From Flagellimonas abyssi (lineage in GTDB: Bacteria > Bacteroidota > Bacteroidia > Flavobacteriales > Flavobacteriaceae), in the NCBI RefSeq assembly GCF_019457905.1, contig NZ_JAHZSV010000012.1, positions 1 through 64,000 of the forward strand: DNA of 64,000 bases, given 5' to 3'. Under the pieces are notes generated by a model. That model worked only from the letters and a program-made list of their open reading frames with translations, had not been told where the DNA came from and did no database searches. Position numbers and translations under genes: made by a program. Below are positions 1 to 64,000 of the stretch, one piece after another (the first letter of the stretch is position 1; each line of letters starts with the position of its first letter).

Positions 1-2
1 AC

Positions 3-290
3 GGTATCGCGTACTACGACCCGGAGGTGCCGGGCAACGAGCGCCCCTTCGAGGTGAACTTCTTCTCCCTGGTGAGGAACCTGACGATGACGGGCTTCTA
101 CACGAGCAAGATCGGGATAGAGGAGATCGGTTACAAGGGGAACCAGCCCAATGTGTGGGACGGGGTTCCCCAGGACGTCCTGGACCAACACGGGGTGGCC
201 TACGACGAGGAATGGCTGGCCAAATGTGTGGACCAGAGCCAACGAGGGGTCATCGCAGAATGGGACGATCAGGGTAATTTGTTGACCTAG
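3..290 (+). CDS. Gluconate 2-dehydrogenase subunit 3 family protein (partial, 5' end outside window)
   Basis: The reading frame is open from base 3, so the gene begins before the window; a GTG at 27 is internal. The visible 95 residues contain the stretch YYDPEVPGNERPF and the tail FYTSKIGIEEIGYKGNQPN, which I recognise from the small gluconate 2-dehydrogenase subunit 3 family. Members usually sit beside a GMC or FAD-dependent sugar/alcohol dehydrogenase and help export or mature it; that partner would lie upstream and is not visible. The segment is about 60 percent GC and rich in G/C-ending codons, unlike every gene after it, which suggests either strong codon selection or recent transfer. 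A terminator follows at 316. Family assignment is fairly confident, exact role is not. Confidence 0.8.
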   Translation, partial: GIAYYDPEVPGNERPFEVNFFSLVRNLTMTGFYTSKIGIEEIGYKGNQPNVWDGVPQDVLDQHGVAYDEEWLAKCVDQSQRGVIAEWDDQGNLLT

Positions 291-315
291 AAAAAAATAG
301 CTTCATGAAATTTGG

Positions 316-349
316 AAAGCCCACATCGCATTCAAGATGTGGGCTTTTT
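316..349 (+). terminator. Rho-independent terminator after the gluconate dehydrogenase subunit gene
   Basis: A perfect 12-bp stem (AAAGCCCACATC, 316-327, with its complement at 336-347) and an 8-nt loop are followed by a short T run. It lies 26 bp after the stop codon at 290. Confidence 0.85.
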
Positions 350-449
350 AATGGATAGAATCATCAGAACCTCTTTTGAATTGATTTGTGTTTGTCCGAT
401 TATTGTTCAACGCAATTATTATCTTAAAATGTTTTAAATATCAATATAA

Positions 450-1250
450 ATGAACGTAGTCAGCTATAGTCCCCAAAAACCTTTCGATTCATTTTTTAGG
501 GAATGCTACTACATCCATATAAACAAGGAAAAGGCAAATCGCCGCATTCCAGTTATCGATGATTGCTGTTATGATTTTGTGTTTTTCAAAGAAACCAAAG
601 GTGTTTTTCATTTCGGCCCTGATCATAATTGTACCTCTATTGACAGTAGTATTTTTACCATTCATGATGTTGCGCCGCCATACCGAATTGAGGCAGCTGA
701 CTCACTGACTTTTTTCACCATCAAATTACAGCCATGGGCAAACGCTTATTTCTTCTCAACATTGAAAAACTCCGGAGTAGTAGATATAAGTCATCTCGAT
801 GCAAATTTGATTTCGCTTCATGAACAAGTTTTCAGAACAAATGAAGTGACCGAAAAATTCTCTTTGGCAGAGGAATTCATGACTCAGAACACGATGGAAC
901 CAACTCCCTCCATGGCGTTGGTTCGCGACATTTGTGAATATATCTATGCTAAACAGGGTAAAGTTACCGTGAATGAGTTAAGCCATCAATTTGAGCGTTC
1001 CAGGCAATACTTGGGTAAAACCTTTAAAAAAGAAGTGATGTACAGTCTTAAGAGATTCATCGTTACCGTACGAATATTGGACTTGGTCAAATTCAAGGCT
1101 AAAAACCCGGATATTTCACTCACGGAGCTCAGCTATGACTATGGTTATTTTGACCAACCTCATTTCATCAATGACTTTAAAAAGATTTGTGGGGTCGCAC
1201 CTCAACAGTTTTTCAATAATCTGCCAGAGTTTTTAATGCGCCATCAATAG
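450..1250 (+). CDS. AraC family transcriptional regulator
   Basis: This 266-residue protein has a C-terminal AraC/XylS DNA-binding region (about residues 160-260): one helix-turn-helix around VTVNELSHQFERSRQYL and a second around DISLTELSYDYGYFDQPHF, ending in the typical FKKICGVAPQQF. The N-terminal 140 residues resemble the beta-rich ligand-sensing part (DUF6597-like) of such regulators. It is probably cytoplasmic. The following gene, an exported serine hydrolase, is 60 bp downstream on the same strand and could be a target or cotranscribed. No operator was identified. The ATG at 450 is the only sensible start. Ligand unknown. Confidence 0.88.
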   Translation: MNVVSYSPQKPFDSFFRECYYIHINKEKANRRIPVIDDCCYDFVFFKETKGVFHFGPDHNCTSIDSSIFTIHDVAPPYRIEAADSLTFFTIKLQPWANAYFFSTLKNSGVVDISHLDANLISLHEQVFRTNEVTEKFSLAEEFMTQNTMEPTPSMALVRDICEYIYAKQGKVTVNELSHQFERSRQYLGKTFKKEVMYSLKRFIVTVRILDLVKFKAKNPDISLTELSYDYGYFDQPHFINDFKKICGVAPQQFFNNLPEFLMRHQ

Positions 1251-1310
1251 GGTTTCCATTTTTACAATTAAATTACCGTAGGTTGTAGGTTCTTTGCATA
1301 AAAGGAAAAC

Positions 1311-2624
1311 ATGAGGTATTTTTTGTTCATTTTTGGAATGATGGTGTTCGTGGCCTGTGGTCAAAATTCAATCCAAAAGGAAAAAACGGTTTCAACTAAG
1401 TTAGCGTATGTCCGTGATTCACTGGATACCTATTTCACTAAGTTAACGGAATTACGAAAGTTCAACGGAGTAGTGCTGGCATATAAGAATGATACACTTT
1501 TGCTGGATAAGGCGTATAATTTGAGCGCGCAACCCAATAACATGGCCTATGTGACCACAAATCATCAGTTTGATATCCATTCCGTTTCCAAATTGATGGC
1601 CTATTATTTGGTTGCCCAATTGGAGTTGGAAGGAAAGCTTTCCATTGATCAGACCTTGGATACTTATTTTGATGGTTTTTCCAAAGGGAACGAGATAACC
1701 TTGAAAATGCTCTTGGAACATAAGTCTGGTCTGCCCAGGGAATTGATTGGTTTTGAGGGTGAGGAATACCTACTGACATCTGATGAAATACTGGAATTGT
1801 CCAAAGAACAAAAACTATTGTTTCAACCTGGGACGGATGTGCAATATTCCAATGTTGGGTATGAAATATTGTACTGTATAGTGTCTAAAATATATGGAAA
1901 ATCATTCTCTCAATGTGTGGTCGACGAAATTTTTGAACCGTTGGGAATGGATTCTAGCGGAGCTCACTTTTTTGTTGAAAAAAATCGAGTGAAACTGATG
2001 GCGCAGAATCATGTGTTTAAAGATGATGCTTTGGAACCGGTTGATAATATACAGAAAGATGAATTCCGAAGCGCACGTCTTTTTTCAACGGCCAAGGACC
2101 TCAAAAAATTTATGGATCACATCAAGCAGGAACCATACGCTTCATTTTTGATGGATAAATATGGAGTTATTGCAAAAGATGGTGGTTCCAAAGGTATCCG
2201 GGCTCAGGTGTACAGTGATTTAGAAAACCATTTTGATTTTGTATTGCTCGCTAATTATGATGGAATGCCCTTTTTTGATACCATTGATGATATGGTCAAA
2301 TTGATGAAGTCAGAACCTGTAGATTACCCGAAAGAAATTAACAGAGTCGCCATTCAGGTTGATGAAGAAGTGCTCCAAGAGTACACAGGAGCTTATACTT
2401 TTGCCGATTTTGACGGGTTGGTTTTGGAGATTAAAATTGAGGGTGACCATTTGATTGTTTTACAGGAAGATGAAAAAGTAGGAGAGTTGAAGGCAGAAAG
2501 CCTTACGGTATTTTTTGAAGATCCCAAGTCGGCCGAGTCCTTTGAGTTCATTCTAAACGAATCTGGTACCTACGATGCCTTAATGGGTTGGAAGGGTATT
2601 ATTGTTGAAGGTAAAAGGAAGTAA
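1311..2624 (+). CDS. Serine hydrolase of the beta-lactamase/penicillin-binding class C fold, lipoprotein
   Basis: The N-terminus MRYFLFIFGMMVFVACG is a lipoprotein signal with the lipid-bearing cysteine at residue 16, so the enzyme is expected in the periplasm or on a membrane face. Residues 90-95 contain the S-x-x-K motif (S91-V-S-K94) and residues 179-181 the Y-S-N motif of class C beta-lactamase-like esterases and DD-peptidases. After the catalytic domain comes a C-terminal domain of about 100 residues rich in beta strands (from about 340), common in such lipoproteins. The 437-residue length is normal. Substrate cannot be told: peptides, esters and beta-lactams are all possible. It follows an AraC regulator and is convergent with the BrkB gene. 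Confidence 0.85.
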   Translation: MRYFLFIFGMMVFVACGQNSIQKEKTVSTKLAYVRDSLDTYFTKLTELRKFNGVVLAYKNDTLLLDKAYNLSAQPNNMAYVTTNHQFDIHSVSKLMAYYLVAQLELEGKLSIDQTLDTYFDGFSKGNEITLKMLLEHKSGLPRELIGFEGEEYLLTSDEILELSKEQKLLFQPGTDVQYSNVGYEILYCIVSKIYGKSFSQCVVDEIFEPLGMDSSGAHFFVEKNRVKLMAQNHVFKDDALEPVDNIQKDEFRSARLFSTAKDLKKFMDHIKQEPYASFLMDKYGVIAKDGGSKGIRAQVYSDLENHFDFVLLANYDGMPFFDTIDDMVKLMKSEPVDYPKEINRVAIQVDEEVLQEYTGAYTFADFDGLVLEIKIEGDHLIVLQEDEKVGELKAESLTVFFEDPKSAESFEFILNESGTYDALMGWKGIIVEGKRK

Positions 2625-2632
2625 AAAGGGAA

Positions 2633-3535
2633 TTACTTGTTCAATTCACTATAGGGCACAAAAAGAATATTGTATTTTTTGGCGTAGGTGTAGGTAAATT
2701 GAGCCCCAAAGAATAAAATCATGCAGGAATAAGAAACCCATAATAGAACCAACACAATGGCACCAGCAGCGCCATAGGTAGAGCCGGGGTTGGCCTCTCC
2801 AAAATAAAGGCCCAAGAGAAATTTACCTATCACAAATAAAATGGCAGTAATAAAGGCCCCGAACCAAACTGCTCGCCATTTGATCTTGGCATCGGGCAGG
2901 AATTTGAACATAAGAGCGAACATTACGGTGATTATACCTAAAGATGACATGATGTCCACCAAGTATGCAAGGTATACAGCAGCTTCCGAAATGAAACTTT
3001 TAAGATAATCGTTAAGGGCCGTAATGGCGGCGGTTAAGATAAAACTGATCAGTAATAAAAATCCGATTACCAGAATAAAGGCAAAACTCTTGGCCCGCTC
3101 CGAAACCAATTTCCAAAAGTTGAATCCGGGAGAGCCAGAAATACGCCATATCTCGTTCAGGGATATTTTCAGTTGGTAAAATACTCCAGTGGCACCAAAA
3201 AGTAAGGTCGAGATACCAATAATTGTGGAGATTAAATTTTTATCCTTGTTTTGGGTGTCCTCAATAATTTCCTGAATCGTCTCGGCCGCGTTCGGTCCCA
3301 AAGCAATGGCAAACTCCTTGGTCAATCTGCCTTCAACGATGTCCACGCCCCAAATGGCACCTACCACATTGATGATGATTACCAACAGGGCGGGTAAGGA
3401 CAGTACGGCATAGTAAGCGACCACTGCGCTCAGACGCCATGGGTTGGCTTTGCTCCAAGCTTTAAAAGTGTCCGCAAAGAGATGCGGGAAATCCTTCAAC
3501 TTAAAACGCTTGGCGTATGTATATCCTTCTTTCAA
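2633..3535 (-). CDS. YihY/BrkB family inner-membrane protein
   Basis: The 300-residue protein has about six predicted membrane spans and carries family signatures: YAVLSLPALLVI near residue 45, the LLFGATGVFYQLKISLNEIW loop near 115, and PGSTYGAAGAIVLVLLWVSYSCMILFFGAQ near the end. The family was once called ribonuclease BN and is now viewed as a membrane protein of uncertain transport-like role. It stands alone, convergent with the upstream hydrolase (8 bp between stops). No regulatory site was found. Confidence 0.88.
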   Translation of the reverse strand: MKEGYTYAKRFKLKDFPHLFADTFKAWSKANPWRLSAVVAYYAVLSLPALLVIIINVVGAIWGVDIVEGRLTKEFAIALGPNAAETIQEIIEDTQNKDKNLISTIIGISTLLFGATGVFYQLKISLNEIWRISGSPGFNFWKLVSERAKSFAFILVIGFLLLISFILTAAITALNDYLKSFISEAAVYLAYLVDIMSSLGIITVMFALMFKFLPDAKIKWRAVWFGAFITAILFVIGKFLLGLYFGEANPGSTYGAAGAIVLVLLWVSYSCMILFFGAQFTYTYAKKYNILFVPYSELNK

Positions 3536-3636
3536 ACGATAAAATTAGATGGTACAAAAGCTATTAAGGAATGAATTTAATCGTTCTTGGAACCAAGAAT
3601 TGCTCGAAAAGCAATAATTGTTGACTGAATAGAAAC

Positions 3637-3672
3637 AAAAAACCCTATAAACATTGTGTTTACAGGGTTTTT
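3637..3672 (-). terminator. Terminator downstream of the tRNA pair
   Basis: Read on the minus strand, a long AT-containing stem (ACCCTGTAAAC with TGTTTATAGGGT, small ACAA loop) ends in six T residues directly after tRNA-Leu. It closes the tRNA transcript before the yihY-like gene. Confidence 0.8.
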
Positions 3673-3675
3673 CTG

Positions 3676-3760
3676 TACTCGAGGCGGGACTTGAACCCGC
3701 ACGGGCAAAATGCCCACAGGATTTTAAGTCCGGCGTGTCTACCAATTCCACCACTCGAGC
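3676..3760 (-). tRNA. tRNA-Leu (UAA)
   Basis: The minus strand folds into an 85-nt cloverleaf. The acceptor GCTCGAG pairs with CTCGAGT (first pair G-T), and the anticodon loop CTTAAAA gives TAA. A long variable arm (TGGGCATTTTGCCCG) is the class II feature of leucine tRNAs, and the T loop is GGTTCAAGTCC. The 3' CCA is not encoded. Confidence 0.95.
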
Positions 3761-3794
3761 GGGACTTGTATCTAAAAAAAAACTCCACCCGTGG

Positions 3795-3816
3795 TGACTG
3801 AGCGGAGTCGAAGTTG
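3795..3816. repeat. Short dispersed palindromic repeat (TCGACTNCGCTC core), copy 1
   Basis: The core GAGCGGAGTCGA occupies 3800-3811 and is flanked by ACT and AGT (3797-3799 and 3812-3814), with two further wobble pairs outside. It lies between the two tRNA genes and ends at the 3' end of tRNA-Gly. The core matches copies near 36.97, 40.35 and 63.2-63.6 kb. Confidence 0.6.
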
Positions 3817-3889
3817 AGCGAAAAACGGGATTCGAACCCGCGACCTCCACCTTGGCAAGGTGATGCTCTACCAACTGAGCTATTTTCGC
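3817..3889 (-). tRNA. tRNA-Gly (GCC)
   Basis: A 73-nt cloverleaf is read on the minus strand: acceptor GCGAAAA paired with TTTTCGC, D arm AGCTCAGTTGGTAGAGC, anticodon loop with TTGCCAA (anticodon GCC), and T arm GCGGG-TTCGAAT-CCCGT. CCA is not encoded. It is transcribed first in a two-tRNA unit with tRNA-Leu. Confidence 0.95.
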
Positions 3890-3926
3890 ATTTTAAAGAA
3901 CGCTGCACTTTTTCCAAGCGCGGATG

Positions 3927-3934
3927 CAAATTTA
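3927..3934 (-). promoter_or_regulatory. -7 element (TAAATTTG) of the tRNA-Gly/tRNA-Leu unit
   Basis: TAAATTTG matches the Bacteroidota housekeeping -7 consensus TANNTTTG exactly and lies 37 bp before the tRNA-Gly 5' end. The upstream -33 region is T-rich but has no clean TTG. Confidence 0.65.
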
Positions 3935-3964
3935 TAATATTTCTATTAAAATAAAAGAATTTTT

Positions 3965-6586
3965 TTAGGAAGATGCCTTTTTCTTTTTTCCCAACAATCG
4001 CTTGATCTCGTTTAATTTCATCAAAGCTTCCACAGGTGTCAGTGTATCAATGTCCAAATGCAAAATTTCCTCCTTGATCTCTTCGAGCAAAGGGTCGTCC
4101 AAATTGAAAAAACTCAATTGCATTTCGTTCTGGGAAGCCTGAAGTTTGTCGCTCACCTCTTCACTTGAGTGGGATTTTTCAAGCTTTTTCAAGATTTTGT
4201 TCGCTTTTTGAATCACCTGTTGCGGCATTCCGGCCATTTTTGCCACATGGATTCCGAAACTATGTTCACTTCCACCGGGAACCAATTTCCGCAAGAAAAG
4301 CACATTGTCCTCCAATTCCTTTATCGAAACATTAAAGTTTTTGATGCGCGAAAACGTATTGGTCATGTCGTTGAGCTCGTGGTAGTGCGTAGCGAACAAG
4401 GTCTTTGCCTTGGCCGGGTGTTCGTGAAGGTATTCTGAAATGGCCCAGGCAATCGATATCCCATCATACGTACTAGTTCCGCGTCCAATTTCGTCCAAAA
4501 GTACGAGACTGCGCTCCGAAAGGTTGTTGAGGATGGAGGCCGTCTCGTTCATTTCCACCATAAAGGTAGATTCGCCCATCGAAATGTTGTCACTGGCCCC
4601 GACCCGTGTGAATATTTTGTCCACAACACCCAAATTGGCTTCTGTTGCAGGTACAAAACTGCCCATCTGTGCCAATAGAACAATGAGCGCCGTTTGTCGC
4701 AACAAGGCCGACTTACCGCTCATATTGGGTCCGGTAATCATAATGATTTGTTGCTCTTCCCGGTCCAAGAACACATCATTGGTCACATAGGCATCACCAA
4801 TCGGCAACTGCTTTTCGATAACCGGGTGCCTTCCTTCCTTTATATCGATATTGGTGGAATCGTTGATTACAGGTTCCACATAGTTGTTTTCTTTCGCCAG
4901 TTGGGCAAATCCGCAAAGGCAGTCCAATTGCGCAATCAAGTGTGCATTGAGCTGTACGGGGCTGATGTATTCCTGCATCCAGACGAGCAACTGTTCAAAA
5001 AGTTGCTGTTCCAATTGAAAAATGCGTTCCTCGGCACCCAAAATCTTGGATTCGTACTCTTTTAGTTCCTCGGTAATGTATCGCTCGGCATTGACCAAGG
5101 TCTGCTTGCGTATCCAGCTTTCGGGAACCTTGTCCTTGTGTGTGTTCCGGACCTCAATGTAGTAACCGAACACATTGTTGGAAGCTATTTTTAAGGAGGT
5201 TATGCCTGTTTCTTTGGTCTCTCGTTCCAACATTTTGTCCAAATAATCCTTGCCGGAAAATGCCAGCCCTCGAAGTTCATCCAGTTCATCGGAATAGCCC
5301 TCTGCAATGGTGTTGCCTTTGGCAATGTTCACCGGAGCTTCCTCATTGAGGACTTCTTTTATTTTGGAACGGAGTGCATCACAATCGTTTAGGCGCCCGC
5401 CGATATTTTTTAGGGAGTCATTGGTGCTGTTTTGGGCCAATTGCTTGATGGGTACGACGGCCTCCAACGAATTTTTAAGTTGAACTACTTCTTTGGGGTT
5501 GATTTTGCCCGTGGCCAATTTGGAAATCAATCGTTCCAAGTCGCCCATCTGTTTGATGTATCCCTGAATCTTGTTCAGCTGTTCCCCTTCATCTTTTAAA
5601 TGGGATACCACCTGATGCCTTTGTTGGATTTTTTCCACATTTTTCAGTGGAAGTGCCAGCCATCTTTTCAGCAAACGTCCGCCCATGGGTGAAATGGTCT
5701 TGTCGATAATATCCAACAAGGTTACCGCATTTTGGTGAGAGGAATGGTAAAGTTCCAGGTTTCTGATGGTGAAACGGTCCATCCAAACATATTCCTCCTC
5801 GGCGATACGCTGTATTTTGTTGATGTGCTGCAATCGGCTATGCTGAGTTTCCGACAGGTAGTGCAGCACGGCGCCCGAAGCAATGATGCCATGGGAGAGG
5901 TGTTCTATGCCAAAACCCTTTAGGTTTTTTGTGCCAAAATGATGGTTCATGCTCTCTTGGGCATAGTCTTCCTGAAAAATCCAATCCTCTAAAAAGAAAC
6001 TGTGGAACTGATTGCCAAAGCGCTCCACAAAATCCTTTCGGTGGCTTTTGGAGACCAGGACTTCGTTCGGTGAAAAATTTTGGAGCAATTTGTCCACTTG
6101 TTCTGTTGACCCTTCGGAGGTCAAATATTCCCCTGTGGAAATATCCAAAAAGGACACTCCCAATTTGTTGCGTCCAAAATGTACGGCACACAAAAAGTTG
6201 TTGCTCTTGGCGGAAAGTATGTCATCGTTTAGGGCAACGCCTGGGGTTACCAGTTCGGTTACGCCTCGTTTTACAATGCTTTTGGTCTGCTTAGGGTCTT
6301 CCAACTGGTCGCAAATGGCCACGCGTTGCCCCGCCTTCACCAATTTGGGCAAATAGGTGTTCAACGAATGGTGCGGAAACCCGGCCAACTCCGTCTTATC
6401 GCCCCCATTGTTCCTGTGGGTAAGGATAATACCCAATATTTTGGCGGCCTTCACCGCATCTTCTCCAAAGGTCTCATAAAAGTCCCCTACGCGGAACAGC
6501 AACAAAGCATCAGGATGTTTTACCTTGATGGCATTGTACTGTTGCATTAACGGGGTTACTTTCTTGTTCTTTTTATTGGCTGCCAA
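3965..6586 (-). CDS. mutS: DNA mismatch repair protein MutS
   Basis: Full-length 873-residue MutS. The N-terminal mismatch-binding domain has the F-x-E wedge (F36-Y37-E38 in GDFYETF). It is followed by connector, lever and clamp regions, then the C-terminal ABC-type ATPase with Walker A GPNMSGKS, Walker B/signature [14 protein letters not shown] and the FATHYHEL switch. The protein recognises base mismatches and recruits MutL, which is not in this window. The gene is monocistronic: the tRNA unit lies downstream and a divergent methyltransferase gene lies upstream. No anomaly was seen. Confidence 0.98.
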
Positions 6587-6602
6587 AGCGATTTAATTCT
6601 GT

Positions 6603-6610
6603 TACTTTTG
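6603..6610 (+). promoter_or_regulatory. Candidate -7 element (TACTTTTG) for the SpoU methyltransferase gene
   Basis: TACTTTTG fits TANNTTTG and lies 85 bp before the ATG. A TTG at 6576-6578 is 24 bp upstream, slightly long for a -33 element. Confidence 0.45.
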
Positions 6611-6694
6611 CCCAAAATTGGGATGGAAACGAATATATTGTTTTCACCGGCCATCAAAAATTTTTGTTGATATTTTTACCCCAATGTTTAAAAA

Positions 6695-7234
6695 ATGAAC
6701 CGAAAACTTGAAAATAGCGAGCTAGACCGATTGGATGTGGACAGTTTTAAGGGAGCTGAAAAATCGCCTATCATCATCATTTTGGACAATGTCCGCAGTT
6801 TGAACAATATTGGATCTGTATTCCGGACTGCTGATGCTTTTCTGATTCAGAAAATCTATTTGTGCGGTATCACGGCCACTCCTCCGCATAAGGATATCCG
6901 TAAAACGGCTTTGGGAGCTACCGAAAGTGTGGATTGGGAATACCGAAAAGATACTTTGGAATTGGTTGAGGAATTAAAAGCTGAAGGAGTAGAGGTAGCG
7001 TCGGTGGAACAGGCAGAAAATGCCGTTATGTTGAATGACTATCAAGTGGATTCAGAGAAAACCGTGGCATTGATATTTGGAAATGAGGTGAAGGGAGTTT
7101 CACAAGATGTGGTTTCTGCGAGCGATACGGTTTTGGAGATTCCACAGTTTGGGACCAAACATTCCTTGAATATATCGGTAAGTGCGGGCGTAGTGGTCTG
7201 GGATATTTGGTGCAAACAAAATGCTCAAAAATAA
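6695..7234 (+). CDS. TrmH/SpoU family RNA 2'-O-methyltransferase
   Basis: The 179-residue protein carries the three SPOUT motifs: NNIGSVFRTADAF near residue 37, IFGNEVKGVS near 127 and SLNISVSAGVVVWDI near 158. These form the knotted SAM-binding fold that methylates ribose 2'-hydroxyls in tRNA or rRNA. It lacks the N-terminal substrate-binding domain of RlmB, so it resembles the short TrmH-type members. The exact RNA target is not readable from the sequence. It is divergent from mutS and ends at a shared terminator with folK-dNK. Confidence 0.85.
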   Translation: MNRKLENSELDRLDVDSFKGAEKSPIIIILDNVRSLNNIGSVFRTADAFLIQKIYLCGITATPPHKDIRKTALGATESVDWEYRKDTLELVEELKAEGVEVASVEQAENAVMLNDYQVDSEKTVALIFGNEVKGVSQDVVSASDTVLEIPQFGTKHSLNISVSAGVVVWDIWCKQNAQK

Positions 7235-7257
7235 AAATGGCCCTGAAAAACAGGGCC
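7226..7257. terminator. Terminator between trmH-like and folK-dNK genes
   Basis: The stem GGCCCTG (7239-7245) pairs with CAGGGCC (7251-7257) around a 5-nt loop. The T-rich tract lies on the minus-strand side (7226-7238), so it mainly terminates the folK-dNK transcript arriving from the right. Confidence 0.7.
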
Positions 7258-7349
7258 GTATATAAAGTCTGAGTTAGTTAGTTTCTCTTTTAGAGGGTGC
7301 TAATAAAATAAAACCATTCGTTATATCCAAACATTTTCCAAAAATTCTC

Positions 7350-8492
7350 TTAAATGTTTAACAAAAGTATGTTGTCTTCCAGCTTTTGTAGAATGAATTC
7401 ATAATCCTCTGGATTGTTCACAAAATCCAGCTCGCCCATATCCAAGATAATGCTATTTTGACCGGGATTGCTCTTGATGAAATCCAAATAACCGCGGTTG
7501 ATTTTTTCCAGATAAACAGGGTCTATATTCTGTTCATAGTCGCGCCCACGTTTTTTAATATTGGCAAGCAACCGTTCGGTATTTTGATACAGATAGAGAT
7601 AGATTTCGGGTTTTCTTACCTCTCTGTACATAAAATTAAAGACCTTTCGGTATAGATTGTACTCCTCATTCTGCAAGGTAACCTTGGCAAAAATCAAAGA
7701 TTTAAAGATGTCGTAATCGCTCACCATGAAGTTCTTGAAGAGGTCAAACTGCGAAGTGTCATCCATAAATTGTTGGTATCTGTCCGCTAGAAAAGACATT
7801 TCTAAAGGAAATGCATAGCGTGCTTGATCTTCATAAAATTTGGGTAGGAAGGGGTTGTCTGCAAAACGTTCCAATACTAATTTGGCATTAAAATCCTCGG
7901 AGATCATTTTGGAGAGCGTAGTTTTCCCTGCTCCTATGTTTCCTTCAATGGCAATAAGCTGCAACTGGGAAAACAATCCCGGCCTGTCTTTAAAGAGTTT
8001 ATACTTGGTTTTTGTAAGCCTGCTCTTGTCCCTGCACTCCTGTAAAAGATTGCGCGTATCCTTGTAAAGCACGGGATGGTAAAACTGCGGAGCAATATCG
8101 CTCAAGGGCTTTAAAACAAAGTTTCGGTGCTGCATCTGAGGATGGGGGACTACTAGGTCGTCGGAGTTTATGGCTTCCGTACCATAATATATAATGTCAA
8201 TGTCCAACGTTCTGGAGCTATGTCCCAATGCTGACCTAACTCTTCCGAAATCTTTCTCGATTTGCAAAAGAACTTCAAGCAGTTCCTTAGGATTTAACGG
8301 GGTTAATAGGGAAAGGGCGATATTTAGGAAATCGTCCCCTTCAAATCCCATGGCCGGATTTTCATAGACCGAGGAAATATCCAAGATTTTTCCCGCTTTC
8401 TGCTGAATACGGAAAATAGCTTTTTGGAGGTTCGCATAGCGATTTCCCAAATTACTGCCCAATGATAGATAAACCTTTTGTTTTATGACCAT
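7350..8492 (-). CDS. folK: Fusion of 6-hydroxymethyl-dihydropterin pyrophosphokinase (HPPK) and deoxynucleoside kinase
   Basis: Residues 1-160 are HPPK: LSLGSNLGNRYANL at the start, VYENPAMGF, and the Mg-binding RTLDIDIIYYG (D97, D99). This domain transfers pyrophosphate from ATP to the pterin in folate synthesis. From about residue 178 a second complete domain begins, a deoxynucleoside kinase with P-loop GNIGAGKT (184-191) and the lid-type KKRGRDYEQNI near 325. A short linker joins them and the frame is uninterrupted across the junction, so the fusion appears real. It links folate and dNTP salvage in one polypeptide. A separate stand-alone kinase of the same family lies at 53908. Confidence 0.92.
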   Translation of the reverse strand: MVIKQKVYLSLGSNLGNRYANLQKAIFRIQQKAGKILDISSVYENPAMGFEGDDFLNIALSLLTPLNPKELLEVLLQIEKDFGRVRSALGHSSRTLDIDIIYYGTEAINSDDLVVPHPQMQHRNFVLKPLSDIAPQFYHPVLYKDTRNLLQECRDKSRLTKTKYKLFKDRPGLFSQLQLIAIEGNIGAGKTTLSKMISEDFNAKLVLERFADNPFLPKFYEDQARYAFPLEMSFLADRYQQFMDDTSQFDLFKNFMVSDYDIFKSLIFAKVTLQNEEYNLYRKVFNFMYREVRKPEIYLYLYQNTERLLANIKKRGRDYEQNIDPVYLEKINRGYLDFIKSNPGQNSIILDMGELDFVNNPEDYEFILQKLEDNILLLNI

Positions 8493-8532
8493 AATCGAAG
8501 AAACAAAGTAAACAAAACAATACTACATTGGT

Positions 8533-8540
8533 TATATTTG
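8533..8540 (+). promoter_or_regulatory. Candidate -7 element (TATATTTG) for sppA
   Basis: TATATTTG matches TANNTTTG 22 bp before the sppA ATG. A second match, TAAATTTG at 8549-8556, has a TTG 18 bp upstream (8528-8530) but would start transcription almost at the ATG. Confidence 0.45.
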
Positions 8541-8561
8541 ATGCGTATTAAATTTGACTGA

Positions 8562-10322
8562 ATGAAGTTTTTAAGAAACCTGTTGGCCTCGATATTAGGG
8601 AGCTTGGTGGCATTTATGATCATTGTTGGGATGTTCTTCATATTTATGGCCCTTGTTGGGAGTATGGATGATAGTGTAGTGGTAAAAAAGAACAGTGTGC
8701 TGGAGCTCAGTTTTGTAGCTCCTGTTTTGGACTATACGGGTAAGGATGATAACGACCCTTTTGCAGCACTATGGGTGGAAGAACTCGGTTTGGACGAGAT
8801 TCTACATTCCATAGCGGTAGCCAAGAATGATGATAATATTGAAGGAATAAGCCTGACCACCGGGTTTTTGCAGGCAGGAATATCCCAGACCCGGGAAATA
8901 CGCAAGGCCCTTATCAATTTTAAATCGAGCGGAAAATTTGTAATGGCACACTCCGATGTGTATGCTCAACGCGATTATTACCTTGCCAGCGCAGCCGATG
9001 AGGTTTACATTAACCCCGTTGGTGTTCTTGACTTTAAGGGATTGGCTACCGAAGTGCTTTTTTACAAGGGACTTCAGGAGAAAACCGGCATCAAAATGGA
9101 GGTCATCCGTCATGGAAAGTACAAAAGTGCGGTAGAGCCTTTTCTTTCCGATACCATGAGCGATGAAAACCGTACCCAGATAAAGGAATTGATCACATCG
9201 ATTTGGAGTGTTATTGTGGATGATATTTCGGAATCAAGAAATATTACTCCCCAAAACCTAAATATTATTGCGGACACTCTTGGTGGAAGAACCCCCGAAT
9301 ATGCGGTTGCTTCAGGTTTGTTGGACGGAGCATTGCATTATGATCAATACGAAGACCTTCTCAAAGAAAAAATCGGAGTGGCCGAAGACGAAGAATTGAA
9401 CTATGTAGGCCTTATGGACTATATGCAAAAGGCTAAGCTTAAAAAAATCAATAAAGGTTCCGATGATATTGCTGTAATCTATGCACAGGGGGAAATCTTG
9501 ATTGGCGAAGGGGGAAAGAATTACATCGGGGAAAAATTGATAGTGGATGCGCTGCATAAGGCGATAGATAACAAAAATGTAAAAGCTATTGTACTTCGAG
9601 TGGACTCTCCGGGCGGAAGTGCACTGGTCTCGGATATTATTTGGAGAGAAATGCAATTGGCAAAAAAAGAAAAGCCATTAGTAGTTTCCTTTGGAAATGT
9701 AGCTGCATCAGGGGGTTATTATATCGGAGTGGGCGGTGATATGATTTTTGCAGAACCTACTACCATAACAGGTTCTATCGGAGTTTTTGGTACAATTCCC
9801 AACGTGCACGAACTTGCAGAGAGTATGGGGGTGAACGCAGAACAGGTCGGAACCAACAAAAACTCGGTGGACTATTCCTTTTTTGAGCCGATGACCGATA
9901 CTTTCCGCAATGTAATGCAAGAAAGCATCGAAGAAACTTACGATACATTTCTGGATCGCGTATCCAAAGGCCGTAACATGTCGGTTGAACGGGTCAATGA
10001 AATTGCCCAGGGCAGGGTCTGGAGCGGGGTCGATGCACATGCACTTGGTTTGGTGGATGAGCTCGGCAACTTGGAAGATGCTATAATAGCTGCAGCCGAT
10101 ATGGCGGGATTGGAAGAGTATGGTGTTAAAAAATACCCGCGTTACAAATCCGGTTTTGAACAATTTATGGAGGATTATGGCTCAGTAAAGACTAAAATTG
10201 GCGAATCCATCATTCAAGAGGAAATAGGCACTGAAGCTTACAAAATTTTAAAAGAGTTCAAGCAGTTCACCAAACAAGAAGGGGTCCAGGCAAAGATGCC
10301 TTTCAGTTTGAACATTAAATAA
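8562..10322 (+). CDS. sppA: Signal peptide peptidase SppA, 67-kDa type
   Basis: 586 residues with an N-terminal membrane anchor (residues 4-35) and two tandem S49 protease domains, the arrangement of E. coli SppA. The catalytic serine is S383 in NVAASGGYYIGV. The general-base lysine is expected in HGKYKSAVEPF (K186 or K188) in the first domain. The conserved VDSPGGSA and ITGSIGVFG blocks are present. The enzyme degrades leftover signal peptides in the membrane, facing the periplasm. It is followed after 20 bp by a transporter gene on the same strand, probably cotranscribed. Confidence 0.95.
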   Translation: MKFLRNLLASILGSLVAFMIIVGMFFIFMALVGSMDDSVVVKKNSVLELSFVAPVLDYTGKDDNDPFAALWVEELGLDEILHSIAVAKNDDNIEGISLTTGFLQAGISQTREIRKALINFKSSGKFVMAHSDVYAQRDYYLASAADEVYINPVGVLDFKGLATEVLFYKGLQEKTGIKMEVIRHGKYKSAVEPFLSDTMSDENRTQIKELITSIWSVIVDDISESRNITPQNLNIIADTLGGRTPEYAVASGLLDGALHYDQYEDLLKEKIGVAEDEELNYVGLMDYMQKAKLKKINKGSDDIAVIYAQGEILIGEGGKNYIGEKLIVDALHKAIDNKNVKAIVLRVDSPGGSALVSDIIWREMQLAKKEKPLVVSFGNVAASGGYYIGVGGDMIFAEPTTITGSIGVFGTIPNVHELAESMGVNAEQVGTNKNSVDYSFFEPMTDTFRNVMQESIEETYDTFLDRVSKGRNMSVERVNEIAQGRVWSGVDAHALGLVDELGNLEDAIIAAADMAGLEEYGVKKYPRYKSGFEQFMEDYGSVKTKIGESIIQEEIGTEAYKILKEFKQFTKQEGVQAKMPFSLNIK

Positions 10323-10342
10323 TCAGCCGTGTTGATCCATAT

Positions 10343-11050
10343 ATGACGCAAAAGGACAAAAAGCAAGCATTTTCCATATATCTGTACCTTGGGGCGTTGT
10401 TCATTACCTCATTGGTGGTATCCAACCTTATATTCCAAAAGTTTTTCTCTTGGAGTCCTTTTGGCGATGTTACGGTATTTGGAGCGCCACTTTTTGAACT
10501 TTCGGTTGGAATACTCCCTTATCCCATCACTTTTTTGATTACCGATCTGGTCTCTGAGATTTATGGGCAGAGGAAGGCAAACCAAATAGTTACCGCAGGT
10601 ATTTTTGCTTCGTTTTTTTCGATGGGCATTATTTTGTTGGCCAACTATTCCAATGCCATCCCTAGTTCTCCTGTGGATGACGCAACCTTTACCACCGTAT
10701 TCGGATTGTCGCCATTGGGCGTATTGGCATCCATGCTGGCCTACTTGGGCGCGCAGTACATCGATATCACCATCTATCATTTTTGGAAAAGAGTGACCAA
10801 TGGTAGAATGCTCTGGCTCAGGAACAATTTTTCCACATTTTCCTCTCAATTCATAGATACCTTTACCGTGGTCGGGCTCTTGTGCATTTTTGGGGTCTTG
10901 CCATGGGATAAATTTTATGGATTGCTGATCAGTGGCGTGATTTTTAAAATAATGATTGCCCTCCTCGACACCCCTTTGCTCTATTTTTTCGTATATCTAA
11001 TGCGAAAAAGATTTAACTTAAAAATAGGAGAGGAAATTTCTTTGGATTGA
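10343..11050 (+). CDS. Queuosine precursor transporter (VUT/YhhQ family)
   Basis: A 235-residue membrane protein with about six spans. It shows family features: the FPITFLITDLVSEIYG-like segment (here PYPITFLITDLVSEIYGQRKA near residue 60), WLRNNFSTFSSQFIDTFTVV near 155 and the LLDTPLLYF segment near 205. YhhQ-type proteins import 7-deazaguanine precursors (preQ0/preQ1) used for queuosine in tRNA. It starts 20 bp after sppA and ends 35 bp before the asmA-like gene. Confidence 0.9.
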   Translation: MTQKDKKQAFSIYLYLGALFITSLVVSNLIFQKFFSWSPFGDVTVFGAPLFELSVGILPYPITFLITDLVSEIYGQRKANQIVTAGIFASFFSMGIILLANYSNAIPSSPVDDATFTTVFGLSPLGVLASMLAYLGAQYIDITIYHFWKRVTNGRMLWLRNNFSTFSSQFIDTFTVVGLLCIFGVLPWDKFYGLLISGVIFKIMIALLDTPLLYFFVYLMRKRFNLKIGEEISLD

Positions 11051-11085
11051 TGCTTCTCCTTTAATTTGTTGTAAAACACCGAAGT

Positions 11086-13791
11086 ATGAAGAAAAAAGTC
11101 CTAAAAATTACTGGAATAACCCTACTTATCCTACTCGCGATTATTATTGCGGTCCCATTATTTCTTCAAGGTAAAATTGAAGAAATCATCAAAACAAAAG
11201 TCAACAACAGCATCAATGCTACGTTGGATTTTGAAGATGCCGATTTGAGCCTTCTCAAAAGTTTTCCATATGCAAATGTTGGACTTACCAATCTGTCGTT
11301 GGTGAACAAAGCCCCTTTTGAAGGCGACACGCTGTTTGCGTCTTCCGAAATTGAGCTATCCATGTCCATCAAGGAACTGTTCAAGTCTGCCGATGAGCCG
11401 ATCGTGATCAATACCTTAAATATTGATGGTGCCAAATTGCACATCAAAGCGGACGAGGAAGGCAATGCCAACTATGATATAGCCAAGGAGTCCAACGAAC
11501 CCGCTTCCACATCATCGGAAGAATCGAGCAGCAACTTTACGTTGAATATGGATTCCTATGCCATTACCAATTCAAATATTACCTACGAGGATTTGGCTAG
11601 CGGCATGAAATTGGACATTTCCGAGATGAACCACTCTGGTACCGGCGATCTTTCCCTGGAAAAATCTGAGTTAAAGACTTTGACGGATGCCCTGGTATCC
11701 TTTGAAATGGACAGCACGCAATACTTGAACAGGAACAAGATCAATTTGGATGCCTTGATCGGAATCGACCTTACGGAAAACAAATACACCTTTTTGGAGA
11801 ACAAGGCGCTCGTGAACCAATTGCCCTTGGTGTTCGATGGTTTTGTGAAGGTAAACGAAGACAATCAAGAAGTGGATATTACCTTTAAAACCCCATCTTC
11901 GGATTTTAAGAACTTTTTGGCGGTGATTCCCGAGGCCTATGCGGCCAATATCGAAAATGTACAGACCACTGGAAACTTTGAAGTGAACGGGGAGTTTAAG
12001 GGAATAGTGGACGAGGAGCACATTCCAACCTTCAAAATTGCCATCAACTCGGAAAACGCTTCCTTCAAATATCCCGATTTGCCCAAATCGGTGCGCAATG
12101 TGTATATCGATACCGAAATCAACAACGAAACCGGTATCACGGAAGACACTTATGTGAACATCAACAGGCTATCTTTTCTTATTGACGAGGATAAATTTAA
12201 CCTGAACGCCAAAATACGGGAGCTTATGGGCAATACCAAAGTAAATGCCCATATGGACGGGAGGATAAATTTGGCCAACATTTCCCAAGCTTATCCCATG
12301 CCGGAAAATTACAATCTCAAAGGTATCCTGAATGCTGATGTGACCACGGCCTTTGACATGGCTTCCTTGGAGAAAAAACAATATCAGAATACCAAGACCA
12401 ATGGAAAGGCATCGGTGTCAGGGTTTGAATATGCCTCGGAAGAGCTCAAAAATCCCGTTGTGATCAATACCGCAGCGGTGACCTTCAACCCAAATACGGT
12501 GACCTTGGATGCGTTCCAAGGAAAAACGGGAAGTACCGATTTTGATGCAAAGGGAACCTTGACCAATTTGTTGGGATTCATGTTCAATGATGAGAACATC
12601 GAAGGCAATTTTACCCTCAGTTCCGACCAACTTGCCTTGAACGATTTTATGGTCGAGGAAACCGAAGAATCTGAAAATAAGGAATCAAATGAAGAAACTG
12701 GCTCTACCACTTCGGGTGAGGAGCGCATCAAAATACCTTCGTTCTTGGATTGTACCATTGATGCTTCGGCCAATACAGTCGTCTATGATAACCTCAATCT
12801 TAAAAACGTTAAGGGAACATTGGTGATCAGGGATGAAACCGCTACCGTGAAGAACCTTACATCCAATTTGTTCGGAGGAACATTGGGCTTGAACGGTTCG
12901 GTATCCACCAAGCAAGAAGCTTCCACTTTTGATATAAATCTTGGAATGAACAATTTCAATATTGGGGAATCGTTTGCGGGGCTGGAACTTTTCAAGGTAT
13001 TGACACCACTTGCAACCGCTATTCAAGGAAAGCTCAATTCCGATATTAAAATATCGGGCAACCTAAAAGACGATTTTACGCCGAACTTGGCCACGATTTC
13101 GGGTAACCTTTTGGCAGAACTTCTAAATCCAACGGTAAATACAGAAAAGGCTCCCTTGGTTTCTGCATTGGATAGCAAACTCAGTTTTTTAAATACCAAG
13201 GAAATCAATTTGGATGGATTAAAAACGGCGTTGACGTTTGAAAATGGTACGGTAAAAGTGAAGCCTTTTACCTTAAATTATAAGGATATTGCCATCAATG
13301 TGGATGGAAGCCACTCTTTTGATAAACAACTGAATTATTCGGCAACCCTGAATGTTCCTGCCAAATATTTGGGCACAGAGGTCACTAAGCTGATCTCACA
13401 ATTGAACGATGATAGTGTAGGGGAGGTTACGATTCCGGTGACAGCGAATATTGGCGGAAACTTTACAAATCCTTCGGTAAGCACAGACCTTACTTTGGGA
13501 GTAAAGACATTGACCTCGAAATTGGTGGAGATGCAAAAGCAAAAGCTGGTGAACCAAGGCAAGGACAAGGTCAAGGATTTGTTGTCCGATGCATTTAAAA
13601 AAGATGGGGCAGATACTACAACTACCAAATCTGATGGAGTGAAGGAAGCCATTGGTAATATATTGGGCACAAAAAAGGATACAGCTACAACCGATAGTGT
13701 GAAACCCAAAAAAGAGGATGAGGTGAAAGAAGCGGCCAAATCCATTTTGGGAGGACTGCTCAAGAAGAAGAAAAAAGATACTGTGAATTAA
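11086..13791 (+). CDS. AsmA-like family protein
   Basis: 901 residues beginning with a single membrane anchor (KVLKITGITLLILLAIIIAVPLFL). A long, mostly beta-strand body follows, with the AsmA N-terminal pattern (VNNSINATLDFEDADLSLLKSFPYANVGL) and an AsmA C-terminal region near residues 570-830. The last 80 residues are rich in K, D and T and look disordered. AsmA/TamB/YhdP relatives are periplasmic bridge-like proteins implicated in moving phospholipids to the outer membrane; that role is inferred here by family. It is convergent with the DUF6090 gene over a shared terminator. Confidence 0.88.
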   Translation: MKKKVLKITGITLLILLAIIIAVPLFLQGKIEEIIKTKVNNSINATLDFEDADLSLLKSFPYANVGLTNLSLVNKAPFEGDTLFASSEIELSMSIKELFKSADEPIVINTLNIDGAKLHIKADEEGNANYDIAKESNEPASTSSEESSSNFTLNMDSYAITNSNITYEDLASGMKLDISEMNHSGTGDLSLEKSELKTLTDALVSFEMDSTQYLNRNKINLDALIGIDLTENKYTFLENKALVNQLPLVFDGFVKVNEDNQEVDITFKTPSSDFKNFLAVIPEAYAANIENVQTTGNFEVNGEFKGIVDEEHIPTFKIAINSENASFKYPDLPKSVRNVYIDTEINNETGITEDTYVNINRLSFLIDEDKFNLNAKIRELMGNTKVNAHMDGRINLANISQAYPMPENYNLKGILNADVTTAFDMASLEKKQYQNTKTNGKASVSGFEYASEELKNPVVINTAAVTFNPNTVTLDAFQGKTGSTDFDAKGTLTNLLGFMFNDENIEGNFTLSSDQLALNDFMVEETEESENKESNEETGSTTSGEERIKIPSFLDCTIDASANTVVYDNLNLKNVKGTLVIRDETATVKNLTSNLFGGTLGLNGSVSTKQEASTFDINLGMNNFNIGESFAGLELFKVLTPLATAIQGKLNSDIKISGNLKDDFTPNLATISGNLLAELLNPTVNTEKAPLVSALDSKLSFLNTKEINLDGLKTALTFENGTVKVKPFTLNYKDIAINVDGSHSFDKQLNYSATLNVPAKYLGTEVTKLISQLNDDSVGEVTIPVTANIGGNFTNPSVSTDLTLGVKTLTSKLVEMQKQKLVNQGKDKVKDLLSDAFKKDGADTTTTKSDGVKEAIGNILGTKKDTATTDSVKPKKEDEVKEAAKSILGGLLKKKKKDTVN

Positions 13792-13795
13792 AAAA

Positions 13796-13816
13796 AAAGG
13801 CGGTTTCACCGCCTTT
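13796..13816. terminator. Bidirectional terminator between asmA-like and DUF6090 genes
   Basis: AAAGGCGG (13796-13803) pairs with CCGCCTTT (13809-13816) around a 5-nt loop, with A runs on the left and T-rich sequence on the right, so it can serve both convergent genes. Confidence 0.85.
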
Positions 13817-13818
13817 CT

Positions 13819-14580
13819 TTATGGTTCAATTTCTGCTTCCAGCAGTTTTAAGATGTTGTCCAAACCTTCCATTAAAACAATATAATGATCCGTTGTGGAC
13901 TGGCTCGTAATGATAAAGAGCAAAATATTGTTCTCAAAATCCACAGATTTTAAGGCCGATAAATTGCTGATGGGCTCCTTTTGTTTTTGGATGCCCAATT
14001 GTGCGGACATTCCTGTATTTTCCAATATGGTCCTAATGCTGTGGCCCTCGGTTCTGAACCATTCCACAATATTGGTCCTTTGTTCGCCAAGAAATTTTTC
14101 TTGGTTGGCAATGTCATCAATGGTGGCGACCCAATTGGTAAGCCGTATGCGCAACGTGTCGTTTGTAATGTCCTTAAGGCTGCCCGAGTTGATCATTTCG
14201 AACAAGAGCGAATTGTTGGGATTGAAGAAAATATCGGAAGCAAAGGCATCGATGAACAATTTGGACAACTGTTTTTCCGGTGGATTTTCTTCCTGGTCCA
14301 TTAAGTGTACAATGTCCTTGGCAGCTTCATAGCTTGCCCGGTTCACCCTCATCAGTTCCTGTAATTTTATTTTACTCGTCTGGAATTCATCCTTCAACCC
14401 CATCAGATAAATCTGCTCTTTCTCTTTTTTTATGCTGAGTTCGTTGGCATTGTCAATGGCAAGTGCAATCAGAATGCCGATAACGACCAATACAATCTCA
14501 CCAACGGCATAGAGAAGGTAATTGCTGATTTTTTTCTCCGCTATGAACTGCTTTCGAATATTTCTAAAAAACTTTAGCAT
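13819..14580 (-). CDS. DUF6090 family membrane protein
   Basis: The 253-residue protein starts with the hallmark of this Bacteroidota family: MLKFFRNIRKQFIAEKK, then YLLYAVGEIVLVVIGILIALAIDN as one membrane span. A soluble alpha-helical part of about 200 residues follows. No catalytic motif is visible and the function is unknown. Its start codon is 1 bp from the stop of the permease gene on the same strand, which is transcribed first, so the two are probably translationally coupled. Confidence 0.82.
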   Translation of the reverse strand: MLKFFRNIRKQFIAEKKISNYLLYAVGEIVLVVIGILIALAIDNANELSIKKEKEQIYLMGLKDEFQTSKIKLQELMRVNRASYEAAKDIVHLMDQEENPPEKQLSKLFIDAFASDIFFNPNNSLLFEMINSGSLKDITNDTLRIRLTNWVATIDDIANQEKFLGEQRTNIVEWFRTEGHSIRTILENTGMSAQLGIQKQKEPISNLSALKSVDFENNILLFIITSQSTTDHYIVLMEGLDNILKLLEAEIEP

Positions 14581-14581
14581 G

Positions 14582-15865
14582 TCAGGAGCTTTTTCTTTTT
14601 TTCGTCCATTTGTAGATGGCTTCTATCAAAAAACAAAAGGCAATAATAGATACTGCCGTAATGACGCCGATTTTGTTACTGGAATATTGTTGTTGGAGTA
14701 GCACGACCACAGCAATGGCACATAAAATACAACCGATGAGGGGTATTGCCTTTTTGCCTTTGGTATCGGCGGATAACTTAAAGCCCACATAATTTACAAT
14801 TGTAAAAATGAGCAAGAAACCCACGCTCCCTGCTGTTGATATGCTCTCCAGTTTTAGCGTATTGGTTAGGGTCAATGTTAAAATTGCGGTTATAAGGAGA
14901 CCGACGGGTTGGTTCCATAATTGATAGGTGAATTGATGCGGGAGCTCATCATCCTCCGCAATTTCATAACTTACCCTACTGCCCCCATAAAGTGAGGCAT
15001 TGATGGCCGAAAAAGTTGAAATAAGGGCCGCGATGGTGATTATGGTGAAACCGATTTGGCCCAACATAGGCTTGGCGGCCTCGGCCAGAACATAGTCCTC
15101 CGCAGTTTTGATTTTATCAAAGGGAAGAGATCCTACGGTGACCACGGCAATGACGATATATAGCAAGACCACAAAAATGATGGATATGTAATAAGCCCTG
15201 GCAATGTTTTTCTCTGGATTTTTAATATCGGGAGCTGAGTTGGCTATGAGCTCAAAACCTTCATAGGCTACGAAAATTACCATTCCACCGGTTAAAATCT
15301 GCAACGGGGCTTCCCATTTCTCCGGGGACAATTGCTCCAGGTTGGGATTGCCCACCAAACCGTAAGCTCCAATTCCAATAAACCCCAATAGGATCACGAG
15401 TTTTATGATCACGGCATAGGATTCAATCTTCCCAACGACCTTTATACTGTAATAGTTGATGATGGAGGCCAATATAATGATGCCGCTCGCATAAATATGG
15501 AAATTCATTTCACCGCCCGTAAAAGCAAACAGGTTTGGGGCGTAGGAACCAAAGGCCGAAGCGTACAGAGAGAGCATAATGATGTAACTTACCCAGAGCA
15601 GGTTATTGATTCCCCCGCTGAATATGGTTTCACCAAAACACTGGTTGATGAATTTTACGGTACCGCCCCTATCCGCAAATTTATTTGAAAGTTTTACATA
15701 GCTGTACGAGGTGATGAGGGCCAACATACCGGCAAAAAGGAAGGCTAAGGGCGTTCCTCCCCTTGAAAGTGAAACGGCCAGTCCCAAAACGGCAAAAATA
15801 CCTCCTCCTACCATACCGCCAACACCGATGGAGATGGCGTCCCTAAGTCCTATTTTATCGCTCAT
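14582..15865 (-). CDS. APC family amino acid permease
   Basis: 427 residues with about 12 membrane spans and the APC substrate-site start GVGGMVGGGIFAVLGLAV in the first helix. The helix 6 region (ILTGGMVIFVAYEGFELIANSAPDIKNPEKNIARA) is typical of amino acid/polyamine transporters. The substrate cannot be assigned. It is the first gene of a two-gene unit with DUF6090. Confidence 0.88.
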   Translation of the reverse strand: MSDKIGLRDAISIGVGGMVGGGIFAVLGLAVSLSRGGTPLAFLFAGMLALITSYSYVKLSNKFADRGGTVKFINQCFGETIFSGGINNLLWVSYIIMLSLYASAFGSYAPNLFAFTGGEMNFHIYASGIIILASIINYYSIKVVGKIESYAVIIKLVILLGFIGIGAYGLVGNPNLEQLSPEKWEAPLQILTGGMVIFVAYEGFELIANSAPDIKNPEKNIARAYYISIIFVVLLYIVIAVVTVGSLPFDKIKTAEDYVLAEAAKPMLGQIGFTIITIAALISTFSAINASLYGGSRVSYEIAEDDELPHQFTYQLWNQPVGLLITAILTLTLTNTLKLESISTAGSVGFLLIFTIVNYVGFKLSADTKGKKAIPLIGCILCAIAVVVLLQQQYSSNKIGVITAVSIIAFCFLIEAIYKWTKKRKSS

Positions 15866-15910
15866 TTTGAATTTGGTTCAGGAAAAGGACGGTAGTCCTT
15901 ACTTTTGGTT

Positions 15911-16705
15911 TTATTTGAAATCAATGCCTACAAAGTAACCTTCACTTCCCCGCACATTGAAAACGGTGTTGTCTTCAAAAATAAGGTATTGTCCTTTTAT
16001 TCCTTTTAAGACCCCTTTATAGCTTGGTGTTTTGTCCAGATTAAGGCTATTCACCTTGTCCGGATATTGTAGGACGGGGAATTCCAAGTGGGTCTCTTCC
16101 CTATCATTCAAAAAATAATCGATGGCTTCATCGGGAATGCTTGCTTTTAGTTTGTTGCGCCATTCCACCAAGTCTACGTCCTCAATATCATTTTGGAGCA
16201 TTTTCCTCCAACTGGTTTTATCGCTGACAAAATCTTTTAATGCCACTTCCGTAATACCTGCCAAATATCGGTTGGGCACCTCCACAATCTCTATGGCCTC
16301 ATGTGCCCCTTGATCTATCCAACGGGTAGGAACCTGCGATTTTCTGGTAACACCGACTTTAATACTGCTCGAGTTGGCCAAATACACAATGTGGGGTTGT
16401 AACTGCATCTTTTTCTCATAATCAAGGTCTCGGTCCTCCTTGTCCAAATGCGCCGTGCTCAGTTCAGGTTTCATGATCCAATCTCCTGCCAGAGGAGTCT
16501 CATAAAAGCAAGACTTACAGAATCCCTGTCGATAGATGGGCCTGTCCTCCCCACAGTTCAAACATTGAAATTTGATGAAATCAATCTGAAGTTCCCTGTT
16601 CAGCCCTTGGTTCATGTTGATAAAATCGTTCTCGAAAACCAAAAAATACTGGATTGGGTTCCCTATTTCTGTTCGCATCTTTCTTAGGACTCCTTCGTAT
16701 AACAT
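15911..16705 (-). CDS. DUF2797 domain-containing protein
   Basis: 264 residues. Near residue 48 there is a four-cysteine knuckle (CLNCGED then CKSCF about 16 residues later) likely to bind zinc. The block VYLANSSSIKVGVTRKSQVPTRWIDQGA near 110 resembles the GIY-YIG-like core recognised in DUF2797 proteins. Function unknown, nucleic acid related by inference. It stands alone, divergent from GH3. Confidence 0.8.
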   Translation of the reverse strand: MLYEGVLRKMRTEIGNPIQYFLVFENDFINMNQGLNRELQIDFIKFQCLNCGEDRPIYRQGFCKSCFYETPLAGDWIMKPELSTAHLDKEDRDLDYEKKMQLQPHIVYLANSSSIKVGVTRKSQVPTRWIDQGAHEAIEIVEVPNRYLAGITEVALKDFVSDKTSWRKMLQNDIEDVDLVEWRNKLKASIPDEAIDYFLNDREETHLEFPVLQYPDKVNSLNLDKTPSYKGVLKGIKGQYLIFEDNTVFNVRGSEGYFVGIDFK

Positions 16706-16803
16706 ATTAAAATGAATGTGTTTGTCTTATTTGAAAATGAGTGTTAGAAAAGCTATTTTAGCAGTTGTACTAACCTTAACTTTATTGGTTAAATATACCT
16801 AAA

Positions 16804-18318
16804 ATGCCAATACCTTTATTCAATTCCATTGCTTCTTGGTTGTTGAGAAAGCGCTATCACCAAATAGAGCTTTTTTTAAAGTATCCTTTGGATGTTCAAG
16901 ATGAGGTACTGCGGCAACTGGTGGATTTTTCCCAAGATACCATGATCGGTAAACAATACGGGTTCCAAGACCTTCCAAAGTATGATGAATTTAGGAACAG
17001 GGTGCCCATTGTTACCTATGAGGATGTTGCCCCGTTGATAGAGCGTACGCGTAGGGGGGAACAGAATTTATTTTGGCCAACATCCATAAAATGGTTTGCC
17101 AAGAGCAGTGGTACCACCAATGCGAAGAGCAAGTTTATCCCGGTAAGTACGGAGGCTTTGGAAGATTGTCATTATAAATCGAGCAAGGATTTATTGTGCC
17201 TATACTTGAACAACAACGAAAACTCACAATTGTTTACGGGAAAAAGTTTGAGGTTGGGCGGAAGCAAGGAACTCTATGAGGACAATGGGACATTTTTCGG
17301 GGACCTATCTGCAATATTGATTGATAACATGCCCCTTTGGGCCGAATATAGCAGTACCCCCAGCAACAAGGTGTCGTTAATGACCGAATGGGAATCCAAG
17401 TTAGAGGCCATTATTGAAGAAAGCATACGGGAGAACGTGACCAGTTTAGCGGGCGTTCCTTCTTGGATGTTGGTTTTATTGAATCAAGTGTTGGAGAAGA
17501 CCGGGAAAAACCATTTGTTCGAAATCTGGGAGAATCTGGAAGTTTATTTTCACGGGGGAGTGAGTTTTACACCCTATAAAAATCAATATAAAAAATTATT
17601 GCCCCGGAAAAAGTTCAACTTTTATGAAACCTACAATGCTTCGGAAGGTTTCTTTGGTATTCAAGATCAAAATAATTCTGATGAGCTGTTGCTAATGTTG
17701 GACTATGGTATTTTCTATGAATTTATCCCCATTAGTGTCGATGGAGAAGGGGAGCAGGCCATTCCGTTGTGGGATGTGCAGTTGGGCGTCAACTATGCCA
17801 TGGTCATCACGACCAATGCTGGATTGTGGCGCTATAAAATTGGAGATACCATTAGGTTTACCTCCAAAAATCCGTATCGAATTAAAATCACGGGACGTAC
17901 CAAGCATCACATCAACGTTTTTGGTGAAGAATTGATCATTGAAAACGCGGAAGAGGCCTTAAAACAGGTCTGCCTTAAAACAGAAGCGGAAATTATGGAC
18001 TATACGGCCGCGCCTATTTTTATGACGGATAAGGAAAAAGGTGCCCACGAATGGATCATTGAGTTTAGAAGGCCACCTGCAGATATTGCCTATTTTACCG
18101 AAATGTTGGACAATGCCCTGAAATCCTTGAACTCCGACTACGAAGCCAAACGCTATAACAACATTACACTAAAGATGCCCAAGGTGCACGTAGCCAGGGA
18201 AAACCTATTCCATAATTGGCTTAAATCCCAGAACAAATTGGGAGGGCAGCATAAGATTCCGAGACTTTCCAATGACCGTAACTGCATCGAAGAGTTACTG
18301 CATATGAATGTCCAATAA
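16804..18318 (+). CDS. GH3 family acyl-acid adenylating enzyme
   Basis: 504 residues with the GH3/acyl-adenylate-enzyme P-loop-like motif FAKSSGTTNAKSKFIPVS near residue 98, the FYETYNASEGFFGIQ block near 278 and the hinge region GLWRYKIGDTIRF near 340. Plant GH3 enzymes join amino acids to auxin or jasmonate; bacterial members are common in Bacteroidota but largely uncharacterised, so the acyl substrate is unknown. It is monocistronic. Confidence 0.88.
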   Translation: MPIPLFNSIASWLLRKRYHQIELFLKYPLDVQDEVLRQLVDFSQDTMIGKQYGFQDLPKYDEFRNRVPIVTYEDVAPLIERTRRGEQNLFWPTSIKWFAKSSGTTNAKSKFIPVSTEALEDCHYKSSKDLLCLYLNNNENSQLFTGKSLRLGGSKELYEDNGTFFGDLSAILIDNMPLWAEYSSTPSNKVSLMTEWESKLEAIIEESIRENVTSLAGVPSWMLVLLNQVLEKTGKNHLFEIWENLEVYFHGGVSFTPYKNQYKKLLPRKKFNFYETYNASEGFFGIQDQNNSDELLLMLDYGIFYEFIPISVDGEGEQAIPLWDVQLGVNYAMVITTNAGLWRYKIGDTIRFTSKNPYRIKITGRTKHHINVFGEELIIENAEEALKQVCLKTEAEIMDYTAAPIFMTDKEKGAHEWIIEFRRPPADIAYFTEMLDNALKSLNSDYEAKRYNNITLKMPKVHVARENLFHNWLKSQNKLGGQHKIPRLSNDRNCIEELLHMNVQ

Positions 18319-18356
18319 CTTTTCTTGTATAATAAGATTGAACTTTATAATAGAGT

Positions 18357-18374
18357 TACGAAAACGTTTTCGTA
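18357..18374. promoter_or_regulatory. LacI-type operator palindrome
   Basis: TACGAAAACGTTTTCGTA is an 18-bp perfect palindrome with the central CG pair typical of LacI/GalR operators. It overlaps the first two bases of a -7 element (TAGATTTG, 18373-18380), a position suited to repression of the gene at 18491. Confidence 0.65.
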
Positions 18375-18380
18375 GATTTG
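18373..18380 (+). promoter_or_regulatory. Candidate -7 element (TAGATTTG) for the gene at 18491
   Basis: TAGATTTG fits TANNTTTG and overlaps the right end of the LacI-type palindrome. It leaves an untranslated leader of about 105 nt. No clear -33 TTG is placed correctly, because that region is covered by or next to the operator. Confidence 0.5.
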
Positions 18381-18490
18381 GCCCATTCGTCGTGGAAAGG
18401 TTTCTTTTGAACAAATAAAAGAGGATTTGCGACGTTTATTAATGAAATTCCCCTCATCAAATCTTTTATCAAACACAAAACCATTAAATC

Positions 18491-19036
18491 ATGGCAGAAA
18501 AACTTGTTGTAATCTCAGATAAATGGGGTGCAAAAAAAGGCCTTTGGATAGCTTCATACTTTGGCTATTTACAACAATACTACGATATTGTTTTCCACGA
18601 TTGTCAACAATTGGGCAATGTAGATGTCTCCATTTCTTCTGAAGAAAATATTGATAAAGCTTTTTTCGAAGAGAATGGAATTGAAAGGGCTGTTTCCAAC
18701 TTGATTAGGAAAGAAAATGAACCAGCCCATTATTTGGCCTTTGGCGTAGGGGCAACAGTGGTCTATAGAGCATCATTAAAAGGCTTGCCGGCAAAAACAA
18801 TTACTGCGATTTCCGCAATTGGTATTGAATCGGAAGAACAAATGCCACTTACTACTAACATACAGCTAATTTTCGGTGAGTGCGATAAAAAGAAACCTAG
18901 TCTTAAGTGGGCCAAAGGTGCTGGTGCCAACCTTAGGATTGTGCCCAATTTTGGACACACACTCTATTCTGACGAGAAAATCATCTCCGAAGTAAGTTTG
19001 GAACTTTTGGAAAATGTCACAAAAAAAGCAGTCTAA
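18491..19036 (+). CDS. Small alpha/beta-hydrolase-like protein, function unknown
   Basis: A 181-residue cytoplasmic protein. The order of segments resembles a reduced alpha/beta-hydrolase: [21 protein letters not shown] at the start, [16 protein letters not shown] near 77 where a nucleophile elbow would be (the serine is replaced: GVGAT), [13 protein letters not shown] near 121 and a C-terminal NFGHTLYSD with a possible histidine. The lack of a G-x-S-x-G elbow argues against ordinary hydrolase activity. A LacI-type operator lies upstream, suggesting sugar-responsive control. The last codons form half of a terminator hairpin and its stop overlaps that of clpX by 3 bases. Confidence 0.6.
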
Positions 19037-19048
19037 GAGACTGCTTTT
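19024..19048. terminator. Bidirectional terminator inside the ends of two convergent genes
   Basis: AAAAGCAGTCT (19024-19034) pairs perfectly with AGACTGCTTTT (19038-19048) around a 3-nt loop. Both stop codons (plus strand 19034-19036, minus strand 19033-19035) lie at the loop, so the stem encodes the last residues of both proteins. Confidence 0.85.
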
Positions 19049-20268
19049 AATTTTTTCACGGTTTCGTAAGAGAGTTTTTTCTCTGCATAACCCTTAGTGA
19101 CCTTGAATTCCGTTTCATCGCTGCTGGGCAATGTGAACATCGCGTCGGTAAAGACAGCTTCGCACAGGGAGCGCAATCCTCTCGCCCCGAGTTTGTACTC
19201 TACGGCCTTCTCAACAATATAGTCCAATGCTTGCTCTGTGATGGTGAATTCTATATCATCCATGGCAAAGAGCTTTTCATACTGTTTGATGATGGCGTTC
19301 TTGGGTTCCGTTAAAATGGCACGTAAGGTCTTTGCATCCAAAGGATTCATGTGGGTAAGAACGGGCAGTCTTCCAATTATTTCTGGAATTAGCCCGAACT
19401 CCTTCAAATCTTTTGGTATGATATACTGTAGAATGTTTTCTTGGTCTAAATTTTCTTCAGCCTTGGAAGCACTATAACCTACCGCTTGCATGTTCAAGCG
19501 TTTGGTGATGATGCGTTCAATACCATCAAAAGCACCACCTGCTACAAATAGTATGTTCTCGGTATTTACTTCGATGAATTTTTGGTCCGGGTGTTTGCGT
19601 CCGCCTTTAGGTGGAACGTTTACGGTAGTGCCTTCCAAGAGTTTTAACAGCCCTTGCTGAACACCTTCACCGGATACATCTCGGGTAATGGAAGGGTTAT
19701 CGCTTTTGCGAGCAATCTTGTCAATTTCATCAATAAACACAATGCCTCGCTCCGCCTTTTCCAAATTGTAATCGGCGGCCTGCAGCAAACGTGTCAGAAT
19801 GCTTTCCACATCCTCGCCCACGTAACCGGCCTCTGTCAACACAGTGGCATCAACAATGGCCAATGGCACGTTCAACATTTTTGCAATGGTCTTGGCGATA
19901 AGGGTTTTTCCAGTACCGGTCTGCCCGACCATTACAATGTTGCTTTTTTGGATTTCAATTTCCTCGTCCTTGCCCTTGGCCTGCAACAATCTTTTATAGT
20001 GATTGTATACTGCTACGGACATTACTTTTTTGGTTCTTTCCTGTCCAATCACAAAAGTGTCCAAGAAATCATGTATCTCCATTGGTTTTTTCAAAACCAG
20101 TTCGGAGGACAAATCTTGGTTTTTGGTTTGTTTGGACTCCTCAGCTACAATGCTATGGGCCTGTTCTATGCATCTATCGCAAATATGCGCATCCAAACCG
20201 GCGATCAATAAATTGGTTTCCGGCTTTTTTCTACCACAAAAAGAACATTCCAAATTTTCCTTTGCCAT
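19033..20268 (-). CDS. clpX: ATP-dependent Clp protease ATP-binding subunit ClpX
   Basis: 411 residues. The N-terminal zinc-binding domain has C8, C11, C30 and C33. The AAA+ module has Walker A G115-T122 (GQTGTGKT), Walker [13 protein letters not shown], the GYVGEDVES pore-side loop and the RKHPDQKF sequence before sensor 1. It unfolds tagged proteins and feeds them to ClpP, which is encoded just upstream (86 bp gap) on the same strand. Length and motifs are normal. Confidence 0.98.
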
Positions 20269-20354
20269 ATAAATTCAATCTTCAACCGACAATAACGTAA
20301 AAAAAATGGATTTGTTCTGCGTTAAGTGGTTGTTTTTTAGTCAATTGGTTTGAA

Positions 20355-21035
20355 TTATGATTTTTCTCTGACCAATATTTCATCGATCATACCATACTCT
20401 TTGGCCTCTGGAGCCTTCATCCAGTAGTCGCGGTCGCTATCTTCGTATACTTTGTCGAAGGTTTGACCGGAATGCTTGGAAATAATCTCATAAAGCTCAT
20501 TCTTGATCTTGAGCACTTCTTGTGCTGCAATTTCAATATCAGTGGCCTGACCTTGAGCTCCCGAAAGGGGCTGATGGATCATTACCCTTGAATGTGGAAG
20601 TCCGCTTCTTTTGCCCTTTTCGCCAGCGCAAAGGAGCACGGCGGCCATTGATGCGGCTATACCTGTACAAATAGTGGCTACGTCTGGTTTTATGAATTGC
20701 ATGGTGTCGTAAATTCCAAACCCTGCATAAACGCTTCCTCCTGGGGAGTTGATGTAAATTTGGATGTCTTTTGAAGCATCTGCACTCTCCAAGAACAGCA
20801 ACTGCGCTTGTATAATGTTTGCTACTTGGTCATTTATGCCTGTTCCCATAAAAATAATCCTGTCCATCATCAACCTGGAGAAAACATCCATGGCAACAGC
20901 GTTCAATTGCCTTTCCTCAATAATGTTCGGGGTCATGTTCATAGGGTACATGGTACTCATGAGCTTATCATAGTACATACTGTTTATACCATGATGTTGG
21001 GTAGCGTATTTTTTAAATTCTTTTCCGTAATCCAT
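20355..21035 (-). CDS. clpP: ATP-dependent Clp protease proteolytic subunit ClpP
   Basis: 226 residues with the serine protease triad S129 (GIAASMAAV), H154 (VMIHQP) and D203 (DSDRDYW) placed as in E. coli ClpP. The first 30 residues form a propeptide-like extension longer than in E. coli. It forms the barrel that degrades proteins unfolded by ClpX, whose gene follows. A strong terminator separates it from the trigger factor gene upstream, so the clp genes need their own promoter in the short 20-bp space after it or read-through. Confidence 0.97.
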   Translation of the reverse strand: MDYGKEFKKYATQHHGINSMYYDKLMSTMYPMNMTPNIIEERQLNAVAMDVFSRLMMDRIIFMGTGINDQVANIIQAQLLFLESADASKDIQIYINSPGGSVYAGFGIYDTMQFIKPDVATICTGIAASMAAVLLCAGEKGKRSGLPHSRVMIHQPLSGAQGQATDIEIAAQEVLKIKNELYEIISKHSGQTFDKVYEDSDRDYWMKAPEAKEYGMIDEILVREKS

Positions 21036-21056
21036 AGGATTTTAGTCGATTTATCT

Positions 21057-21093
21057 TAAAAAAAAGGTGCCGAAAAATTAGCTTTCCGGCACC
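21057..21093 (-). terminator. Strong terminator between tig and clpP
   Basis: On the minus strand GGTGCCG (21087-21093) and CGGCACC (21066-21072) form a GC-rich 7-bp stem around a 14-nt loop that may itself pair, followed by nine T residues. Confidence 0.85.
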
Positions 21094-21125
21094 GTAAAGA
21101 TACTTAATTTTCTTTTAGCGAAGCC

Positions 21126-22448
21126 TTAGCTGTATGCTTCCTTGATGAAGTCGTCATAAGAAACTTCCTTCACCTTAAGGTTGGCCTTTTCTTTGTATAG
21201 GTCCAAAAGTTTTTGGCTCATCAGTTGTTCGGACAATCTTTTTACTTCGTCCTGATTGCTCATTACCCTTGCAGCAACACTTTCCAATTCTTCTTCTTTT
21301 GGATCCAAATGCCCGTATTGTGCCATTTGAGACTTGATGAATCCTTTGGCGAATTCCTTCAATTCATCAAACTGGACCTGAAGTTCATTTTCTTGGATAA
21401 TCTTGCCCTCGATCAATTGATAACGTAGACCTTGTTCCGATTTTTCAAATTCTTCTTTGGCTTCATCCGCGGTCAAAGGATTTTCTCCACTGATTTGAAT
21501 CCACTTCTTCAAAAATTCGGCAGGAAGTTCAAATTTGGTCTCCTCGATCAATTTTTCGGTGATGTCGTTCAACAATTTTTGATCGGACTGCTGCTCGAAC
21601 TGCTTTTCGGAATCTTCCTTGATTTTATCCTTCAGCTCTTTTTCAGAAGTAACCTTGCCTTCACCGAACAATTTGTCAAAAAGCTCTTGATCCAATGCGG
21701 CCGGTTCTCTCTCGTTGATTTCCTCAATGGTAAAGGTCACATCGATTTTTAGGTCCTCAGCTTTGTCGCGGGCAATGCCCAAGGCGCTGGACAACAAGTA
21801 GTCTTCCTTAAAAAGTCCTTTGGTGTTCAAGGTAACGGAGTCGCCCACTTTTTTACCAACAAGTGCATCAATAGCTTTTTTGCTTTTGATCTTGTCCATT
21901 TCAAGAGTGGTCTTGTGGTCGATTTCTTCCTCTTCATTGGCAAAGAAACCAGTGATTTCATCTTTTTTGCCTACCTCGGTCTTGGAAATCAATTTTCCGT
22001 ATTGCTTTTGAATACGTTCCACTTGCTCCTCTATCATCTTTTTATCGGCAACGATTTTATATTGGGTCACCGCTTTTTTGGTCTTCAAGTTTACATCGAA
22101 GCTCGGTGCCAATCCCAATTCAAATTCGAAATCAAGATTGTCTTTGTCCCAATCAAAGTTGTCCTGCTGTTTGGGAAGTGGATTTCCTAAAACATCCAAT
22201 TTTTCTTCGGTAAGGTATTTGTTTAGATTGTCCTGAAGCAATTTGTTCACTTCGTCCACCAAAACAGCCTTGCCATACTGCTTTTTGATAAGTCCCATAG
22301 GAACTTGTCCTTTTCTGAAACCAGGAATGTTGGCCTGCTTTCTATAATCTTTAAGGATTTTTTCTACTTTATCCTGATAGTCTTCTTTGCTTATGGCAAC
22401 CTTTACTACTGCATTAAGATCGTCAATCTGCTCTTTGGTTATATTCAT
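21126..22448 (-). CDS. tig: Trigger factor, ribosome-associated chaperone
   Basis: 440 residues. The N-terminal ribosome-binding domain has the signature region PGFRKGQVPMGLIKKQYG near residue 40, where the canonical GFRxGxxP is intact. The central FKBP-like part (about 150-240) is divergent, as usual in Bacteroidota. The C-terminal half is helical. It binds nascent chains at the ribosome exit and has cis-trans prolyl isomerase ancestry. The order tig-clpP-clpX is the common bacterial arrangement. Confidence 0.93.
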   Translation of the reverse strand: MNITKEQIDDLNAVVKVAISKEDYQDKVEKILKDYRKQANIPGFRKGQVPMGLIKKQYGKAVLVDEVNKLLQDNLNKYLTEEKLDVLGNPLPKQQDNFDWDKDNLDFEFELGLAPSFDVNLKTKKAVTQYKIVADKKMIEEQVERIQKQYGKLISKTEVGKKDEITGFFANEEEEIDHKTTLEMDKIKSKKAIDALVGKKVGDSVTLNTKGLFKEDYLLSSALGIARDKAEDLKIDVTFTIEEINEREPAALDQELFDKLFGEGKVTSEKELKDKIKEDSEKQFEQQSDQKLLNDITEKLIEETKFELPAEFLKKWIQISGENPLTADEAKEEFEKSEQGLRYQLIEGKIIQENELQVQFDELKEFAKGFIKSQMAQYGHLDPKEEELESVAARVMSNQDEVKRLSEQLMSQKLLDLYKEKANLKVKEVSYDDFIKEAYS

Positions 22449-22481
22449 TTCCTACCTAATTTGCTTTCTAAAAATGGGATG

Positions 22482-22512
22482 CAAAAGTAACTCTTTTTTG
22501 ATTTGCTGCCAA
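22482..22512 (-). promoter_or_regulatory. Promoter of tig (TTG-N20-TACTTTTG)
   Basis: On the minus strand TACTTTTG (22482-22489) has a TTG (22510-22512) 20 bp upstream, the Bacteroidota -33/-7 arrangement. The leader would be about 30 nt. Confidence 0.7.
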
Positions 22513-22547
22513 GTTTTTAAACTGTTGACTTTCAAACAATAGAATTT

Positions 22548-22892
22548 CTACTGGTCTTCTTTTAAAACGGAGTGTAAAATTGCCTGTAAAAAGGAGAGTA
22601 AAAGACTAAAAATGATGGCCCACCAAAAGCTTTCGACCTGGAATCCATCTATCAGGTTTGCGGTCAATAAAATAATTATCGCATTGATTACCAATAAGAA
22701 AAGTCCCAAGGTCAAAATGGTGATTGGCAGGGTAAGAATCACTAGAATCGGTTTTACCAAAAAGTTGAGCAAACTCAATACTACGGCCACGATAATCGCA
22801 GTAAACATGGATGAAACACCTACACCCGGCAGAACGTAGCTCAATATTACTACGGCCAAGGCATTGAGTAAAAGTCTTAAAATAAGTTTCAT
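22548..22892 (-). CDS. Phage holin family 4-type small membrane protein
   Basis: A 114-residue hydrophobic protein with about four membrane spans, beginning MKLILRLLLNALAVVILSYVLPGV and containing LLNFLVKPILVILTLPITILTLGLFLLVINAIIILL. This matches the widespread 'phage holin family' (YvlD-like) proteins, which are chromosomal and not evidence of prophage. Function unknown. It lies between tig and the SGNH gene on the same strand, with its own short leader. Confidence 0.8.
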   Translation of the reverse strand: MKLILRLLLNALAVVILSYVLPGVGVSSMFTAIIVAVVLSLLNFLVKPILVILTLPITILTLGLFLLVINAIIILLTANLIDGFQVESFWWAIIFSLLLSFLQAILHSVLKEDQ

Positions 22893-22915
22893 GGGTTTGA
22901 ATGATTAGTTGTTAC

Positions 22916-22947
22916 AAAATAAAAAGGCACCGAATTTCGGTGCCTTT
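22916..22947 (-). terminator. Terminator of the SGNH hydrolase gene
   Basis: AAAGGCACCGA (22923-22933) is complementary to the segment ending at 22947, and the minus-strand side continues in T residues. It lies 24 bp beyond the stop at 22971. Confidence 0.8.
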
Positions 22948-22970
22948 AAGATAAATAAAATAATGTTTGT

Positions 22971-24473
22971 CTAGTCAATATATAGTCCAGTATAATCCAG
23001 AGGATTTACACCGGGCAAATTCGAATTGTATTTTGCATTGATGGCTTCTATAAAGGCGTTGGCCACAATGGCGTAACCTCTCGGTGCTGGGTGGACACCA
23101 TCCAATGAAAACCCTCCTCCTGTGGCAAAAGTGGCATCCACAACGCTTCCGTCCGCTTGTTGGAATCCATTGGCGTTAAGTTCGGCCAACAATGCGTTGG
23201 CATCTACAAAGGCAAGGTCGTATGCTGTTGCCAATCCGGCTATGGTCTGGTTATAGGATGTTAGTGCATTTTCTACAATGGTTTGTTCTTCTGGTGTAAG
23301 TACCCATTTGTCTGTCAATGGAACTGCTACGCCGTTAATGGAAGTTGGGATGTCCGGGTCCGCAAGTGTTCCAATATGATTTCTTGCCGTAAGTACCAAT
23401 AAATCATCTGCTGTGGCTTGTCGCATGTTGATCAATGCTGGGTTGAACCCTGTCAGGTCTGTTAAATCTTCATCGATGATTACCACTGCGTTTCCTTCTC
23501 CAGCGGCAAAAGAGATGGTTCGCTTTTTTAATTCTTCTTCAGTGATGATGCTGAGTTGTTGCAACTGGGCCAAGCCTGCGTTGTATGCTCCGTATGCTTC
23601 GGCGCTGTTCAGGTAAGCTGCCGTAGCTGCATCCAATGGAATTGGATTGTGTGGAACCGTAGTGAAATATGGGATGTCCGTTACATTAGGGAGGTTGGCA
23701 ATGGCGCCATCTGCTCCGTTGGCGGTCATCGCCTGTAGTATCGCATCCAATGACCCTGCAAACACATTGGGGTCGGTAACGTCATTTCTGTTGTAGGTGC
23801 TGGGGTCTAAGTTCCCGGCTCGGTCAACACCTGTTCCTCCACCGGTGGCATAGAGCAGAATATCGTTTGCTCCGGCCCAAACGGTGAAAAACGTTGTTCC
23901 TTGAGCGGCAGCATCCCCGATTACGGTTGCGGATTCCGAAGAGGAGAATCTCGCAAAATAAGGATTGGCAGTTCCCATGGCCACGCCAGTTACACTACCA
24001 TATCCAGGTGCTAACAATTCATAGCTTTTAGCACCGGGTACGCCCATGTTGTTGTATGTTCCTGTCAGTTTTTGTGAAACTTCCGTAGAACCCTGCCCTT
24101 CAATTATCTCGGGACTTGGACTTGCGCCTAAAAAGGACAGTATGTATCTATTGTCGGCAATTTTGTTTCCACCAAGTGTCATGCCTCCTAGATTGTCGGC
24201 CATGAAAGGGATTTCAAAACTCCCTCCTCCCACAAGTGCAAAATTTGATGCCAGCATATTGGGAAAGGATGCTGTTTGGCCATCAATAAATAGGGCATTA
24301 TCGGAGAAACCGGCAGTCAATGAGTTGCCTACAGCTACGTAGTTGGAAAAATCCGCAGATCCTGATGTATATTCAACTGGGTCTGGGCCAGTTGTTTCGG
24401 GTGGGGTTGTATCATCTTCGCATGCTATCAAGAATAAGCCTAGAAATGGGAGAAAGGCATAAAACTTTTTCAT
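22971..24473 (-). CDS. SGNH/GDSL hydrolase, lipoprotein
   Basis: 500 residues. The N-terminal lipoprotein signal ends at C18 (FLIACEDD). Block I is GNSLTAGF with nucleophile S51 (the family's GDSL with D replaced by N), a GAND block (WAGANDILL) lies near residue 197, and the C-terminal DGVHPAPRGYAIVAN supplies the D-x-x-H pair. It is an outer-membrane-facing esterase or lipase by inference. In related genomes such genes often accompany FadL-type fatty acid porins; none is present here. Promoter and a 16-bp palindrome lie upstream (24533-24595), the palindrome core being shared with the etfB/PDH region. Confidence 0.85.
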   Translation of the reverse strand: MKKFYAFLPFLGLFLIACEDDTTPPETTGPDPVEYTSGSADFSNYVAVGNSLTAGFSDNALFIDGQTASFPNMLASNFALVGGGSFEIPFMADNLGGMTLGGNKIADNRYILSFLGASPSPEIIEGQGSTEVSQKLTGTYNNMGVPGAKSYELLAPGYGSVTGVAMGTANPYFARFSSSESATVIGDAAAQGTTFFTVWAGANDILLYATGGGTGVDRAGNLDPSTYNRNDVTDPNVFAGSLDAILQAMTANGADGAIANLPNVTDIPYFTTVPHNPIPLDAATAAYLNSAEAYGAYNAGLAQLQQLSIITEEELKKRTISFAAGEGNAVVIIDEDLTDLTGFNPALINMRQATADDLLVLTARNHIGTLADPDIPTSINGVAVPLTDKWVLTPEEQTIVENALTSYNQTIAGLATAYDLAFVDANALLAELNANGFQQADGSVVDATFATGGGFSLDGVHPAPRGYAIVANAFIEAINAKYNSNLPGVNPLDYTGLYID

Positions 24474-24532
24474 ATCAAAAAATCTGTTACAGTTAGTTTA
24501 TGTTAATTGTTGTGGTAAGAACCAGAATTAAC

Positions 24533-24563
24533 CAAATCTATATCAAATTTGTCATACAGACAA
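24533..24563 (-). promoter_or_regulatory. Promoter of the SGNH hydrolase gene (TTG-N20-TAGATTTG)
   Basis: On the minus strand TAGATTTG (24533-24540) has TTG (24561-24563) 20 bp upstream. It leaves a leader of about 55 nt. Confidence 0.65.
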
Positions 24564-24579
24564 TTAAATAGGTGAAAAA

Positions 24580-24595
24580 ATTATGCATGCATAAT
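24580..24595. promoter_or_regulatory. Palindromic operator ATTATGCATGCATAAT, copy 1
   Basis: A 16-bp perfect palindrome centred about 58 bp upstream of the predicted transcription start of the SGNH gene and just beyond its -33 element. The identical 16 bp recurs at 44429-44444, the only other place I found it. Confidence 0.65.
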
Positions 24596-24610
24596 AAAAA
24601 GGGCTGAATT

Positions 24611-25381
24611 TTAAGAATTCAGAAACGCAAGACTTTTGTTGTAGAACTGTTTCGGGTTCTCGGCATGCAGCCAATGCCCAGCTTTATCAATGGTTTCTAT
24701 TTCGGCTTGGGGAAAATGTCTTTTGATTTCCGTGAAGTCGTTTGGTTGTATGTATTCCGATCGGTCGCCCCGCAAGAATAGGGTAGGCCCGTCGTAAACG
24801 GCATTGGAGGATATGTTCTCTCCGATTTCGTCCATTCTTTCTTTGAGAACATCAAAATTAAAACGGAACCCCAATTTGTCTTTTTCTTCCCAATACAGGT
24901 TTTTGAGCAAGAATTGGCGGATTCCCTTTTCCTTGATATGTTTTGACAGTTCTTCGTCCGCTTCACGTCTATCCGAAATCTTGTCGAAATCCAAGTGGGA
25001 AAGACCGTTGAAGATAAAATGGTGGTGGGCCGGGTAAAACTTGGGTGCAATGTCGGCAACTATCAATTTGGTTACCCTGTCCGGATGTGATGTGGCCAAT
25101 TGCATCGCGGTTTTTCCGCCCATGGAATGTCCCATCACGTAGGCTGAATCTATACTGAAGTGATCCATGTAGTTGATGACGTCATCGCTCAATATATCAT
25201 AATTGAACTCTTCGGAATGAAAGCTTTTGCCGTGGTTGCGCTGGTCTATCAGATGTACCTGAAACCCATTTTCGGAATATTGGGTGCCCAGGGTCTTCCA
25301 GTTGTCGGACATGCCCAAAAATCCATGTAGAATGATAAAAGGTTGCCCTTCGCCCAATATTTTTGAATGTAGTATTTCCAT
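24611..25381 (-). CDS. Alpha/beta fold hydrolase (YbfF-like esterase)
   Basis: 256 residues with HGFLGMSDNWKTLG (oxyanion HG motif) at the start, RNHGKS near 49, the nucleophile elbow GHSMGG near residue 85 and the C-terminal KAGHWLHAENP bearing the catalytic histidine. This pattern fits YbfF-type esterases acting on small acyl esters or acyl-CoA; the true substrate is unknown. Its ATG shares one base with the pdxJ stop (TAATG), indicating translational coupling with pdxJ. Confidence 0.88.
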   Translation of the reverse strand: MEILHSKILGEGQPFIILHGFLGMSDNWKTLGTQYSENGFQVHLIDQRNHGKSFHSEEFNYDILSDDVINYMDHFSIDSAYVMGHSMGGKTAMQLATSHPDRVTKLIVADIAPKFYPAHHHFIFNGLSHLDFDKISDRREADEELSKHIKEKGIRQFLLKNLYWEEKDKLGFRFNFDVLKERMDEIGENISSNAVYDGPTLFLRGDRSEYIQPNDFTEIKRHFPQAEIETIDKAGHWLHAENPKQFYNKSLAFLNS

Positions 25382-26097
25382 TATTTCAATCTATGTAAGT
25401 ACATGTTTACCACATTTTCAAGTCCAAGATAAAGTGATTCGCAAATCAATGCGTGCCCTATGGATACTTCCAATAAATGTGGGATGTGTTCTTTGAAAAA
25501 TTTGATGTTGTCCAAGCTGAGGTCGTGCCCGGCATTGAGTCCAAGCCCAACTTCGTGTGCCATTTTGGCCGCTTCAACAAAAGGTGCTATTCCATCTTCT
25601 TTATTGCCTTTGGCGAATTCATGGGCAAAGCTTTCTGTGTAGAGTTCTATGCGGTCCGTACCTGTTTCTGCAGCTCCTTTTACCATTTCCACATCTGGAT
25701 CTACAAAGATGGAGGTGCGAATGCCGTTTTCCTTGAAGGTCTTGATCACATCAATCAAAAAATCTTTATGTTTTAGGGTGTCCCAGCCTGCATTTGAGGT
25801 TATGGCATCCTCTGCATCGGGTACCAAGGTGACCTGTGTGGGTTTTACCTCGAGCACTAGGTCGATAAATTTTGGGACCGGGTTCCCTTCGATGTTGAAC
25901 TCCGTGGCCACCACTTTTTTAAGGTCTCGTGCATCTCGGTAGCGGATGTGTCTTTCGTCTGGGCGTGGATGAATGGTGATGCCTTCAGCTCCAAAAGATT
26001 CGATGTCCTTGGTGGAAGTTATCAAGTTGGGCACATTGCCGCCTCTGGAATTTCGTAATGTTGCCAGTTTATTTATATTGACACTCAACTTTGTCAT
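25381..26097 (-). CDS. pdxJ: Pyridoxine 5'-phosphate synthase PdxJ
   Basis: 238 residues with the family signatures LSVNINKLATLRNSRGG, GAEGITIHPRPDERHIRYRD and LGLNAGHDLSLDN. PdxJ condenses 1-deoxyxylulose 5-phosphate with 3-amino-2-oxopropyl phosphate in the vitamin B6 pathway. It is the first gene of a two-gene unit with the downstream hydrolase and diverges from the CBS gene across 85 bp. Confidence 0.97.
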   Translation of the reverse strand: MTKLSVNINKLATLRNSRGGNVPNLITSTKDIESFGAEGITIHPRPDERHIRYRDARDLKKVVATEFNIEGNPVPKFIDLVLEVKPTQVTLVPDAEDAITSNAGWDTLKHKDFLIDVIKTFKENGIRTSIFVDPDVEMVKGAAETGTDRIELYTESFAHEFAKGNKEDGIAPFVEAAKMAHEVGLGLNAGHDLSLDNIKFFKEHIPHLLEVSIGHALICESLYLGLENVVNMYLHRLK

Positions 26098-26182
26098 GTA
26101 GTTCTTTTTAGAATGTCAAAAATAAGAATTCGGCATGCCTTTTGCCATTTTAAATTAGTATTTTGCACCTAATAGATTTGTT

Positions 26183-26839
26183 ATGTACATCCAAGACAAA
26201 ATAATCAATACGATTCCCATTTTTGAGGTTTCGGAAACTTTAAAGGACGTTATCAAGTTTTTTGAGGAGACTACATATTCCCATGTTGGAGTAACCGAGA
26301 ACGGTCTGTACTTGGGATTGTTGTCAGAAAATGACCTGGCCTGTTTTGAGCCCGAAAAAAAGGTCGATGATTTTAGGTTTGAGATGGAGGATTTTTTTGT
26401 GGTAAAGGAAACGGCTTGGTTGGATGTTTTGGAAATGTTCTCCAGAAACGAGGCCAATGTGCTTCCGGTGCTGGACGAAGACCGTTTGATTATTGGGTAT
26501 TACGACCTTGAAGATGTGGTTGATGTATTTATTGATACCCCTTTCTTTAGGGAGCCGGGTGCCATTTTGGTCGTGTCCATTGGAATCAAGGATTATTCCT
26601 TTAGTGAGATAGCTCAAATTGTTGAAGGTAATAATGCCCGTCTGTTAGGGGCATTTATCACGGATTCGCAGAACGATATCGTTGAAATCACATTAAAGGT
26701 GGGAACACAGAGCTTGAACGAGGTGGCTCAAACCTTTAGGCGGTACAACTATACCATCGTGTTCGGAAACAGTGATGACCAATTTATAGAAGATTTGAAA
26801 CAACGTTCCGACTATCTGGAAAAATATCTTAACGTATAG
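26183..26839 (+). CDS. CBS domain-containing protein
   Basis: 218 residues. Two CBS repeats cover about residues 1-120 (ISEVSETLKDVIKFFEE-like start and a second at FVVKETAWLDVLEMFSRNEANVLPVLDEDRLIIGYYDLEDV). An ACT-like C-terminal region follows (GAILVVSIGIKDYSFSEIAQIVEGNNARLLG). Such proteins usually sense adenine nucleotides. It ends 2 bp before nadK, so the two are almost certainly cotranscribed, and a role in sensing ATP/AMP/NAD status for NAD kinase is a reasonable guess. Confidence 0.85.
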   Translation: MYIQDKIINTIPIFEVSETLKDVIKFFEETTYSHVGVTENGLYLGLLSENDLACFEPEKKVDDFRFEMEDFFVVKETAWLDVLEMFSRNEANVLPVLDEDRLIIGYYDLEDVVDVFIDTPFFREPGAILVVSIGIKDYSFSEIAQIVEGNNARLLGAFITDSQNDIVEITLKVGTQSLNEVAQTFRRYNYTIVFGNSDDQFIEDLKQRSDYLEKYLNV

Positions 26840-26841
26840 TA

Positions 26842-27723
26842 ATGAAGGTAGCCATATTCGGTCTGTCTTTTCAAAAGGAGGACCAGCTTTGCGTAGAGGA
26901 GCTTTTGGACGAACTTAAGAAGTTGGATGCAGCGGTTTATGTGGAGGAGGACTTTAATAAACTCGTGACCACCATTACCAAAACACAGGTTAAGGGAACG
27001 TTCAACCAATCCAAAGGATTGGATTCTTCATTTGATATGTTCGTGAGTTTTGGTGGCGATGGAACCATGTTGCGCGCCGTTACCTATATAAAGGACTACG
27101 GTATTCCCATTGTGGGGGTCAATACCGGACGATTGGGTTTTCTGTCCACCTTTAAAAAAGAAAATGTCCGTAAGCTCGTCACCGAGTTCGAAGCTGGACA
27201 CTATACCGTTGAAGAGCGTAGCTTGGTGGAAGTAGAGCTCAATTCGGAACTAGAGGAGTTCAACGGGCTCAATTTTGCATTGAACGAAATAACCGTTAGT
27301 CGAAAGGATACTACTTCCATGATTACCGTGGAAACTTGGTTGGATGACGAATATTTAACCTCGTACTGGTCTGACGGATTGATTGTTTCCACGCCTACGG
27401 GGTCAACCGGATACTCCTTGAGCTGTGGTGGTCCAGTAATTGCCCCTTCGGCGAAGTCTTTGGTGCTCACGCCCATTGCGCCGCACAACCTCAATGCGCG
27501 TCCGCTCGTGATTTCCGATACCACACAAATCAGATTGAAGGTTTCAGGTAGGGAGCAGACCCATTTGGTTTCTTTGGATTCAAGGATTGCCGATATCTCA
27601 AACGGCAAGGAAATCCGTATCAAAAAAGCAGACTTTACCATCAAAATGATAGAGTACAAATCCGAAAGTTTTCTGAAAACTTTACGTAACAAATTGCTTT
27701 GGGGGGAAGATAGACGGAATTGA
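26842..27723 (+). CDS. nadK: NAD kinase
   Basis: 293 residues with the ATP-NAD kinase GGDG motif at 71-74 (SFGGDGTMLRA), the NTGRLGFL segment that contacts NAD, and the glycine-rich TPTGSTGYSLSCGGPVI block. It phosphorylates NAD to NADP in the cytoplasm. Cotranscribed with the CBS gene 2 bp upstream. Confidence 0.96.
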   Translation: MKVAIFGLSFQKEDQLCVEELLDELKKLDAAVYVEEDFNKLVTTITKTQVKGTFNQSKGLDSSFDMFVSFGGDGTMLRAVTYIKDYGIPIVGVNTGRLGFLSTFKKENVRKLVTEFEAGHYTVEERSLVEVELNSELEEFNGLNFALNEITVSRKDTTSMITVETWLDDEYLTSYWSDGLIVSTPTGSTGYSLSCGGPVIAPSAKSLVLTPIAPHNLNARPLVISDTTQIRLKVSGREQTHLVSLDSRIADISNGKEIRIKKADFTIKMIEYKSESFLKTLRNKLLWGEDRRN

Positions 27724-27835
27724 TACCATCAAAAACAATAAAAGAAGCGAAAAACTGTTTTACAAGGGAAAGCAATATTAAACATTTGTCTATAGACCTT
27801 CCTTTACTCTTAATTCTTGTAACTTTTTGGATAGT

Positions 27836-28519
27836 ATGCGGATAGTTTTGGCTGTTTTTCTATGCTGTGTGATGAATATGAGCGCACAGACGTATGAGAT
27901 AGGAGTATTTGCCGGTGGTGCCAATATGATAGGCGATGTGGGAAGGACCAATTATATACTGCCTTCCGGACCTGCTTTTGGCGGAATATTTAAATGGAAC
28001 AAGGGAAAACGCTATGCTTGGAGGGCCAGCGTACTCTATGGAGAATTTACCGCTGATGACAATAAATCCCACATGCAATCCAGACAGCAAAGGGGATATG
28101 TGGTGGATAATTCCATTTTGGAGTTCTCCGCAGGGCTCGAAATCAACTTTGTTGAATACAATCTACATAAGCTCGGACCCGCCTTCACGCCTTACCTGTA
28201 CACGGGTGTAACCTACTTCAGATACGATTTTAATTATATTGATGCCCTTCAAATGCAGGATATTAACCAAAAAGACGGTAGTTTTGCAATTCCAATGACG
28301 GTTGGGGCTAAGTATCGTTTAAATCAATTCTTGATTCTTGGAGCCGAAATTGGGGCCAGATATACTTTTACGGACAATTTGGACGCAAGTAACCCAGAAG
28401 GTTCCAATTTTGAGCAATTCCGATTCGGGAATATATTGAGCGACGACTGGTACGTTTTTACAGGTTTTACATTAACGTATACCTTTGGACGTAAACCTTG
28501 CCAGGATTGTTTTCAATAA
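27836..28519 (+). CDS. DUF6089 family outer-membrane beta-barrel-like protein
   Basis: 227 residues from the ATG at 27836 (MRIVLAVFLCCVMNMSAQTYEIGVFAGG), chosen because it gives a clean signal peptide cut after SAQ; a TTG three codons earlier is less likely. The mature part is rich in short amphipathic strands (KRYAWRASVLYGEFTADD, YRLNQFLILGAEIGARYTFTDN, DDWYVFTGFTLTYTFG), as expected for a small beta-barrel. Function unknown. It starts an envelope cluster and ends 1 bp before uppS. Confidence 0.82.
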   Translation: MRIVLAVFLCCVMNMSAQTYEIGVFAGGANMIGDVGRTNYILPSGPAFGGIFKWNKGKRYAWRASVLYGEFTADDNKSHMQSRQQRGYVVDNSILEFSAGLEINFVEYNLHKLGPAFTPYLYTGVTYFRYDFNYIDALQMQDINQKDGSFAIPMTVGAKYRLNQFLILGAEIGARYTFTDNLDASNPEGSNFEQFRFGNILSDDWYVFTGFTLTYTFGRKPCQDCFQ

Positions 28520-28520
28520 A

Positions 28521-29261
28521 ATGCACACACTAGAGGACGTAGACAAAGAAAAACTACCGCAGCACGTGGCCATTATTATGGATGGTAATGGTAGATGGGC
28601 AAAACAACGAGGCAAACTCCGTATGTTCGGGCACGAGAACGGGGTGGAATCCGTGAACCAAACTGTGGAGAGCTGTGCAAAGCTCCAGATTCCTTTTTTA
28701 ACGCTATATGCCTTTTCCACAGAAAACTGGAATCGACCCAAGACCGAGATAGACACCTTGATGAAGCTTTTGGTAAACGCTCTTAAAAGAGAGTTGAAAA
28801 CCTTGAACAAGCATAATATTAGGTTGAAGGCCATCGGAAAAATCGATACACTGCCCAAAAAAGTCTACAAGGAACTTACCGAAGTGATGTCAAAAACCGA
28901 AAATAATTCGGGTATGACACTTACGCTGGCATTGAGCTATGGCTCGCGGGAGGAGATAAAAACAGCGGTCCAAGAGATTGCGGTCAAAGTTAAAAATAAC
29001 ATAATTTCCCCCGAAAATATTGACGAAACAGTTATAAATACACATCTTTACGCGCACTTTTTGCCTGATGTAGACCTACTTATACGCACAAGTGGCGAAT
29101 GTAGGATAAGTAATTTTTTACTTTGGCAGATAGCATACGCCGAATTATATTTTATTGATGTATTTTGGCCCGACTTTAGAGAGCACCATTTGGTAGAGGC
29201 CATATTAAGTTATCAAAACAGAGAACGACGATTTGGAAAAACGAGCGAACAACTTAACTAA
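28521..29261 (+). CDS. uppS: Isoprenyl transferase (undecaprenyl diphosphate synthase)
   Basis: 246 residues from the ATG at 28521, one base after the DUF6089 stop. Motifs: IIMDGNGRWAKQRG with catalytic D21, YAFSTENWNRP, and LLIRTSGECRISNFLLWQIAYAELYF. It elongates farnesyl diphosphate to the C55 carrier lipid for peptidoglycan. The last 29 bases overlap the bamA reading frame, which points to tight coupling with outer-membrane assembly genes. Confidence 0.97.
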   Translation: MHTLEDVDKEKLPQHVAIIMDGNGRWAKQRGKLRMFGHENGVESVNQTVESCAKLQIPFLTLYAFSTENWNRPKTEIDTLMKLLVNALKRELKTLNKHNIRLKAIGKIDTLPKKVYKELTEVMSKTENNSGMTLTLALSYGSREEIKTAVQEIAVKVKNNIISPENIDETVINTHLYAHFLPDVDLLIRTSGECRISNFLLWQIAYAELYFIDVFWPDFREHHLVEAILSYQNRERRFGKTSEQLN

Positions 29262-31869
29262 GGGTATCAAAAACATCATCCTTTCAACCCTTATTATCCC
29301 ACTATTTTTATTTTCAGCCCAAGGTATTGCCCAAGAGACCGATTTTGAAGAAGGCAAGCAATACATTTTGGGAGGGTTGACCGTAACTGGCTTACAGAGC
29401 TACAACGAGCAGACCGTGAAGAGCTACACCGGTTTGCGGGTAGGGCAGCCCATTAAGGTGCCCGGCGATGAAATAAGTGCAGTGATCAAAAAGTTGTGGA
29501 ACTTGGATTTGTTCAGCAATGTGGAAATGTTCTACACCAACATTGAAGACGATAAAATATTTTTGGAACTGAGCATTACCGAACGGCCTACTTTGAACAA
29601 CGTGACCGTATATGGTGTAAAAAAACGTAAGGTTGAGGATATTATCGATGACACAGACCTTAAGAAAGGAAAGAAAATCACCGAGAGTTTGATTGCCAAT
29701 ACCAAGAACTATCTTCAGAACAAGTACAAAAAACAAGGATTCTTGAATGCCAAGGTAAGTATTGCCACAACGGCCGATACCACGGGTACCAATGTGCAGA
29801 ACATGGTCATCAATGTAAATAAAGGTGATAAGGTAAAAATTAAGGACATCAACTTTGTTGGTAACGAAAAACTGTCGGACAAAAGGCTCCGCAAATCCCT
29901 GAAGAAAACCAAAAAGAAAAAGTTTTACCGTTTTTGGAAGAAATCCAAATACATTGAGGCAGAATACCAAGAAGACCTCGATAACTTGATCGATACTTAT
30001 GCAGAAAGAGGGTATAGGGATGCCCGAGTGCTATCGGATACCTTTGTGAAACTGGACGAGAAGAACATTGAGCTTACCATCAAAGTAGAGGAAGGTGACA
30101 AATATTATTTTGGTGAAATCGACTTTGTAGGTAACTCCGTTTATACGGATAGAATGTTGAGTCAAGTGCTCGGAATCAAAAAAGGCGATACCTATAATGG
30201 AGTAATGTTGAAAAAGCGTATCGCTGACGATTCCGATCCAGATGCAGCTGATTTAACAAACCTATATCAAAATAACGGATATTTGTTTTCGAGTATCAAC
30301 CCGGTTGAGGTTTCAGCTGTAAATGATACCATCGATTTTGAAATACGAATCATAGAAGGAAAAGAAACCTTCTTGGATCACGTAACAGTTTCTGGTAACG
30401 ACAAGACCAATGACCATGTAATTTACAGGGAAATCAGAACAAGGCCAGGTCAAAAATACAGCAAGTCCAATATTGTTAGAACAATCCGGGAATTAGGCCA
30501 GCTAGGATTTTTTGATGCAGAACAAATCGTTCCTGATATCCAAAACCCAGACCCCAATGCGGGTACAGTGGATGTGAACTATAGCTTGGTGGAATCTGGT
30601 TCCAGCCAGATTGAGCTCCAAGGTGGTTTTGGTGGTGGAGGTTTCATCGGTACGTTGGGACTTTCCTTTAGTAACTTCTCTTTAAAGAACATTTTCAACA
30701 AGGAAGCATACAAACCCGTACCCATGGGGGACGGACAAACCTTTGCCCTGCGTTTGCAGGCCAGTAGGACCTTCCGTGTCTATAGCTTGAACTTCTCCGA
30801 GCCGTGGTTGGGCGGTAAAAAACCGGTAAGGTTTAACATGTCGCTGTCCAGAACACAACAGTTTGCTACTGGATATGATCAAAATGGTAGATTGGATGTG
30901 CAGAAAGATCGTGGGTTCTCCATTACGGGAGTATCTGCCGGTTTGGCGAAAAGGGTACAATGGCCGGATGATTTCTTTACGATTTCCCATTCCGTGGGTT
31001 ATCAATATTATAAGTTCGATGATTATGATTTGGGACTATTTAACTTTGGTAACGGTAGCTCAAACTCATTGACATACACTTTTGGTATTTCCAGAAGTTC
31101 CCAAGGTCCCAGTAGAATTTTCCCCATGACGGGTTCCAACTTTGAGCTTACGGCAAAATTTACACCGCCATATTCGCTCTTTGGCAGCAAAGATTTTAAA
31201 TCGTTAAAAAACCGTAGAAAGGAATTGACGGATATCTCTCTGGAAAGACCGTTGACCACCTTGGAGGCCAATGAAATAAGGGAGATAGAAAAGGAGCGCT
31301 TTAGGTGGTTGGAGTTCTATAAGGTGAAGTTTAAAGGAGATTGGTACACCAATATTGTGGATAAACTGGTATTGCGTACCAATGCAGAATTTGGATTCTT
31401 GGGGTCCTATAATAATGATATAGGGGATGTGCCTTTTGAGCGTTTTTATGTCGGGGGCGACGGTCTAGGAAACTTTAGTTTGGACGGTCGGGATGTAGTG
31501 CAATTAAGAGGTTACGAGAATAGCTCGTTGGCTTTTTCCGTATATAACCCGGTTAGACAGTCCGCGCAGCAAGAAGGTGGGGTCATCTACAATAAGTACT
31601 CCATGGAGCTTCGATATCCTTTGACCTTAAAACCATCGGCATCCATTTACGTACAAACATTTTTGGAAGCAGGTAACGCGTTCAATAATTTTCAGGACCT
31701 CAACCCATTTGAACTAAAAAGGTCGGCAGGTGCAGGTTTAAGGATTTTTATGCCGGCGTTCGGTCTTTTGGGGATTGATTTTGGATATGGTTTTGATGCA
31801 GATAACGTTAGACCAAATGCTGGACCTAGTGGTTGGCAGACACACTTTATCATTGGACAACAATTTTAA
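29233..31869 (+). CDS. bamA: Outer membrane protein assembly factor BamA
   Basis: 878 residues: a signal peptide (IIPLFLFSAQGIAQE), five POTRA-like repeats over about residues 40-440 (for example VTVYGVKKRKVEDII, INFVGNEKLSDKRLRKS, IDFVGNSVYTDRML) and a C-terminal 16-strand barrel ending in phenylalanine (FIIGQQF). The conserved barrel loop YVGGDGLGNFSLDGRDVVQLRGYEN corresponds to the VRGY region. No in-frame ATG exists between the upstream stop at 29206 and the signal peptide, so translation most likely starts at the TTG at 29233, inside uppS. It inserts barrel proteins in the outer membrane. The 3' flank contains a decayed second copy of its C-terminal motif. Confidence 0.95.
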   Translation: MEKRANNLTKGIKNIILSTLIIPLFLFSAQGIAQETDFEEGKQYILGGLTVTGLQSYNEQTVKSYTGLRVGQPIKVPGDEISAVIKKLWNLDLFSNVEMFYTNIEDDKIFLELSITERPTLNNVTVYGVKKRKVEDIIDDTDLKKGKKITESLIANTKNYLQNKYKKQGFLNAKVSIATTADTTGTNVQNMVINVNKGDKVKIKDINFVGNEKLSDKRLRKSLKKTKKKKFYRFWKKSKYIEAEYQEDLDNLIDTYAERGYRDARVLSDTFVKLDEKNIELTIKVEEGDKYYFGEIDFVGNSVYTDRMLSQVLGIKKGDTYNGVMLKKRIADDSDPDAADLTNLYQNNGYLFSSINPVEVSAVNDTIDFEIRIIEGKETFLDHVTVSGNDKTNDHVIYREIRTRPGQKYSKSNIVRTIRELGQLGFFDAEQIVPDIQNPDPNAGTVDVNYSLVESGSSQIELQGGFGGGGFIGTLGLSFSNFSLKNIFNKEAYKPVPMGDGQTFALRLQASRTFRVYSLNFSEPWLGGKKPVRFNMSLSRTQQFATGYDQNGRLDVQKDRGFSITGVSAGLAKRVQWPDDFFTISHSVGYQYYKFDDYDLGLFNFGNGSSNSLTYTFGISRSSQGPSRIFPMTGSNFELTAKFTPPYSLFGSKDFKSLKNRRKELTDISLERPLTTLEANEIREIEKERFRWLEFYKVKFKGDWYTNIVDKLVLRTNAEFGFLGSYNNDIGDVPFERFYVGGDGLGNFSLDGRDVVQLRGYENSSLAFSVYNPVRQSAQQEGGVIYNKYSMELRYPLTLKPSASIYVQTFLEAGNAFNNFQDLNPFELKRSAGAGLRIFMPAFGLLGIDFGYGFDADNVRPNAGPSGWQTHFIIGQQF

Positions 31870-32092
31870 TGACTTTAATCCGTTTCAGTTAAAAAGATCT
31901 GCCGGAGTGGGGCTACATATTTTTGGGCCGGTATCTATACTCTCTGGAATCAATTCTGATGAAAAGCTAAATGTAATGGCAAAATCAGGATTCAATATGG
32001 GGCAAGTAATCGGTAAACGGACTTCATCATCGGGCAGCAGTTTTAATTTATGGAAAACGCCTCTTTATTATTTTTCAAATAGTTCATTTTGA
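31850..32092 (+). pseudogene. Remnant of a second bamA 3' end
   Basis: A different frame from the end of bamA reads FNDFNPFQLKRSAGVGLHIF and then GPVSILSGI. Inside bamA itself the corresponding segment is FQDLNPFELKRSAGAGLRIF then MPAFGLLGI, so about two thirds of the residues match over this 29-residue stretch. Beyond it the similarity fades and the frame stops at 32092. This looks like the tail of a partial duplication. It has no start of its own. Confidence 0.7.
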
Positions 32093-32101
32093 ACAAATTA
32101 G

Positions 32102-32109
32102 TAATTTTG
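32102..32109 (+). promoter_or_regulatory. Candidate -7 element (TAATTTTG) for the ompH pair
   Basis: TAATTTTG fits TANNTTTG 36 bp before the ATG at 32145. The nearest TTTTG (32087-32091) is too close to act as -33. Confidence 0.4.
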
Positions 32110-32144
32110 GCACGATATTTTCTATGTAAAATGCGGAATCAAAG

Positions 32145-32966
32145 ATGAATACCAAAGTTCTTTTAACATTAGTCGTTTTGCTGACATCCTTTTACGGGTT
32201 TTCCCAACGGGGCGTTCGTATAGGTTATGTGGATATGGAGTATATCCTTGAAAATGTGGAAGAGTACCGGGATGCCACCAAGCAATTGAACGATAAAGCC
32301 CAAAAGTGGAAGCAGGAAATCGAACTGAAGCAAAGCGTTGTCGAACAAATGAAAAAAGATTTGATGGCGGAAAAAGTACTCTTGACCGACGAACTGATCT
32401 TGGAGCGGGAAGAAGAGATACAGCTATTAGAAAAGGAAATGTTGGATTACCAACAAGACCGTTTTGGACCTCAAGGGGATTTGGTGCTACAGAAACAATT
32501 GTTGATACAGCCGATACAGGACCAAGTTTTCAATGAAGTACAAAAAATCGGAGCCAATAAAAGATACGATTTTATTTTTGATAAATCCGCAGATGTTGTA
32601 ATGTTGTACTCCGAAAAAAGACACGACATAAGTGACTTGGTTTTAAGGGAGATAGGACGCACAAGAAAAATAAGTGCCTCCAACAAAAAACAAGAGGAAC
32701 AAAGCCGTTTGGAACAGTTCCAGGAAGAGGAGGACGAAATAAGCGATGCGCTCAGGGAAAGACAAGAGCAGGCCGAAGAAGCCCTTGAAGAGAGGGAGAA
32801 AGCAGCAGAGGAACGCAGAGCCGAAAAATTAAAAGAAAGAGAAGAACGCAAGAAAGCGTACGAAGAACGAAGGAGAAAATTATTGGAAGAGCGCGAAGCC
32901 CAGCGAAAAGCCAAATTGGAAGAGCGAAAAAAAGCGCAAGAACAACAAAAGGATTCAATAGGATAG
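32145..32966 (+). CDS. OmpH/Skp family periplasmic chaperone with long charged coiled-coil tail
   Basis: 273 residues. A signal peptide (MNTKVLLTLVVLLTSFYGFSQ) is followed by the Skp-like beginning IGYVDMEYILENVEEY and a long helical hairpin. From about residue 185 to the end the sequence is a highly charged helix of E, R, K and A (repeats such as EEREKAAEERRAEKLKERE), roughly 85 residues not found in ordinary Skp. Skp trimers hold unfolded outer-membrane proteins for BamA, and bamA lies just upstream. The tail may lengthen the tentacles or bind partners; this is inference. Confidence 0.88.
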   Translation: MNTKVLLTLVVLLTSFYGFSQRGVRIGYVDMEYILENVEEYRDATKQLNDKAQKWKQEIELKQSVVEQMKKDLMAEKVLLTDELILEREEEIQLLEKEMLDYQQDRFGPQGDLVLQKQLLIQPIQDQVFNEVQKIGANKRYDFIFDKSADVVMLYSEKRHDISDLVLREIGRTRKISASNKKQEEQSRLEQFQEEEDEISDALRERQEQAEEALEEREKAAEERRAEKLKEREERKKAYEERRRKLLEEREAQRKAKLEERKKAQEQQKDSIG

Positions 32967-33015
32967 AGTATATTGAAACACTAAATTTAAAGTCAAAAAA
33001 GTAACGTTGAGAATC

Positions 33016-33525
33016 ATGAAAAATGTAAAAAGAATCGCTGTAGCCCTAGTATTGTTTGTTGCGGCTACTGGTTTTGTAAATGCTCAGAGCAAGATTGCAC
33101 ACATCAATGTACAGCAATTATTGTCTGATATGCCGGAGATGAAGGCTGCACAAGCTGAATTGAAGAAATTACAAGAAACTTACAGAGCGGATATCCAAAG
33201 CTCTATGACCGAGCTTCAAAACAAGTATACACAATACGAAAACGAAGCAACTTCCAAAACAAGGGAAGAAAACGAGCAAAGAGCTGTTGAACTACAAGGT
33301 TTCCAGCAAAATATCCAAGAAGCGGAGCAAGCAGCTATGCAAGAAATGCAAAAGAAACAACAAGAATTGTTTGCACCTATTTCTGAAAAGGCAAAAGCAG
33401 CAATCGAGAAAGTGGCAGCGGCAAAAGGTTACGATTACGTAATCGATGCCAGCCCAGGATTGAGCTTGATCGTATCCAAAGGTCCAGACCTTTTGGCCGA
33501 AGTAAAAAAGGAACTAGGTTTCTAA
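33016..33525 (+). CDS. OmpH/Skp family periplasmic chaperone
   Basis: 169 residues from the ATG at 33016 (MKNVKRIAVALVLFVAATGFVNAQSK gives a clean signal peptide). The mature protein begins KIAHINVQQLLSDMPEMKAA and forms the coiled-coil hairpin and closing strands of Skp (YDYVIDASPGLSLIVSKG). It is a second, shorter paralogue directly after the long one, a common Bacteroidota arrangement. A terminator follows at 33551. Confidence 0.92.
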   Translation: MKNVKRIAVALVLFVAATGFVNAQSKIAHINVQQLLSDMPEMKAAQAELKKLQETYRADIQSSMTELQNKYTQYENEATSKTREENEQRAVELQGFQQNIQEAEQAAMQEMQKKQQELFAPISEKAKAAIEKVAAAKGYDYVIDASPGLSLIVSKGPDLLAEVKKELGF

Positions 33526-33550
33526 ACCTTACCTTCAAATAAAATAGTAG

Positions 33551-33576
33551 ACCGCTTTTTTTAAAGCGGTTTTTTT
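33551..33576 (+). terminator. Terminator after the ompH pair
   Basis: ACCGCTTT (33551-33558) pairs with AAAGCGGT (33563-33570) around TTTT, followed by at least six T residues. Confidence 0.9.
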
Positions 33577-33609
33577 ATGCCATAAAAATTTAAGCCACTA
33601 TTTTTAAGC

Positions 33610-34389
33610 ATGCCAAAACCAATAGGAATTTTTGACTCAGGAGTGGGGGGCACCTCCATTTGGAAAGAGGTGGCCAAAATGCTCCCTAATGAAAACACCA
33701 TTTATTTGGCGGATAGTACCAATGCCCCTTATGGAGAAAAGTCAAAAGAAGAGATTTTAAGGCTCAGTATTAAAAATACGGAGTATTTGCTCAGTTCGGG
33801 CTGTAAAATTATTGTAGTGGCCTGTAACACCGCCACAACAAACGCCATAGATCATCTCCGTTCACGTTACAACGTGCCGTTTATAGGAATAGAGCCGGCA
33901 ATTAAACCGGCGGCCCTCCAGACCAAAACCAAAAAAGTTGGGGTATTGGCCACCAAGGGAACGCTCTCCAGTAGTTTGTTCCACAATACGTCCAAACTCT
34001 TTGCCGAGGGGATTACTGTCTTGGAGCAAGAGGGGAAGGGTTTGGTAGAGCTGATAGAAGCAGGGGAGATTGATTCCCCGGAGATGAGAAGCCTATTGGC
34101 GACTTTCCTGAATCCCATGCTCAAAGAGAATATAGATTGTTTGGTGCTCGGATGCACCCATTATCCCTATCTTATTCCAGTTTTGAAGGAAATATTGCCG
34201 AGCAATGTCAATATTATAGATTCTGGCGAAGCCGTGGCCCGTCAGACCAAGACCGTTTTGGAACAGAATAACTTGCTAACCAAGGTCAATGATAATCCTG
34301 AACATCTTTTTTACACCAATGCAGATGTGAAAGTTTTGAAAGATTTGGTCAATGACCCGACTGCTCAGGTATCCTCTAAGGATTTTTAA
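33610..34389 (+). CDS. murI: Glutamate racemase
   Basis: 259 residues with the substrate loop IGIFDSGVGGTSIW, the first catalytic cysteine C72 (VVACNTATTNA) and the second C182 (LGCTHYPYL). It interconverts L- and D-glutamate for peptidoglycan. It follows the envelope cluster but has its own short leader after a terminator and is convergent with folA (3 bp between stops). Confidence 0.97.
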   Translation: MPKPIGIFDSGVGGTSIWKEVAKMLPNENTIYLADSTNAPYGEKSKEEILRLSIKNTEYLLSSGCKIIVVACNTATTNAIDHLRSRYNVPFIGIEPAIKPAALQTKTKKVGVLATKGTLSSSLFHNTSKLFAEGITVLEQEGKGLVELIEAGEIDSPEMRSLLATFLNPMLKENIDCLVLGCTHYPYLIPVLKEILPSNVNIIDSGEAVARQTKTVLEQNNLLTKVNDNPEHLFYTNADVKVLKDLVNDPTAQVSSKDF

Positions 34390-34392
34390 ACC

Positions 34393-34884
34393 CTATTTTC
34401 TTTTGTAAGTGAGGTAGGTAAAAGCATATTCGTGCCTATCATCTTTTGGATGGTGTTCCTCTTTTACTAGCTCCCATTGCTCTTCATCAATCTCTGGAAA
34501 AAAGGCATCCGCCTCAAAAGTACCGTGCACCCTTGTCAATTCGATATGGGTGGCACGGTCCATGGACTGTTTGTAAATTTCACCTCCCCCAATGATAAAG
34601 GCAGTTTCGTTGTCCTCTACCAGCGCAATCGCATCCGCCAATGAGTGCACAATAGTGCAGGGAAATTTCGGGACGTAATTCTCGTCCCTTGTAATGGCAA
34701 TGTGGGTGCGGTTGGGCAAGGGTTTTGGAAAACTCTCCAAAGTTTTTCTTCCCATTATGATTTTGTGGCCTGAGGTAAGACTTTTAAACCGTTTAAAATC
34801 ATCCGGTAAATGCCATACCAAATCGTTGTCCTTGCCAAGGGCATTGTTTTCGGCCGCGGCCGCAATAATGATCAATTTTCTCAT
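34393..34884 (-). CDS. folA: Dihydrofolate reductase
   Basis: 163 residues with the DHFR hallmarks: IIAAAAENNALGKDNDLVWHLPDD (active-site D at the WHLPDD position), HKIIMGRKTLESFPKPLPNR for NADPH binding and AFIIGGGEIYKQ. It reduces dihydrofolate and so regenerates the cofactor consumed by thymidylate synthase (gene at 39456). It overlaps the preceding 2TM gene by 4 bases. Confidence 0.97.
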   Translation of the reverse strand: MRKLIIIAAAAENNALGKDNDLVWHLPDDFKRFKSLTSGHKIIMGRKTLESFPKPLPNRTHIAITRDENYVPKFPCTIVHSLADAIALVEDNETAFIIGGGEIYKQSMDRATHIELTRVHGTFEADAFFPEIDEEQWELVKEEHHPKDDRHEYAFTYLTYKRK

Positions 34885-35273
34885 TGATCTTTTTTTTTAT
34901 TGATTTTGGAAAGGGGAAAGTCGGTTTCTATTTCCTTTTGGATCTCGCCAATACGTTTTTTTTGAAGGTTTACCAATCGCTCGCGTTGCTGGCGCTCCCA
35001 ATCTTGCCCCATAAATTTATGCGTAACAAAAACATTGAAAACATGCAGGACCAAGAAAAGGGCCCAAGCCAGTACGATCCAAATGGACCAATCGTAAGTC
35101 TCTCCGTACTTGAGTACTTTGTTGGCAAGAATCAAAAAAATACTTCCGACCAAGAAAATTACGAAGTGGGAGAACAGTCGCTTCTTTTGTTTGATGCGCT
35201 TATGGGCATTCTCCAAAAGTTCGTGCTGCTCCAAATCTATTTCTGACTTGTTCTTTTTACCGAATGACAACAT
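34881..35273 (-). CDS. 2TM domain-containing protein
   Basis: 130 residues from the ATG at 35273; a longer frame starting at 35333 would run into the divergent aminotransferase gene. Two membrane spans (HFVIFLVGSIFLILANKVL and WSIWIVLAWALFLVLHVFNVF) are followed by HKFMGQDWERQQRERLVNLQKKR, the pattern of the 2TM domain often fused to or next to LytTR sensors. No enzyme motif is seen. It overlaps folA by 4 bases and is probably its operon partner. Confidence 0.82.
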   Translation of the reverse strand: MLSFGKKNKSEIDLEQHELLENAHKRIKQKKRLFSHFVIFLVGSIFLILANKVLKYGETYDWSIWIVLAWALFLVLHVFNVFVTHKFMGQDWERQQRERLVNLQKKRIGEIQKEIETDFPLSKINKKKDQ

Positions 35274-35327
35274 GGAATGGCTATCTTTATCAACAAAGAT
35301 AATTGAATTGTATCCAAAAATCCCGAT

Positions 35328-36422
35328 ATGCAAACCCTAAGAAAAAAATTCCCCGTGCTTAACCATTATGTTTATGCCAATACCGCTTCTGCAGGACTGT
35401 TAAGCGAAGATTTGATGGAATGGAGACAAGGGCACGACTTAGATTACCTAATTGGTGGTAGCCAAATGAAGAACAAGGGCTTTGCCCATATGCCCGAAAT
35501 AAAGAAGACGGTTGGGAAGTTTTTTAACTGCAAGCCCGATAATGTGGCCTTGGTACCCAATTTCAGTTTGGGGTTTAACTTGTTGTTGGAAGGATTGCCC
35601 AAGGATAAAAAAGTGCTGTTGGTCAACAAGGATTACCCAAGTGTCAACTGGCCGTTCGAGACCAGAGGGTTTGAACTTGACCATGTGGATGCCGATGAGC
35701 ATATGGAGGAGAACATCCATGCCAAGGTAAAAAAGGGAGATGTTGATATACTAGCACTCAGTTTGGTGCAATGGGTAGATGGGGTCCGCATTGATTTTGA
35801 TTTTCTGAAAGATTTGAAAAAGGAATTTCCCGACCTGATGATTCTTGCCGATGGCACACAATATTGTGGTACCGAGCCGTTCGATTTTGAAGCATCCGGT
35901 ATCGATATTTTGGGAGCCAGTGCCTACAAATGGATGTTGGCAGGATACGGAAACGGCTTTTTCTTGGTAAAAGACGCCGTGATGGAGCAGTTTGAGCTTA
36001 GGGGTATCGGTAATGGTTCCGTAAACAACGATGCTTCCAAACGGGACAGCATTACTTTTTGCAAGTTCTTGGAGCCTGGCCATTTGGATTCCCTCAATTT
36101 TGGGAGCTTGGAGTTTGCCGTGAAATTTTTGGACGAAATAGGTCCAGAGAATGTGCAGGCGCAATTGCAAAAGTTGTCAAAAAAAGCTATGAAAGCATTT
36201 TCGGAGCTTGATCTGCTAGAGCCTGCCGTTATCAAAAGAAAGCGGCACAGCACCATATTCAACATTAAGGGCGACGAGAATCTCTTCAATAAACTCACCG
36301 AAGAAAACATAGTGGCCTCGCCACGTGGGGGAGGCATCCGTTTGAGCTTTCATTTTTATAATACCGAGGAGGAAATAGATGTTATCTCAACACTTCTAAA
36401 ACGCTGGGCATCAAAATCATAA
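35328..36422 (+). CDS. Aminotransferase class V-fold PLP-dependent enzyme
   Basis: 364 residues. The PLP site is DILGASAYKWMLAGYGNGF with Schiff-base lysine K201, and D175 (ILADGTQYCG) is the ring-nitrogen partner. The fold matches the cysteine desulfurase/kynureninase/isopenicillin-epimerase group, but the active-site cysteine loop of desulfurases is not obvious, so an aminotransferase, epimerase or lyase are all possible. Monocistronic and divergent from the 2TM-folA pair (54 bp apart). Confidence 0.85.
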   Translation: MQTLRKKFPVLNHYVYANTASAGLLSEDLMEWRQGHDLDYLIGGSQMKNKGFAHMPEIKKTVGKFFNCKPDNVALVPNFSLGFNLLLEGLPKDKKVLLVNKDYPSVNWPFETRGFELDHVDADEHMEENIHAKVKKGDVDILALSLVQWVDGVRIDFDFLKDLKKEFPDLMILADGTQYCGTEPFDFEASGIDILGASAYKWMLAGYGNGFFLVKDAVMEQFELRGIGNGSVNNDASKRDSITFCKFLEPGHLDSLNFGSLEFAVKFLDEIGPENVQAQLQKLSKKAMKAFSELDLLEPAVIKRKRHSTIFNIKGDENLFNKLTEENIVASPRGGGIRLSFHFYNTEEEIDVISTLLKRWASKS

Positions 36423-36476
36423 TTGGTAAAAAACGTCGATTTAATTTGCTAAAAGTAAGATTGCGGTTAGGTGGAT

Positions 36477-36493
36477 TTTATCAAATTGATAAA
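36477..36493. promoter_or_regulatory. Inverted repeat TTTATCAAATTGATAAA
   Basis: A 17-nt palindrome with a single central base, about 70 bp before the E-set gene at 36564. Size and symmetry suit a dimeric regulator but no regulator can be named. Confidence 0.35.
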
Positions 36494-36563
36494 TCGGTTC
36501 TAACTAATTGTAAATAAACGGTTTTATGTATTGTTTTGTACTGAAATTAAAATTTTCGGTACC

Positions 36564-36860
36564 ATGGCAATTAAAAAACAATACCTGAAGAGCAAGCCTG
36601 TTTGCAAAGTAACTTTTACGGTTCCTGCAGATGAGGCAGAGACCGTTGCAGTAGTTGGCGATTTCAATAAATGGAATCCCAAAAAGAGCGGCTTAAAGAA
36701 ATTAAAGAACGGAACCTTTAAGGGAACGTTTGAACTACCTGTGGAGAACAGCTACGAGTTTAGATATTTGATAGACGGCAATTATACCAACGATGGTGAG
36801 GCCGATCGTTACCAATGGAACGATTACGCAGGCACCGAAAATGCCGTTTTGGAAGTATAA
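36564..36860 (+). CDS. Isoamylase early-set (CBM48-like) domain protein
   Basis: 98 residues from the ATG at 36564 (MAIKKQYLKSKPVCKVTF), preferred over one 33 bases earlier because homologues begin with this type of sequence. The whole protein is one immunoglobulin-like E-set/CBM48 domain with the classic VAVVGDFNKWNPKK and YEFRYLIDGNYTNDGEADRY blocks. These domains bind glycogen-like glucans or regulate AMPK-type kinases when fused; here it stands alone with no enzyme. Function unknown. Confidence 0.88.
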   Translation: MAIKKQYLKSKPVCKVTFTVPADEAETVAVVGDFNKWNPKKSGLKKLKNGTFKGTFELPVENSYEFRYLIDGNYTNDGEADRYQWNDYAGTENAVLEV

Positions 36861-36871
36861 AATGTGGGACA

Positions 36872-36905
36872 CGCCATCAGTTGGCCCCAAAACTGATGGT
36901 GGGTT
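36872..36905 (+). terminator. Possible terminator after the E-set gene
   Basis: CCATCAGTT (36874-36882) pairs with AACTGATGG (36891-36899), extended by C-G and G-T pairs. Only four T residues follow after GGG, so termination is uncertain. The rest of 36906-37087 holds a dispersed repeat and no gene that I can support. Confidence 0.5.
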
Positions 36906-36962
36906 TTCCATAACTTGGCCGTAAAACTTTGTGAATTGGATTCGTCAGTCCGAGTGATTTTG

Positions 36963-36987
36963 GGTGGTTGAGCGAAGTCGAAACCAA
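36963..36987. repeat. Dispersed palindromic repeat (TCGACTNCGCTC core), copy 2
   Basis: The core GAGCGAAGTCGA (36970-36981) is flanked by TGGTT (36965-36969) and AACCA (36982-36986). Compared with the copies at 63.25 and 63.6 kb (GGCT/AGCC), both sides have changed together so that pairing is kept. Confidence 0.7.
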
Positions 36988-37087
36988 AGAAAATTGTATC
37001 GGGAACTGGAGTCGAATCCAACAAAACCGATTCTCGAAAACTTCTATTCCCCGTAGGTGGCGAGTACAGCTTGACCTTCCAAAAAAA

Positions 37088-37513
37088 TCACTTTGTCCAG
37101 TAATCCACAACCGTTACATCGGCAATATGCGGGCCTACAATGTCGCCAAAGGCCAGGTGATCGGGATGGGTAAGGTAAGTGTCTCGGTCGGCTTCGCTAT
37201 CAAAGGTCAAAAAGTAACAGTGCGTAAGTCCTTTGTTCAAGTTCTCCGGGCTGTTGTTGGTGCCCCATTCGTAGCCTTTAATTTCCGAAATTTTGGAGGG
37301 CAATGCGTTAAAGGCATCTTCCACTTGTTTAACCTCCTCCTCGGAGGAAGTGTCTTTAAATTTGAACAATACCACGTGGCGTAATTTCGGACCTTTCACT
37401 TCTTCTGTTGCTTTTACAGTTTCTTCTTCCTCTTTTTCGGTGGTTTCTTTTTTGGGTTCTTCGCCACAACTGGCAAATAACAGTGCGGCAAATAGGGTGA
37501 TGATGGGTTTCAT
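37088..37513 (-). CDS. Dabb family (stress-responsive alpha-beta barrel) lipoprotein
   Basis: 141 residues. A lipoprotein signal with C16 (ALLFASCGEE) and a 25-residue acidic/basic linker lead to a Dabb domain: LRHVVLFKFKDTSSEEEVKQVEDAFNALP, YEWGTNNSPENLNKGLTHCYFLTFDSEADRDTYLTHPDH and a terminal VVDYW. The domain is a small dimeric ferredoxin-like fold with no fixed function. It is exported to the periplasm. Stand-alone gene. Confidence 0.88.
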   Translation of the reverse strand: MKPIITLFAALLFASCGEEPKKETTEKEEEETVKATEEVKGPKLRHVVLFKFKDTSSEEEVKQVEDAFNALPSKISEIKGYEWGTNNSPENLNKGLTHCYFLTFDSEADRDTYLTHPDHLAFGDIVGPHIADVTVVDYWTK

Positions 37514-37517
37514 GTGG

Positions 37518-37826
37518 TTATAGGTTTAAATCAGTTTTTAAGGTGTTTGGATGTTGTCTGGTATCAAATACTGTCACAATTTCGATTTCATCGGTTTCTG
37601 GCAAGATGCGATAGAAGCATGTTGACTGTTTTGTGACAACGCATTTATAGATTCCCATCATTTCAGTGGATTGTGGGCAGCTATTAGGTTGAGAGGCGAT
37701 TTGCGACATCTTTTTATCGAACTTTTCGAAGAACTGGTCTCTTGCTTTTACTCCACAGTTTTCTAACAGATAATCGTTTAGTTGTAGTAGTTTTGATTCA
37801 GCAAGCTTGGATAAAAATACCTTCAT
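37518..37826 (-). CDS. RelE/ParE family toxin-like protein
   Basis: 102 residues from the ATG at 37826. The sequence follows the ParE plan: KVFLSKLAESKLLQLNDYL at the start, FFEKFDKKMSQIASQPNSCP in the middle and YRILPETDEIEIVTVFDTRQHP at the end. ParE toxins block DNA gyrase and RelE relatives cleave mRNA; which applies is not clear. Its ATG shares one base with the TGA of the upstream small gene (TGATG), the usual coupling of antitoxin and toxin. Confidence 0.82.
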   Translation of the reverse strand: MKVFLSKLAESKLLQLNDYLLENCGVKARDQFFEKFDKKMSQIASQPNSCPQSTEMMGIYKCVVTKQSTCFYRILPETDEIEIVTVFDTRQHPNTLKTDLNL

Positions 37827-38044
37827 CAAGAAATTTTCTTAACAAACGAATCATAAGAAACTCTTTTCCCTTGATCAAGTTCCGCCAACCCCTTTTTTAT
37901 CTCTTGTTGCTGTTCAGGGGATAGTTCGTTCCAAAAATCCCCTTGTTCTTTTCGGAGAATGTTTGCCATTTTCTCGATGATGCTGGCATTGTCCACCTTT
38001 AAAATGGCCTGTATTAATTCTAATTTGGATGCTTTTAAATCCAT
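37826..38044 (-). CDS. Probable antitoxin of the ParE-like module
   Basis: 72 residues, acidic and helical: MDLKASKLELIQAILKVDNASIIEKMANILRKEQ then DFWNELSPEQQQEIKKGLAELDQGKRVSYDSFVKK. The second half resembles the C-terminal toxin-binding tail of addiction-module proteins. No DNA-binding motif is obvious in the first half. Identification rests mainly on size, gene order and coupling to the toxin. Confidence 0.72.
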   Translation of the reverse strand: MDLKASKLELIQAILKVDNASIIEKMANILRKEQGDFWNELSPEQQQEIKKGLAELDQGKRVSYDSFVKKIS

Positions 38045-38061
38045 GACATTATCGTTTAACT

Positions 38062-38069
38062 CAAAGATA
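38062..38069 (-). promoter_or_regulatory. Candidate -7 element (TATCTTTG) of the toxin-antitoxin pair
   Basis: TATCTTTG on the minus strand fits TANNTTTG, 17 bp before the antitoxin ATG. No well-placed -33 TTG was found. The remainder of 38070-38178 shows no gene. Confidence 0.5.
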
Positions 38070-38178
38070 CGATTTTCAATGGATTATGTGGGTGCGGTGT
38101 TGCCAGTTCCGTTTGTGACACCTTTGTTGTACTTGGTGCTATACCTTAAGTTCGCTCTGGTGGGTTTGATATTTTAAA

Positions 38179-38397
38179 TCAAAACTTGAACAATTCGACA
38201 AAATCAATTTCAAGTGCATTTGCAATAGTGTAAAGCGTATAGGTGTTTGCTGAAACTTTGTGGTTTTCGATGAGTTCGATATGTTGTTTGTCGCGACCGC
38301 ATAATCTTCCCAACTCAGCTTGAGAAATGTTTTTGTCCTTTCTGAGCTGTTTGATTCGATTCCCGATTTTTATTGATAATTCCTGCTTTGTCAACAT
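38179..38397 (-). CDS. XRE family helix-turn-helix regulator
   Basis: A 72-residue single-domain repressor-like protein with the five-helix HTH: IGNRIKQLRKDKNISQAELGRLCGRDKQHIELIENHKVSANTYTLYTIANALEIDF. It probably dimerises on DNA and controls itself and the divergent small gene at 38509, because two matching 18-bp palindromes lie in the shared intergenic space. Confidence 0.9.
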   Translation of the reverse strand: MLTKQELSIKIGNRIKQLRKDKNISQAELGRLCGRDKQHIELIENHKVSANTYTLYTIANALEIDFVELFKF

Positions 38398-38445
38398 TGA
38401 ATGCGTCCTAACAAAACAAAATTGACCAGATAAAACAGAAGAAAC

Positions 38446-38463
38446 GTCATAATATATTATGAC
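38446..38463. promoter_or_regulatory. Operator palindrome 1 (GTCATAATATATTATGAC)
   Basis: An 18-bp perfect palindrome 49 bp from the XRE start codon. It shares GTCA/TGAC ends and exact length with a second site at 38490. The best candidate binder is the adjacent XRE protein. Confidence 0.65.
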
Positions 38464-38489
38464 AAGTTAAAATTATCAACTACTTTAGG

Positions 38490-38507
38490 GTCATATTTTC
38501 TTGTGAC
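38490..38507. promoter_or_regulatory. Operator palindrome 2 (GTCATATTTTCTTGTGAC)
   Basis: An 18-bp imperfect palindrome with the same ends and spacing as site 1; centres are 44 bp apart. It ends 1 bp before the ATG at 38509 and follows a near-consensus -7 (TACTTTAG, 38481-38488), so binding should block expression of the small gene. Confidence 0.55.
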
Positions 38508-38508
38508 A

Positions 38509-38712
38509 ATGAAGAATTTTGATAAAAATACTACTGTTATATTTTTTTCTGAATTGTTTGAAGATGCATACGTCTCTCCTGCGGAACTGGCCGAGGTTTT
38601 GGACATGGGCATTGAAATGCTTTTTTATGTGGAGGAGGGTGCCTTTTCCAAAGAGGATATGCGAAATGTGGTAACCGCTTTAAGAAAGATAACTTTGGAG
38701 CTAAGAAAATGA
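38509..38712 (+). CDS. Small acidic protein of unknown function, divergent from XRE
   Basis: 67 residues from the ATG at 38509; a GTG two codons earlier is possible. The sequence contains FFSELFEDAYVSPAELAEVLDMGIEMLFYVEEGAFSKEDMRNVVTALRKITLELRK, predicted mostly helical. I do not recognise the family. Its start region is covered by a putative XRE operator, so it is probably the regulated partner of that gene. Confidence 0.6.
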   Translation: MKNFDKNTTVIFFSELFEDAYVSPAELAEVLDMGIEMLFYVEEGAFSKEDMRNVVTALRKITLELRK

Positions 38713-38721
38713 TGGCTGGTG

Positions 38722-38736
38722 CGAGCGTCACGCTCG
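38722..38736. repeat. Small palindrome CGAGCGTCACGCTCG
   Basis: A 15-nt GC-rich inverted repeat in otherwise AT-rich intergenic DNA, 10 bp after the stop at 38712. It resembles REP-like hairpins found in many bacterial genomes. Only one copy was seen in this window. Confidence 0.45.
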
Positions 38737-38849
38737 TTCCATTATTGTAAAGTTTAGTATTCACGAGCCAAGAGTATCGCGCTAGCTGGGGATAATGAGT
38801 TTCGTAAGAATTTATGATTTTACTAATACAATTATCTAAATTTACAAAT

Positions 38850-39350
38850 ATGGAGCATATAAAAGCAGAGCATCATACCAAAGAGTCATTAAGCTTTATT
38901 TTTAGTGAAGCAGACAAACATCTTACCGATGTAATTGATGCGGTAAGGTCAAATTCAAATCGTTCATTTTTCCTATTTGGTTTTTACATGTCGATAGCTT
39001 CCTTTTCATACTTGGAAATTGTGGACTCAAAATATGTTTATTTGATTCTTTTAACCGGATGCGTACTTTCAGCATTATTCTTGCTGAAGAATATATCGCC
39101 AACGGTAATTGAAATTAAAGGTTCCAGTCCTTCCGATGTTTTGGTGTCTTATTTTGACTACTTCAAAGATCAAGAATTAGAAAAAGAATTACTTGTGGTC
39201 CAAATAGAAAGTTATCAGAAATCAATAGAACTTAATAAGGTTTTAGTCTCAAAAATGTCAACTAGATATATTTGGTCTTTTAGAATATTGTTAACCTTTA
39301 TTCTTGTTTTTCTTTTTGTCTACTCCTTTTTGTTCTTTAAGTGCTACTAA
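38850..39350 (+). CDS. Membrane protein of unknown function
   Basis: 166 residues from the ATG at 38850; an in-frame ATG at 38814 would add 12 residues. Layout: about 35 N-terminal soluble residues, two adjacent membrane spans (SFFLFGFYMSIASFSYLEIV and YVYLILLTGCVLSALFLL), a 60-residue helical stretch with ELEKELLVVQIESYQKSIELNKVL, and a C-terminal span (ILLTFILVFLFVYSFLFF). I recognise no family. The plan of two spans plus helices loosely resembles small membrane effectors such as SLATT or PycTM proteins, but no sensor gene is adjacent, so this stays open. Confidence 0.65.
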   Translation: MEHIKAEHHTKESLSFIFSEADKHLTDVIDAVRSNSNRSFFLFGFYMSIASFSYLEIVDSKYVYLILLTGCVLSALFLLKNISPTVIEIKGSSPSDVLVSYFDYFKDQELEKELLVVQIESYQKSIELNKVLVSKMSTRYIWSFRILLTFILVFLFVYSFLFFKCY

Positions 39351-39413
39351 ACTAGAAGTAGTTTTTGGGCGAGCGGTAACTTTGGGTTTTACAGGTTTCT
39401 TCTTTGCCATCAT
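39291..39413 (-). CDS. Possible small lysine-rich peptide (antisense to the preceding gene's 3' end)
   Basis: A 40-codon frame: MMAKKKPVKPKVTARPKTTS, then SLVALKEQKGVDKKKNKNKG and a stop at 39291. It starts 42 bp after the thyA stop on the same strand and overlaps the end of the convergent membrane-protein gene by 60 bp. About a third of residues are lysine. It could be a translated small basic protein cotranscribed with thyA or a chance frame. Confidence 0.35.
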   Translation of the reverse strand: MMAKKKPVKPKVTARPKTTSSLVALKEQKGVDKKKNKNKG

Positions 39414-39455
39414 TGTTTTGTTGATAAGTAATTCAAAGTCGTTAAAATATAAATT

Positions 39456-40280
39456 TTACACCGCGACCACGCCCTTAATATGCGGATGTGGGTCATAATT
39501 CAAGAGCTCAAAATCATCAAAGCTAAAGTCAAAAATATCCTTTACTTCGGGGTTTAGTTTCATGGTGGGCAAGGGGCGCGGGTCACGGCTCAATTGCAGT
39601 TCCACCTGCTCCATGTGGTTGTTATAAATATGGGCATCACCAAAGGTGTGTATAAAATCGCCAGGTTGGTAGCCACAAACTTGTGCCATCATCATAGTAA
39701 ACAGGGCGTAAGACGCAATGTTAAAAGGTACCCCTAAAAAAATGTCCGCACTACGTTGGTACAATTGGCAAGAGAGTTTACCATCCGCCACATAAAACTG
39801 GAAAAAAGCATGGCAGGGTGGGAGGGCGGCCTTACCGTTGGCCACATTTTCCGAAAAAGACACCGAAGTGTCCGGCATTACACTGGGATTCCAAGCGGAA
39901 ACCAGCATCCTGCGGCTATTGGGATTGTTTTTCAAAGTCTCTACCACTTCCTTGATCTGGTCGATTTCCTCGCTGTTCCAATTGCGCCACTGGTGCCCGT
40001 AGACAGGACCTAGGTCGCCGTTTTCATCGGCCCACTCGTTCCAGATACGCACGCCGTTCTCTTGCAGATAGGCTACATTGGTGTCCCCTTTTAAAAACCA
40101 CAACAACTCGTGGACAATGGATTTGAGGTGCAATTTTTTAGTGGTCACCATGGGAAAGCCCTCGGAGAGGTCGAACCGCATCTGATAGCCAAAAACGCTC
40201 AAGGTTCCTGTTCCTGTACGGTCCCCTTTTTGGTTTCCGTGCTCCAATACGTGTTTTAGAAGGTCGTGGTACTGTTTCAT
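39456..40280 (-). CDS. thyA: Thymidylate synthase
   Basis: 274 residues, slightly longer than the 264 of E. coli. The catalytic cysteine is C156 ([13 protein letters not shown]). Also present are [19 protein letters not shown] (phosphate-binding arginine), [21 protein letters not shown] and GDAHIYNNH. It makes dTMP from dUMP and methylene-tetrahydrofolate, yielding dihydrofolate for FolA. It is near a nucleoside transporter gene but separated by a 173-bp gap holding a dispersed repeat. Confidence 0.98.
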
Positions 40281-40338
40281 ACTGCCTGTTCCGTTACTAA
40301 TGTTATTTCGAACGAATCAAATGAGGAGAAATCCAAGA

Positions 40339-40360
40339 ATATCTCGACTGCGCTCGATAT
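40339..40360. repeat. Dispersed palindromic repeat (TCGACTNCGCTC core), copy 3
   Basis: The core TCGACTGCGCTC (40344-40355) is flanked by ATATC (40339-40343) and GATAT (40356-40360). The stem differs completely in sequence from the other copies yet still pairs. It lies between thyA and the nucleoside transporter. Confidence 0.7.
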
Positions 40361-40453
40361 GACGAAAAATCAATCCATCGAAATTACTTCAATAATCAAA
40401 TTTTTGAAATAGAAAATGGAAAGACTTATAAAAACTTTATTAACGTTGAAGTG

Positions 40454-41914
40454 TTACCCTAAAATCATCCCAGCAATGGTAGCCGACAGCAGTGATGCCA
40501 ATGACCCGCCCAAAACGGCCTTCATTCCAAAAGAGGAAAGTACTTTACGTTGACCGGGCGCCAATGACCCTATACCACCAATCTGAATACCGATGGAAGC
40601 GAAGTTGGCAAAACCACAGAGCATGTACGTGGCCATAATCACGGATTTATTGTAAGTAAAATGCACACCGCTTGCTACATTCTTAAGGTCAGCCAATTGA
40701 ATATACCCTACAAATTCGCTTGCGGCCAATTTAATGCCGAGCAGCTGTCCCATGAGCATAATGTCTTCATTGGCAACACCTATCAACCACATAAGCGGGG
40801 CGAATATGGTTCCTAGAATGGCTTCCAAGGAAAATTCGGTGTACGGGGAGTTGGCGGCTATCCAATTATTGAAAGTGGTAAGATCTCCGACCCAGCCCAA
40901 GATTCCGTTGATCATGGCAATAAAGGCCACAAAAACCAACAACATGGCCCCAACGTTCAAAGCGAGTTTAAGACCTTCGGTGGTTCCATTGGCAATGGCA
41001 TCCAGAATATTGGCACCGATTTTTTCGGAAGACACCTCTACATCTGTGTTGACCTTCTCGGTCTGTGGATACAATATTTTTGAAATAACAATGGCACCCG
41101 GTGCGGCCATTACGGATGCTGCCAAAAGGTGCTTGGCAAATACCAAACGAAGTTCGGGGTCGTCACCGCCCAAAAATCCTATATAGGCCGCAAGAACAGC
41201 TCCCGCAACCGTGGCCATGCCGCCGATCATCACCAGAAGGATTTCGGATTTGTTCATTTTTTCCAAATAGGCCTTGATGAGCAAAGGTGCCTCGGTCTGT
41301 CCCAAAAATATGTTGCCCGCTACGGAAAGGCTTTCCGCTCCCGAGATGCCCAAACTTTTAGACAGTAACCATGCCATCCATTTTACCACCACCTGAATCA
41401 CTCCCAAATAATATAAGACCGAAGTCAAAGCCGAGAAAAATATAATGGTGGGCAATACTTGGAAGGCAAATATGTACCCAAAAGTGTCCATGTCCACCAC
41501 CAACCCTTCGAACAGGAACTGGCTTCCGGCACGGGTAAAGTCCAAGATGCTGACAAAAATGCTTCCGACCTGTTCAAAAATATATTGTACAAAGGGGACT
41601 TTGAGTACGCCAATGGCTATCAACACTTGCAGGGAAAGTCCTATTCCGACGGTTTTCCAGTTGATAGCTTTTCTATTGGAACTGAACAAAAATGATATCA
41701 ATATAAGTACGGCCATTCCCAGTGCTCCACGAAGCAATGTGGTGATGGTAAAACCTTGATTGGGAATAATTTCAGCGGTTTGCTGTACGGCAATGTTCTC
41801 CGTAATGGTGGAGCCAATGGCTACATTAAGGGAATCTGCGGGCAATGAATTTTGGCCGAAAGCGACCGAACAAAGGAGTAAAAGTATCAGTAAACTTTGG
41901 GTCTTTTTCGCCAT
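40454..41914 (-). CDS. Concentrative nucleoside transporter (NupC/CNT family)
   Basis: 486 residues from the ATG at 41914; an upstream start at 41950 would overlap the preceding gene by 23 bp. The N-terminus has a signal-like segment (SLLILLLLCSVAFGQ) and about 50 periplasmic residues before the usual CNT membrane core. Core motifs: FGYIFAFQVLPTIIFFSALTSVLYYLGVIQ, VAGNIFLGQTEAPLLIKAYL and TYMLCGFANFASIGIQIGGIGSLAP. It imports nucleosides with H+ or Na+. The start is 13 bp after the bifunctional nuclease stop. Confidence 0.92.
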   Translation of the reverse strand: MAKKTQSLLILLLLCSVAFGQNSLPADSLNVAIGSTITENIAVQQTAEIIPNQGFTITTLLRGALGMAVLILISFLFSSNRKAINWKTVGIGLSLQVLIAIGVLKVPFVQYIFEQVGSIFVSILDFTRAGSQFLFEGLVVDMDTFGYIFAFQVLPTIIFFSALTSVLYYLGVIQVVVKWMAWLLSKSLGISGAESLSVAGNIFLGQTEAPLLIKAYLEKMNKSEILLVMIGGMATVAGAVLAAYIGFLGGDDPELRLVFAKHLLAASVMAAPGAIVISKILYPQTEKVNTDVEVSSEKIGANILDAIANGTTEGLKLALNVGAMLLVFVAFIAMINGILGWVGDLTTFNNWIAANSPYTEFSLEAILGTIFAPLMWLIGVANEDIMLMGQLLGIKLAASEFVGYIQLADLKNVASGVHFTYNKSVIMATYMLCGFANFASIGIQIGGIGSLAPGQRKVLSSFGMKAVLGGSLASLLSATIAGMILG

Positions 41915-41927
41915 GTATGTTGGTCGT

Positions 41928-42557
41928 TTATTTGCGCTTGGAAATTTCATCCCTCAATTTTGCGGCCTTTTCGTAGTCTTCGCTGGCCACTGCATTGTCC
42001 AATTCTTTATGAAGTTCTTGTAGGGACATTTCTCTGTATCCGTGGGTATCGGAACCCGATTCCAGCTCCACGGCCTCTCCTTCTTGAAGGATTTCATCGA
42101 CCATAATGCTGTCGTCCTCGTCCTCTTCTTTCTCTTTGGAAGAAAATTTTAGGAAAATACCGGCTTTGTCCAAAATGGTCTTGTACGTAAAAATGGGGGC
42201 GTTAAACCGCAGTGCAAGTGCAATCGCATCACTGGTGCGGGCATCGATGATTTCCTCATCGTTATCGCGCTCACAGATAATGCTGGAATAGAAAACGCCG
42301 TCCACCAGTTTATGGATGATCACCTGCTTGACCACGATTTTGAACCTGTCCGCAAAATTCTTGAACAGGTCGTGGGTCAAAGGTCTGGGCGGTTTTATCT
42401 CTTTTTCCAAAGCAATGGCAATGGACTGTGCTTCAAATGCGCCTATAACAATGGGAAGTTTACGGTCTCCCTCCTCTTCATTTAAAATAAGGGCGTACGC
42501 GCCATTTTGTGTTTGGCTGTATGATATCCCCTTTATTTTTAATCGTACTAAACTCAT
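41928..42557 (-). CDS. Bifunctional nuclease (BFN) domain protein
   Basis: 209 residues. The first 140 form the BFN/DUF151 domain (VRLKIKGISYSQTQNGAYALILNEEEGDRKLPIVIGAFEAQSIAIAL and ARTSDAIALALRFNAPIFT), and the last 35 form a UvrB/UvrC-type helical hairpin (ELHKELDNAVASEDYEKAAKLRDEISKRK). The family has proposed RNase/DNase activity. An unusually good Shine-Dalgarno precedes it. It is followed closely by the nucleoside transporter, so both are likely cotranscribed. Confidence 0.88.
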   Translation of the reverse strand: MSLVRLKIKGISYSQTQNGAYALILNEEEGDRKLPIVIGAFEAQSIAIALEKEIKPPRPLTHDLFKNFADRFKIVVKQVIIHKLVDGVFYSSIICERDNDEEIIDARTSDAIALALRFNAPIFTYKTILDKAGIFLKFSSKEKEEDEDDSIMVDEILQEGEAVELESGSDTHGYREMSLQELHKELDNAVASEDYEKAAKLRDEISKRK

Positions 42558-42563
42558 ATATCT

Positions 42564-42571
42564 CCTCCTAA
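42564..42571 (-). promoter_or_regulatory. Strong Shine-Dalgarno before the BFN gene
   Basis: The minus strand reads TAGGAGGAG ending about 7 bases before the ATG at 42557. Such complete sites are rare in this window, where most starts have none. Confidence 0.6.
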
Positions 42572-42646
42572 AGCAAAGGGGCCGTCCAAATAAGTGGCTT
42601 TACCAGTTATCTGAACAGCCCCTTGCAATGGGCAAATTAACAAAAT

Positions 42647-43615
42647 TTAAGTGTTTTGGGCTTTAAATTCTTTTAATTTTTCGATGAGTTCGGGCACTAC
42701 CTCGAAGGCATCCCCGACTATTCCGTAATCTGCAGCCTTAAAGAAAGGTGCTTCCGGGTCGTTATTGATGACCACTTTTACTTTGGAGGCGTTGATACCT
42801 GCCAAATGTTGAATGGCTCCCGAAATTCCGATGGCTATATAAAGATTACTGGCCACGGGCTTACCGGTTTGACCAACGTGCTCGCTATGGGGGCGCCATC
42901 CCATATCCGAAACAGGTTTGGAACATGCGGTCGCCGCACCCAAAACGTCGGCCAATTCTTCTACCATGCTCCAATTCTCTGGTCCTTTTAGTCCTCGACC
43001 GCCAGATACGACGATATCGGCATCGGCGATAGTGGCTTTTCCGACCACACGATCTACATCCACCGATTTAACGGAAAATGCGTTATCGCTCAATGATGGG
43101 CCAAAATCTTCCACCGAAGCAGATACATTGTTTTCAGTAACACCAAATGCGTTGCTGGAAACCCCTATAATCTTTACATCCGACGAAATCTCGGTCATAG
43201 CGAACCCTTTGTTACTGAAAGCAGTCCTTTTAACCATAAATGGTGAAGTGCTTTCAGGGGCAGCTACCACATTGGGTGTATATCCAGCAGATAATTTAGC
43301 CGATAAAATCGGGGCCAAATATTTACTGTCTGCGCTGGAACTCAATATGATCACTTTGGCATCTTCCGTTTTTGCAGCTTGCTCCAATACATCGGCATAG
43401 GCCTTGGCATTAAATGTTTTTAAGGAGTCATCCGATACCTTCAGGACTTTGGAAACCCCGTAGGTCCCCAATGAGGCATCGTCCTCGGCATTAAAAGAGA
43501 CCGCGGTTACGGTTGTGCCTAAGTCCTGGGCCACTTTATGTGCGTAAGAGGCTGCTTCGAAGGCATTTTTTTTGAATTTTCCCTTTAGGGATTCTGTATA
43601 TACTAATACTGACAT
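42647..43615 (-). CDS. etfA: Electron transfer flavoprotein subunit alpha
   Basis: 322 residues with the FAD-binding C-terminal signature: VSGGRGLKGPENW near 203, TGKPVASNLYIAIGISGAIQHLAG and VVINNDPEAPFFKAADYGIVGD. The N-terminal domain is ETF-like. The heterodimer takes electrons from acyl-CoA dehydrogenases and passes them to the quinone pool. It lies 16 bp after etfB in an etfBA operon. Confidence 0.97.
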   Translation of the reverse strand: MSVLVYTESLKGKFKKNAFEAASYAHKVAQDLGTTVTAVSFNAEDDASLGTYGVSKVLKVSDDSLKTFNAKAYADVLEQAAKTEDAKVIILSSSADSKYLAPILSAKLSAGYTPNVVAAPESTSPFMVKRTAFSNKGFAMTEISSDVKIIGVSSNAFGVTENNVSASVEDFGPSLSDNAFSVKSVDVDRVVGKATIADADIVVSGGRGLKGPENWSMVEELADVLGAATACSKPVSDMGWRPHSEHVGQTGKPVASNLYIAIGISGAIQHLAGINASKVKVVINNDPEAPFFKAADYGIVGDAFEVVPELIEKLKEFKAQNT

Positions 43616-43631
43616 AATCTTTTTCTCTTGT

Positions 43632-44378
43632 TTAGATAACTTTTGCTTCGTTGTGCAGTAGTTCCACTAATTCTCCCACGTTGCCGGCATCGACCAATTT
43701 AACGGGTCCTTTGGCGGCGGGCTTTTCAAATTTTTGGTCCTGTGTGGGTTGTGAAGCATCAACGGGTTCTACCACATTAAATGCTTTTTTACGGGCCATC
43801 ATAATACCTCTCATGTTCGGGATACGAAGGTCGCTTTCCTCTACCAACCCTTTTTGTCCACCGATCACCAGTGGAAGCGAAGTGCTGATTTTTTCTTTTC
43901 CACCATCGATTTCACGAACTGCTGTTGCGGTATCACCATCGATTTCGAGGCTGATACAGGTGTTCACAAAGTTCATATCCAACAAGGTGGCGAGTATTCC
44001 GGGAACCATACCACCATTGTAGTCGATGGATTCCCTACCTGCGATGATCAGGTCGTATTCCCCATTTTTGACCACTTCGGCCAACTGTTGGGCTACAAAA
44101 AAACCATCTTTTGGCTCTGCATCCACTCGAATGGCCTCATCGGCACCAATGGCCAGGGCTTTTCTAATGGTGGGCTCGGTTTGGGCACCGCCCACGTTCA
44201 CTACATGGACCGTGGCACCTTGCTTTTCCTTGAACCACATGGCACGTGTGAGGCCAAACTCATCATTAGGATTAATAACAAATTGAACCCCGTTTGTGTC
44301 AAACTTGGTATCACCTTCCGTAAAATTGATTTTGGAAGTAGTATCAGGTACATTGCTAATGCAAACTAAAATCTTCAT
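43632..44378 (-). CDS. etfB: Electron transfer flavoprotein subunit beta
   Basis: 248 residues with the ETF beta patterns MKILVCISNVPDTTSKINF, DEFGLTRAMWFKE, AIGADEAIRVD and AGRESIDYNGGMVPGILA, plus the recognition-type loop LRIPNMRGIMMARKK. First gene of etfBA. Promoter elements and a 28-bp palindrome lie directly upstream, indicating regulation probably tied to fatty-acid or branched-chain amino acid oxidation (inference). Confidence 0.97.
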   Translation of the reverse strand: MKILVCISNVPDTTSKINFTEGDTKFDTNGVQFVINPNDEFGLTRAMWFKEKQGATVHVVNVGGAQTEPTIRKALAIGADEAIRVDAEPKDGFFVAQQLAEVVKNGEYDLIIAGRESIDYNGGMVPGILATLLDMNFVNTCISLEIDGDTATAVREIDGGKEKISTSLPLVIGGQKGLVEESDLRIPNMRGIMMARKKAFNVVEPVDASQPTQDQKFEKPAAKGPVKLVDAGNVGELVELLHNEAKVI

Positions 44379-44400
44379 ATATACTTTAGGTTTATCTGCT

Positions 44401-44408
44401 CAAATATA
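44401..44408 (-). promoter_or_regulatory. -7 element (TATATTTG) of etfBA
   Basis: TATATTTG on the minus strand fits TANNTTTG and lies 23 bp before the etfB ATG. The place expected for -33 (about 44428) falls inside the 28-bp palindrome. Confidence 0.6.
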
Positions 44409-44422
44409 ATTATAAAAATCCG

Positions 44423-44450
44423 AAATTTATTATGCATGCATAATAAATTT
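44423..44450. promoter_or_regulatory. 28-bp perfect palindrome, operator copy 2 (core ATTATGCATGCATAAT)
   Basis: The segment is fully self-complementary over 28 bp, with AAATTT and its mirror at the ends and the 16-bp core at 44429-44444. It covers the -33 region of etfBA and is centred about 73 bp upstream of the predicted start of the PDH gene transcript, so it can act on both divergent genes. The core is repeated at 24580-24595. Confidence 0.8.
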
Positions 44451-44498
44451 TGTTCTTTTTTTTGGATTTTGGTCAGGCGAGTTTCGGGTAGTTTTTGC

Positions 44499-44506
44499 TA
44501 TTTTTG
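44499..44506 (+). promoter_or_regulatory. Candidate -7 element (TATTTTTG) for the PDH E1 beta gene
   Basis: TATTTTTG fits TANNTTTG 41 bp before the ATG at 44548. No well-spaced -33 TTG was found. Confidence 0.5.
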
Positions 44507-44547
44507 CTTGCGTTTTTAAGCAGACTATAAATATTTAGTACGATTCA

Positions 44548-45525
44548 ATGAAAACATTACAGTTTAGGGAGGCAATAGCCGAGGCTATGTCCGAAGAAAT
44601 GCGAAGAGATGATACCATTTATTTGATGGGCGAGGAGGTGGCCGAGTATAACGGTGCTTACAAGGCCTCCAAAGGCATGTTGGATGAGTTCGGACCGGAG
44701 CGTGTATTGGATACCCCGATTTCAGAACTTGGTTTTGCCGGTATCGGTGTTGGTTCTGCAATGAACGGCAATAGGCCCATTATAGAATTTATGACATTCA
44801 ACTTCTCCTTGGTGGGAATTGACCAAATTATAAACAACGCTGCCAAGATCCGTCAGATGTCCGGTGGGCAGTTCAATTGTCCTATCGTATTTAGAGGTCC
44901 TACGGCTTCTGCGGGACAGTTGGCCGCAACGCACTCCCAAGCTTTTGAAAGCTGGTTTGCAAACACTCCGGGACTCAAGGTAGTGGTTCCATCGAACCCT
45001 GCGGATGCCAAAGGTTTGTTGAAATCCGCAATCCGTGATGATGACCCTGTAATTTTTATGGAATCAGAGCAAATGTACGGTGACAAGGGTGAGGTGCCCG
45101 AAGGAGAGTACACCATTCCATTGGGTGTTGCGGATATCAAAAGAGAAGGTACCGATGTGACCATAGTTTCCTTTGGAAAAATCATTAAAGAAGCCTATAA
45201 GGCGGCGGATGAATTGGAAAAAGAGGGCATCAGCTGTGAAATCATTGATTTGAGAACGGTTCGTCCCATGGATCATGATGCTATTCTTACTTCGGTAAAG
45301 AAAACCAATAGGATGGTAATCTTGGAAGAAGCTTGGCCTTTTGGTAACGTGGCCACTGAAATTATCTATCACGTACAGGATAAAGCTTTCGACTATTTGG
45401 ATGCACCTATCGTGAAATTGAACACAGCAGATACCCCTGCACCATACTCTCCGGTACTTTTGGCGGAGTGGTTACCAAACCACGAAGATGTCATTAAAGC
45501 TGTTAAGAAAGTGTTATATAAGTAA
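44548..45525 (+). CDS. pdhB: Pyruvate dehydrogenase complex E1 component, beta subunit
   Basis: 325 residues with LQFREAIAEAMSEEMRRDDTIYLMGEEVAEYNGAYKASKGMLDEFGPERV, the typical start of PDH E1 beta, and the later GPTASAGQLAATHSQAFESWFANTPGLKVV and YGDKGEVPEGEYTIPLG blocks. It works with E1 alpha to decarboxylate pyruvate using thiamine diphosphate. The alpha and E2 genes are not adjacent here. A terminator follows, so it is transcribed alone. Confidence 0.95.
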   Translation: MKTLQFREAIAEAMSEEMRRDDTIYLMGEEVAEYNGAYKASKGMLDEFGPERVLDTPISELGFAGIGVGSAMNGNRPIIEFMTFNFSLVGIDQIINNAAKIRQMSGGQFNCPIVFRGPTASAGQLAATHSQAFESWFANTPGLKVVVPSNPADAKGLLKSAIRDDDPVIFMESEQMYGDKGEVPEGEYTIPLGVADIKREGTDVTIVSFGKIIKEAYKAADELEKEGISCEIIDLRTVRPMDHDAILTSVKKTNRMVILEEAWPFGNVATEIIYHVQDKAFDYLDAPIVKLNTADTPAPYSPVLLAEWLPNHEDVIKAVKKVLYK

Positions 45526-45549
45526 TAGAAACATATTTTAAGGTATATT

Positions 45550-45580
45550 AGCCCCGTCAATTTTATTGACGGGGCTATAT
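45550..45580 (+). terminator. Terminator after pdhB
   Basis: AGCCCCGTCAA (45550-45560) pairs perfectly with TTGACGGGGCT (45566-45576), 5-nt loop, followed by an AT-rich tail with few consecutive T residues. Confidence 0.8.
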
Positions 45581-45687
45581 TATTTAGGGAACATTTTTTT
45601 GATTAGAAATTACTTTGAACCAAATTTGACCTGAGTTAAATGGGAACTAGCAGTTGTGCTGTTCCACAATGTCCCACATACTTGCCT

Positions 45688-48183
45688 ATGAAAAGATTCT
45701 TTTCTGTTTTTTTCCTGATTTTTACAGTTTGTGTCAGTGCGCAGACCAAAATAGAAGGGATAGTTTCCGATGACACGGGAATGCCGATTGCCTTTGCCAA
45801 CATCATTTTTGTAAACTCTTCTGAGGGAACCATTACCAACGACAACGGTAGGTTTTATATGGAATCCGATGAGACCTATGATGCCATCAAAGTGTCCTTT
45901 ATCGGTTATGAGACCAAGGAAATTCCGTTGGGGCAAAAGGTGAACTACAATATGGAAATCGTGCTGACCGAATCTGCTGAACAGCTTCAGGAAGTGGTGG
46001 TGTACACTGGAAAGCAATCCAAAAAGAACAATCCGGCCATAGATATTTTACGCAAGATTTGGGCGAAGAAGCGGGAGAACGGGGTGCGTAAATTCAAGCA
46101 GTACCAATATGATAAATATGAGAAAATCGAGTTTGATCTGAACACTATCGATAGCGCTTTGATCAAAAGCAAACTATTCAAAGGGCTCGAATTTATGTTC
46201 GAAGACCTGGATACGTCTCGAATCACAGGAAAAACCTATCTGCCCATGTTCTTGAGCGAATCTTTTTCCAAAGTATATGGCGACAATGTGCTCGATAGGG
46301 AGAAAGAAGATGTACTCGGCAACAAAAACTCAGGTTTTAGCGGTAATCAGGCGATAACAGCCTTCGTGGAAGACCTCTATTCCGATTACGATATCTACAA
46401 TAATTACCTCAAGTTTTTTGATAAGAGCTTTACCAGTCCGTTGTCCAAAACGGGGATAGATGTCTATAACTATGTGCTGTCCGACAGTACCTATATTGAT
46501 GATAAGTGGTGCTACAATATTATTTATTACCCACGTCGCAAGAACGAACTAACCTTTAAAGGTGATTTTTGGGTAAACGATACCACTTTCGCTATCAAAA
46601 AAATCAACTTGCAGGTTACCAAAAGCGCTAACATTAACTGGGTGAAGGAGATTTATATTGAACAGGATTTTGAGGTGGTCAACGATTCTGTTTTTCTCTT
46701 GAAACGGGATTATATGCTGAGCGATTTTAGTTTTTCCAAAAAAGAGGAATCTCGCGGTGTCTACGGAAAACGTACTACCGTTTTTGATAACTACAACTTT
46801 AACAATCCAAGACCCGAAGATTTTTACAAGGCCGTTTCCGACCCATACGACCCACGGGTGTTCTCTCAGGATAGTATTTTCTGGGAAAATGCCCGTTTGG
46901 AACGTTTGAACGAAGACGAATCCGGAATCTTCAAACTGCTGGATACTTTAAAAACAGTGCCCAAGTTCCGAACCTATTACGATATTGTCAGTATTCTAGG
47001 GTCAGGTTACGTCGAAATCGATAAATGGAATATCGACATCGGGGATATCTATAGCACTTTTGGCTATAATGATGCCGAAGGGATTCGTCTAAGAGGCGGT
47101 GCCCGGACCTATTTTGGCCAGAATGATCTTTGGCGATTGGAAGGTTATATGGCCTATGGCTTCAACGATAAAAAATTCAAGCACGGATTTTCAGGAAAGT
47201 TTTTGTTGGATCGAAAGAACCGTTTGATCATTTCAGGAGGAAATAGACGGGACATAGAGCAATTAGGACTCAGTTTAACGAGTACCAACGATGTAATGGG
47301 CAGGAGTATTGCCTCTTCATCCTTGGTAACCGTAGGTTCCAACGATCGCTTGACCAATATCAATCTTTCCACATTGAACGTGGAAATGGAACCTGTAAAG
47401 AATTTTAGAATTGATGTTGGTGGCTCGTTCAGAACCCTTAGTTCGGCATTGCCAGATGCTTTTAGCCTGGATTATGTAGATCCAAACTCACTTTCAGGAA
47501 TTTCATCGGAAATAAAACAGTTCGACCTTACTACCACATTGATCTATACCCCTGGTAAACGGACTATTGGTTATGGCGTGGAACGATCTAACATCAATGA
47601 TGATTATAGCACACTTGTATTAAAATATACCAAAGGGCTGGATGGTTTTCTGGAAAGTGATTTTGATTACGAGAAAATCCAATTTTCCTATCAGCAACCA
47701 TGGCAAATAGGTGGTTTTGGTAGGTTAACAAGTACTGTGGAACTAGGGAAGACCTTTGGGGCAGTGCCGCTGGGGCTCTTGAGTGTGATTCCCGGTAACC
47801 AGACCCTTTTTTCACTTTATAATGTATTTCCCAATCTGGATTTCTACGAATTTGTGACCGATACGTACGCCACTGTGCATCTGGAACACAACTTCAACGG
47901 TCGTTTGTTTTCAAGAATTCCATTGTTGCGAAAGCTGAATCTAAGGGAGATAGTGGGGGTGAGAGGAGCTTGGGGACAATTATCCGAAGAGAATATTGCA
48001 CTTAGCGCGCCTACCAACATTCCTTTAATGGCACCGGAGGATCAGGTGTATTGGGAATATTCTTTAGGTGTGGGCAACATTTTTAAAATACTTCGGATAG
48101 ATTTCAACTTCCGTGGCAATTACCTCGAAAATCCAGATGCACGTGCTTTTGGGATTACAGGTACCTTCGGGTTTAATTTTTAA
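45688..48183 (+). CDS. DUF5686 and carboxypeptidase-like regulatory domain outer-membrane protein
   Basis: 831 residues from the ATG at 45688, where a signal peptide begins (MKRFFSVFFLIFTVCVSAQ); an earlier in-frame ATG at 45640 would put 16 polar residues before it. Residues 22-110 are a carboxypeptidase-D-like regulatory (CarboxypepD_reg-like) domain, for example IEGIVSDDTGMPIAFANIIF. The rest is DUF5686, ending in alternating strands and a final phenylalanine (GITGTFGFNF), as in outer-membrane barrels. Function unknown; TonB-type receptor-like plug or export role is speculative. Confidence 0.88.
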   Translation: MKRFFSVFFLIFTVCVSAQTKIEGIVSDDTGMPIAFANIIFVNSSEGTITNDNGRFYMESDETYDAIKVSFIGYETKEIPLGQKVNYNMEIVLTESAEQLQEVVVYTGKQSKKNNPAIDILRKIWAKKRENGVRKFKQYQYDKYEKIEFDLNTIDSALIKSKLFKGLEFMFEDLDTSRITGKTYLPMFLSESFSKVYGDNVLDREKEDVLGNKNSGFSGNQAITAFVEDLYSDYDIYNNYLKFFDKSFTSPLSKTGIDVYNYVLSDSTYIDDKWCYNIIYYPRRKNELTFKGDFWVNDTTFAIKKINLQVTKSANINWVKEIYIEQDFEVVNDSVFLLKRDYMLSDFSFSKKEESRGVYGKRTTVFDNYNFNNPRPEDFYKAVSDPYDPRVFSQDSIFWENARLERLNEDESGIFKLLDTLKTVPKFRTYYDIVSILGSGYVEIDKWNIDIGDIYSTFGYNDAEGIRLRGGARTYFGQNDLWRLEGYMAYGFNDKKFKHGFSGKFLLDRKNRLIISGGNRRDIEQLGLSLTSTNDVMGRSIASSSLVTVGSNDRLTNINLSTLNVEMEPVKNFRIDVGGSFRTLSSALPDAFSLDYVDPNSLSGISSEIKQFDLTTTLIYTPGKRTIGYGVERSNINDDYSTLVLKYTKGLDGFLESDFDYEKIQFSYQQPWQIGGFGRLTSTVELGKTFGAVPLGLLSVIPGNQTLFSLYNVFPNLDFYEFVTDTYATVHLEHNFNGRLFSRIPLLRKLNLREIVGVRGAWGQLSEENIALSAPTNIPLMAPEDQVYWEYSLGVGNIFKILRIDFNFRGNYLENPDARAFGITGTFGFNF

Positions 48184-48230
48184 TTCAAAGGAAACCTGTG
48201 ATTTATGTGGTCTATTCCAGTAATACTGGT

Positions 48231-48238
48231 TATTTTTG
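48231..48238 (+). promoter_or_regulatory. Candidate -7 element (TATTTTTG) for ppa
   Basis: TATTTTTG fits TANNTTTG 22 bp before the chosen ATG at 48261, supporting that start over one at 48198. Confidence 0.5.
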
Positions 48239-48260
48239 CAGCATAAATTATATCACTAAC

Positions 48261-48788
48261 ATGTCTAAAAAACCACGTATTACCTTCGATGTACTTGTAG
48301 AAATTCCAAAAGGTAGCAGGAACAAGTACGAATACGACTTCACCCTCAACAAAATTCGATTCGACAGAACCCTTTTTTCTTCAATGATGTATCCTGGAGA
48401 CTATGGTTTCATTCCGGAGACCTTGGCCTTGGACGGGGACCCATTGGACGTTTTGGTTCTTTGTACCGAACCCACATATCCCATGGTCGTTGTAGAAGTA
48501 AAACCTGTTGGGGTTTTCCATATGACCGATGAAAAAGGACCGGATGAAAAAATCATCTGTGTTCCTGTTTCTGACCCTATCTGGAGTAAAAGGGACGATA
48601 TCAGCGAATTGAATCCCCATCGATTAAAAGAGATCGAACATTTCTTTCAAGTATATAAAGATTTGGAAGAGAAGAAAGTAGACACAGGCGGTTGGGGAGA
48701 TGTAAATGAGGCCATACAAATTTACCATGAGTGTGTTCAACGCTATGAAGATAGCGACCACAAAAAAAGAAGGGCTTATACCATATAG
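48261..48788 (+). CDS. ppa: Inorganic pyrophosphatase, soluble family I
   Basis: 175 residues starting MSKKPRITFDVLVEIPKGSRNKYEYDF. The metal-binding signature DGDPLDVLVLC (three aspartates) and the earlier PGDYGFIPETLALDG are intact. It hydrolyses cytoplasmic pyrophosphate. A membrane-bound pyrophosphatase gene follows 117 bp later behind a terminator, giving two independent PPi-consuming enzymes side by side. Confidence 0.96.
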   Translation: MSKKPRITFDVLVEIPKGSRNKYEYDFTLNKIRFDRTLFSSMMYPGDYGFIPETLALDGDPLDVLVLCTEPTYPMVVVEVKPVGVFHMTDEKGPDEKIICVPVSDPIWSKRDDISELNPHRLKEIEHFFQVYKDLEEKKVDTGGWGDVNEAIQIYHECVQRYEDSDHKKRRAYTI

Positions 48789-48810
48789 ATTACATAAATA
48801 TAACTTTAAA

Positions 48811-48848
48811 AAAATGCGCTTTTAATAATTAAAGGCGCATTTTTTTTA
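48811..48848 (+). terminator. Terminator between ppa and the membrane pyrophosphatase gene
   Basis: ATGCGC (48814-48819) pairs with GCGCAT (48835-48840), extended inward by TTT/AAA and outward by AAA/TTT, then seven or more T residues. Confidence 0.85.
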
Positions 48849-48904
48849 TTACTTCGTATTTTACTACATTAGCTGGCATTAAAAAATTCTAAACTATCTA
48901 ACCT

Positions 48905-51307
48905 ATGGATTTAATCGTAAAATTTTTGCCAGTATTTGGTGTCTTGGGCCTTCTTTATGTATTTATCAAGAACATGTGGATTTCCAAACAAGAGGTCGGT
49001 ACCGAAAAGATGGCAAGAATAGCCAAGAATATTGCCGATGGGGCAATGTCCTTTTTAAAAGCCGAGTATAAAATATTAGGCATCTTCGTGGTTTGTGTGG
49101 CCGTGCTGCTCTTCTTTAAAGGAAGTAACGAAGCTGGTTCCAATGGTATGGTGGCCGTTTCCTTTATTGTGGGGGCCATCTGTTCCGCCCTAGCTGGGTT
49201 TATTGGAATGAAGGTTGCTACTAAAGCCAATGTGCGTACAACCAATGCAGCAAGAACATCATTGGGCAAAGCGCTCGAAGTAGCCTTTGCCGGTGGGGCA
49301 GTCATGGGCCTCGGTGTAGTTGGTCTAGGAGTGTTGGGGCTGAGCGGACTCTTCATGATCTACAGTGGTCAAGGTTGGGAAATCGCCGAAGTGTTGAACG
49401 TACTCTCCGGTTTCTCGCTAGGGGCTTCATCCATAGCATTGTTTGCCCGTGTGGGTGGAGGTATCTACACCAAGGCGGCCGATGTTGGTGCCGATTTGGT
49501 CGGAAAGGTCGAAGCGGGGATTCCCGAAGACCACCCGCTGAACCCTGCAACCATTGCCGACAATGTTGGCGATAATGTTGGGGACGTTGCCGGTATGGGA
49601 GCTGACCTTTTTGAATCTTACGTAGGTTCTATTATTGGTACAATGGTATTGGGCGCCGTGTTTGCCGGGTTGCCCGAATTCCAAAATGCGTTCGATGGCC
49701 TTGGAGCCGTTTACTTGCCGTTGGCATTGGCAGCAGTCGGAATTGTGATGTCCATTATAGGCACTTTTTTTGTAAGGGTAAAGGATGGTGGAAATCCACA
49801 GACTGCCTTGAATATTGGTGAATTTGGATCAGCAGGTTTGATGTTGATCGCTTCCTACTTTATAATTACAGGAATGTTGCCTGAGTCATGGATCGAAGGT
49901 GGAAAGGAATTTACTTCAATGGGAGTATTCTGGGCAACTATTGCTGGTCTTGTGGCCGGATTATTGGTTGGTAAAGTAACAGAATATTACACAGGAACCG
50001 GAACAAAGCCGGTGAATTCCATAGTGCGACAGTCAGAAACTGGAGCGGCAACCAATATCATTGCCGGTCTTGGAGTAGGAATGATGTCCACAGCCATTCC
50101 AATTATATTGATTGCAGCGGCCATATTGGTTTCCCATCATTTTGCAGGATTGTACGGAATTGCAATCGCCGCTGTGGGAATGTTGGCCAATACAGGTATC
50201 CAATTGGCTGTTGATGCCTACGGACCTATTTCGGATAACGCAGGTGGTATCGCCGAAATGGCGGAACTTCCTAGTGAAGTTCGTGAAAGAACGGACAAAT
50301 TGGATGCTGTAGGAAACACTACCGCAGCAATTGGTAAAGGGTTTGCTATTGCGTCCGCAGCATTGACCGCATTGGCGCTTTTTGCAGCCTTTATGAAGAC
50401 GGCCGGAGTTACATCGATTGATGTATCCCAACCCGATATTATGGCCGGACTCCTGCTCGGAGGTATGTTGCCATTTGTATTTTCCGCACTATCCATGAAC
50501 GCCGTAGGTAGGGCTGCCATGGCCATGATCGAAGAGGTGCGTCGACAGTTCAGGGATATTCCACAGTTGAAAGCGGCCTTGGAGGTGATGCGAAAATATG
50601 ATTCCGATATTTCGAAAGCAACTGTCGAGGACAGAAAGATATTTGATGCTGCCGATGGTTTGGCAGAATATGAAAAATGTGTGGCCATTTCAACACAGGC
50701 TTCCATAAAAGAAATGGTATTGCCGGGATTGTTGGCCATTGCCGTTCCTGTGGCCATTGGTTTTATAGGCGGTGCTGAGATGTTGGGCGGACTTTTGGCA
50801 GGAGTGACCACAGCAGGTGTGCTTATGGCCATATTCCAATCTAACGCTGGTGGTGCATGGGATAATGCCAAAAAGACCATCGAAAGTGAAGGCCGTAAAG
50901 GTAGTGATGCACATAAAGCCGCAGTGGTAGGTGATACCGTAGGTGATCCTTTTAAGGATACTTCCGGTCCTTCTTTAAATATTTTGCTTAAATTGATGTC
51001 CGTAGTTGCTTTGGTAATTGCTCCCAGTTTGGTAAGTCTTTCTCCTACTGATGGGGTTGGCATTACAAAAGAGGATGGTACCATGATCACCATTACCGAA
51101 GAGGGGATGAAAGAAACCAGAGCGATTGCAAAAGAAATCCGTGTAGAAATCAGCAATACTACGGATGGTGGATATAAGGCCGTTGTTACATCAAGTACGA
51201 ACGAAAACGGAGAAGTTGTTGAAGAAACGAAAGAACTGATGGCCGATTCGAAAGAGGAATTGGAGAAAAAAATACAAGAATATAAGAGTGCTGAGGCAAA
51301 GAATTAG
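48905..51307 (+). CDS. hppA: Membrane-bound ion-translocating pyrophosphatase (K+-dependent type) with C-terminal tail
   Basis: 800 residues, longer than the usual 660-730. About 16 membrane spans with the pyrophosphate-binding [35 protein letters not shown] and the second acidic set [22 protein letters not shown]. At residues 470-479 [10 protein letters not shown] carries alanine where K+-independent enzymes have lysine, which places it in the K+-dependent group; H+ versus Na+ transport cannot be decided here. After the last span (about residue 713) an extra soluble tail of about 87 charged residues follows, probably periplasmic by topology of the family. Confidence 0.95.
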
Positions 51308-51332
51308 CTCTCGCTTTACAATAATGAAGCTG

Positions 51333-51365
51333 GAAAAACCACGCCAAACGGCGTGGTTTTTTTAT
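51333..51365. terminator. Bidirectional terminator between hppA and tonB genes
   Basis: AAAAACCACGCC (51334-51345) pairs with GGCGTGGTTTTT (51350-51361) around AAAC, with a T run on the plus side and an A-rich left arm giving T residues on the minus side. Confidence 0.85.
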
Positions 51366-52078
51366 TAATTCAACTTAAACGTTATTGGAATGGAGTAGGG
51401 TACCTTAACTGCAGTGCCACGCTGTTTTCCTGGAATCAACCTTGGTAACTTGGAGATGATTCGGGCCGCTTCGGACTCCAGACTTTCATGTGGTCCCCTT
51501 AGTCTAACATTTCCGATGCTACCATCTGTTTGTACGGTAAACATAACGCTAACCCGTCCTTCAAGACCCATTTCCTGTGCCATTTCCGGGTAACGGAAAT
51601 TTTTTTGAATGTGCTTTAGCATTTGGGACTGAAAACATGCTCGTTTGTCCTTTTCTGTTTTTTCATTCTCGCAACCGGGAAAAACAGGGGCGTTTTCAAT
51701 AAGAACAAAAGGGATTTCTTCGGGAATTTCATCCTCGGCTACAACAACATCTTCAACCTTGGCAATTTCCGTTTCCTGATTGACTTCGTCCGATTTGATA
51801 ACGGTTTCCTCAACCTTTTCATCATCTTCCGCAATTTCAATTTTTGGAGGGGTCTGGATTTCGGGTTTGGGAGGGTCTGGTAGTTTTATTTTTACAATGG
51901 TGGCGTTCTCGGTCAAATCTTCATCAACGTTTTGGCTAACATCCCAGGAATCAGCTTTGTAATAGGTTTTCCATTCCAACGCCAAATAGGCCATCAAAAG
52001 TACGAGCGTCATTCCTACAAAAAAGTAGAGAAGGCTGTTTCGTCTCAAATCAAGTTGTGGATTTTTTTTCGGTTCCAT
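51365..52078 (-). CDS. tonB: TonB family energy transducer
   Basis: 237 residues from the ATG at 52078 (MEPKKNPQLDLRRNSLLYFF); an ATG three codons upstream is equally possible. One membrane span (FFVGMTLVLLMAYLALEW) is followed by a proline/glutamate/lysine-rich periplasmic stretch (IKLPDPPKPEIQTPPKIEI) and a C-terminal TonB domain (MGLEGRVSVMFTVQTDGSIGNVRLRGPH, then VPYSIPITFKLN). It conveys proton-motive energy to outer-membrane receptors. ExbB/ExbD are not adjacent. Confidence 0.92.
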   Translation of the reverse strand: MEPKKNPQLDLRRNSLLYFFVGMTLVLLMAYLALEWKTYYKADSWDVSQNVDEDLTENATIVKIKLPDPPKPEIQTPPKIEIAEDDEKVEETVIKSDEVNQETEIAKVEDVVVAEDEIPEEIPFVLIENAPVFPGCENEKTEKDKRACFQSQMLKHIQKNFRYPEMAQEMGLEGRVSVMFTVQTDGSIGNVRLRGPHESLESEAARIISKLPRLIPGKQRGTAVKVPYSIPITFKLN

Positions 52079-52203
52079 AATTTTCAAATTTTTGGCCTGT
52101 ACAGGCGTAGTTAATAGCTATGGTAAGCTACTTTGAAAATGGACCGAAATAAAACGCCAATGAGTGAACGGGCTATTTGGTTGAGGGAAATGTGTATAAA
52201 ATT

Positions 52204-53472
52204 CTAGTCGATGATAGCTTGGTAGACCAATGCACGTAGTTTTCCGTGATCGTCAAGGTCGTTGGCGGGAATCAATTGTGTGAAATAAACAACGGTCATT
52301 TCTTCTTTCGGATCTACCCAGTAGGTGGAATGGTATGCGCCGCCCCATGCAAACTCACCTTCGGAACCCAATTCTCCCCGTAGGCCCAAATCTTCGACAG
52401 TGGAAAAGCCCAATCCAAAACCTGTGCCTTCCCCGAGCGGAAATGGGAGGTGGTTGGTGGTCATCAATTCTACCGTTTTTGGCGAAATGATACGCTTGCC
52501 GTTAAATTCACCTTTGTTGAGCATCATTTGTAAAAACTTGGTATAGTCCATGGCTGTGCTCAAAAAGCCCGCGCCTCCTGAAAAGCTTTTGCGAGGTCCC
52601 TCTACATAGGCACCTTGACCAACCATGCCTCCAGGATTGGGGGCGCGCTCCAATCCGTTTTCCGTTGCGGAATAAACGGTGGCCAAACGTTCTTTTTTAA
52701 CCAAAGGAAGGTAGAAATGGGTGTCGTCCATACCCAAGGGTTCAAGAATATTCCTTTGTAGGTAAACATCCAGGCTTTCACCGGAAACCACTTCAATCAA
52801 AGCACCAAGGATATCGGTGTTGTAACCGTAAACAAACTGTTTTCTGGGTTGTGCCTCAAAGGGTAATTCTGCCATTCGATTGACCGTTGCTTGAATGGGT
52901 TCATCCCGATCTGCAAAATACCACCCTTGGATGTTGGCTTCTTTCCATAAATCACCGGCAATCCCATATCCATACGAAACCCCAGAGGTGTGGGTGAGCA
53001 AGTCGCGAATGGTGATGGGCCTTTCAGCGTCGACAATGTCGTAAGAACCGTCTTCTTTTTCAACGGCAACCTTAGTTTTCATAAAGGCAGGCATATATTT
53101 TTCAACAGGGTCCGTAATCAACAGCTTGCCCTGTTCTTGAAGTATCATAACCCCGACGCTTACAATGGCCTTGGTTTGGGATGCAATCCTAAAAATGGAG
53201 CCTTCGCTCATTGGAACATTGGTTTCGATATCGTTCTTCCCAAATGACTTCAAATAAGCAATCTTTCCTTTTCGGGCTACAAGAATTGTAGCACCGGGCA
53301 ATTTCCCTTCATCAATATAGTCCTGAAACGTTTGTGACAATCTTTCCAGTCGCTCGGAGGACATGCCAACTTCCTCAGGAGAGACTTTGCCGAGCTGTTG
53401 AGCGCTTACTGTAAATTGTATAAAGAAGTATAAAAGGAAAGTGGAAAATCTCAAAGGAAATGCAGTTTTCAT
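52204..53472 (-). CDS. Serine hydrolase of the beta-lactamase/EstB-like family, exported
   Basis: 422 residues with a signal peptide ending at about residue 24 (QFTVSAQQ). The S-x-x-K motif is S98-Q-T-K101, and the tyrosine motif is Y215-G-Y (QFVYGYNTDILG). LLTHTSGVSYGYG is typical of EstB-type esterases. It may be an esterase or D-aminopeptidase; a true beta-lactamase role is less likely. Unlike the lipoprotein at 1311 it has no lipobox and no C-terminal extra domain. Stand-alone gene. Confidence 0.9.
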   Translation of the reverse strand: MKTAFPLRFSTFLLYFFIQFTVSAQQLGKVSPEEVGMSSERLERLSQTFQDYIDEGKLPGATILVARKGKIAYLKSFGKNDIETNVPMSEGSIFRIASQTKAIVSVGVMILQEQGKLLITDPVEKYMPAFMKTKVAVEKEDGSYDIVDAERPITIRDLLTHTSGVSYGYGIAGDLWKEANIQGWYFADRDEPIQATVNRMAELPFEAQPRKQFVYGYNTDILGALIEVVSGESLDVYLQRNILEPLGMDDTHFYLPLVKKERLATVYSATENGLERAPNPGGMVGQGAYVEGPRKSFSGGAGFLSTAMDYTKFLQMMLNKGEFNGKRIISPKTVELMTTNHLPFPLGEGTGFGLGFSTVEDLGLRGELGSEGEFAWGGAYHSTYWVDPKEEMTVVYFTQLIPANDLDDHGKLRALVYQAIID

Positions 53473-53499
53473 GATGGGTTGAGCAATATGTTTCTTTTA

Positions 53500-53712
53500 T
53501 TATTTCTGAAGTTCCAGAAGTTCCAATGCCTTTTTTAACTCCTCTTGTAATTCATCATAACCGATAATGCGGCCAATACTTACATACTCCAAAAAGTGGG
53601 TCCGTAGATTTTGGTAAAGGGTTTCCTTGATTTGATTTTGCAATTGGATAACCTCCTTGGTCTGTTCCATACTTTCCAATTGCTTGTAAAGTTTTAAAAT
53701 ATCTGAGTTCAT
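53500..53712 (-). CDS. Hypothetical small helical protein
   Basis: 70 residues, MNSDILKLYKQLESMEQTKEVIQLQNQIKETLYQNLRTHFLEYV then SIGRIIGYDELQEELKKALELLELQK, predicted as two or three amphipathic helices. No family recognised. It begins 195 bp after the kinase gene on the same strand and ends 27 bp before the serine hydrolase. The gap 53713-53907 shows no gene. Confidence 0.55.
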   Translation of the reverse strand: MNSDILKLYKQLESMEQTKEVIQLQNQIKETLYQNLRTHFLEYVSIGRIIGYDELQEELKKALELLELQK

Positions 53713-53907
53713 GGTATCAGGTTTTCTTTATTGTTTATTGTCTTTTTGGAATGGATATTGGTCCAATCCATGTAAAAAGAGTATAAATCAAGCAAAATAC
53801 ACCAAATCTTTTGGGAAAATACTTGATGAACTTAAAAAAACGGAAACAATTCAATTTTGAGTTTCAATCTTCTAAACTCTTGATCAAAACAAATATAACG
53901 TTCTGTT

Positions 53908-54525
53908 TTATTCAAACAGCCCATGAATCTCCCCATCGATACGGTTGATGACCTCCCCCAAATCCTCTGGTTTGTCCACAAAATCGAGGTTGTCCACATC
54001 AAAAATAAGCAGTTTGCCTTTTGCGTAGGTGTTCACCCAAGCCTCATAGCGTTCGTTCAAACGGCTGAGGTAATCAATGGAAATGGAATTTTCATAATCC
54101 CGCCCGCGCTTATGGATTTGATTCACCAAATTGGGAATGGAACTACGTAGGTATATCATTAGGTCCGGTGGTTGCACCAGGGATTCCATCAACTCAAAAA
54201 GACCCTTGTAATTTTCATAATCCCGGTTGGTCATTAGTCCCATAGCGTGCAGGTTAGGGGCAAATATGTGTGCGTCTTCATAAATGGTCCTATCCTGGAT
54301 CACACTTTTTCCACTCTCCCTGATCTTTAAAATTTGACGGTACCTACTGTTCAAAAAGTAAATTTGAAGGTTGAAGCTCCATCGTTCCATCTGGGTGTAG
54401 AAATCGTCGAGATAAGGGTTGTCCACTACATCTTCAAAATGGGCCTCCCATTTATAATGTTTTGCAAGTAAGTTTGTCAAAGTTGTTTTTCCAGCGCCAA
54501 TATTTCCTGCTACAGCAATATGCAT
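53908..54525 (-). CDS. Deoxynucleoside kinase
   Basis: 205 residues with P-loop GNIGAGKTT (8-16), the DRTIYEDAHIF motif near 99 (DRS-equivalent) and the lid IHKRGRDYENSISIDYL near 147. It phosphorylates deoxynucleosides for dNTP salvage; whether it prefers dG, dA, dC or T is not readable. A related kinase domain is fused to HPPK at 7350. Divergent from metK, 333 bp away. Confidence 0.93.
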   Translation of the reverse strand: MHIAVAGNIGAGKTTLTNLLAKHYKWEAHFEDVVDNPYLDDFYTQMERWSFNLQIYFLNSRYRQILKIRESGKSVIQDRTIYEDAHIFAPNLHAMGLMTNRDYENYKGLFELMESLVQPPDLMIYLRSSIPNLVNQIHKRGRDYENSISIDYLSRLNERYEAWVNTYAKGKLLIFDVDNLDFVDKPEDLGEVINRIDGEIHGLFE

Positions 54526-54653
54526 GGGATGTGATTGTTTTAAGTTGGTGTTTAATGATAAGGGGATCTCAAATCATCGCAATATACAAAGTATATCCAC
54601 TTATAGAAAAAAAACTGGTTCAAACGCCCCATCTATTAAAGCACCAAACAAAG

Positions 54654-54684
54654 TTTTGAAATATCAACCAATTACGTACTTTTG
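54654..54684 (+). promoter_or_regulatory. Promoter of metK (TTTTG-N18-TACTTTTG)
   Basis: TTTTG (54654-54658) and TACTTTTG (54677-54684) are spaced by 18 bp. The predicted start lies a few bases later, so the riboswitch would begin right at the RNA 5' end. Confidence 0.75.
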
Positions 54685-54691
54685 CCCTTCA

Positions 54692-54762
54692 AAATGAGGA
54701 AAGATTTGACTGATTGCAACCTCTTTTCCTGAATTGTTCGGGATTAAAAATGCTAAAGCAGT
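54692..54762 (+). ncRNA. SAM-II-type riboswitch in the metK leader
   Basis: The order GAGG - GATTTG - ACTGATTGCAA - CCTC and then AAAAATGCTAAAG reproduces the compact SAM-II (SAM-alpha) pseudoknot. The P1 stem is GAGG (54696-54699) with CCTC (54720-54723), the conserved TTGCAA lies in its loop, and the GCTAAAG strand at 54752-54758 provides the pseudoknot side. Between them is an extra 7-bp hairpin (54727-54743). It should reduce metK expression when SAM is plentiful. The rest of the 333-bp gap to metK contains a 96-nt spacer with no gene that I can support; a 19-codon frame begins at the ATG at 54750. Confidence 0.82.
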
Positions 54763-54858
54763 TCGTGTCGCACCAAATAGGGTCGGGGCATCTCCTCTCA
54801 AAGGGTTAAAGAACTACTTCTTGCAGTTTTGTCGAATTTCTTGATATAAAAATTAGTA

Positions 54859-56112
54859 ATGGCGTATTTGTTTACATCGGAATCCGTGAGTGAGGGTCAT
54901 CCGGATAAAATTGCAGATCAGATCAGTGATGCATTGTTGGATAATTTTTTGGCCTTTGACCCAGAGAGCAAAGTGGCTTGCGAAACTATGGTGACCACGG
55001 GTCAGGTAGTGTTGGCGGGTGAAGTAAAGAGTCATACCTACGTGGATTTGCAGAGCATAGCTAGGGAAGTCATCAATAAAATTGGCTACACCAAAGGTGA
55101 ATATAAGTTTAGTGGTGATTCCTGTGGCGTGATTTCTTTGATTCACGAACAATCACAGGACATTAACCAAGGGGTAGATCGCGGTACCAAAGAAGAACAA
55201 GGTGCCGGGGACCAAGGTATGATGTTCGGTTATGCCACCACAGAGACCGATAATTATATGCCTTTGGCATTGGACATCTCACACAAGATTTTAGAGGTTT
55301 TGGCTAGTTTGAGGAGAGAAGGAAACAGGATCCCATATTTGCGACCCGATGCCAAAGCACAGGTGACGATTGAATACTCCGACGACAATGTGCCACAACG
55401 TATCGATACCATTGTAGTTTCAACGCAACATGACGAGTTTGATGCAGACGAGGTGATGCTGGCCAAGATCAAGGAGGATATCATCCATATTTTGATTCCA
55501 GAGGTGAAAAAATTATTACCGGAGAGCATTCAAAAATTGTTTACGGAAAGTATTAAGTATCACATTAATCCAACCGGAAAATTTGTGATCGGTGGCCCAC
55601 ATGGAGATGCCGGTCTTACAGGAAGAAAAATAATCGTGGACACCTATGGAGGAAAAGGTGCCCACGGAGGAGGTGCTTTTAGTGGAAAGGATCCTAGCAA
55701 AGTGGACCGAAGTGCTGCCTATGCTGCCCGCCATATGGCAAAAAATTTGGTGGCTGCCGGGGTTGCTGGTGAGATTTTGGTGCAAGTAAGCTATGCCATC
55801 GGCGTGGTAGAGCCTACATCTATTTTTGTGGATACCTATAAATCTTCCAACGTGAATATGACCGATGGTGAAATTGCCAAAAAGGCATCTGAACTTTTTG
55901 ATATGAGACCCTTTGCCATCGAGGAACGCTTAAAACTTCGCAACCCTATTTATTTGGAAACTGCTGCTTATGGACATTTGGGCAAACAACCCCGAACCGT
56001 AACCAAAGTATTCGAATCTCCTTATAATGGCAGAATCGAGAAAGAAGTGGAACTCTTCACTTGGGAAAAATTGGATATGGTGGACAAGGTGAAAGAGGCC
56101 TTTGGTTTATAA
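54859..56112 (+). CDS. metK: S-adenosylmethionine synthetase
   Basis: 417 residues. N-terminal [23 protein letters not shown], the central [19 protein letters not shown] phosphate-binding block and [22 protein letters not shown] are all intact. It makes SAM from methionine and ATP. A SAM-II-type riboswitch precedes it. A terminator follows, so it is transcribed alone. Confidence 0.98.
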
Positions 56113-56133
56113 ACTATCAGAATCAACACATAC

Positions 56134-56162
56134 AAAGGAGCTTCCATGAGGCTCCTTTTTTT
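56134..56162 (+). terminator. Terminator after metK
   Basis: AAAGGAGC (56134-56141) pairs with GCTCCTTT (56151-56158), with further T residues after. Confidence 0.85.
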
Positions 56163-56215
56163 ATTGGTATACTCCAGCCAACTTTAGTAGCTTTAGCCTA
56201 TAAAAAGTTTTAGAT

Positions 56216-58150
56216 ATGAGAAGTTCCGTTAGAATTCTATTGCTAGGTGTTTTAATGTTGACGGTGACCGTCAGCTGTAAAGAGACCACCAAGACTGAGG
56301 TGCAAGAAGTCGATACCTACGTAGCCGACAATTACACCAAAAAAGAGGTGGACATTGAAATGCGCGATGGTATTACATTGCATACCACAATCTATTCACC
56401 AAAGGACACTTCCAAAAAATATCCTATCATTCTGCAACGTACGCCCTATAGCTCACAGCCTTATGGAGAAGGAAACTTTAGGACGAGAATTGGTCCGAAC
56501 GAGCATTTGATGAAAGAAGGGAACATCATTGTTTACCAAGATGTTCGGGGAAGATGGCTCAGTGAAGGCCATTACGTGAATATGCGTGCCTACATTCCCA
56601 ACAAAACCTCGGATGAGCAAGTGGACGAGAGTTCGGATACCTACGATACCATTGAGTGGCTGGTCAACAATGTGGAAAACAATAACGGCAATGTGGGTAT
56701 TTGGGGGATTTCGTATCCCGGGTATTACGCCACCTATGCCACCGTGGATGCCCACCCCGCTTTGAAAGCCGCTTCACCACAGGCCTGTATCGGGGATTTC
56801 TTTTTTGATGATTTTCACCATAACGGAGCCTATTTGTTGAGCTATTTTAGGGCCACTTCGCTTTTTGGAACGCCGCGCCCCAATGGGGATCAGCCCATCG
56901 ACACGGCTTGGTATACGCTTCCAAACCTGCCAACAGAAGATCAGTACCAGTTCTTCTTGGATGCAGGACCATTGAAGAATCTGGATTATTTCTTCGAATA
57001 TGAAACGGCCGATACCCCTAACATGCGGCCAGAGGGAGTAACCGACGATTATTTCTGGAACGAGCTCAAGGAGCATCCGAATTACGATGAAATGTGGCAG
57101 AGCAAAGGCTTGATCCAGCATTTGAAAGATGTGAAGAGCAGTGTGGCCACTATGGTTGTCGGCGGTTGGTTTGACGCTGAAGATCTGTACGGGCCGTTGG
57201 AGACCTACAAGAACATTGAAAAATATAACGAAGGGAATTATAATACCATGGTTTTCGGACCATGGGACCATGGGGGGTGGGCTCGTGACAAGGAACGTAA
57301 CGTGGTGGGCAACTACTATTTCGGCGATTCCATTTCGTTGTTTTATCAGAAAGATATCGAAACCAAGTTCTTCAACCATTTTTTGAAAGGCGAGGGCGAT
57401 AAAAACTCTGGATTGCCAGAGGCCTACGTTTTTGATACCGGTAAAAAAGAATGGAAAACCTACGATACTTGGCCTCCGGAAAATGCTGCCAAACAAACCA
57501 TGTATCTGTCGGATGATCAAGAACTCACCTCAGAGCAAAAAGGAATTACTGGAATTCAGTTTATCAGCGATATAAAGAAGCCGGTTCCCTATTCCGAGGA
57601 TGTAAAGACCGTTTTTACCCCAAGAAAATACATGACGGACGATCAGCGCTTTGCCGCCCGACGTTCCGATGTTTTGGTGTTTGAAACCGATGTAATGGAC
57701 GAAGACCTGACCTTGGCAGGAGACATTATGGCCCATTTGAAAGTGGCGACCACGGGAACCGCAGCCGATTGGATTGTAAAGGTCATCGATGTGCACCCAG
57801 CCAATGCCGAGACCAATGAGGAAATGCAAGATCACCTTAAAATGAGCTATTACCATTTAATGGTAAGGAGCGAAGTGCTTCGCGGTCGGTTCAGAAATAG
57901 TTTTTCCGAACCGGAACCCTTCACTCCGAATGAGAAGACGGATGTGAACATAAAGCTTCAGGATGTGTTCCATACCATCAAAAAAGGGCACAAATTGCAG
58001 ATTCAGGTACAGAGCACCTGGTTCCCGCTTATCGATTTGAATCCACAAACTTATGTGGACAACATCTTTAAGGCGGACGAATCCGATTTCAAGACACAGA
58101 CACATACCGTTTTCACCGATTCCAATATTGAGTTTACGGTATTGAAATAA
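56216..58150 (+). CDS. CocE/NonD family hydrolase, lipoprotein (X-Pro peptidase/acylase-like)
   Basis: 644 residues. Lipoprotein signal (LMLTVTVSCKE, C21). Alpha/beta-hydrolase domain with oxyanion YPIILQRTPYS, nucleophile S166 in WGISYPGYYA and catalytic histidine likely in FGPWDHGGWARDKERN. A C-terminal jelly-roll domain (from about 470) is typical of the S15/CocE group, which includes alpha-amino acid ester hydrolases and glutaryl-7-ACA acylases. The physiological substrate is unknown. Not part of the met operon as judged by the separate promoter and riboswitch downstream. Confidence 0.9.
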   Translation: MRSSVRILLLGVLMLTVTVSCKETTKTEVQEVDTYVADNYTKKEVDIEMRDGITLHTTIYSPKDTSKKYPIILQRTPYSSQPYGEGNFRTRIGPNEHLMKEGNIIVYQDVRGRWLSEGHYVNMRAYIPNKTSDEQVDESSDTYDTIEWLVNNVENNNGNVGIWGISYPGYYATYATVDAHPALKAASPQACIGDFFFDDFHHNGAYLLSYFRATSLFGTPRPNGDQPIDTAWYTLPNLPTEDQYQFFLDAGPLKNLDYFFEYETADTPNMRPEGVTDDYFWNELKEHPNYDEMWQSKGLIQHLKDVKSSVATMVVGGWFDAEDLYGPLETYKNIEKYNEGNYNTMVFGPWDHGGWARDKERNVVGNYYFGDSISLFYQKDIETKFFNHFLKGEGDKNSGLPEAYVFDTGKKEWKTYDTWPPENAAKQTMYLSDDQELTSEQKGITGIQFISDIKKPVPYSEDVKTVFTPRKYMTDDQRFAARRSDVLVFETDVMDEDLTLAGDIMAHLKVATTGTAADWIVKVIDVHPANAETNEEMQDHLKMSYYHLMVRSEVLRGRFRNSFSEPEPFTPNEKTDVNIKLQDVFHTIKKGHKLQIQVQSTWFPLIDLNPQTYVDNIFKADESDFKTQTHTVFTDSNIEFTVLK

Positions 58151-58174
58151 AAAATATGGAAGTTCGTGAGACAA

Positions 58175-58204
58175 AGTCTTTTGAGGAATTTTTTTCAAAA
58201 GATT
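58175..58204. repeat. Hairpin after the CocE gene
   Basis: AGTCTTTTGA (58175-58184) pairs with TCAAAAGATT (58195-58204; one G-T pair) around a T-rich loop. It could end the upstream transcript, but no T run follows, so termination is doubtful. Confidence 0.4.
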
Positions 58205-58227
58205 AGGAAAATCAATCTTTCCATCAG

Positions 58228-58235
58228 TATATTTG
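58228..58235 (+). promoter_or_regulatory. -7 element (TATATTTG) of the met operon
   Basis: TATATTTG fits TANNTTTG, 29 bp before the SAM-I aptamer begins. No clean -33 TTG. Confidence 0.6.
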
Positions 58236-58263
58236 TCCCACGAAGTTCAAACACGTATTGATT

Positions 58264-58371
58264 AGTTATCAAGAAAGGCGGAGGGAATAGACCCGATGAA
58301 GCCTTAGCAACCCTTGGCCCCTGATGCCGAGAAGGTGCTACATTCTATCCCACTTTAGGGTATAGATAACG
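58264..58371 (+). ncRNA. SAM-I (S-box) riboswitch
   Basis: A textbook S-box: P1 GTTATC (58265-58270) with GATAAC (58365-58370), the AAGAAAGGCGGAGGGAATAG segment, ACCCGATGAAGCCTTAGCAACC, and GAAGGTGCTACATTC. After it, AATCGA/TCGATT (58374-58379, 58386-58391) followed by a T-rich stretch may be the terminator of the expression platform. It controls the metY and MetX-AK-HSD genes. The remaining spacer up to 58484 (334-bp gap overall) contains no gene. Confidence 0.97.
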
Positions 58372-58484
58372 ACAATCGACATTTTTCGATTTTACTTTCT
58401 TATAACTTTTTGATTTTCCTACGGCCCATGCCGAAGGGTTTGACTTTTTAATTTAAAAATTTAACAATTCAAGCAACAAAAGTC

Positions 58485-59759
58485 ATGAGTGATCAAAAAT
58501 TTTCAACCAATGCTCTACATGCTGGCCACGATGTAACCGTTAACGGAGGTACAAGGGCCGTACCCATTTATCAGTCCACTTCGTATGTGTTCAACAATAC
58601 GGACCATGCGGCCAATTTATTTTCATTGGCAGAGTTGGGCTTTATCTACACCCGATTGAACAATCCTACCAACCAGATTTTACAAGACCGTTTGGCAGCT
58701 ATTGAAGGAGGAATAGGAGCAGTGGTGTTTGCTTCCGGGACAGCTGCCATTTCTACTAGTTTAATGACGCTTCTGAAAGCGGGAGACCATATTGTGGCTT
58801 CTAGTAGTTTGTATGGAGGTACCTATAATTTATTGAATGTGACCCTACCAAGATTGGGCATTACCACCACTTTTGTGGATGCCTCCAACCCTTCCAATTT
58901 TGCAGCTGCCGTTCAAGATAATACGCGGGCCTTTTTTGTGGAATCTTTGGGGAATCCGAAGTTGGATGTGCTTGATCTAAAAAGAATATCCAAGGAAGCC
59001 AAAGAGGCACAAGTACCATTTATTGTTGACAATACGGTAGCTACGCCAGGTTTGTTGAACCCTATTGAGCATGGTGCCAATTTGGTGATTCATTCCCTAA
59101 CAAAATATATTGGTGGTCAGGGTAACTCTCTTGGTGGTGCCATTATCGATGCCGGTACCTTTGACTGGGCCAACGGAAAATTTCCTGAGTTTACAGAGCC
59201 CTCTGCAGGTTACCACGGTTTGGTGTACCATGAAGCCCTGGGTGCGCCAGCCTTTACCTTTAAGCTGATTTTGGAGGGACTGCGCGACTTTGGTGGAGCT
59301 TTGAGTCCGTTCAACGCTTTTCAGATTTTGCAAGGGTTGGAAACTTTGCCGGTGCGTATCAAACAGCACAGTATAAATGCCTTGGACTTGGCTGAATGGC
59401 TGGAGAATAGGGAAGAGGTTGCTTGGGTCAATTATCCCGGATTAAAAAGTAGTAAGTACAACGACTTGGCAAAAGAGTATCTGCCTAAAGGCCAGAGTGG
59501 AATCGTTACCTTTGGGGTCAAAGGTGGATTTGAAGCCGCAAAAAAGCTGACGGACGCCACGAAAATATTCTCGCTGTTGGCCAATATTGGAGATACCAAA
59601 TCCTTGATTATACACCCTGCCAGTACCACGCACCAGCAATTGAATGAAGAGCAGCAGCAAAGCGCCGGTGTTTCTCAAGATTTAATACGTTTGTCGGTAG
59701 GTCTGGAGGATATCGAAGACTTGAAAGCTGATTTGGAGCAGGCTTTTGCCGCCATTTAA
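58485..59759 (+). CDS. metY: O-acetylhomoserine sulfhydrylase (MetY-type)
   Basis: 424 residues of the Cys/Met PLP fold-type I family. PLP lysine K207 (VIHSLTKYIGGQGN), the SGTAAI block (VFASGTAAIST) near 83 and a C-terminal SVGLEDIEDLKADLEQAF. Length and NSLGGAIIDAGTFDW match MetY, which uses sulfide and O-acetylhomoserine to make homocysteine. It is next to the gene supplying that ester. First gene after the SAM-I riboswitch. Confidence 0.95.
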   Translation: MSDQKFSTNALHAGHDVTVNGGTRAVPIYQSTSYVFNNTDHAANLFSLAELGFIYTRLNNPTNQILQDRLAAIEGGIGAVVFASGTAAISTSLMTLLKAGDHIVASSSLYGGTYNLLNVTLPRLGITTTFVDASNPSNFAAAVQDNTRAFFVESLGNPKLDVLDLKRISKEAKEAQVPFIVDNTVATPGLLNPIEHGANLVIHSLTKYIGGQGNSLGGAIIDAGTFDWANGKFPEFTEPSAGYHGLVYHEALGAPAFTFKLILEGLRDFGGALSPFNAFQILQGLETLPVRIKQHSINALDLAEWLENREEVAWVNYPGLKSSKYNDLAKEYLPKGQSGIVTFGVKGGFEAAKKLTDATKIFSLLANIGDTKSLIIHPASTTHQQLNEEQQQSAGVSQDLIRLSVGLEDIEDLKADLEQAFAAI

Positions 59760-59789
59760 TGATTAATAGATTAACGTCGTAGAAGAGTT

Positions 59790-62700
59790 ATGCTGCAGCA
59801 TTTAAACATAGAACAATTTACCACCCAAAGTGGTGTTGCCCAAGACCTGAAGTTGTCATATCAAATTTTTGGTAAACCCTTGCACACGGCACCCATCATT
59901 TTGGTGAACCACGCGCTTACGGGCAATTCCAATGTAGCGGGGAAAGATGGATGGTGGTCTGATCTGATCGGGGATGGAAAATGTATCGATACCGAGAAGT
60001 ACACCATATTATCGTTCAATATTCCTGGAAATGGTTTTGATGGTTTCATCATCGAAAACTACAAGGATTTTGTGGCAGGGGATATCGCCAGAATTTTTCT
60101 TTGGGGATTGGAGCAATTAAAGATCGATAAACTGTTCGCCATTATCGGCGGCTCTTTGGGTGGTGGAATTGCTTGGGAAATGGCGGCCATCAACCCAAAT
60201 ATCACGGAGCATTTGATTCCCGTGGCATCCGATTGGAAATCCACGGATTGGCTGATTGCCAACTGTCAGATTCAAGAGCAGTTTTTGGTCAATTCCAAAC
60301 AGCCCGTGCACGATGCCCGTATGCATGCGATGTTGTGCTACCGAACACCGGAATCCTTCAAAGAAAGATTTAAGCGAAGCACCAACGAAGAGCTACAGGT
60401 TTTCAATGTGGAATCTTGGTTGATGCACCACGGTGAAAAGTTGCAAGAGCGTTTTCAGCTATCGGCCTATAAGTTGATGAACCAACTGTTGAAATCCATC
60501 GATATAACCAGAAATGGGGAAGAAGCTTTCAAGGCATTGCAGGAGAGCGACACCAAAATCCACATCATCGGGGTCAATTCCGATTTGTTCTTCACGGCGG
60601 AGGAGAACAAGGAGACATTTAAAAGATTGGCCCAAGCCAATACCAATGTGACTTATGGCGAGGTGCAATCCGTACATGGTCACGATGCCTTTTTGATGGA
60701 GTTTGAACAATTGGAAAAATTGTTGGAGACTGTTTTCCAAAAGAATACCGAACGTATCAAAATATTGAAGTTTGGCGGGAAATCCTTGGCCAACGGAGAG
60801 GGTATTCAGCGTGTATTGAAAATTATCACCCAAAGGTTTGAAGCGGAAGAACGCTTTGCCGTTGTGGTTTCCGCTCGTGGCAAGGCAACGGACCAACTGG
60901 AAAACTTGCTCGAAAAAGCGGCCAAGGGAGCTGATTTTCAAACTGATTTAAAGAAGTTTGCCGATTATCAAAAAAACAATTTTGATGGTGTGGACATTGA
61001 TGAAGAGCTGGCGACCATAGAAAAAATATTGAACGGGGTTTCCCTGACCGGAGACTACAGCTTAAAAACGAAGGATGAAATCTTATCCTTTGGAGAATTG
61101 TTGTCCGCCAAATATGTGACGGCCTCGCTCAATGCATCTGGGTTAAAAGCAAAGCTTTTGGATTCTCGAAAGTTGATCAGCACGGATGACAATTATAGCA
61201 ATGCCGAAGTAGATCAAGGTGCCTCCAAAGAAAATGTACTTCGATATTTCCATGCACTGGAAAAGGATACCATTCCGATAGTCACTGGTTTTATTGGTTC
61301 CAACCGTGATGGTTCAACGACCACTTTGGGCAGGAACGGGAGCAATTATTCCGCAGCGCTGCTGGCCAATTTTTTGGATGCGGGTGAGTTGATCAATTAC
61401 ACCCACGTGGATGGTATTTTCACGGCCAATCCGGATTTGGTGGCAGATGCACGATTAATAGATGTGATTTCCTATGGCGAGGCCAATGAGCTCGCCAATT
61501 TCGGAGCGAATATTTTGCACGCGAAGACCATAATTCCACTGATCGAGAAAAACATTCCATTGCGCATATGCAACACCTTCAACGATGATAACGAAGGCAC
61601 TTTAATTGGTCCAAAAAGTGATAATGGAGGAATTAAATCCCTTTCAGTGCTCGACAATATGGCCCTCATCAATTTGGAGGGTAGGGGACTGCTTGGTAAA
61701 GTGGGTGTGGACATGCGTATTTTTAGGGCATTGGGCCAAAATGGTATCAGCGTAGGTATTGTTTCTCAAGGATCTTCGGAACGGGGCATCGGTCTCGTGG
61801 TTGATGCATCCAAAGCGGACAAAGCCAAAAAAGTGCTCGACCAAGAGTTTGAGACGGATTACTCTTCGAAAGACATCAACCAGATTTCAGTGGTCAAGGA
61901 TGTTTCGGTCATTTCCATTGTCGGAATGGATTTGAGCAGTTTTCACAAACCCTTCAATGCCTTGGCGAAGAACCAAATCACGCCCTTACTGTTCAACAAT
62001 ACGGTAACCGGGAAGAACGTGAGCATGGTGGTGAAAAAGTCCGACTTGAACAAGGCCATCAATGTGATTCACGGACAGATTTTCGGAATCGCCAGGAAAA
62101 TCAATTTGGCGTTGTTTGGACACGGCAATGTCGGCGGAACGCTGATCAGTCAAATTCTGGATTCAAAAAATAGTATCGAAGACCGAAAAAGTATTGATTT
62201 AAAAGTGTTTGCCGTGGCAAATTCCAAAAAAGTGCTTTTGGATGCTTCGGGAGTTGGTGCTGATTGGAAAGAACGTTTGGAAAACGAGGGACAGCCTTAT
62301 CAACTTGAAGATATTACCGCATTTGCGAAACAACATCATTTGGAAAACCTGATTGCTGTGGATAACACGGCGAGCAAAACCTTTGTTGAGCAATACGAAT
62401 CATTGATTGAGCACGGTTTTGACTTGGTTTCATCAAACAAAATTGCAAATACGTTGAGCTTTGAGAAATACAAGTCGGTGCGGGCGTGTTTGGACAAGAA
62501 TCAAAAGCAATACCTCTACGAAACCAACGTGGGGGCAGGGCTCCCATTGATAGATACCATCAAACTGTTGCATTTGTCCGGTGAGAACATCACTAGAATC
62601 AAAGGCGTGTTTTCGGGATCGTTAAGCTATATTTTCAACACCTTTTCCGAGAAAGATGTTTCTTTTTCAGAAATCGTAAAGGAGGCTATGGAAAGCGGCT

Positions 62701-63170
62701 TTACCGAACCCGACCCAAGAGAAGATTTGTCCGGTAACGATGTGGGAAGAAAACTTTTGATTTTGGCCAGAGAATTGGACCTTCAGAACGAGTTTTCGGA
62801 TATTGATGTACAAAACTTGATTCCAGAAGAACTACGAACTTTGGATTTTGAGAAATTCATGGGACGAATAGGGGAGATGGATGATGTTTATAAGAAAATT
62901 AAAGAAGACCAGAAACAAGGACACGTGCTTCGCTATATAGGTGATTTACATGGCGATTTGCAACAGGACAAAGGTATTTTGGACGTACAATTGGTGTCTG
63001 TGCCCAAAGAAAGCGCTTTGGGGCAGGTGAAAGGTTCCGATTCCATTATTGAGATTTATACAGAATCCTATGGAGAACATCCCTTGGTAATTCAAGGAGC
63101 AGGTGCAGGAGCCGCTGTAACAGCAAGAGGTGTATTTGGTGACATTTTAAGAATAGCAGAGAAAATATAG
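59790..63170 (+). CDS. Triple fusion: MetX-like homoserine acetyltransferase, aspartokinase domain, homoserine dehydrogenase
   Basis: 1126 residues. 1-318: MetX-type alpha/beta hydrolase, with NHALTGNSN, nucleophile S122 (GGSLGGG), D265 (NSDLFF) and H298 (GHDAFL). 323-765: aspartokinase with two ACT-like regions (about 620-765). 770-1126: homoserine dehydrogenase, NAD(P) motif GHGNVGG (777-783), K884 and the ETNVGAGLPLIDT block. Thus aspartate phosphorylation, aspartate-semialdehyde reduction and homoserine acylation could be joined. Three aspartokinase positions are altered: KFGGK at 327-331 (usually KFGGT), N519 where the GSDY aspartate is expected and H539 where the TDVDG aspartate is expected. 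K327, T367, E436 and R515 are kept. It lies 30 bp after metY, under the same SAM-I switch. Confidence 0.95.
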   Translation: MLQHLNIEQFTTQSGVAQDLKLSYQIFGKPLHTAPIILVNHALTGNSNVAGKDGWWSDLIGDGKCIDTEKYTILSFNIPGNGFDGFIIENYKDFVAGDIARIFLWGLEQLKIDKLFAIIGGSLGGGIAWEMAAINPNITEHLIPVASDWKSTDWLIANCQIQEQFLVNSKQPVHDARMHAMLCYRTPESFKERFKRSTNEELQVFNVESWLMHHGEKLQERFQLSAYKLMNQLLKSIDITRNGEEAFKALQESDTKIHIIGVNSDLFFTAEENKETFKRLAQANTNVTYGEVQSVHGHDAFLMEFEQLEKLLETVFQKNTERIKILKFGGKSLANGEGIQRVLKIITQRFEAEERFAVVVSARGKATDQLENLLEKAAKGADFQTDLKKFADYQKNNFDGVDIDEELATIEKILNGVSLTGDYSLKTKDEILSFGELLSAKYVTASLNASGLKAKLLDSRKLISTDDNYSNAEVDQGASKENVLRYFHALEKDTIPIVTGFIGSNRDGSTTTLGRNGSNYSAALLANFLDAGELINYTHVDGIFTANPDLVADARLIDVISYGEANELANFGANILHAKTIIPLIEKNIPLRICNTFNDDNEGTLIGPKSDNGGIKSLSVLDNMALINLEGRGLLGKVGVDMRIFRALGQNGISVGIVSQGSSERGIGLVVDASKADKAKKVLDQEFETDYSSKDINQISVVKDVSVISIVGMDLSSFHKPFNALAKNQITPLLFNNTVTGKNVSMVVKKSDLNKAINVIHGQIFGIARKINLALFGHGNVGGTLISQILDSKNSIEDRKSIDLKVFAVANSKKVLLDASGVGADWKERLENEGQPYQLEDITAFAKQHHLENLIAVDNTASKTFVEQYESLIEHGFDLVSSNKIANTLSFEKYKSVRACLDKNQKQYLYETNVGAGLPLIDTIKLLHLSGENITRIKGVFSGSLSYIFNTFSEKDVSFSEIVKEAMESGFTEPDPREDLSGNDVGRKLLILARELDLQNEFSDIDVQNLIPEELRTLDFEKFMGRIGEMDDVYKKIKEDQKQGHVLRYIGDLHGDLQQDKGILDVQLVSVPKESALGQVKGSDSIIEIYTESYGEHPLVIQGAGAGAAVTARGVFGDILRIAEKI

Positions 63171-63190
63171 CTTCGACTTCGCTCAGCTAC
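63168..63190. repeat. Dispersed palindromic repeat, copy 4
   Basis: The core TCGACTTCGCTC (63173-63184) with TAGCT (63168-63172) and AGCTA (63185-63189) flanks; the stop codon of the fusion gene is part of the left stem. Together with the next copy (63209-63234) in opposite orientation it can form a longer imperfect hairpin. Confidence 0.7.
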
Positions 63191-63208
63191 CTGTAATTTA
63201 GGAGTTTC

Positions 63209-63234
63209 GGTGGCTGAGCGTAGTCTAAATAGCT
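63209..63234. repeat. Dispersed palindromic repeat, copy 5 (degenerate)
   Basis: The core GAGCGTAGTCTA (63216-63227) differs by one base from the consensus and its right stem is decayed (AATAGCT against GGCT). Confidence 0.6.
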
Positions 63235-63251
63235 AGTAAAAAAATCGTTAC

Positions 63252-63276
63252 GGTGGCTGAGCGTAGTCGAAGCCAC
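63252..63276. repeat. Dispersed palindromic repeat, copy 6: left end of the GIY-YIG unit
   Basis: The core GAGCGTAGTCGA (63259-63270) with GTGGCT and AGCCAC flanks. All 25 bases are the exact reverse complement of 63599-63623. It ends 8 bp before the GIY-YIG start codon. Confidence 0.85.
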
Positions 63277-63283
63277 AATTAAA

Positions 63284-63598
63284 ATGAAAGGATACGTCTA
63301 CATATTGAAATGTTCAGATGGTAGTTTTTATACAGGGAGCACTATTGACTTGGATAAACGGTTAAAGGAACATCAATATGGGCGGGGTGCCAATCATACC
63401 AAAAAGAGGTTGCCTGTGGAGTGGTTGTATGTTGAAGAGTATTTGAGTATTGCAAAAGCCTTCGAACGCGAAAAGCAAGTTCAAGGATGGTCTAGGCTAA
63501 AAAAGAAGGCGTTGATAACAGGAGAGTTTGATGCGCTGCCAAATTTGTCCGAGTGCAAGAACGAGACGAATTTTAGATATTATAAGGAGAAAAAATAA
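63284..63598 (+). CDS. GIY-YIG nuclease family protein
   Basis: 104 residues. Motifs of the single-domain (UPF0213/YhbQ-type) group: GYVYIL (Y4-V-Y6) for GIY, FYTGST (Y16-T-G18) for YIG, catalytic R26 in DLDKRLKEH, and the metal-binding glutamate in KAFEREKQVQGWS (E61 or E63). Domain ends near residue 80; the last 24 residues are a lysine-rich tail. The family cleaves DNA; the chromosomal single-domain members have no settled role. Its stop codon directly abuts the right inverted repeat. Confidence 0.92.
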   Translation: MKGYVYILKCSDGSFYTGSTIDLDKRLKEHQYGRGANHTKKRLPVEWLYVEEYLSIAKAFEREKQVQGWSRLKKKALITGEFDALPNLSECKNETNFRYYKEKK

Positions 63599-63623
63599 GT
63601 GGCTTCGACTACGCTCAGCCACC
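63599..63623. repeat. Dispersed palindromic repeat, copy 7: right end of the GIY-YIG unit
   Basis: The core TCGACTACGCTC (63605-63616) with GTGGCT and AGCCAC flanks; exact reverse complement of 63252-63276. It begins at the base after the TAA stop of the nuclease gene. Confidence 0.85.
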
Positions 63624-63638
63624 TAAAATTGAACTGAA

Positions 63639-64000
63639 ATGAAAGGCAAAAAATTCGAGACGCAAGCAATAAGAACGCAGATGGAGCGCAGTCAAAACTT
63701 GGAGCATTCCAGCCCCATTTATATGACCTCCAGTTTTGTTTTTGAAGATGCGGAGGACATGCGTGCTTCCTTCGCCGAGGAGAAGCAACGGAATATTTAT
63801 TCCAGGTATTCCAACCCCAATTCCAACGAACTCATTGAAAGGGTTTGCCAGATGGAAGGGGCTGAGAGCGGTTTTGCTTACTCCTCCGGTATGTCAGCCG
63901 TTTTTTCAACTTTGGCTGCTTTATTGGATACGGGCGATCACGTGATATCTTCCAAAAGTATTTTTGGGTCCACGCACACCCTGTTCACGCAGTTTTTTCC
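63639..64000 (+). CDS. Cys/Met metabolism PLP enzyme, probable O-succinylhomoserine sulfhydrylase (partial, 3' end outside window)
   Basis: An ATG at 63639 opens a frame running off the right edge: MKGKKFETQAIRTQMERSQ, then LEHSSPIYMTSSFVFEDAED, RNIYSRYSNPNSNELIERVCQMEG and FAYSSGMSAVFSTLAALLDTGDHV. This is the N-terminal part of the cystathionine gamma-synthase family. The YSRYSNPN and SSGMSA blocks fit MetZ-like sulfhydrylases better than MetY. About 120 residues are visible; the PLP lysine lies beyond the edge. It would be a second sulfhydrylase beside metY. Its start lies 15 bp after the right repeat of the GIY-YIG unit. Confidence 0.88.
   Translation, partial: MKGKKFETQAIRTQMERSQNLEHSSPIYMTSSFVFEDAEDMRASFAEEKQRNIYSRYSNPNSNELIERVCQMEGAESGFAYSSGMSAVFSTLAALLDTGDHVISSKSIFGSTHTLFTQFF

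Follow-up and report, generated by a model that had tools for sequence, protein, structure and literature searches.

A GIY-YIG nuclease gene bounded by inverted hairpin repeats in the met gene cluster of Flagellimonas abyssi as a candidate nuclease-driven counterpart of REP/RAYT

The met gene cluster of Flagellimonas abyssi contains a one-gene unit that is probably a small REP-nuclease element, in which a single-domain GIY-YIG endonuclease acts as the dedicated partner of the repeat family that surrounds it. The unit lies near the end of the window, the 64,000-nucleotide stretch of DNA that was analysed. On the best reading it represents a REP-associated GIY-YIG system working like REP/RAYT with an unrelated enzyme; the association between gene and repeats is strong, and we infer cleavage and mobilisation of the repeats by the enzyme. 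Five observations carry this reading. Single-domain GIY-YIG genes in many phyla are bracketed non-randomly by inverted hairpins, the repeat families are specific to nuclease subclades, the stems beside the repeat core covary, catalytic-type residues are conserved with a low dN/dS, and gene and repeats are jointly present or absent at one exact site in most genomes.

The preliminary description of this DNA had reported perfect 25-bp inverted repeats around one GIY-YIG gene, with the start codon close inside the left repeat and the stop codon touching the right one, and both points were confirmed. The nuclease gene (63284..63598, + strand, 104 aa) is intact from ATG to TAA and lies between two arms of 25 nt each (63252-63276 and 63599-63623) that are 100 % complementary and spaced 322 nt apart. 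The ATG follows the left arm after a gap of seven bases. The placement of the unit between a MetX-AK-HSD fusion and a sulfhydrylase gene was upheld as well. The upstream host gene (59790..63170, + strand) matched Abhydrolase_1, AA_kinase, ACT and Homoserine_dh, and the downstream host gene (63639..64000, + strand), a partial ORF that runs off the window, resembles O-succinylhomoserine sulfhydrylase. The left arm, REP 2, is on the - strand and has the stem GTGGCT/AGCCAC with a 12-nt loop GAGCGTAGTCGA, while the right arm, REP 3, is on the + strand and adjoins the nuclease stop codon. Two further copies were found on the left side: an intact hairpin, REP 1 (TAGCT-TCGACTTCGCTC-AGCTA, 63168..63189, + strand), evident from its sequence and inverted relative to REP 2, and a decayed copy (GGTGGCTGAGCGTAGTCTAAA, 63209..63229, - strand) recognised by repeat comparison within the window. 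The order from left to right is REP 1 (+), decayed REP (-), REP 2 (-), gene, REP 3 (+). The TAG stop codon of the MetX-AK-HSD fusion (63168-63170) forms the first three bases of the REP 1 stem; the end of the host fusion gene is taken over by REP 1. As single-stranded DNA the segment from REP 1 to REP 2 folded into one long hairpin of -26 kcal/mol, compared with -11.6 +/- 2.1 kcal/mol for shuffled sequences (z -6.9). The arms folded singly are weak hairpins (-5.0 and -4.5 kcal/mol; REP 1 alone, -1.7 kcal/mol).

The nuclease belongs to the GIY-YIG endonuclease superfamily on the basis of its domain score (PF01541, E=1.3e-16, 61.1 bits against a cut-off of 22.6, with no other domain match in the protein) and its conserved Tyr, Tyr, Arg and Glu. 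Residues Y6, Y16, R26, H30 and E63, which we take to be the catalytic-type residues of the GIY-YIG domain, were conserved in 157-161 of 161 aligned relatives. The closest solved chains were the UPF0213 proteins 1zg2 (E 3e-15) and 1ywl (E 2e-10). The clade A gene (clade letters are the labels of this analysis) is under purifying selection, with a median dN/dS of 0.069 from 34 usable pairs of 105, in which dS was mostly high. A defence or phage origin of the protein was rejected, as comparison with PADLOC and PHROGs gave 0 matches at E 0.01.

The repeat is dispersed through the source genome (4.41 Mb in 111 contigs), where its core TCGACTNCGCTC occurs 64 times and the reversed control sequence 0 times; 22 of the 64 copies form exact inverted pairs less than 100 bp apart. 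Covariation was examined in 99 distinct copies, chosen by the core GAGCGNAGTCGA from the sequence stretches analysed, so that the core was fixed by selection and the stems were free to vary. Pairing at stem positions 1-4 was 98, 95, 93 and 87 %, as opposed to 50, 50, 32 and 34 % after shuffling, and position 3 showed all four Watson-Crick pair types. The core is common to two tag classes, TGTC and xxGG. The window copies are of the GG class, and TGTC-tagged copies with the window's core occur in the same genome. Elsewhere in this genome (C60:99751-100274, in L120), six REP cores follow one another in the same orientation at intervals of ~101 bp.

Three single-domain GIY-YIG genes are present in the source genome, each with a different surrounding repeat: the window repeat, an array of GTCATTTCGA...GAGAAATCT units on contig C46, and an 83 % inverted pair, ATTCCGAGCG... 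/ ...GCTCGGGAT, on contig C39. The C46 gene, of clade D (L118, C46:42900-44880), sits in a dense array of GTCATTTCGA...GAGAAATCT hairpins on both sides and in both orientations, with 22 pattern matches within 3 kb of the gene, and the array resembles the REP mosaics described beside rayt genes.

The preliminary description had proposed that such repeats should be enriched at single-domain GIY-YIG genes over their neighbours. This enrichment was found, both in the genus set described here and in a wider set (see below). The genus set consisted of 39 genomes of the genus and some relatives, including the source genome, with 81 short-frame PF01541 matches among the matches listed (to near E 1e-6), and up to 20 kb of sequence around each gene. 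Among the 81 are a frame of 256 aa (G016:C7) and a match interrupted by an internal stop (L090). Excluded were G037:C127, which has an internal stop, G033:C34, with a frame of 68 aa where its contig starts, and matches in long frames, some of them the size of UvrC. Flanks were long enough at 78 of the 81 for inverted-flank scoring and at 79 for tagged-hairpin scoring, and control genes were called crudely, as ATG-to-stop frames of at least 240 nt. An inverted-flank score of at least 14 was reached by 29 of 78 single-domain GIY-YIG genes and, among the other ORFs of the sequence around them, by 10 of 1208 (Fisher 7.5e-30), and a score of at least 20 by 10 of 78 and 2 of 1208, respectively. These two high-scoring controls were a PDDEXK_3 gene and a gene with a close 23S_rRNA_IVP homologue in L080. 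A strict GTC-tagged hairpin was present at 12 of 79 genes versus 47 of 1082 controls (on both sides, 7 versus 0), with GTC ranking third among tags. The GTC signal is weak in the genus set because the stems of these repeat families are too short, and their loops too long, for the criterion.

Repeat sequence went with protein subclade in the genus-set flanks. For clade A, the upstream arm GGTGGCTGAGCGNAGTCGAAGCCAC ended no more than 12 nt from the start codon at seven of eight genes; at the eighth (G008) the best GGTGGCTGAGCGNAGTCGAAGCCAC match was 152 nt away on the upstream side, with a variant that has a different stem lying nearer. At the six clade F genes TGTCAGGTCGAGCGCAGTCGAGACC was found whole, in part or as a variant. 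The MEYFVYIIYS and MFYTYALNS types did not fit, having terminator-like or no clear inverted repeats. Subclades occupied few orthologous places, usually with one copy per genome, the exceptions being MEYFVYI tandems in two genomes; locus numbers are rough, since any 150-bp flank match was used for grouping and several subclades were lumped. Frequent hopping of the gene within a genome is not favoured, given the few orthologous places and the single copy per genome. The tandem MEYFVYIIYS-type genes, three copies in L069 (G013:C1:510163-511105) and two in L105 (G011), were accompanied by terminator-like hairpins and no tagged REPs. Separately, an array of same-orientation GTCATTCTGAATTCATTTCAGAATCT-type hairpins, mostly ~87 bp apart, was observed at G023:C11:823011-824430.

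Other small ORFs, encoding a PDDEXK_3 nuclease and 23S_rRNA_IVP proteins, were also found between inverted repeats (L045:11806-12180, L045:4218-4583, L079:325-660, and L080:13314-13673 with a homologue in L077). These cases were noticed at the top of the control score list. Flank scores of at least 14 were obtained for five of seven IVP and PDDEXK_3 genes versus 5 of 1201 other controls, a comparison that is no independent test since its four seed genes were taken from the top of that list. They are possibly further one-gene elements bounded by hairpins.

The wide set extended the association well beyond the genus. It comprised 80 loci from a search with seven proteins of other subclades, the loci not being selected by repeats; 79 were scored, 28 of them from Bacteroidota. 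At 69 of 79 loci a GTC-tagged hairpin lay within 150 bp of the gene; the control ORFs of these loci had one in 32 of 427 cases. Such hairpins lay on both sides at 41 of 79 genes versus 2 of 427 controls. Among size-matched controls the figures were 5 and 1 of 121. When all 64 trinucleotides preceding hairpin stems were ranked, GTC came first and TGG, the complement of a CCA tail, second. By a looser criterion, the nearest hairpins of the 80 loci carried the tags TGTC (89), CGTC (20), AGTC (4) and GGTC (1) among 114, with a CCA tail in 75 of 114. The tails pointed toward the gene in 30 of 42 loci with hairpins on both sides (p=3e-10), and the median distance of the nearest hairpin was 18.5 nt from the start codon on the upstream side (56 loci) and 13 nt from the stop codon on the downstream side (58 loci). 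A tagged hairpin on at least one side was found in 16 named phyla, and was absent at 10 of the 79 loci. On the best reading, the nuclease-driven counterpart of REP/RAYT is shared by many phyla and takes in the CGTC class of REPs.

The met site was compared in 59 of 60 genomes of the genus, including the source genome (G045 was not read). An empty site in relatives, which the preliminary description had anticipated, was found in exact form in 34 of 59 genomes, where the two met genes overlap or nearly touch. The site held repeat-gene-repeat, or a contig-edge part of that arrangement, in 17 of 59, a repeat pair without the gene in 2 and other short spacers in 6. All 17 gene-bearing sites had at least one exact repeat core. 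Entry of the gene into pre-existing repeats is not favoured at this site, with 34 of 59 genomes empty of both and repeats alone in only two. In a quick tree of the HSD segment, in which one long-branch join was flagged, gene presence required 15 changes compared with 14.8 for shuffled labels, and at least 10 of the 15 were forced by well-supported branches. The number of changes would be underestimated if anything, because HSD adjoins the gene and would travel with it. The sulfhydrylase start was shorter in several occupied alleles than in their empty sisters (G011 versus G052, G050 versus G005), and exact restoration by deletion is therefore unlikely at those sites. Allele exchange between strains or repeated gain would fit the met site better than deletion. 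Among 15 clade A genes, GIY-YIG distances correlated more closely with sulfhydrylase distances (rho 0.65) than with HSD distances (0.44). No target-site duplication was detected at 18 sites with gene or repeats, where similarity did not exceed that of shuffles (p >=0.44); the right flank was too long at G048 and G055, leaving 16 of the 18 sites clean. In the lack of such a duplication at these 16 sites the unit differs from an insertion sequence with terminal inverted repeats. The clade A copy in G055 has no long open frame left. In one genome (G049, L267) a clade A relative was found upstream of the MetX-AK-HSD fusion, not downstream.

Repeat type and abundance were then related to the nuclease subclade, copy numbers being exact-pattern counts that miss decayed copies. 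Protein distance and repeat distance were correlated (Mantel rho 0.27, n=72, a value reached in 0 of 999 permutations), with no correction for species relatedness. In 24 genomes, four repeat families were commoner when their own subclade was present (p=0.0013 for A, 0.013 for C, 0.0019 for D and 0.017 for F), and none of the 12 off-diagonal tests of the 4 x 4 comparison of family with subclade fell below 0.05, both without tree correction. Clade D here pools two loci plus a truncated gene (G014), the C pattern also matches a related repeat type, and the A pattern is matched as well by the repeat that flanks another subclade, one carried by G004. After removal of copies within 3 kb of the gene, counted from the stretches around genes, the values were 0.0028 for A, 0.035 for C and 0.018 for D, with significance lost for F (0.090) and no off-diagonal test below 0.05, again without tree correction. 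The number of single-domain genes correlated with total repeats (rho 0.69).

For clade A, a comparison of 55 genomes gave a median of 22 repeat copies with the gene (15 genomes) and 5 without it (40 genomes; p=3.5e-5, no tree correction). From the 60 genomes, G040, G045, G049, G055 and G056 were excluded, and G060 and G004, which hold repeats only, were counted as absent; seven genomes scored as gene-absent were confirmed as such on reading their met site. No copy-number effect was detected for clade A in 10 phylogenetically independent pairs (on average 1.2 the same way, 0.6 opposite and 8.2 with no difference), and clades C, D and F provided only 2-4 such pairs. Repeat-rich genomes without the gene at the met site were G060 (35 copies), G004 (34) and G005 (27). 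In the four genomes with no single-domain match among the matches listed, copies of the four families numbered 2 (G006), 30 (G017), 18 (G020) and 0 (G021). Repeats may persist for some time after the gene is lost. Clade H was examined order-wide in 296 genomes: all three genomes with a close gene (E <1e-35, a threshold chosen after the list was inspected) were among the 11 holding its repeat (p=3.9e-5), and the repeat flanked the gene on both sides in two of the three. With a laxer cut the repeat was present in 5 of 10 gene-bearing and 6 of 286 other genomes, and G085 had 13 H-type repeats without a close clade H gene. The preliminary proposal of a nuclease-driven counterpart of REP/RAYT is partly supported: the bracketing, the empty sites and the subclade-matched repeats speak for it, and clade A copy number in tree-corrected pairs and the repeat-rich genomes without the gene at the met site speak against it.

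If the enzyme is the partner of its repeats, it would recognise the extruded or single-stranded hairpin through its loop plus tag and would nick or cut beside it. Repair or replication might then copy the hairpin elsewhere, often as an inverted pair. The gene itself would stay as a single resident copy, passing from strain to strain mainly by recombination across its site.

The nearest rivals to this reading are a homing gene and insulating hairpins that are there by chance, and each leaves either the bracketing in 16 phyla or the match between repeat type and subclade unexplained. A free-standing homing endonuclease gene would cut the empty hsd-sulfhydrylase junction and have the occupied allele copied in, with the hairpins as bystanders or regulators of expression. 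The occupation of one and the same site in 17 genomes and its emptiness in 34 of 59 are as expected under homing, as are the 15 changes that the HSD tree requires, of which 10 or more are forced, and a scatter equal to that of shuffled labels. Homing endonuclease genes pass through a cycle of gain, decay and loss, which would also give the G055 copy without a long open frame. However, homing accounts neither for tagged inverted hairpins around GIY-YIG genes in 16 phyla nor for subclade-matched repeat families, and two genomes hold the repeats at the met site without the gene; we consider it unlikely. Similarly doubtful is a second rival, under which permissive places collect both small dispensable genes and hairpins of an ordinary kind that insulate transcription or stabilise RNA, with no functional link between the two. 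Several 23S_rRNA_IVP and PDDEXK_3 ORFs do lie between inverted repeats, repeats occur in genomes without the gene, and the clade A copy-number link fails tree correction, all of which agree with permissive places. Against them stand the size-matched ORFs of the wide loci, with a GTC-tagged hairpin in just 5 of 121 and on both sides in one, the biased orientation of the hairpins, and the tracking of protein subclade by repeat type.

Two other explanations have very little probability. The 23S rRNA intervening sequences form an RNA stem that is cut out or processed, and the inverted repeats could likewise form an RNA stem around the ORF. The same anatomy, with an ORF in the loop of a stem, is seen around some IVP genes here, but the repeats are dispersed genome-wide as lone hairpins and pairs, for which an RNA stem has no need, and an RNA-level element is accordingly most improbable. 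It is just as improbable that a RAYT or other transposase moves the repeats with the GIY-YIG gene as a passenger. The source genome does have one full-length Y1 transposase gene (C34:64516), yet the Y1/RAYT family was found in only 4 of 24 genomes and was absent from 20, though most of these hold repeats, and no exact core of the A, C or D repeats lay within 1.5 kb of the two full-length Y1 genes. RAYT is not favoured as the mover in this genus, the transposase search having covered the Y1 family. In addition, the few transposase associations of CGTC REPs are described as fortuitous in the parts of Di Nocera et al. (2013, PMC3733652) drawn on here.

Beyond the genus, there is a somewhat better than even chance that the dedicated enzymes long missing from the CGTC REP super-family are, in many phyla, single-domain GIY-YIG nucleases. 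This would be an independent invention of the partnership between hairpin repeat and nuclease, in which the enzyme reads the tag and stem of its own hairpin. The one-gene units of PD-(D/E)XK and four-helix IVP proteins bounded by hairpins may be further inventions of the same kind. Relatives of the gene in many phyla likewise lie between hairpins, which suggests that their nuclease family supplies the partner so far missing for a large class of bacterial repeats. In many harmless bacteria the enzyme is small, can be expressed and has its matched hairpin, which makes the question of a dedicated enzyme directly testable. If the proposal is true, two unrelated nuclease folds would each be tied to hairpin repeats, REPs would look like a general outcome of nuclease-hairpin co-evolution, and a widespread GIY-YIG protein family of unassigned function would gain a role.

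No literature linking GIY-YIG genes to REPs was found in a search of open-access papers (the best-ranked part of longer lists, without preprints and with few subscription papers). In the passages of PMC9465073 consulted the two are co-mentioned as separate genes only, and a term search of the main text of RepRanger (PMC12306157) gave no GIY-YIG. Likewise, no post-2013 paper naming an enzyme for CGTC REPs was found in a mainly open-access literature without preprints, which is no proof of novelty. The solved UPF0213-type proteins (PDB 1zg2 and 1ywl) are of the same family as the nuclease by sequence, and their entries are named hypothetical. Free-standing homing endonuclease genes share with the unit a patchy presence at one exact site and clean empty alleles, but differ in that the GIY-YIG unit has dispersed cognate repeats and bracketing hairpins.

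REPs have been divided into GTAG and CGTC super-families, the latter with a CGTC or TGTC tag and mostly a CCA tail, and including Neisseria dRS3 and Rickettsia RPE-4/6; in the sections cited they "apparently lack a dedicated transposase" (Di Nocera et al. 2013, PMC3733652). The hairpins nearest to the GIY-YIG genes of the wide set resemble them, with a TGTC or CGTC tag in 109 of 114 and the CCA tail noted above. Unlike the CGTC REPs as reported in those sections, which have no dedicated enzyme, such hairpins bracket GIY-YIG genes here. The window's own repeat has an xxGG tag, a stem of 5-6 bp and a 12-nt loop, whereas CGTC REPs have a CGTC or TGTC tag, a stem of 8-9 bp and a loop of 4-5 nt; it is a GG-tagged relative and not a canonical CGTC REP.

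In the passages used, Nunvar et al. (2010, PMC2817692) linked RAYT to REP on three grounds: the gene lies between two inverted REPs, gene and repeat co-evolve, and the presence of the gene goes with the abundance of its repeat. Inverted repeats on both sides are found here in the window and in the wide set (41 of 79 versus 2 of 427, tails inward in 30 of 42). Co-evolution of enzyme and repeat is seen in the subclade-specific flanks and in the rho of 0.27, from which species relatedness was not removed. Presence goes with abundance before tree correction; with it, clade A gives no signal and clades C, D and F have too few pairs. As in REP/RAYT systems (REPtrons, REPINs), a single resident gene at an orthologous place is bracketed by two inverted hairpins, and the repeats are dispersed in the genome, some as inverted pairs, with a type that tracks the enzyme subclade. 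The differences lie in the tag, which is TGTC or CGTC here (GG in the window) as opposed to GTAG, and in the enzyme, a GIY-YIG endonuclease matching PF01541 only, in place of the HUH tyrosine transposase (IS200/IS605 type) of REPtrons. The parallel proposed is that the GIY-YIG nuclease would be to its hairpin family what RAYT transposases are to GTAG REPs.
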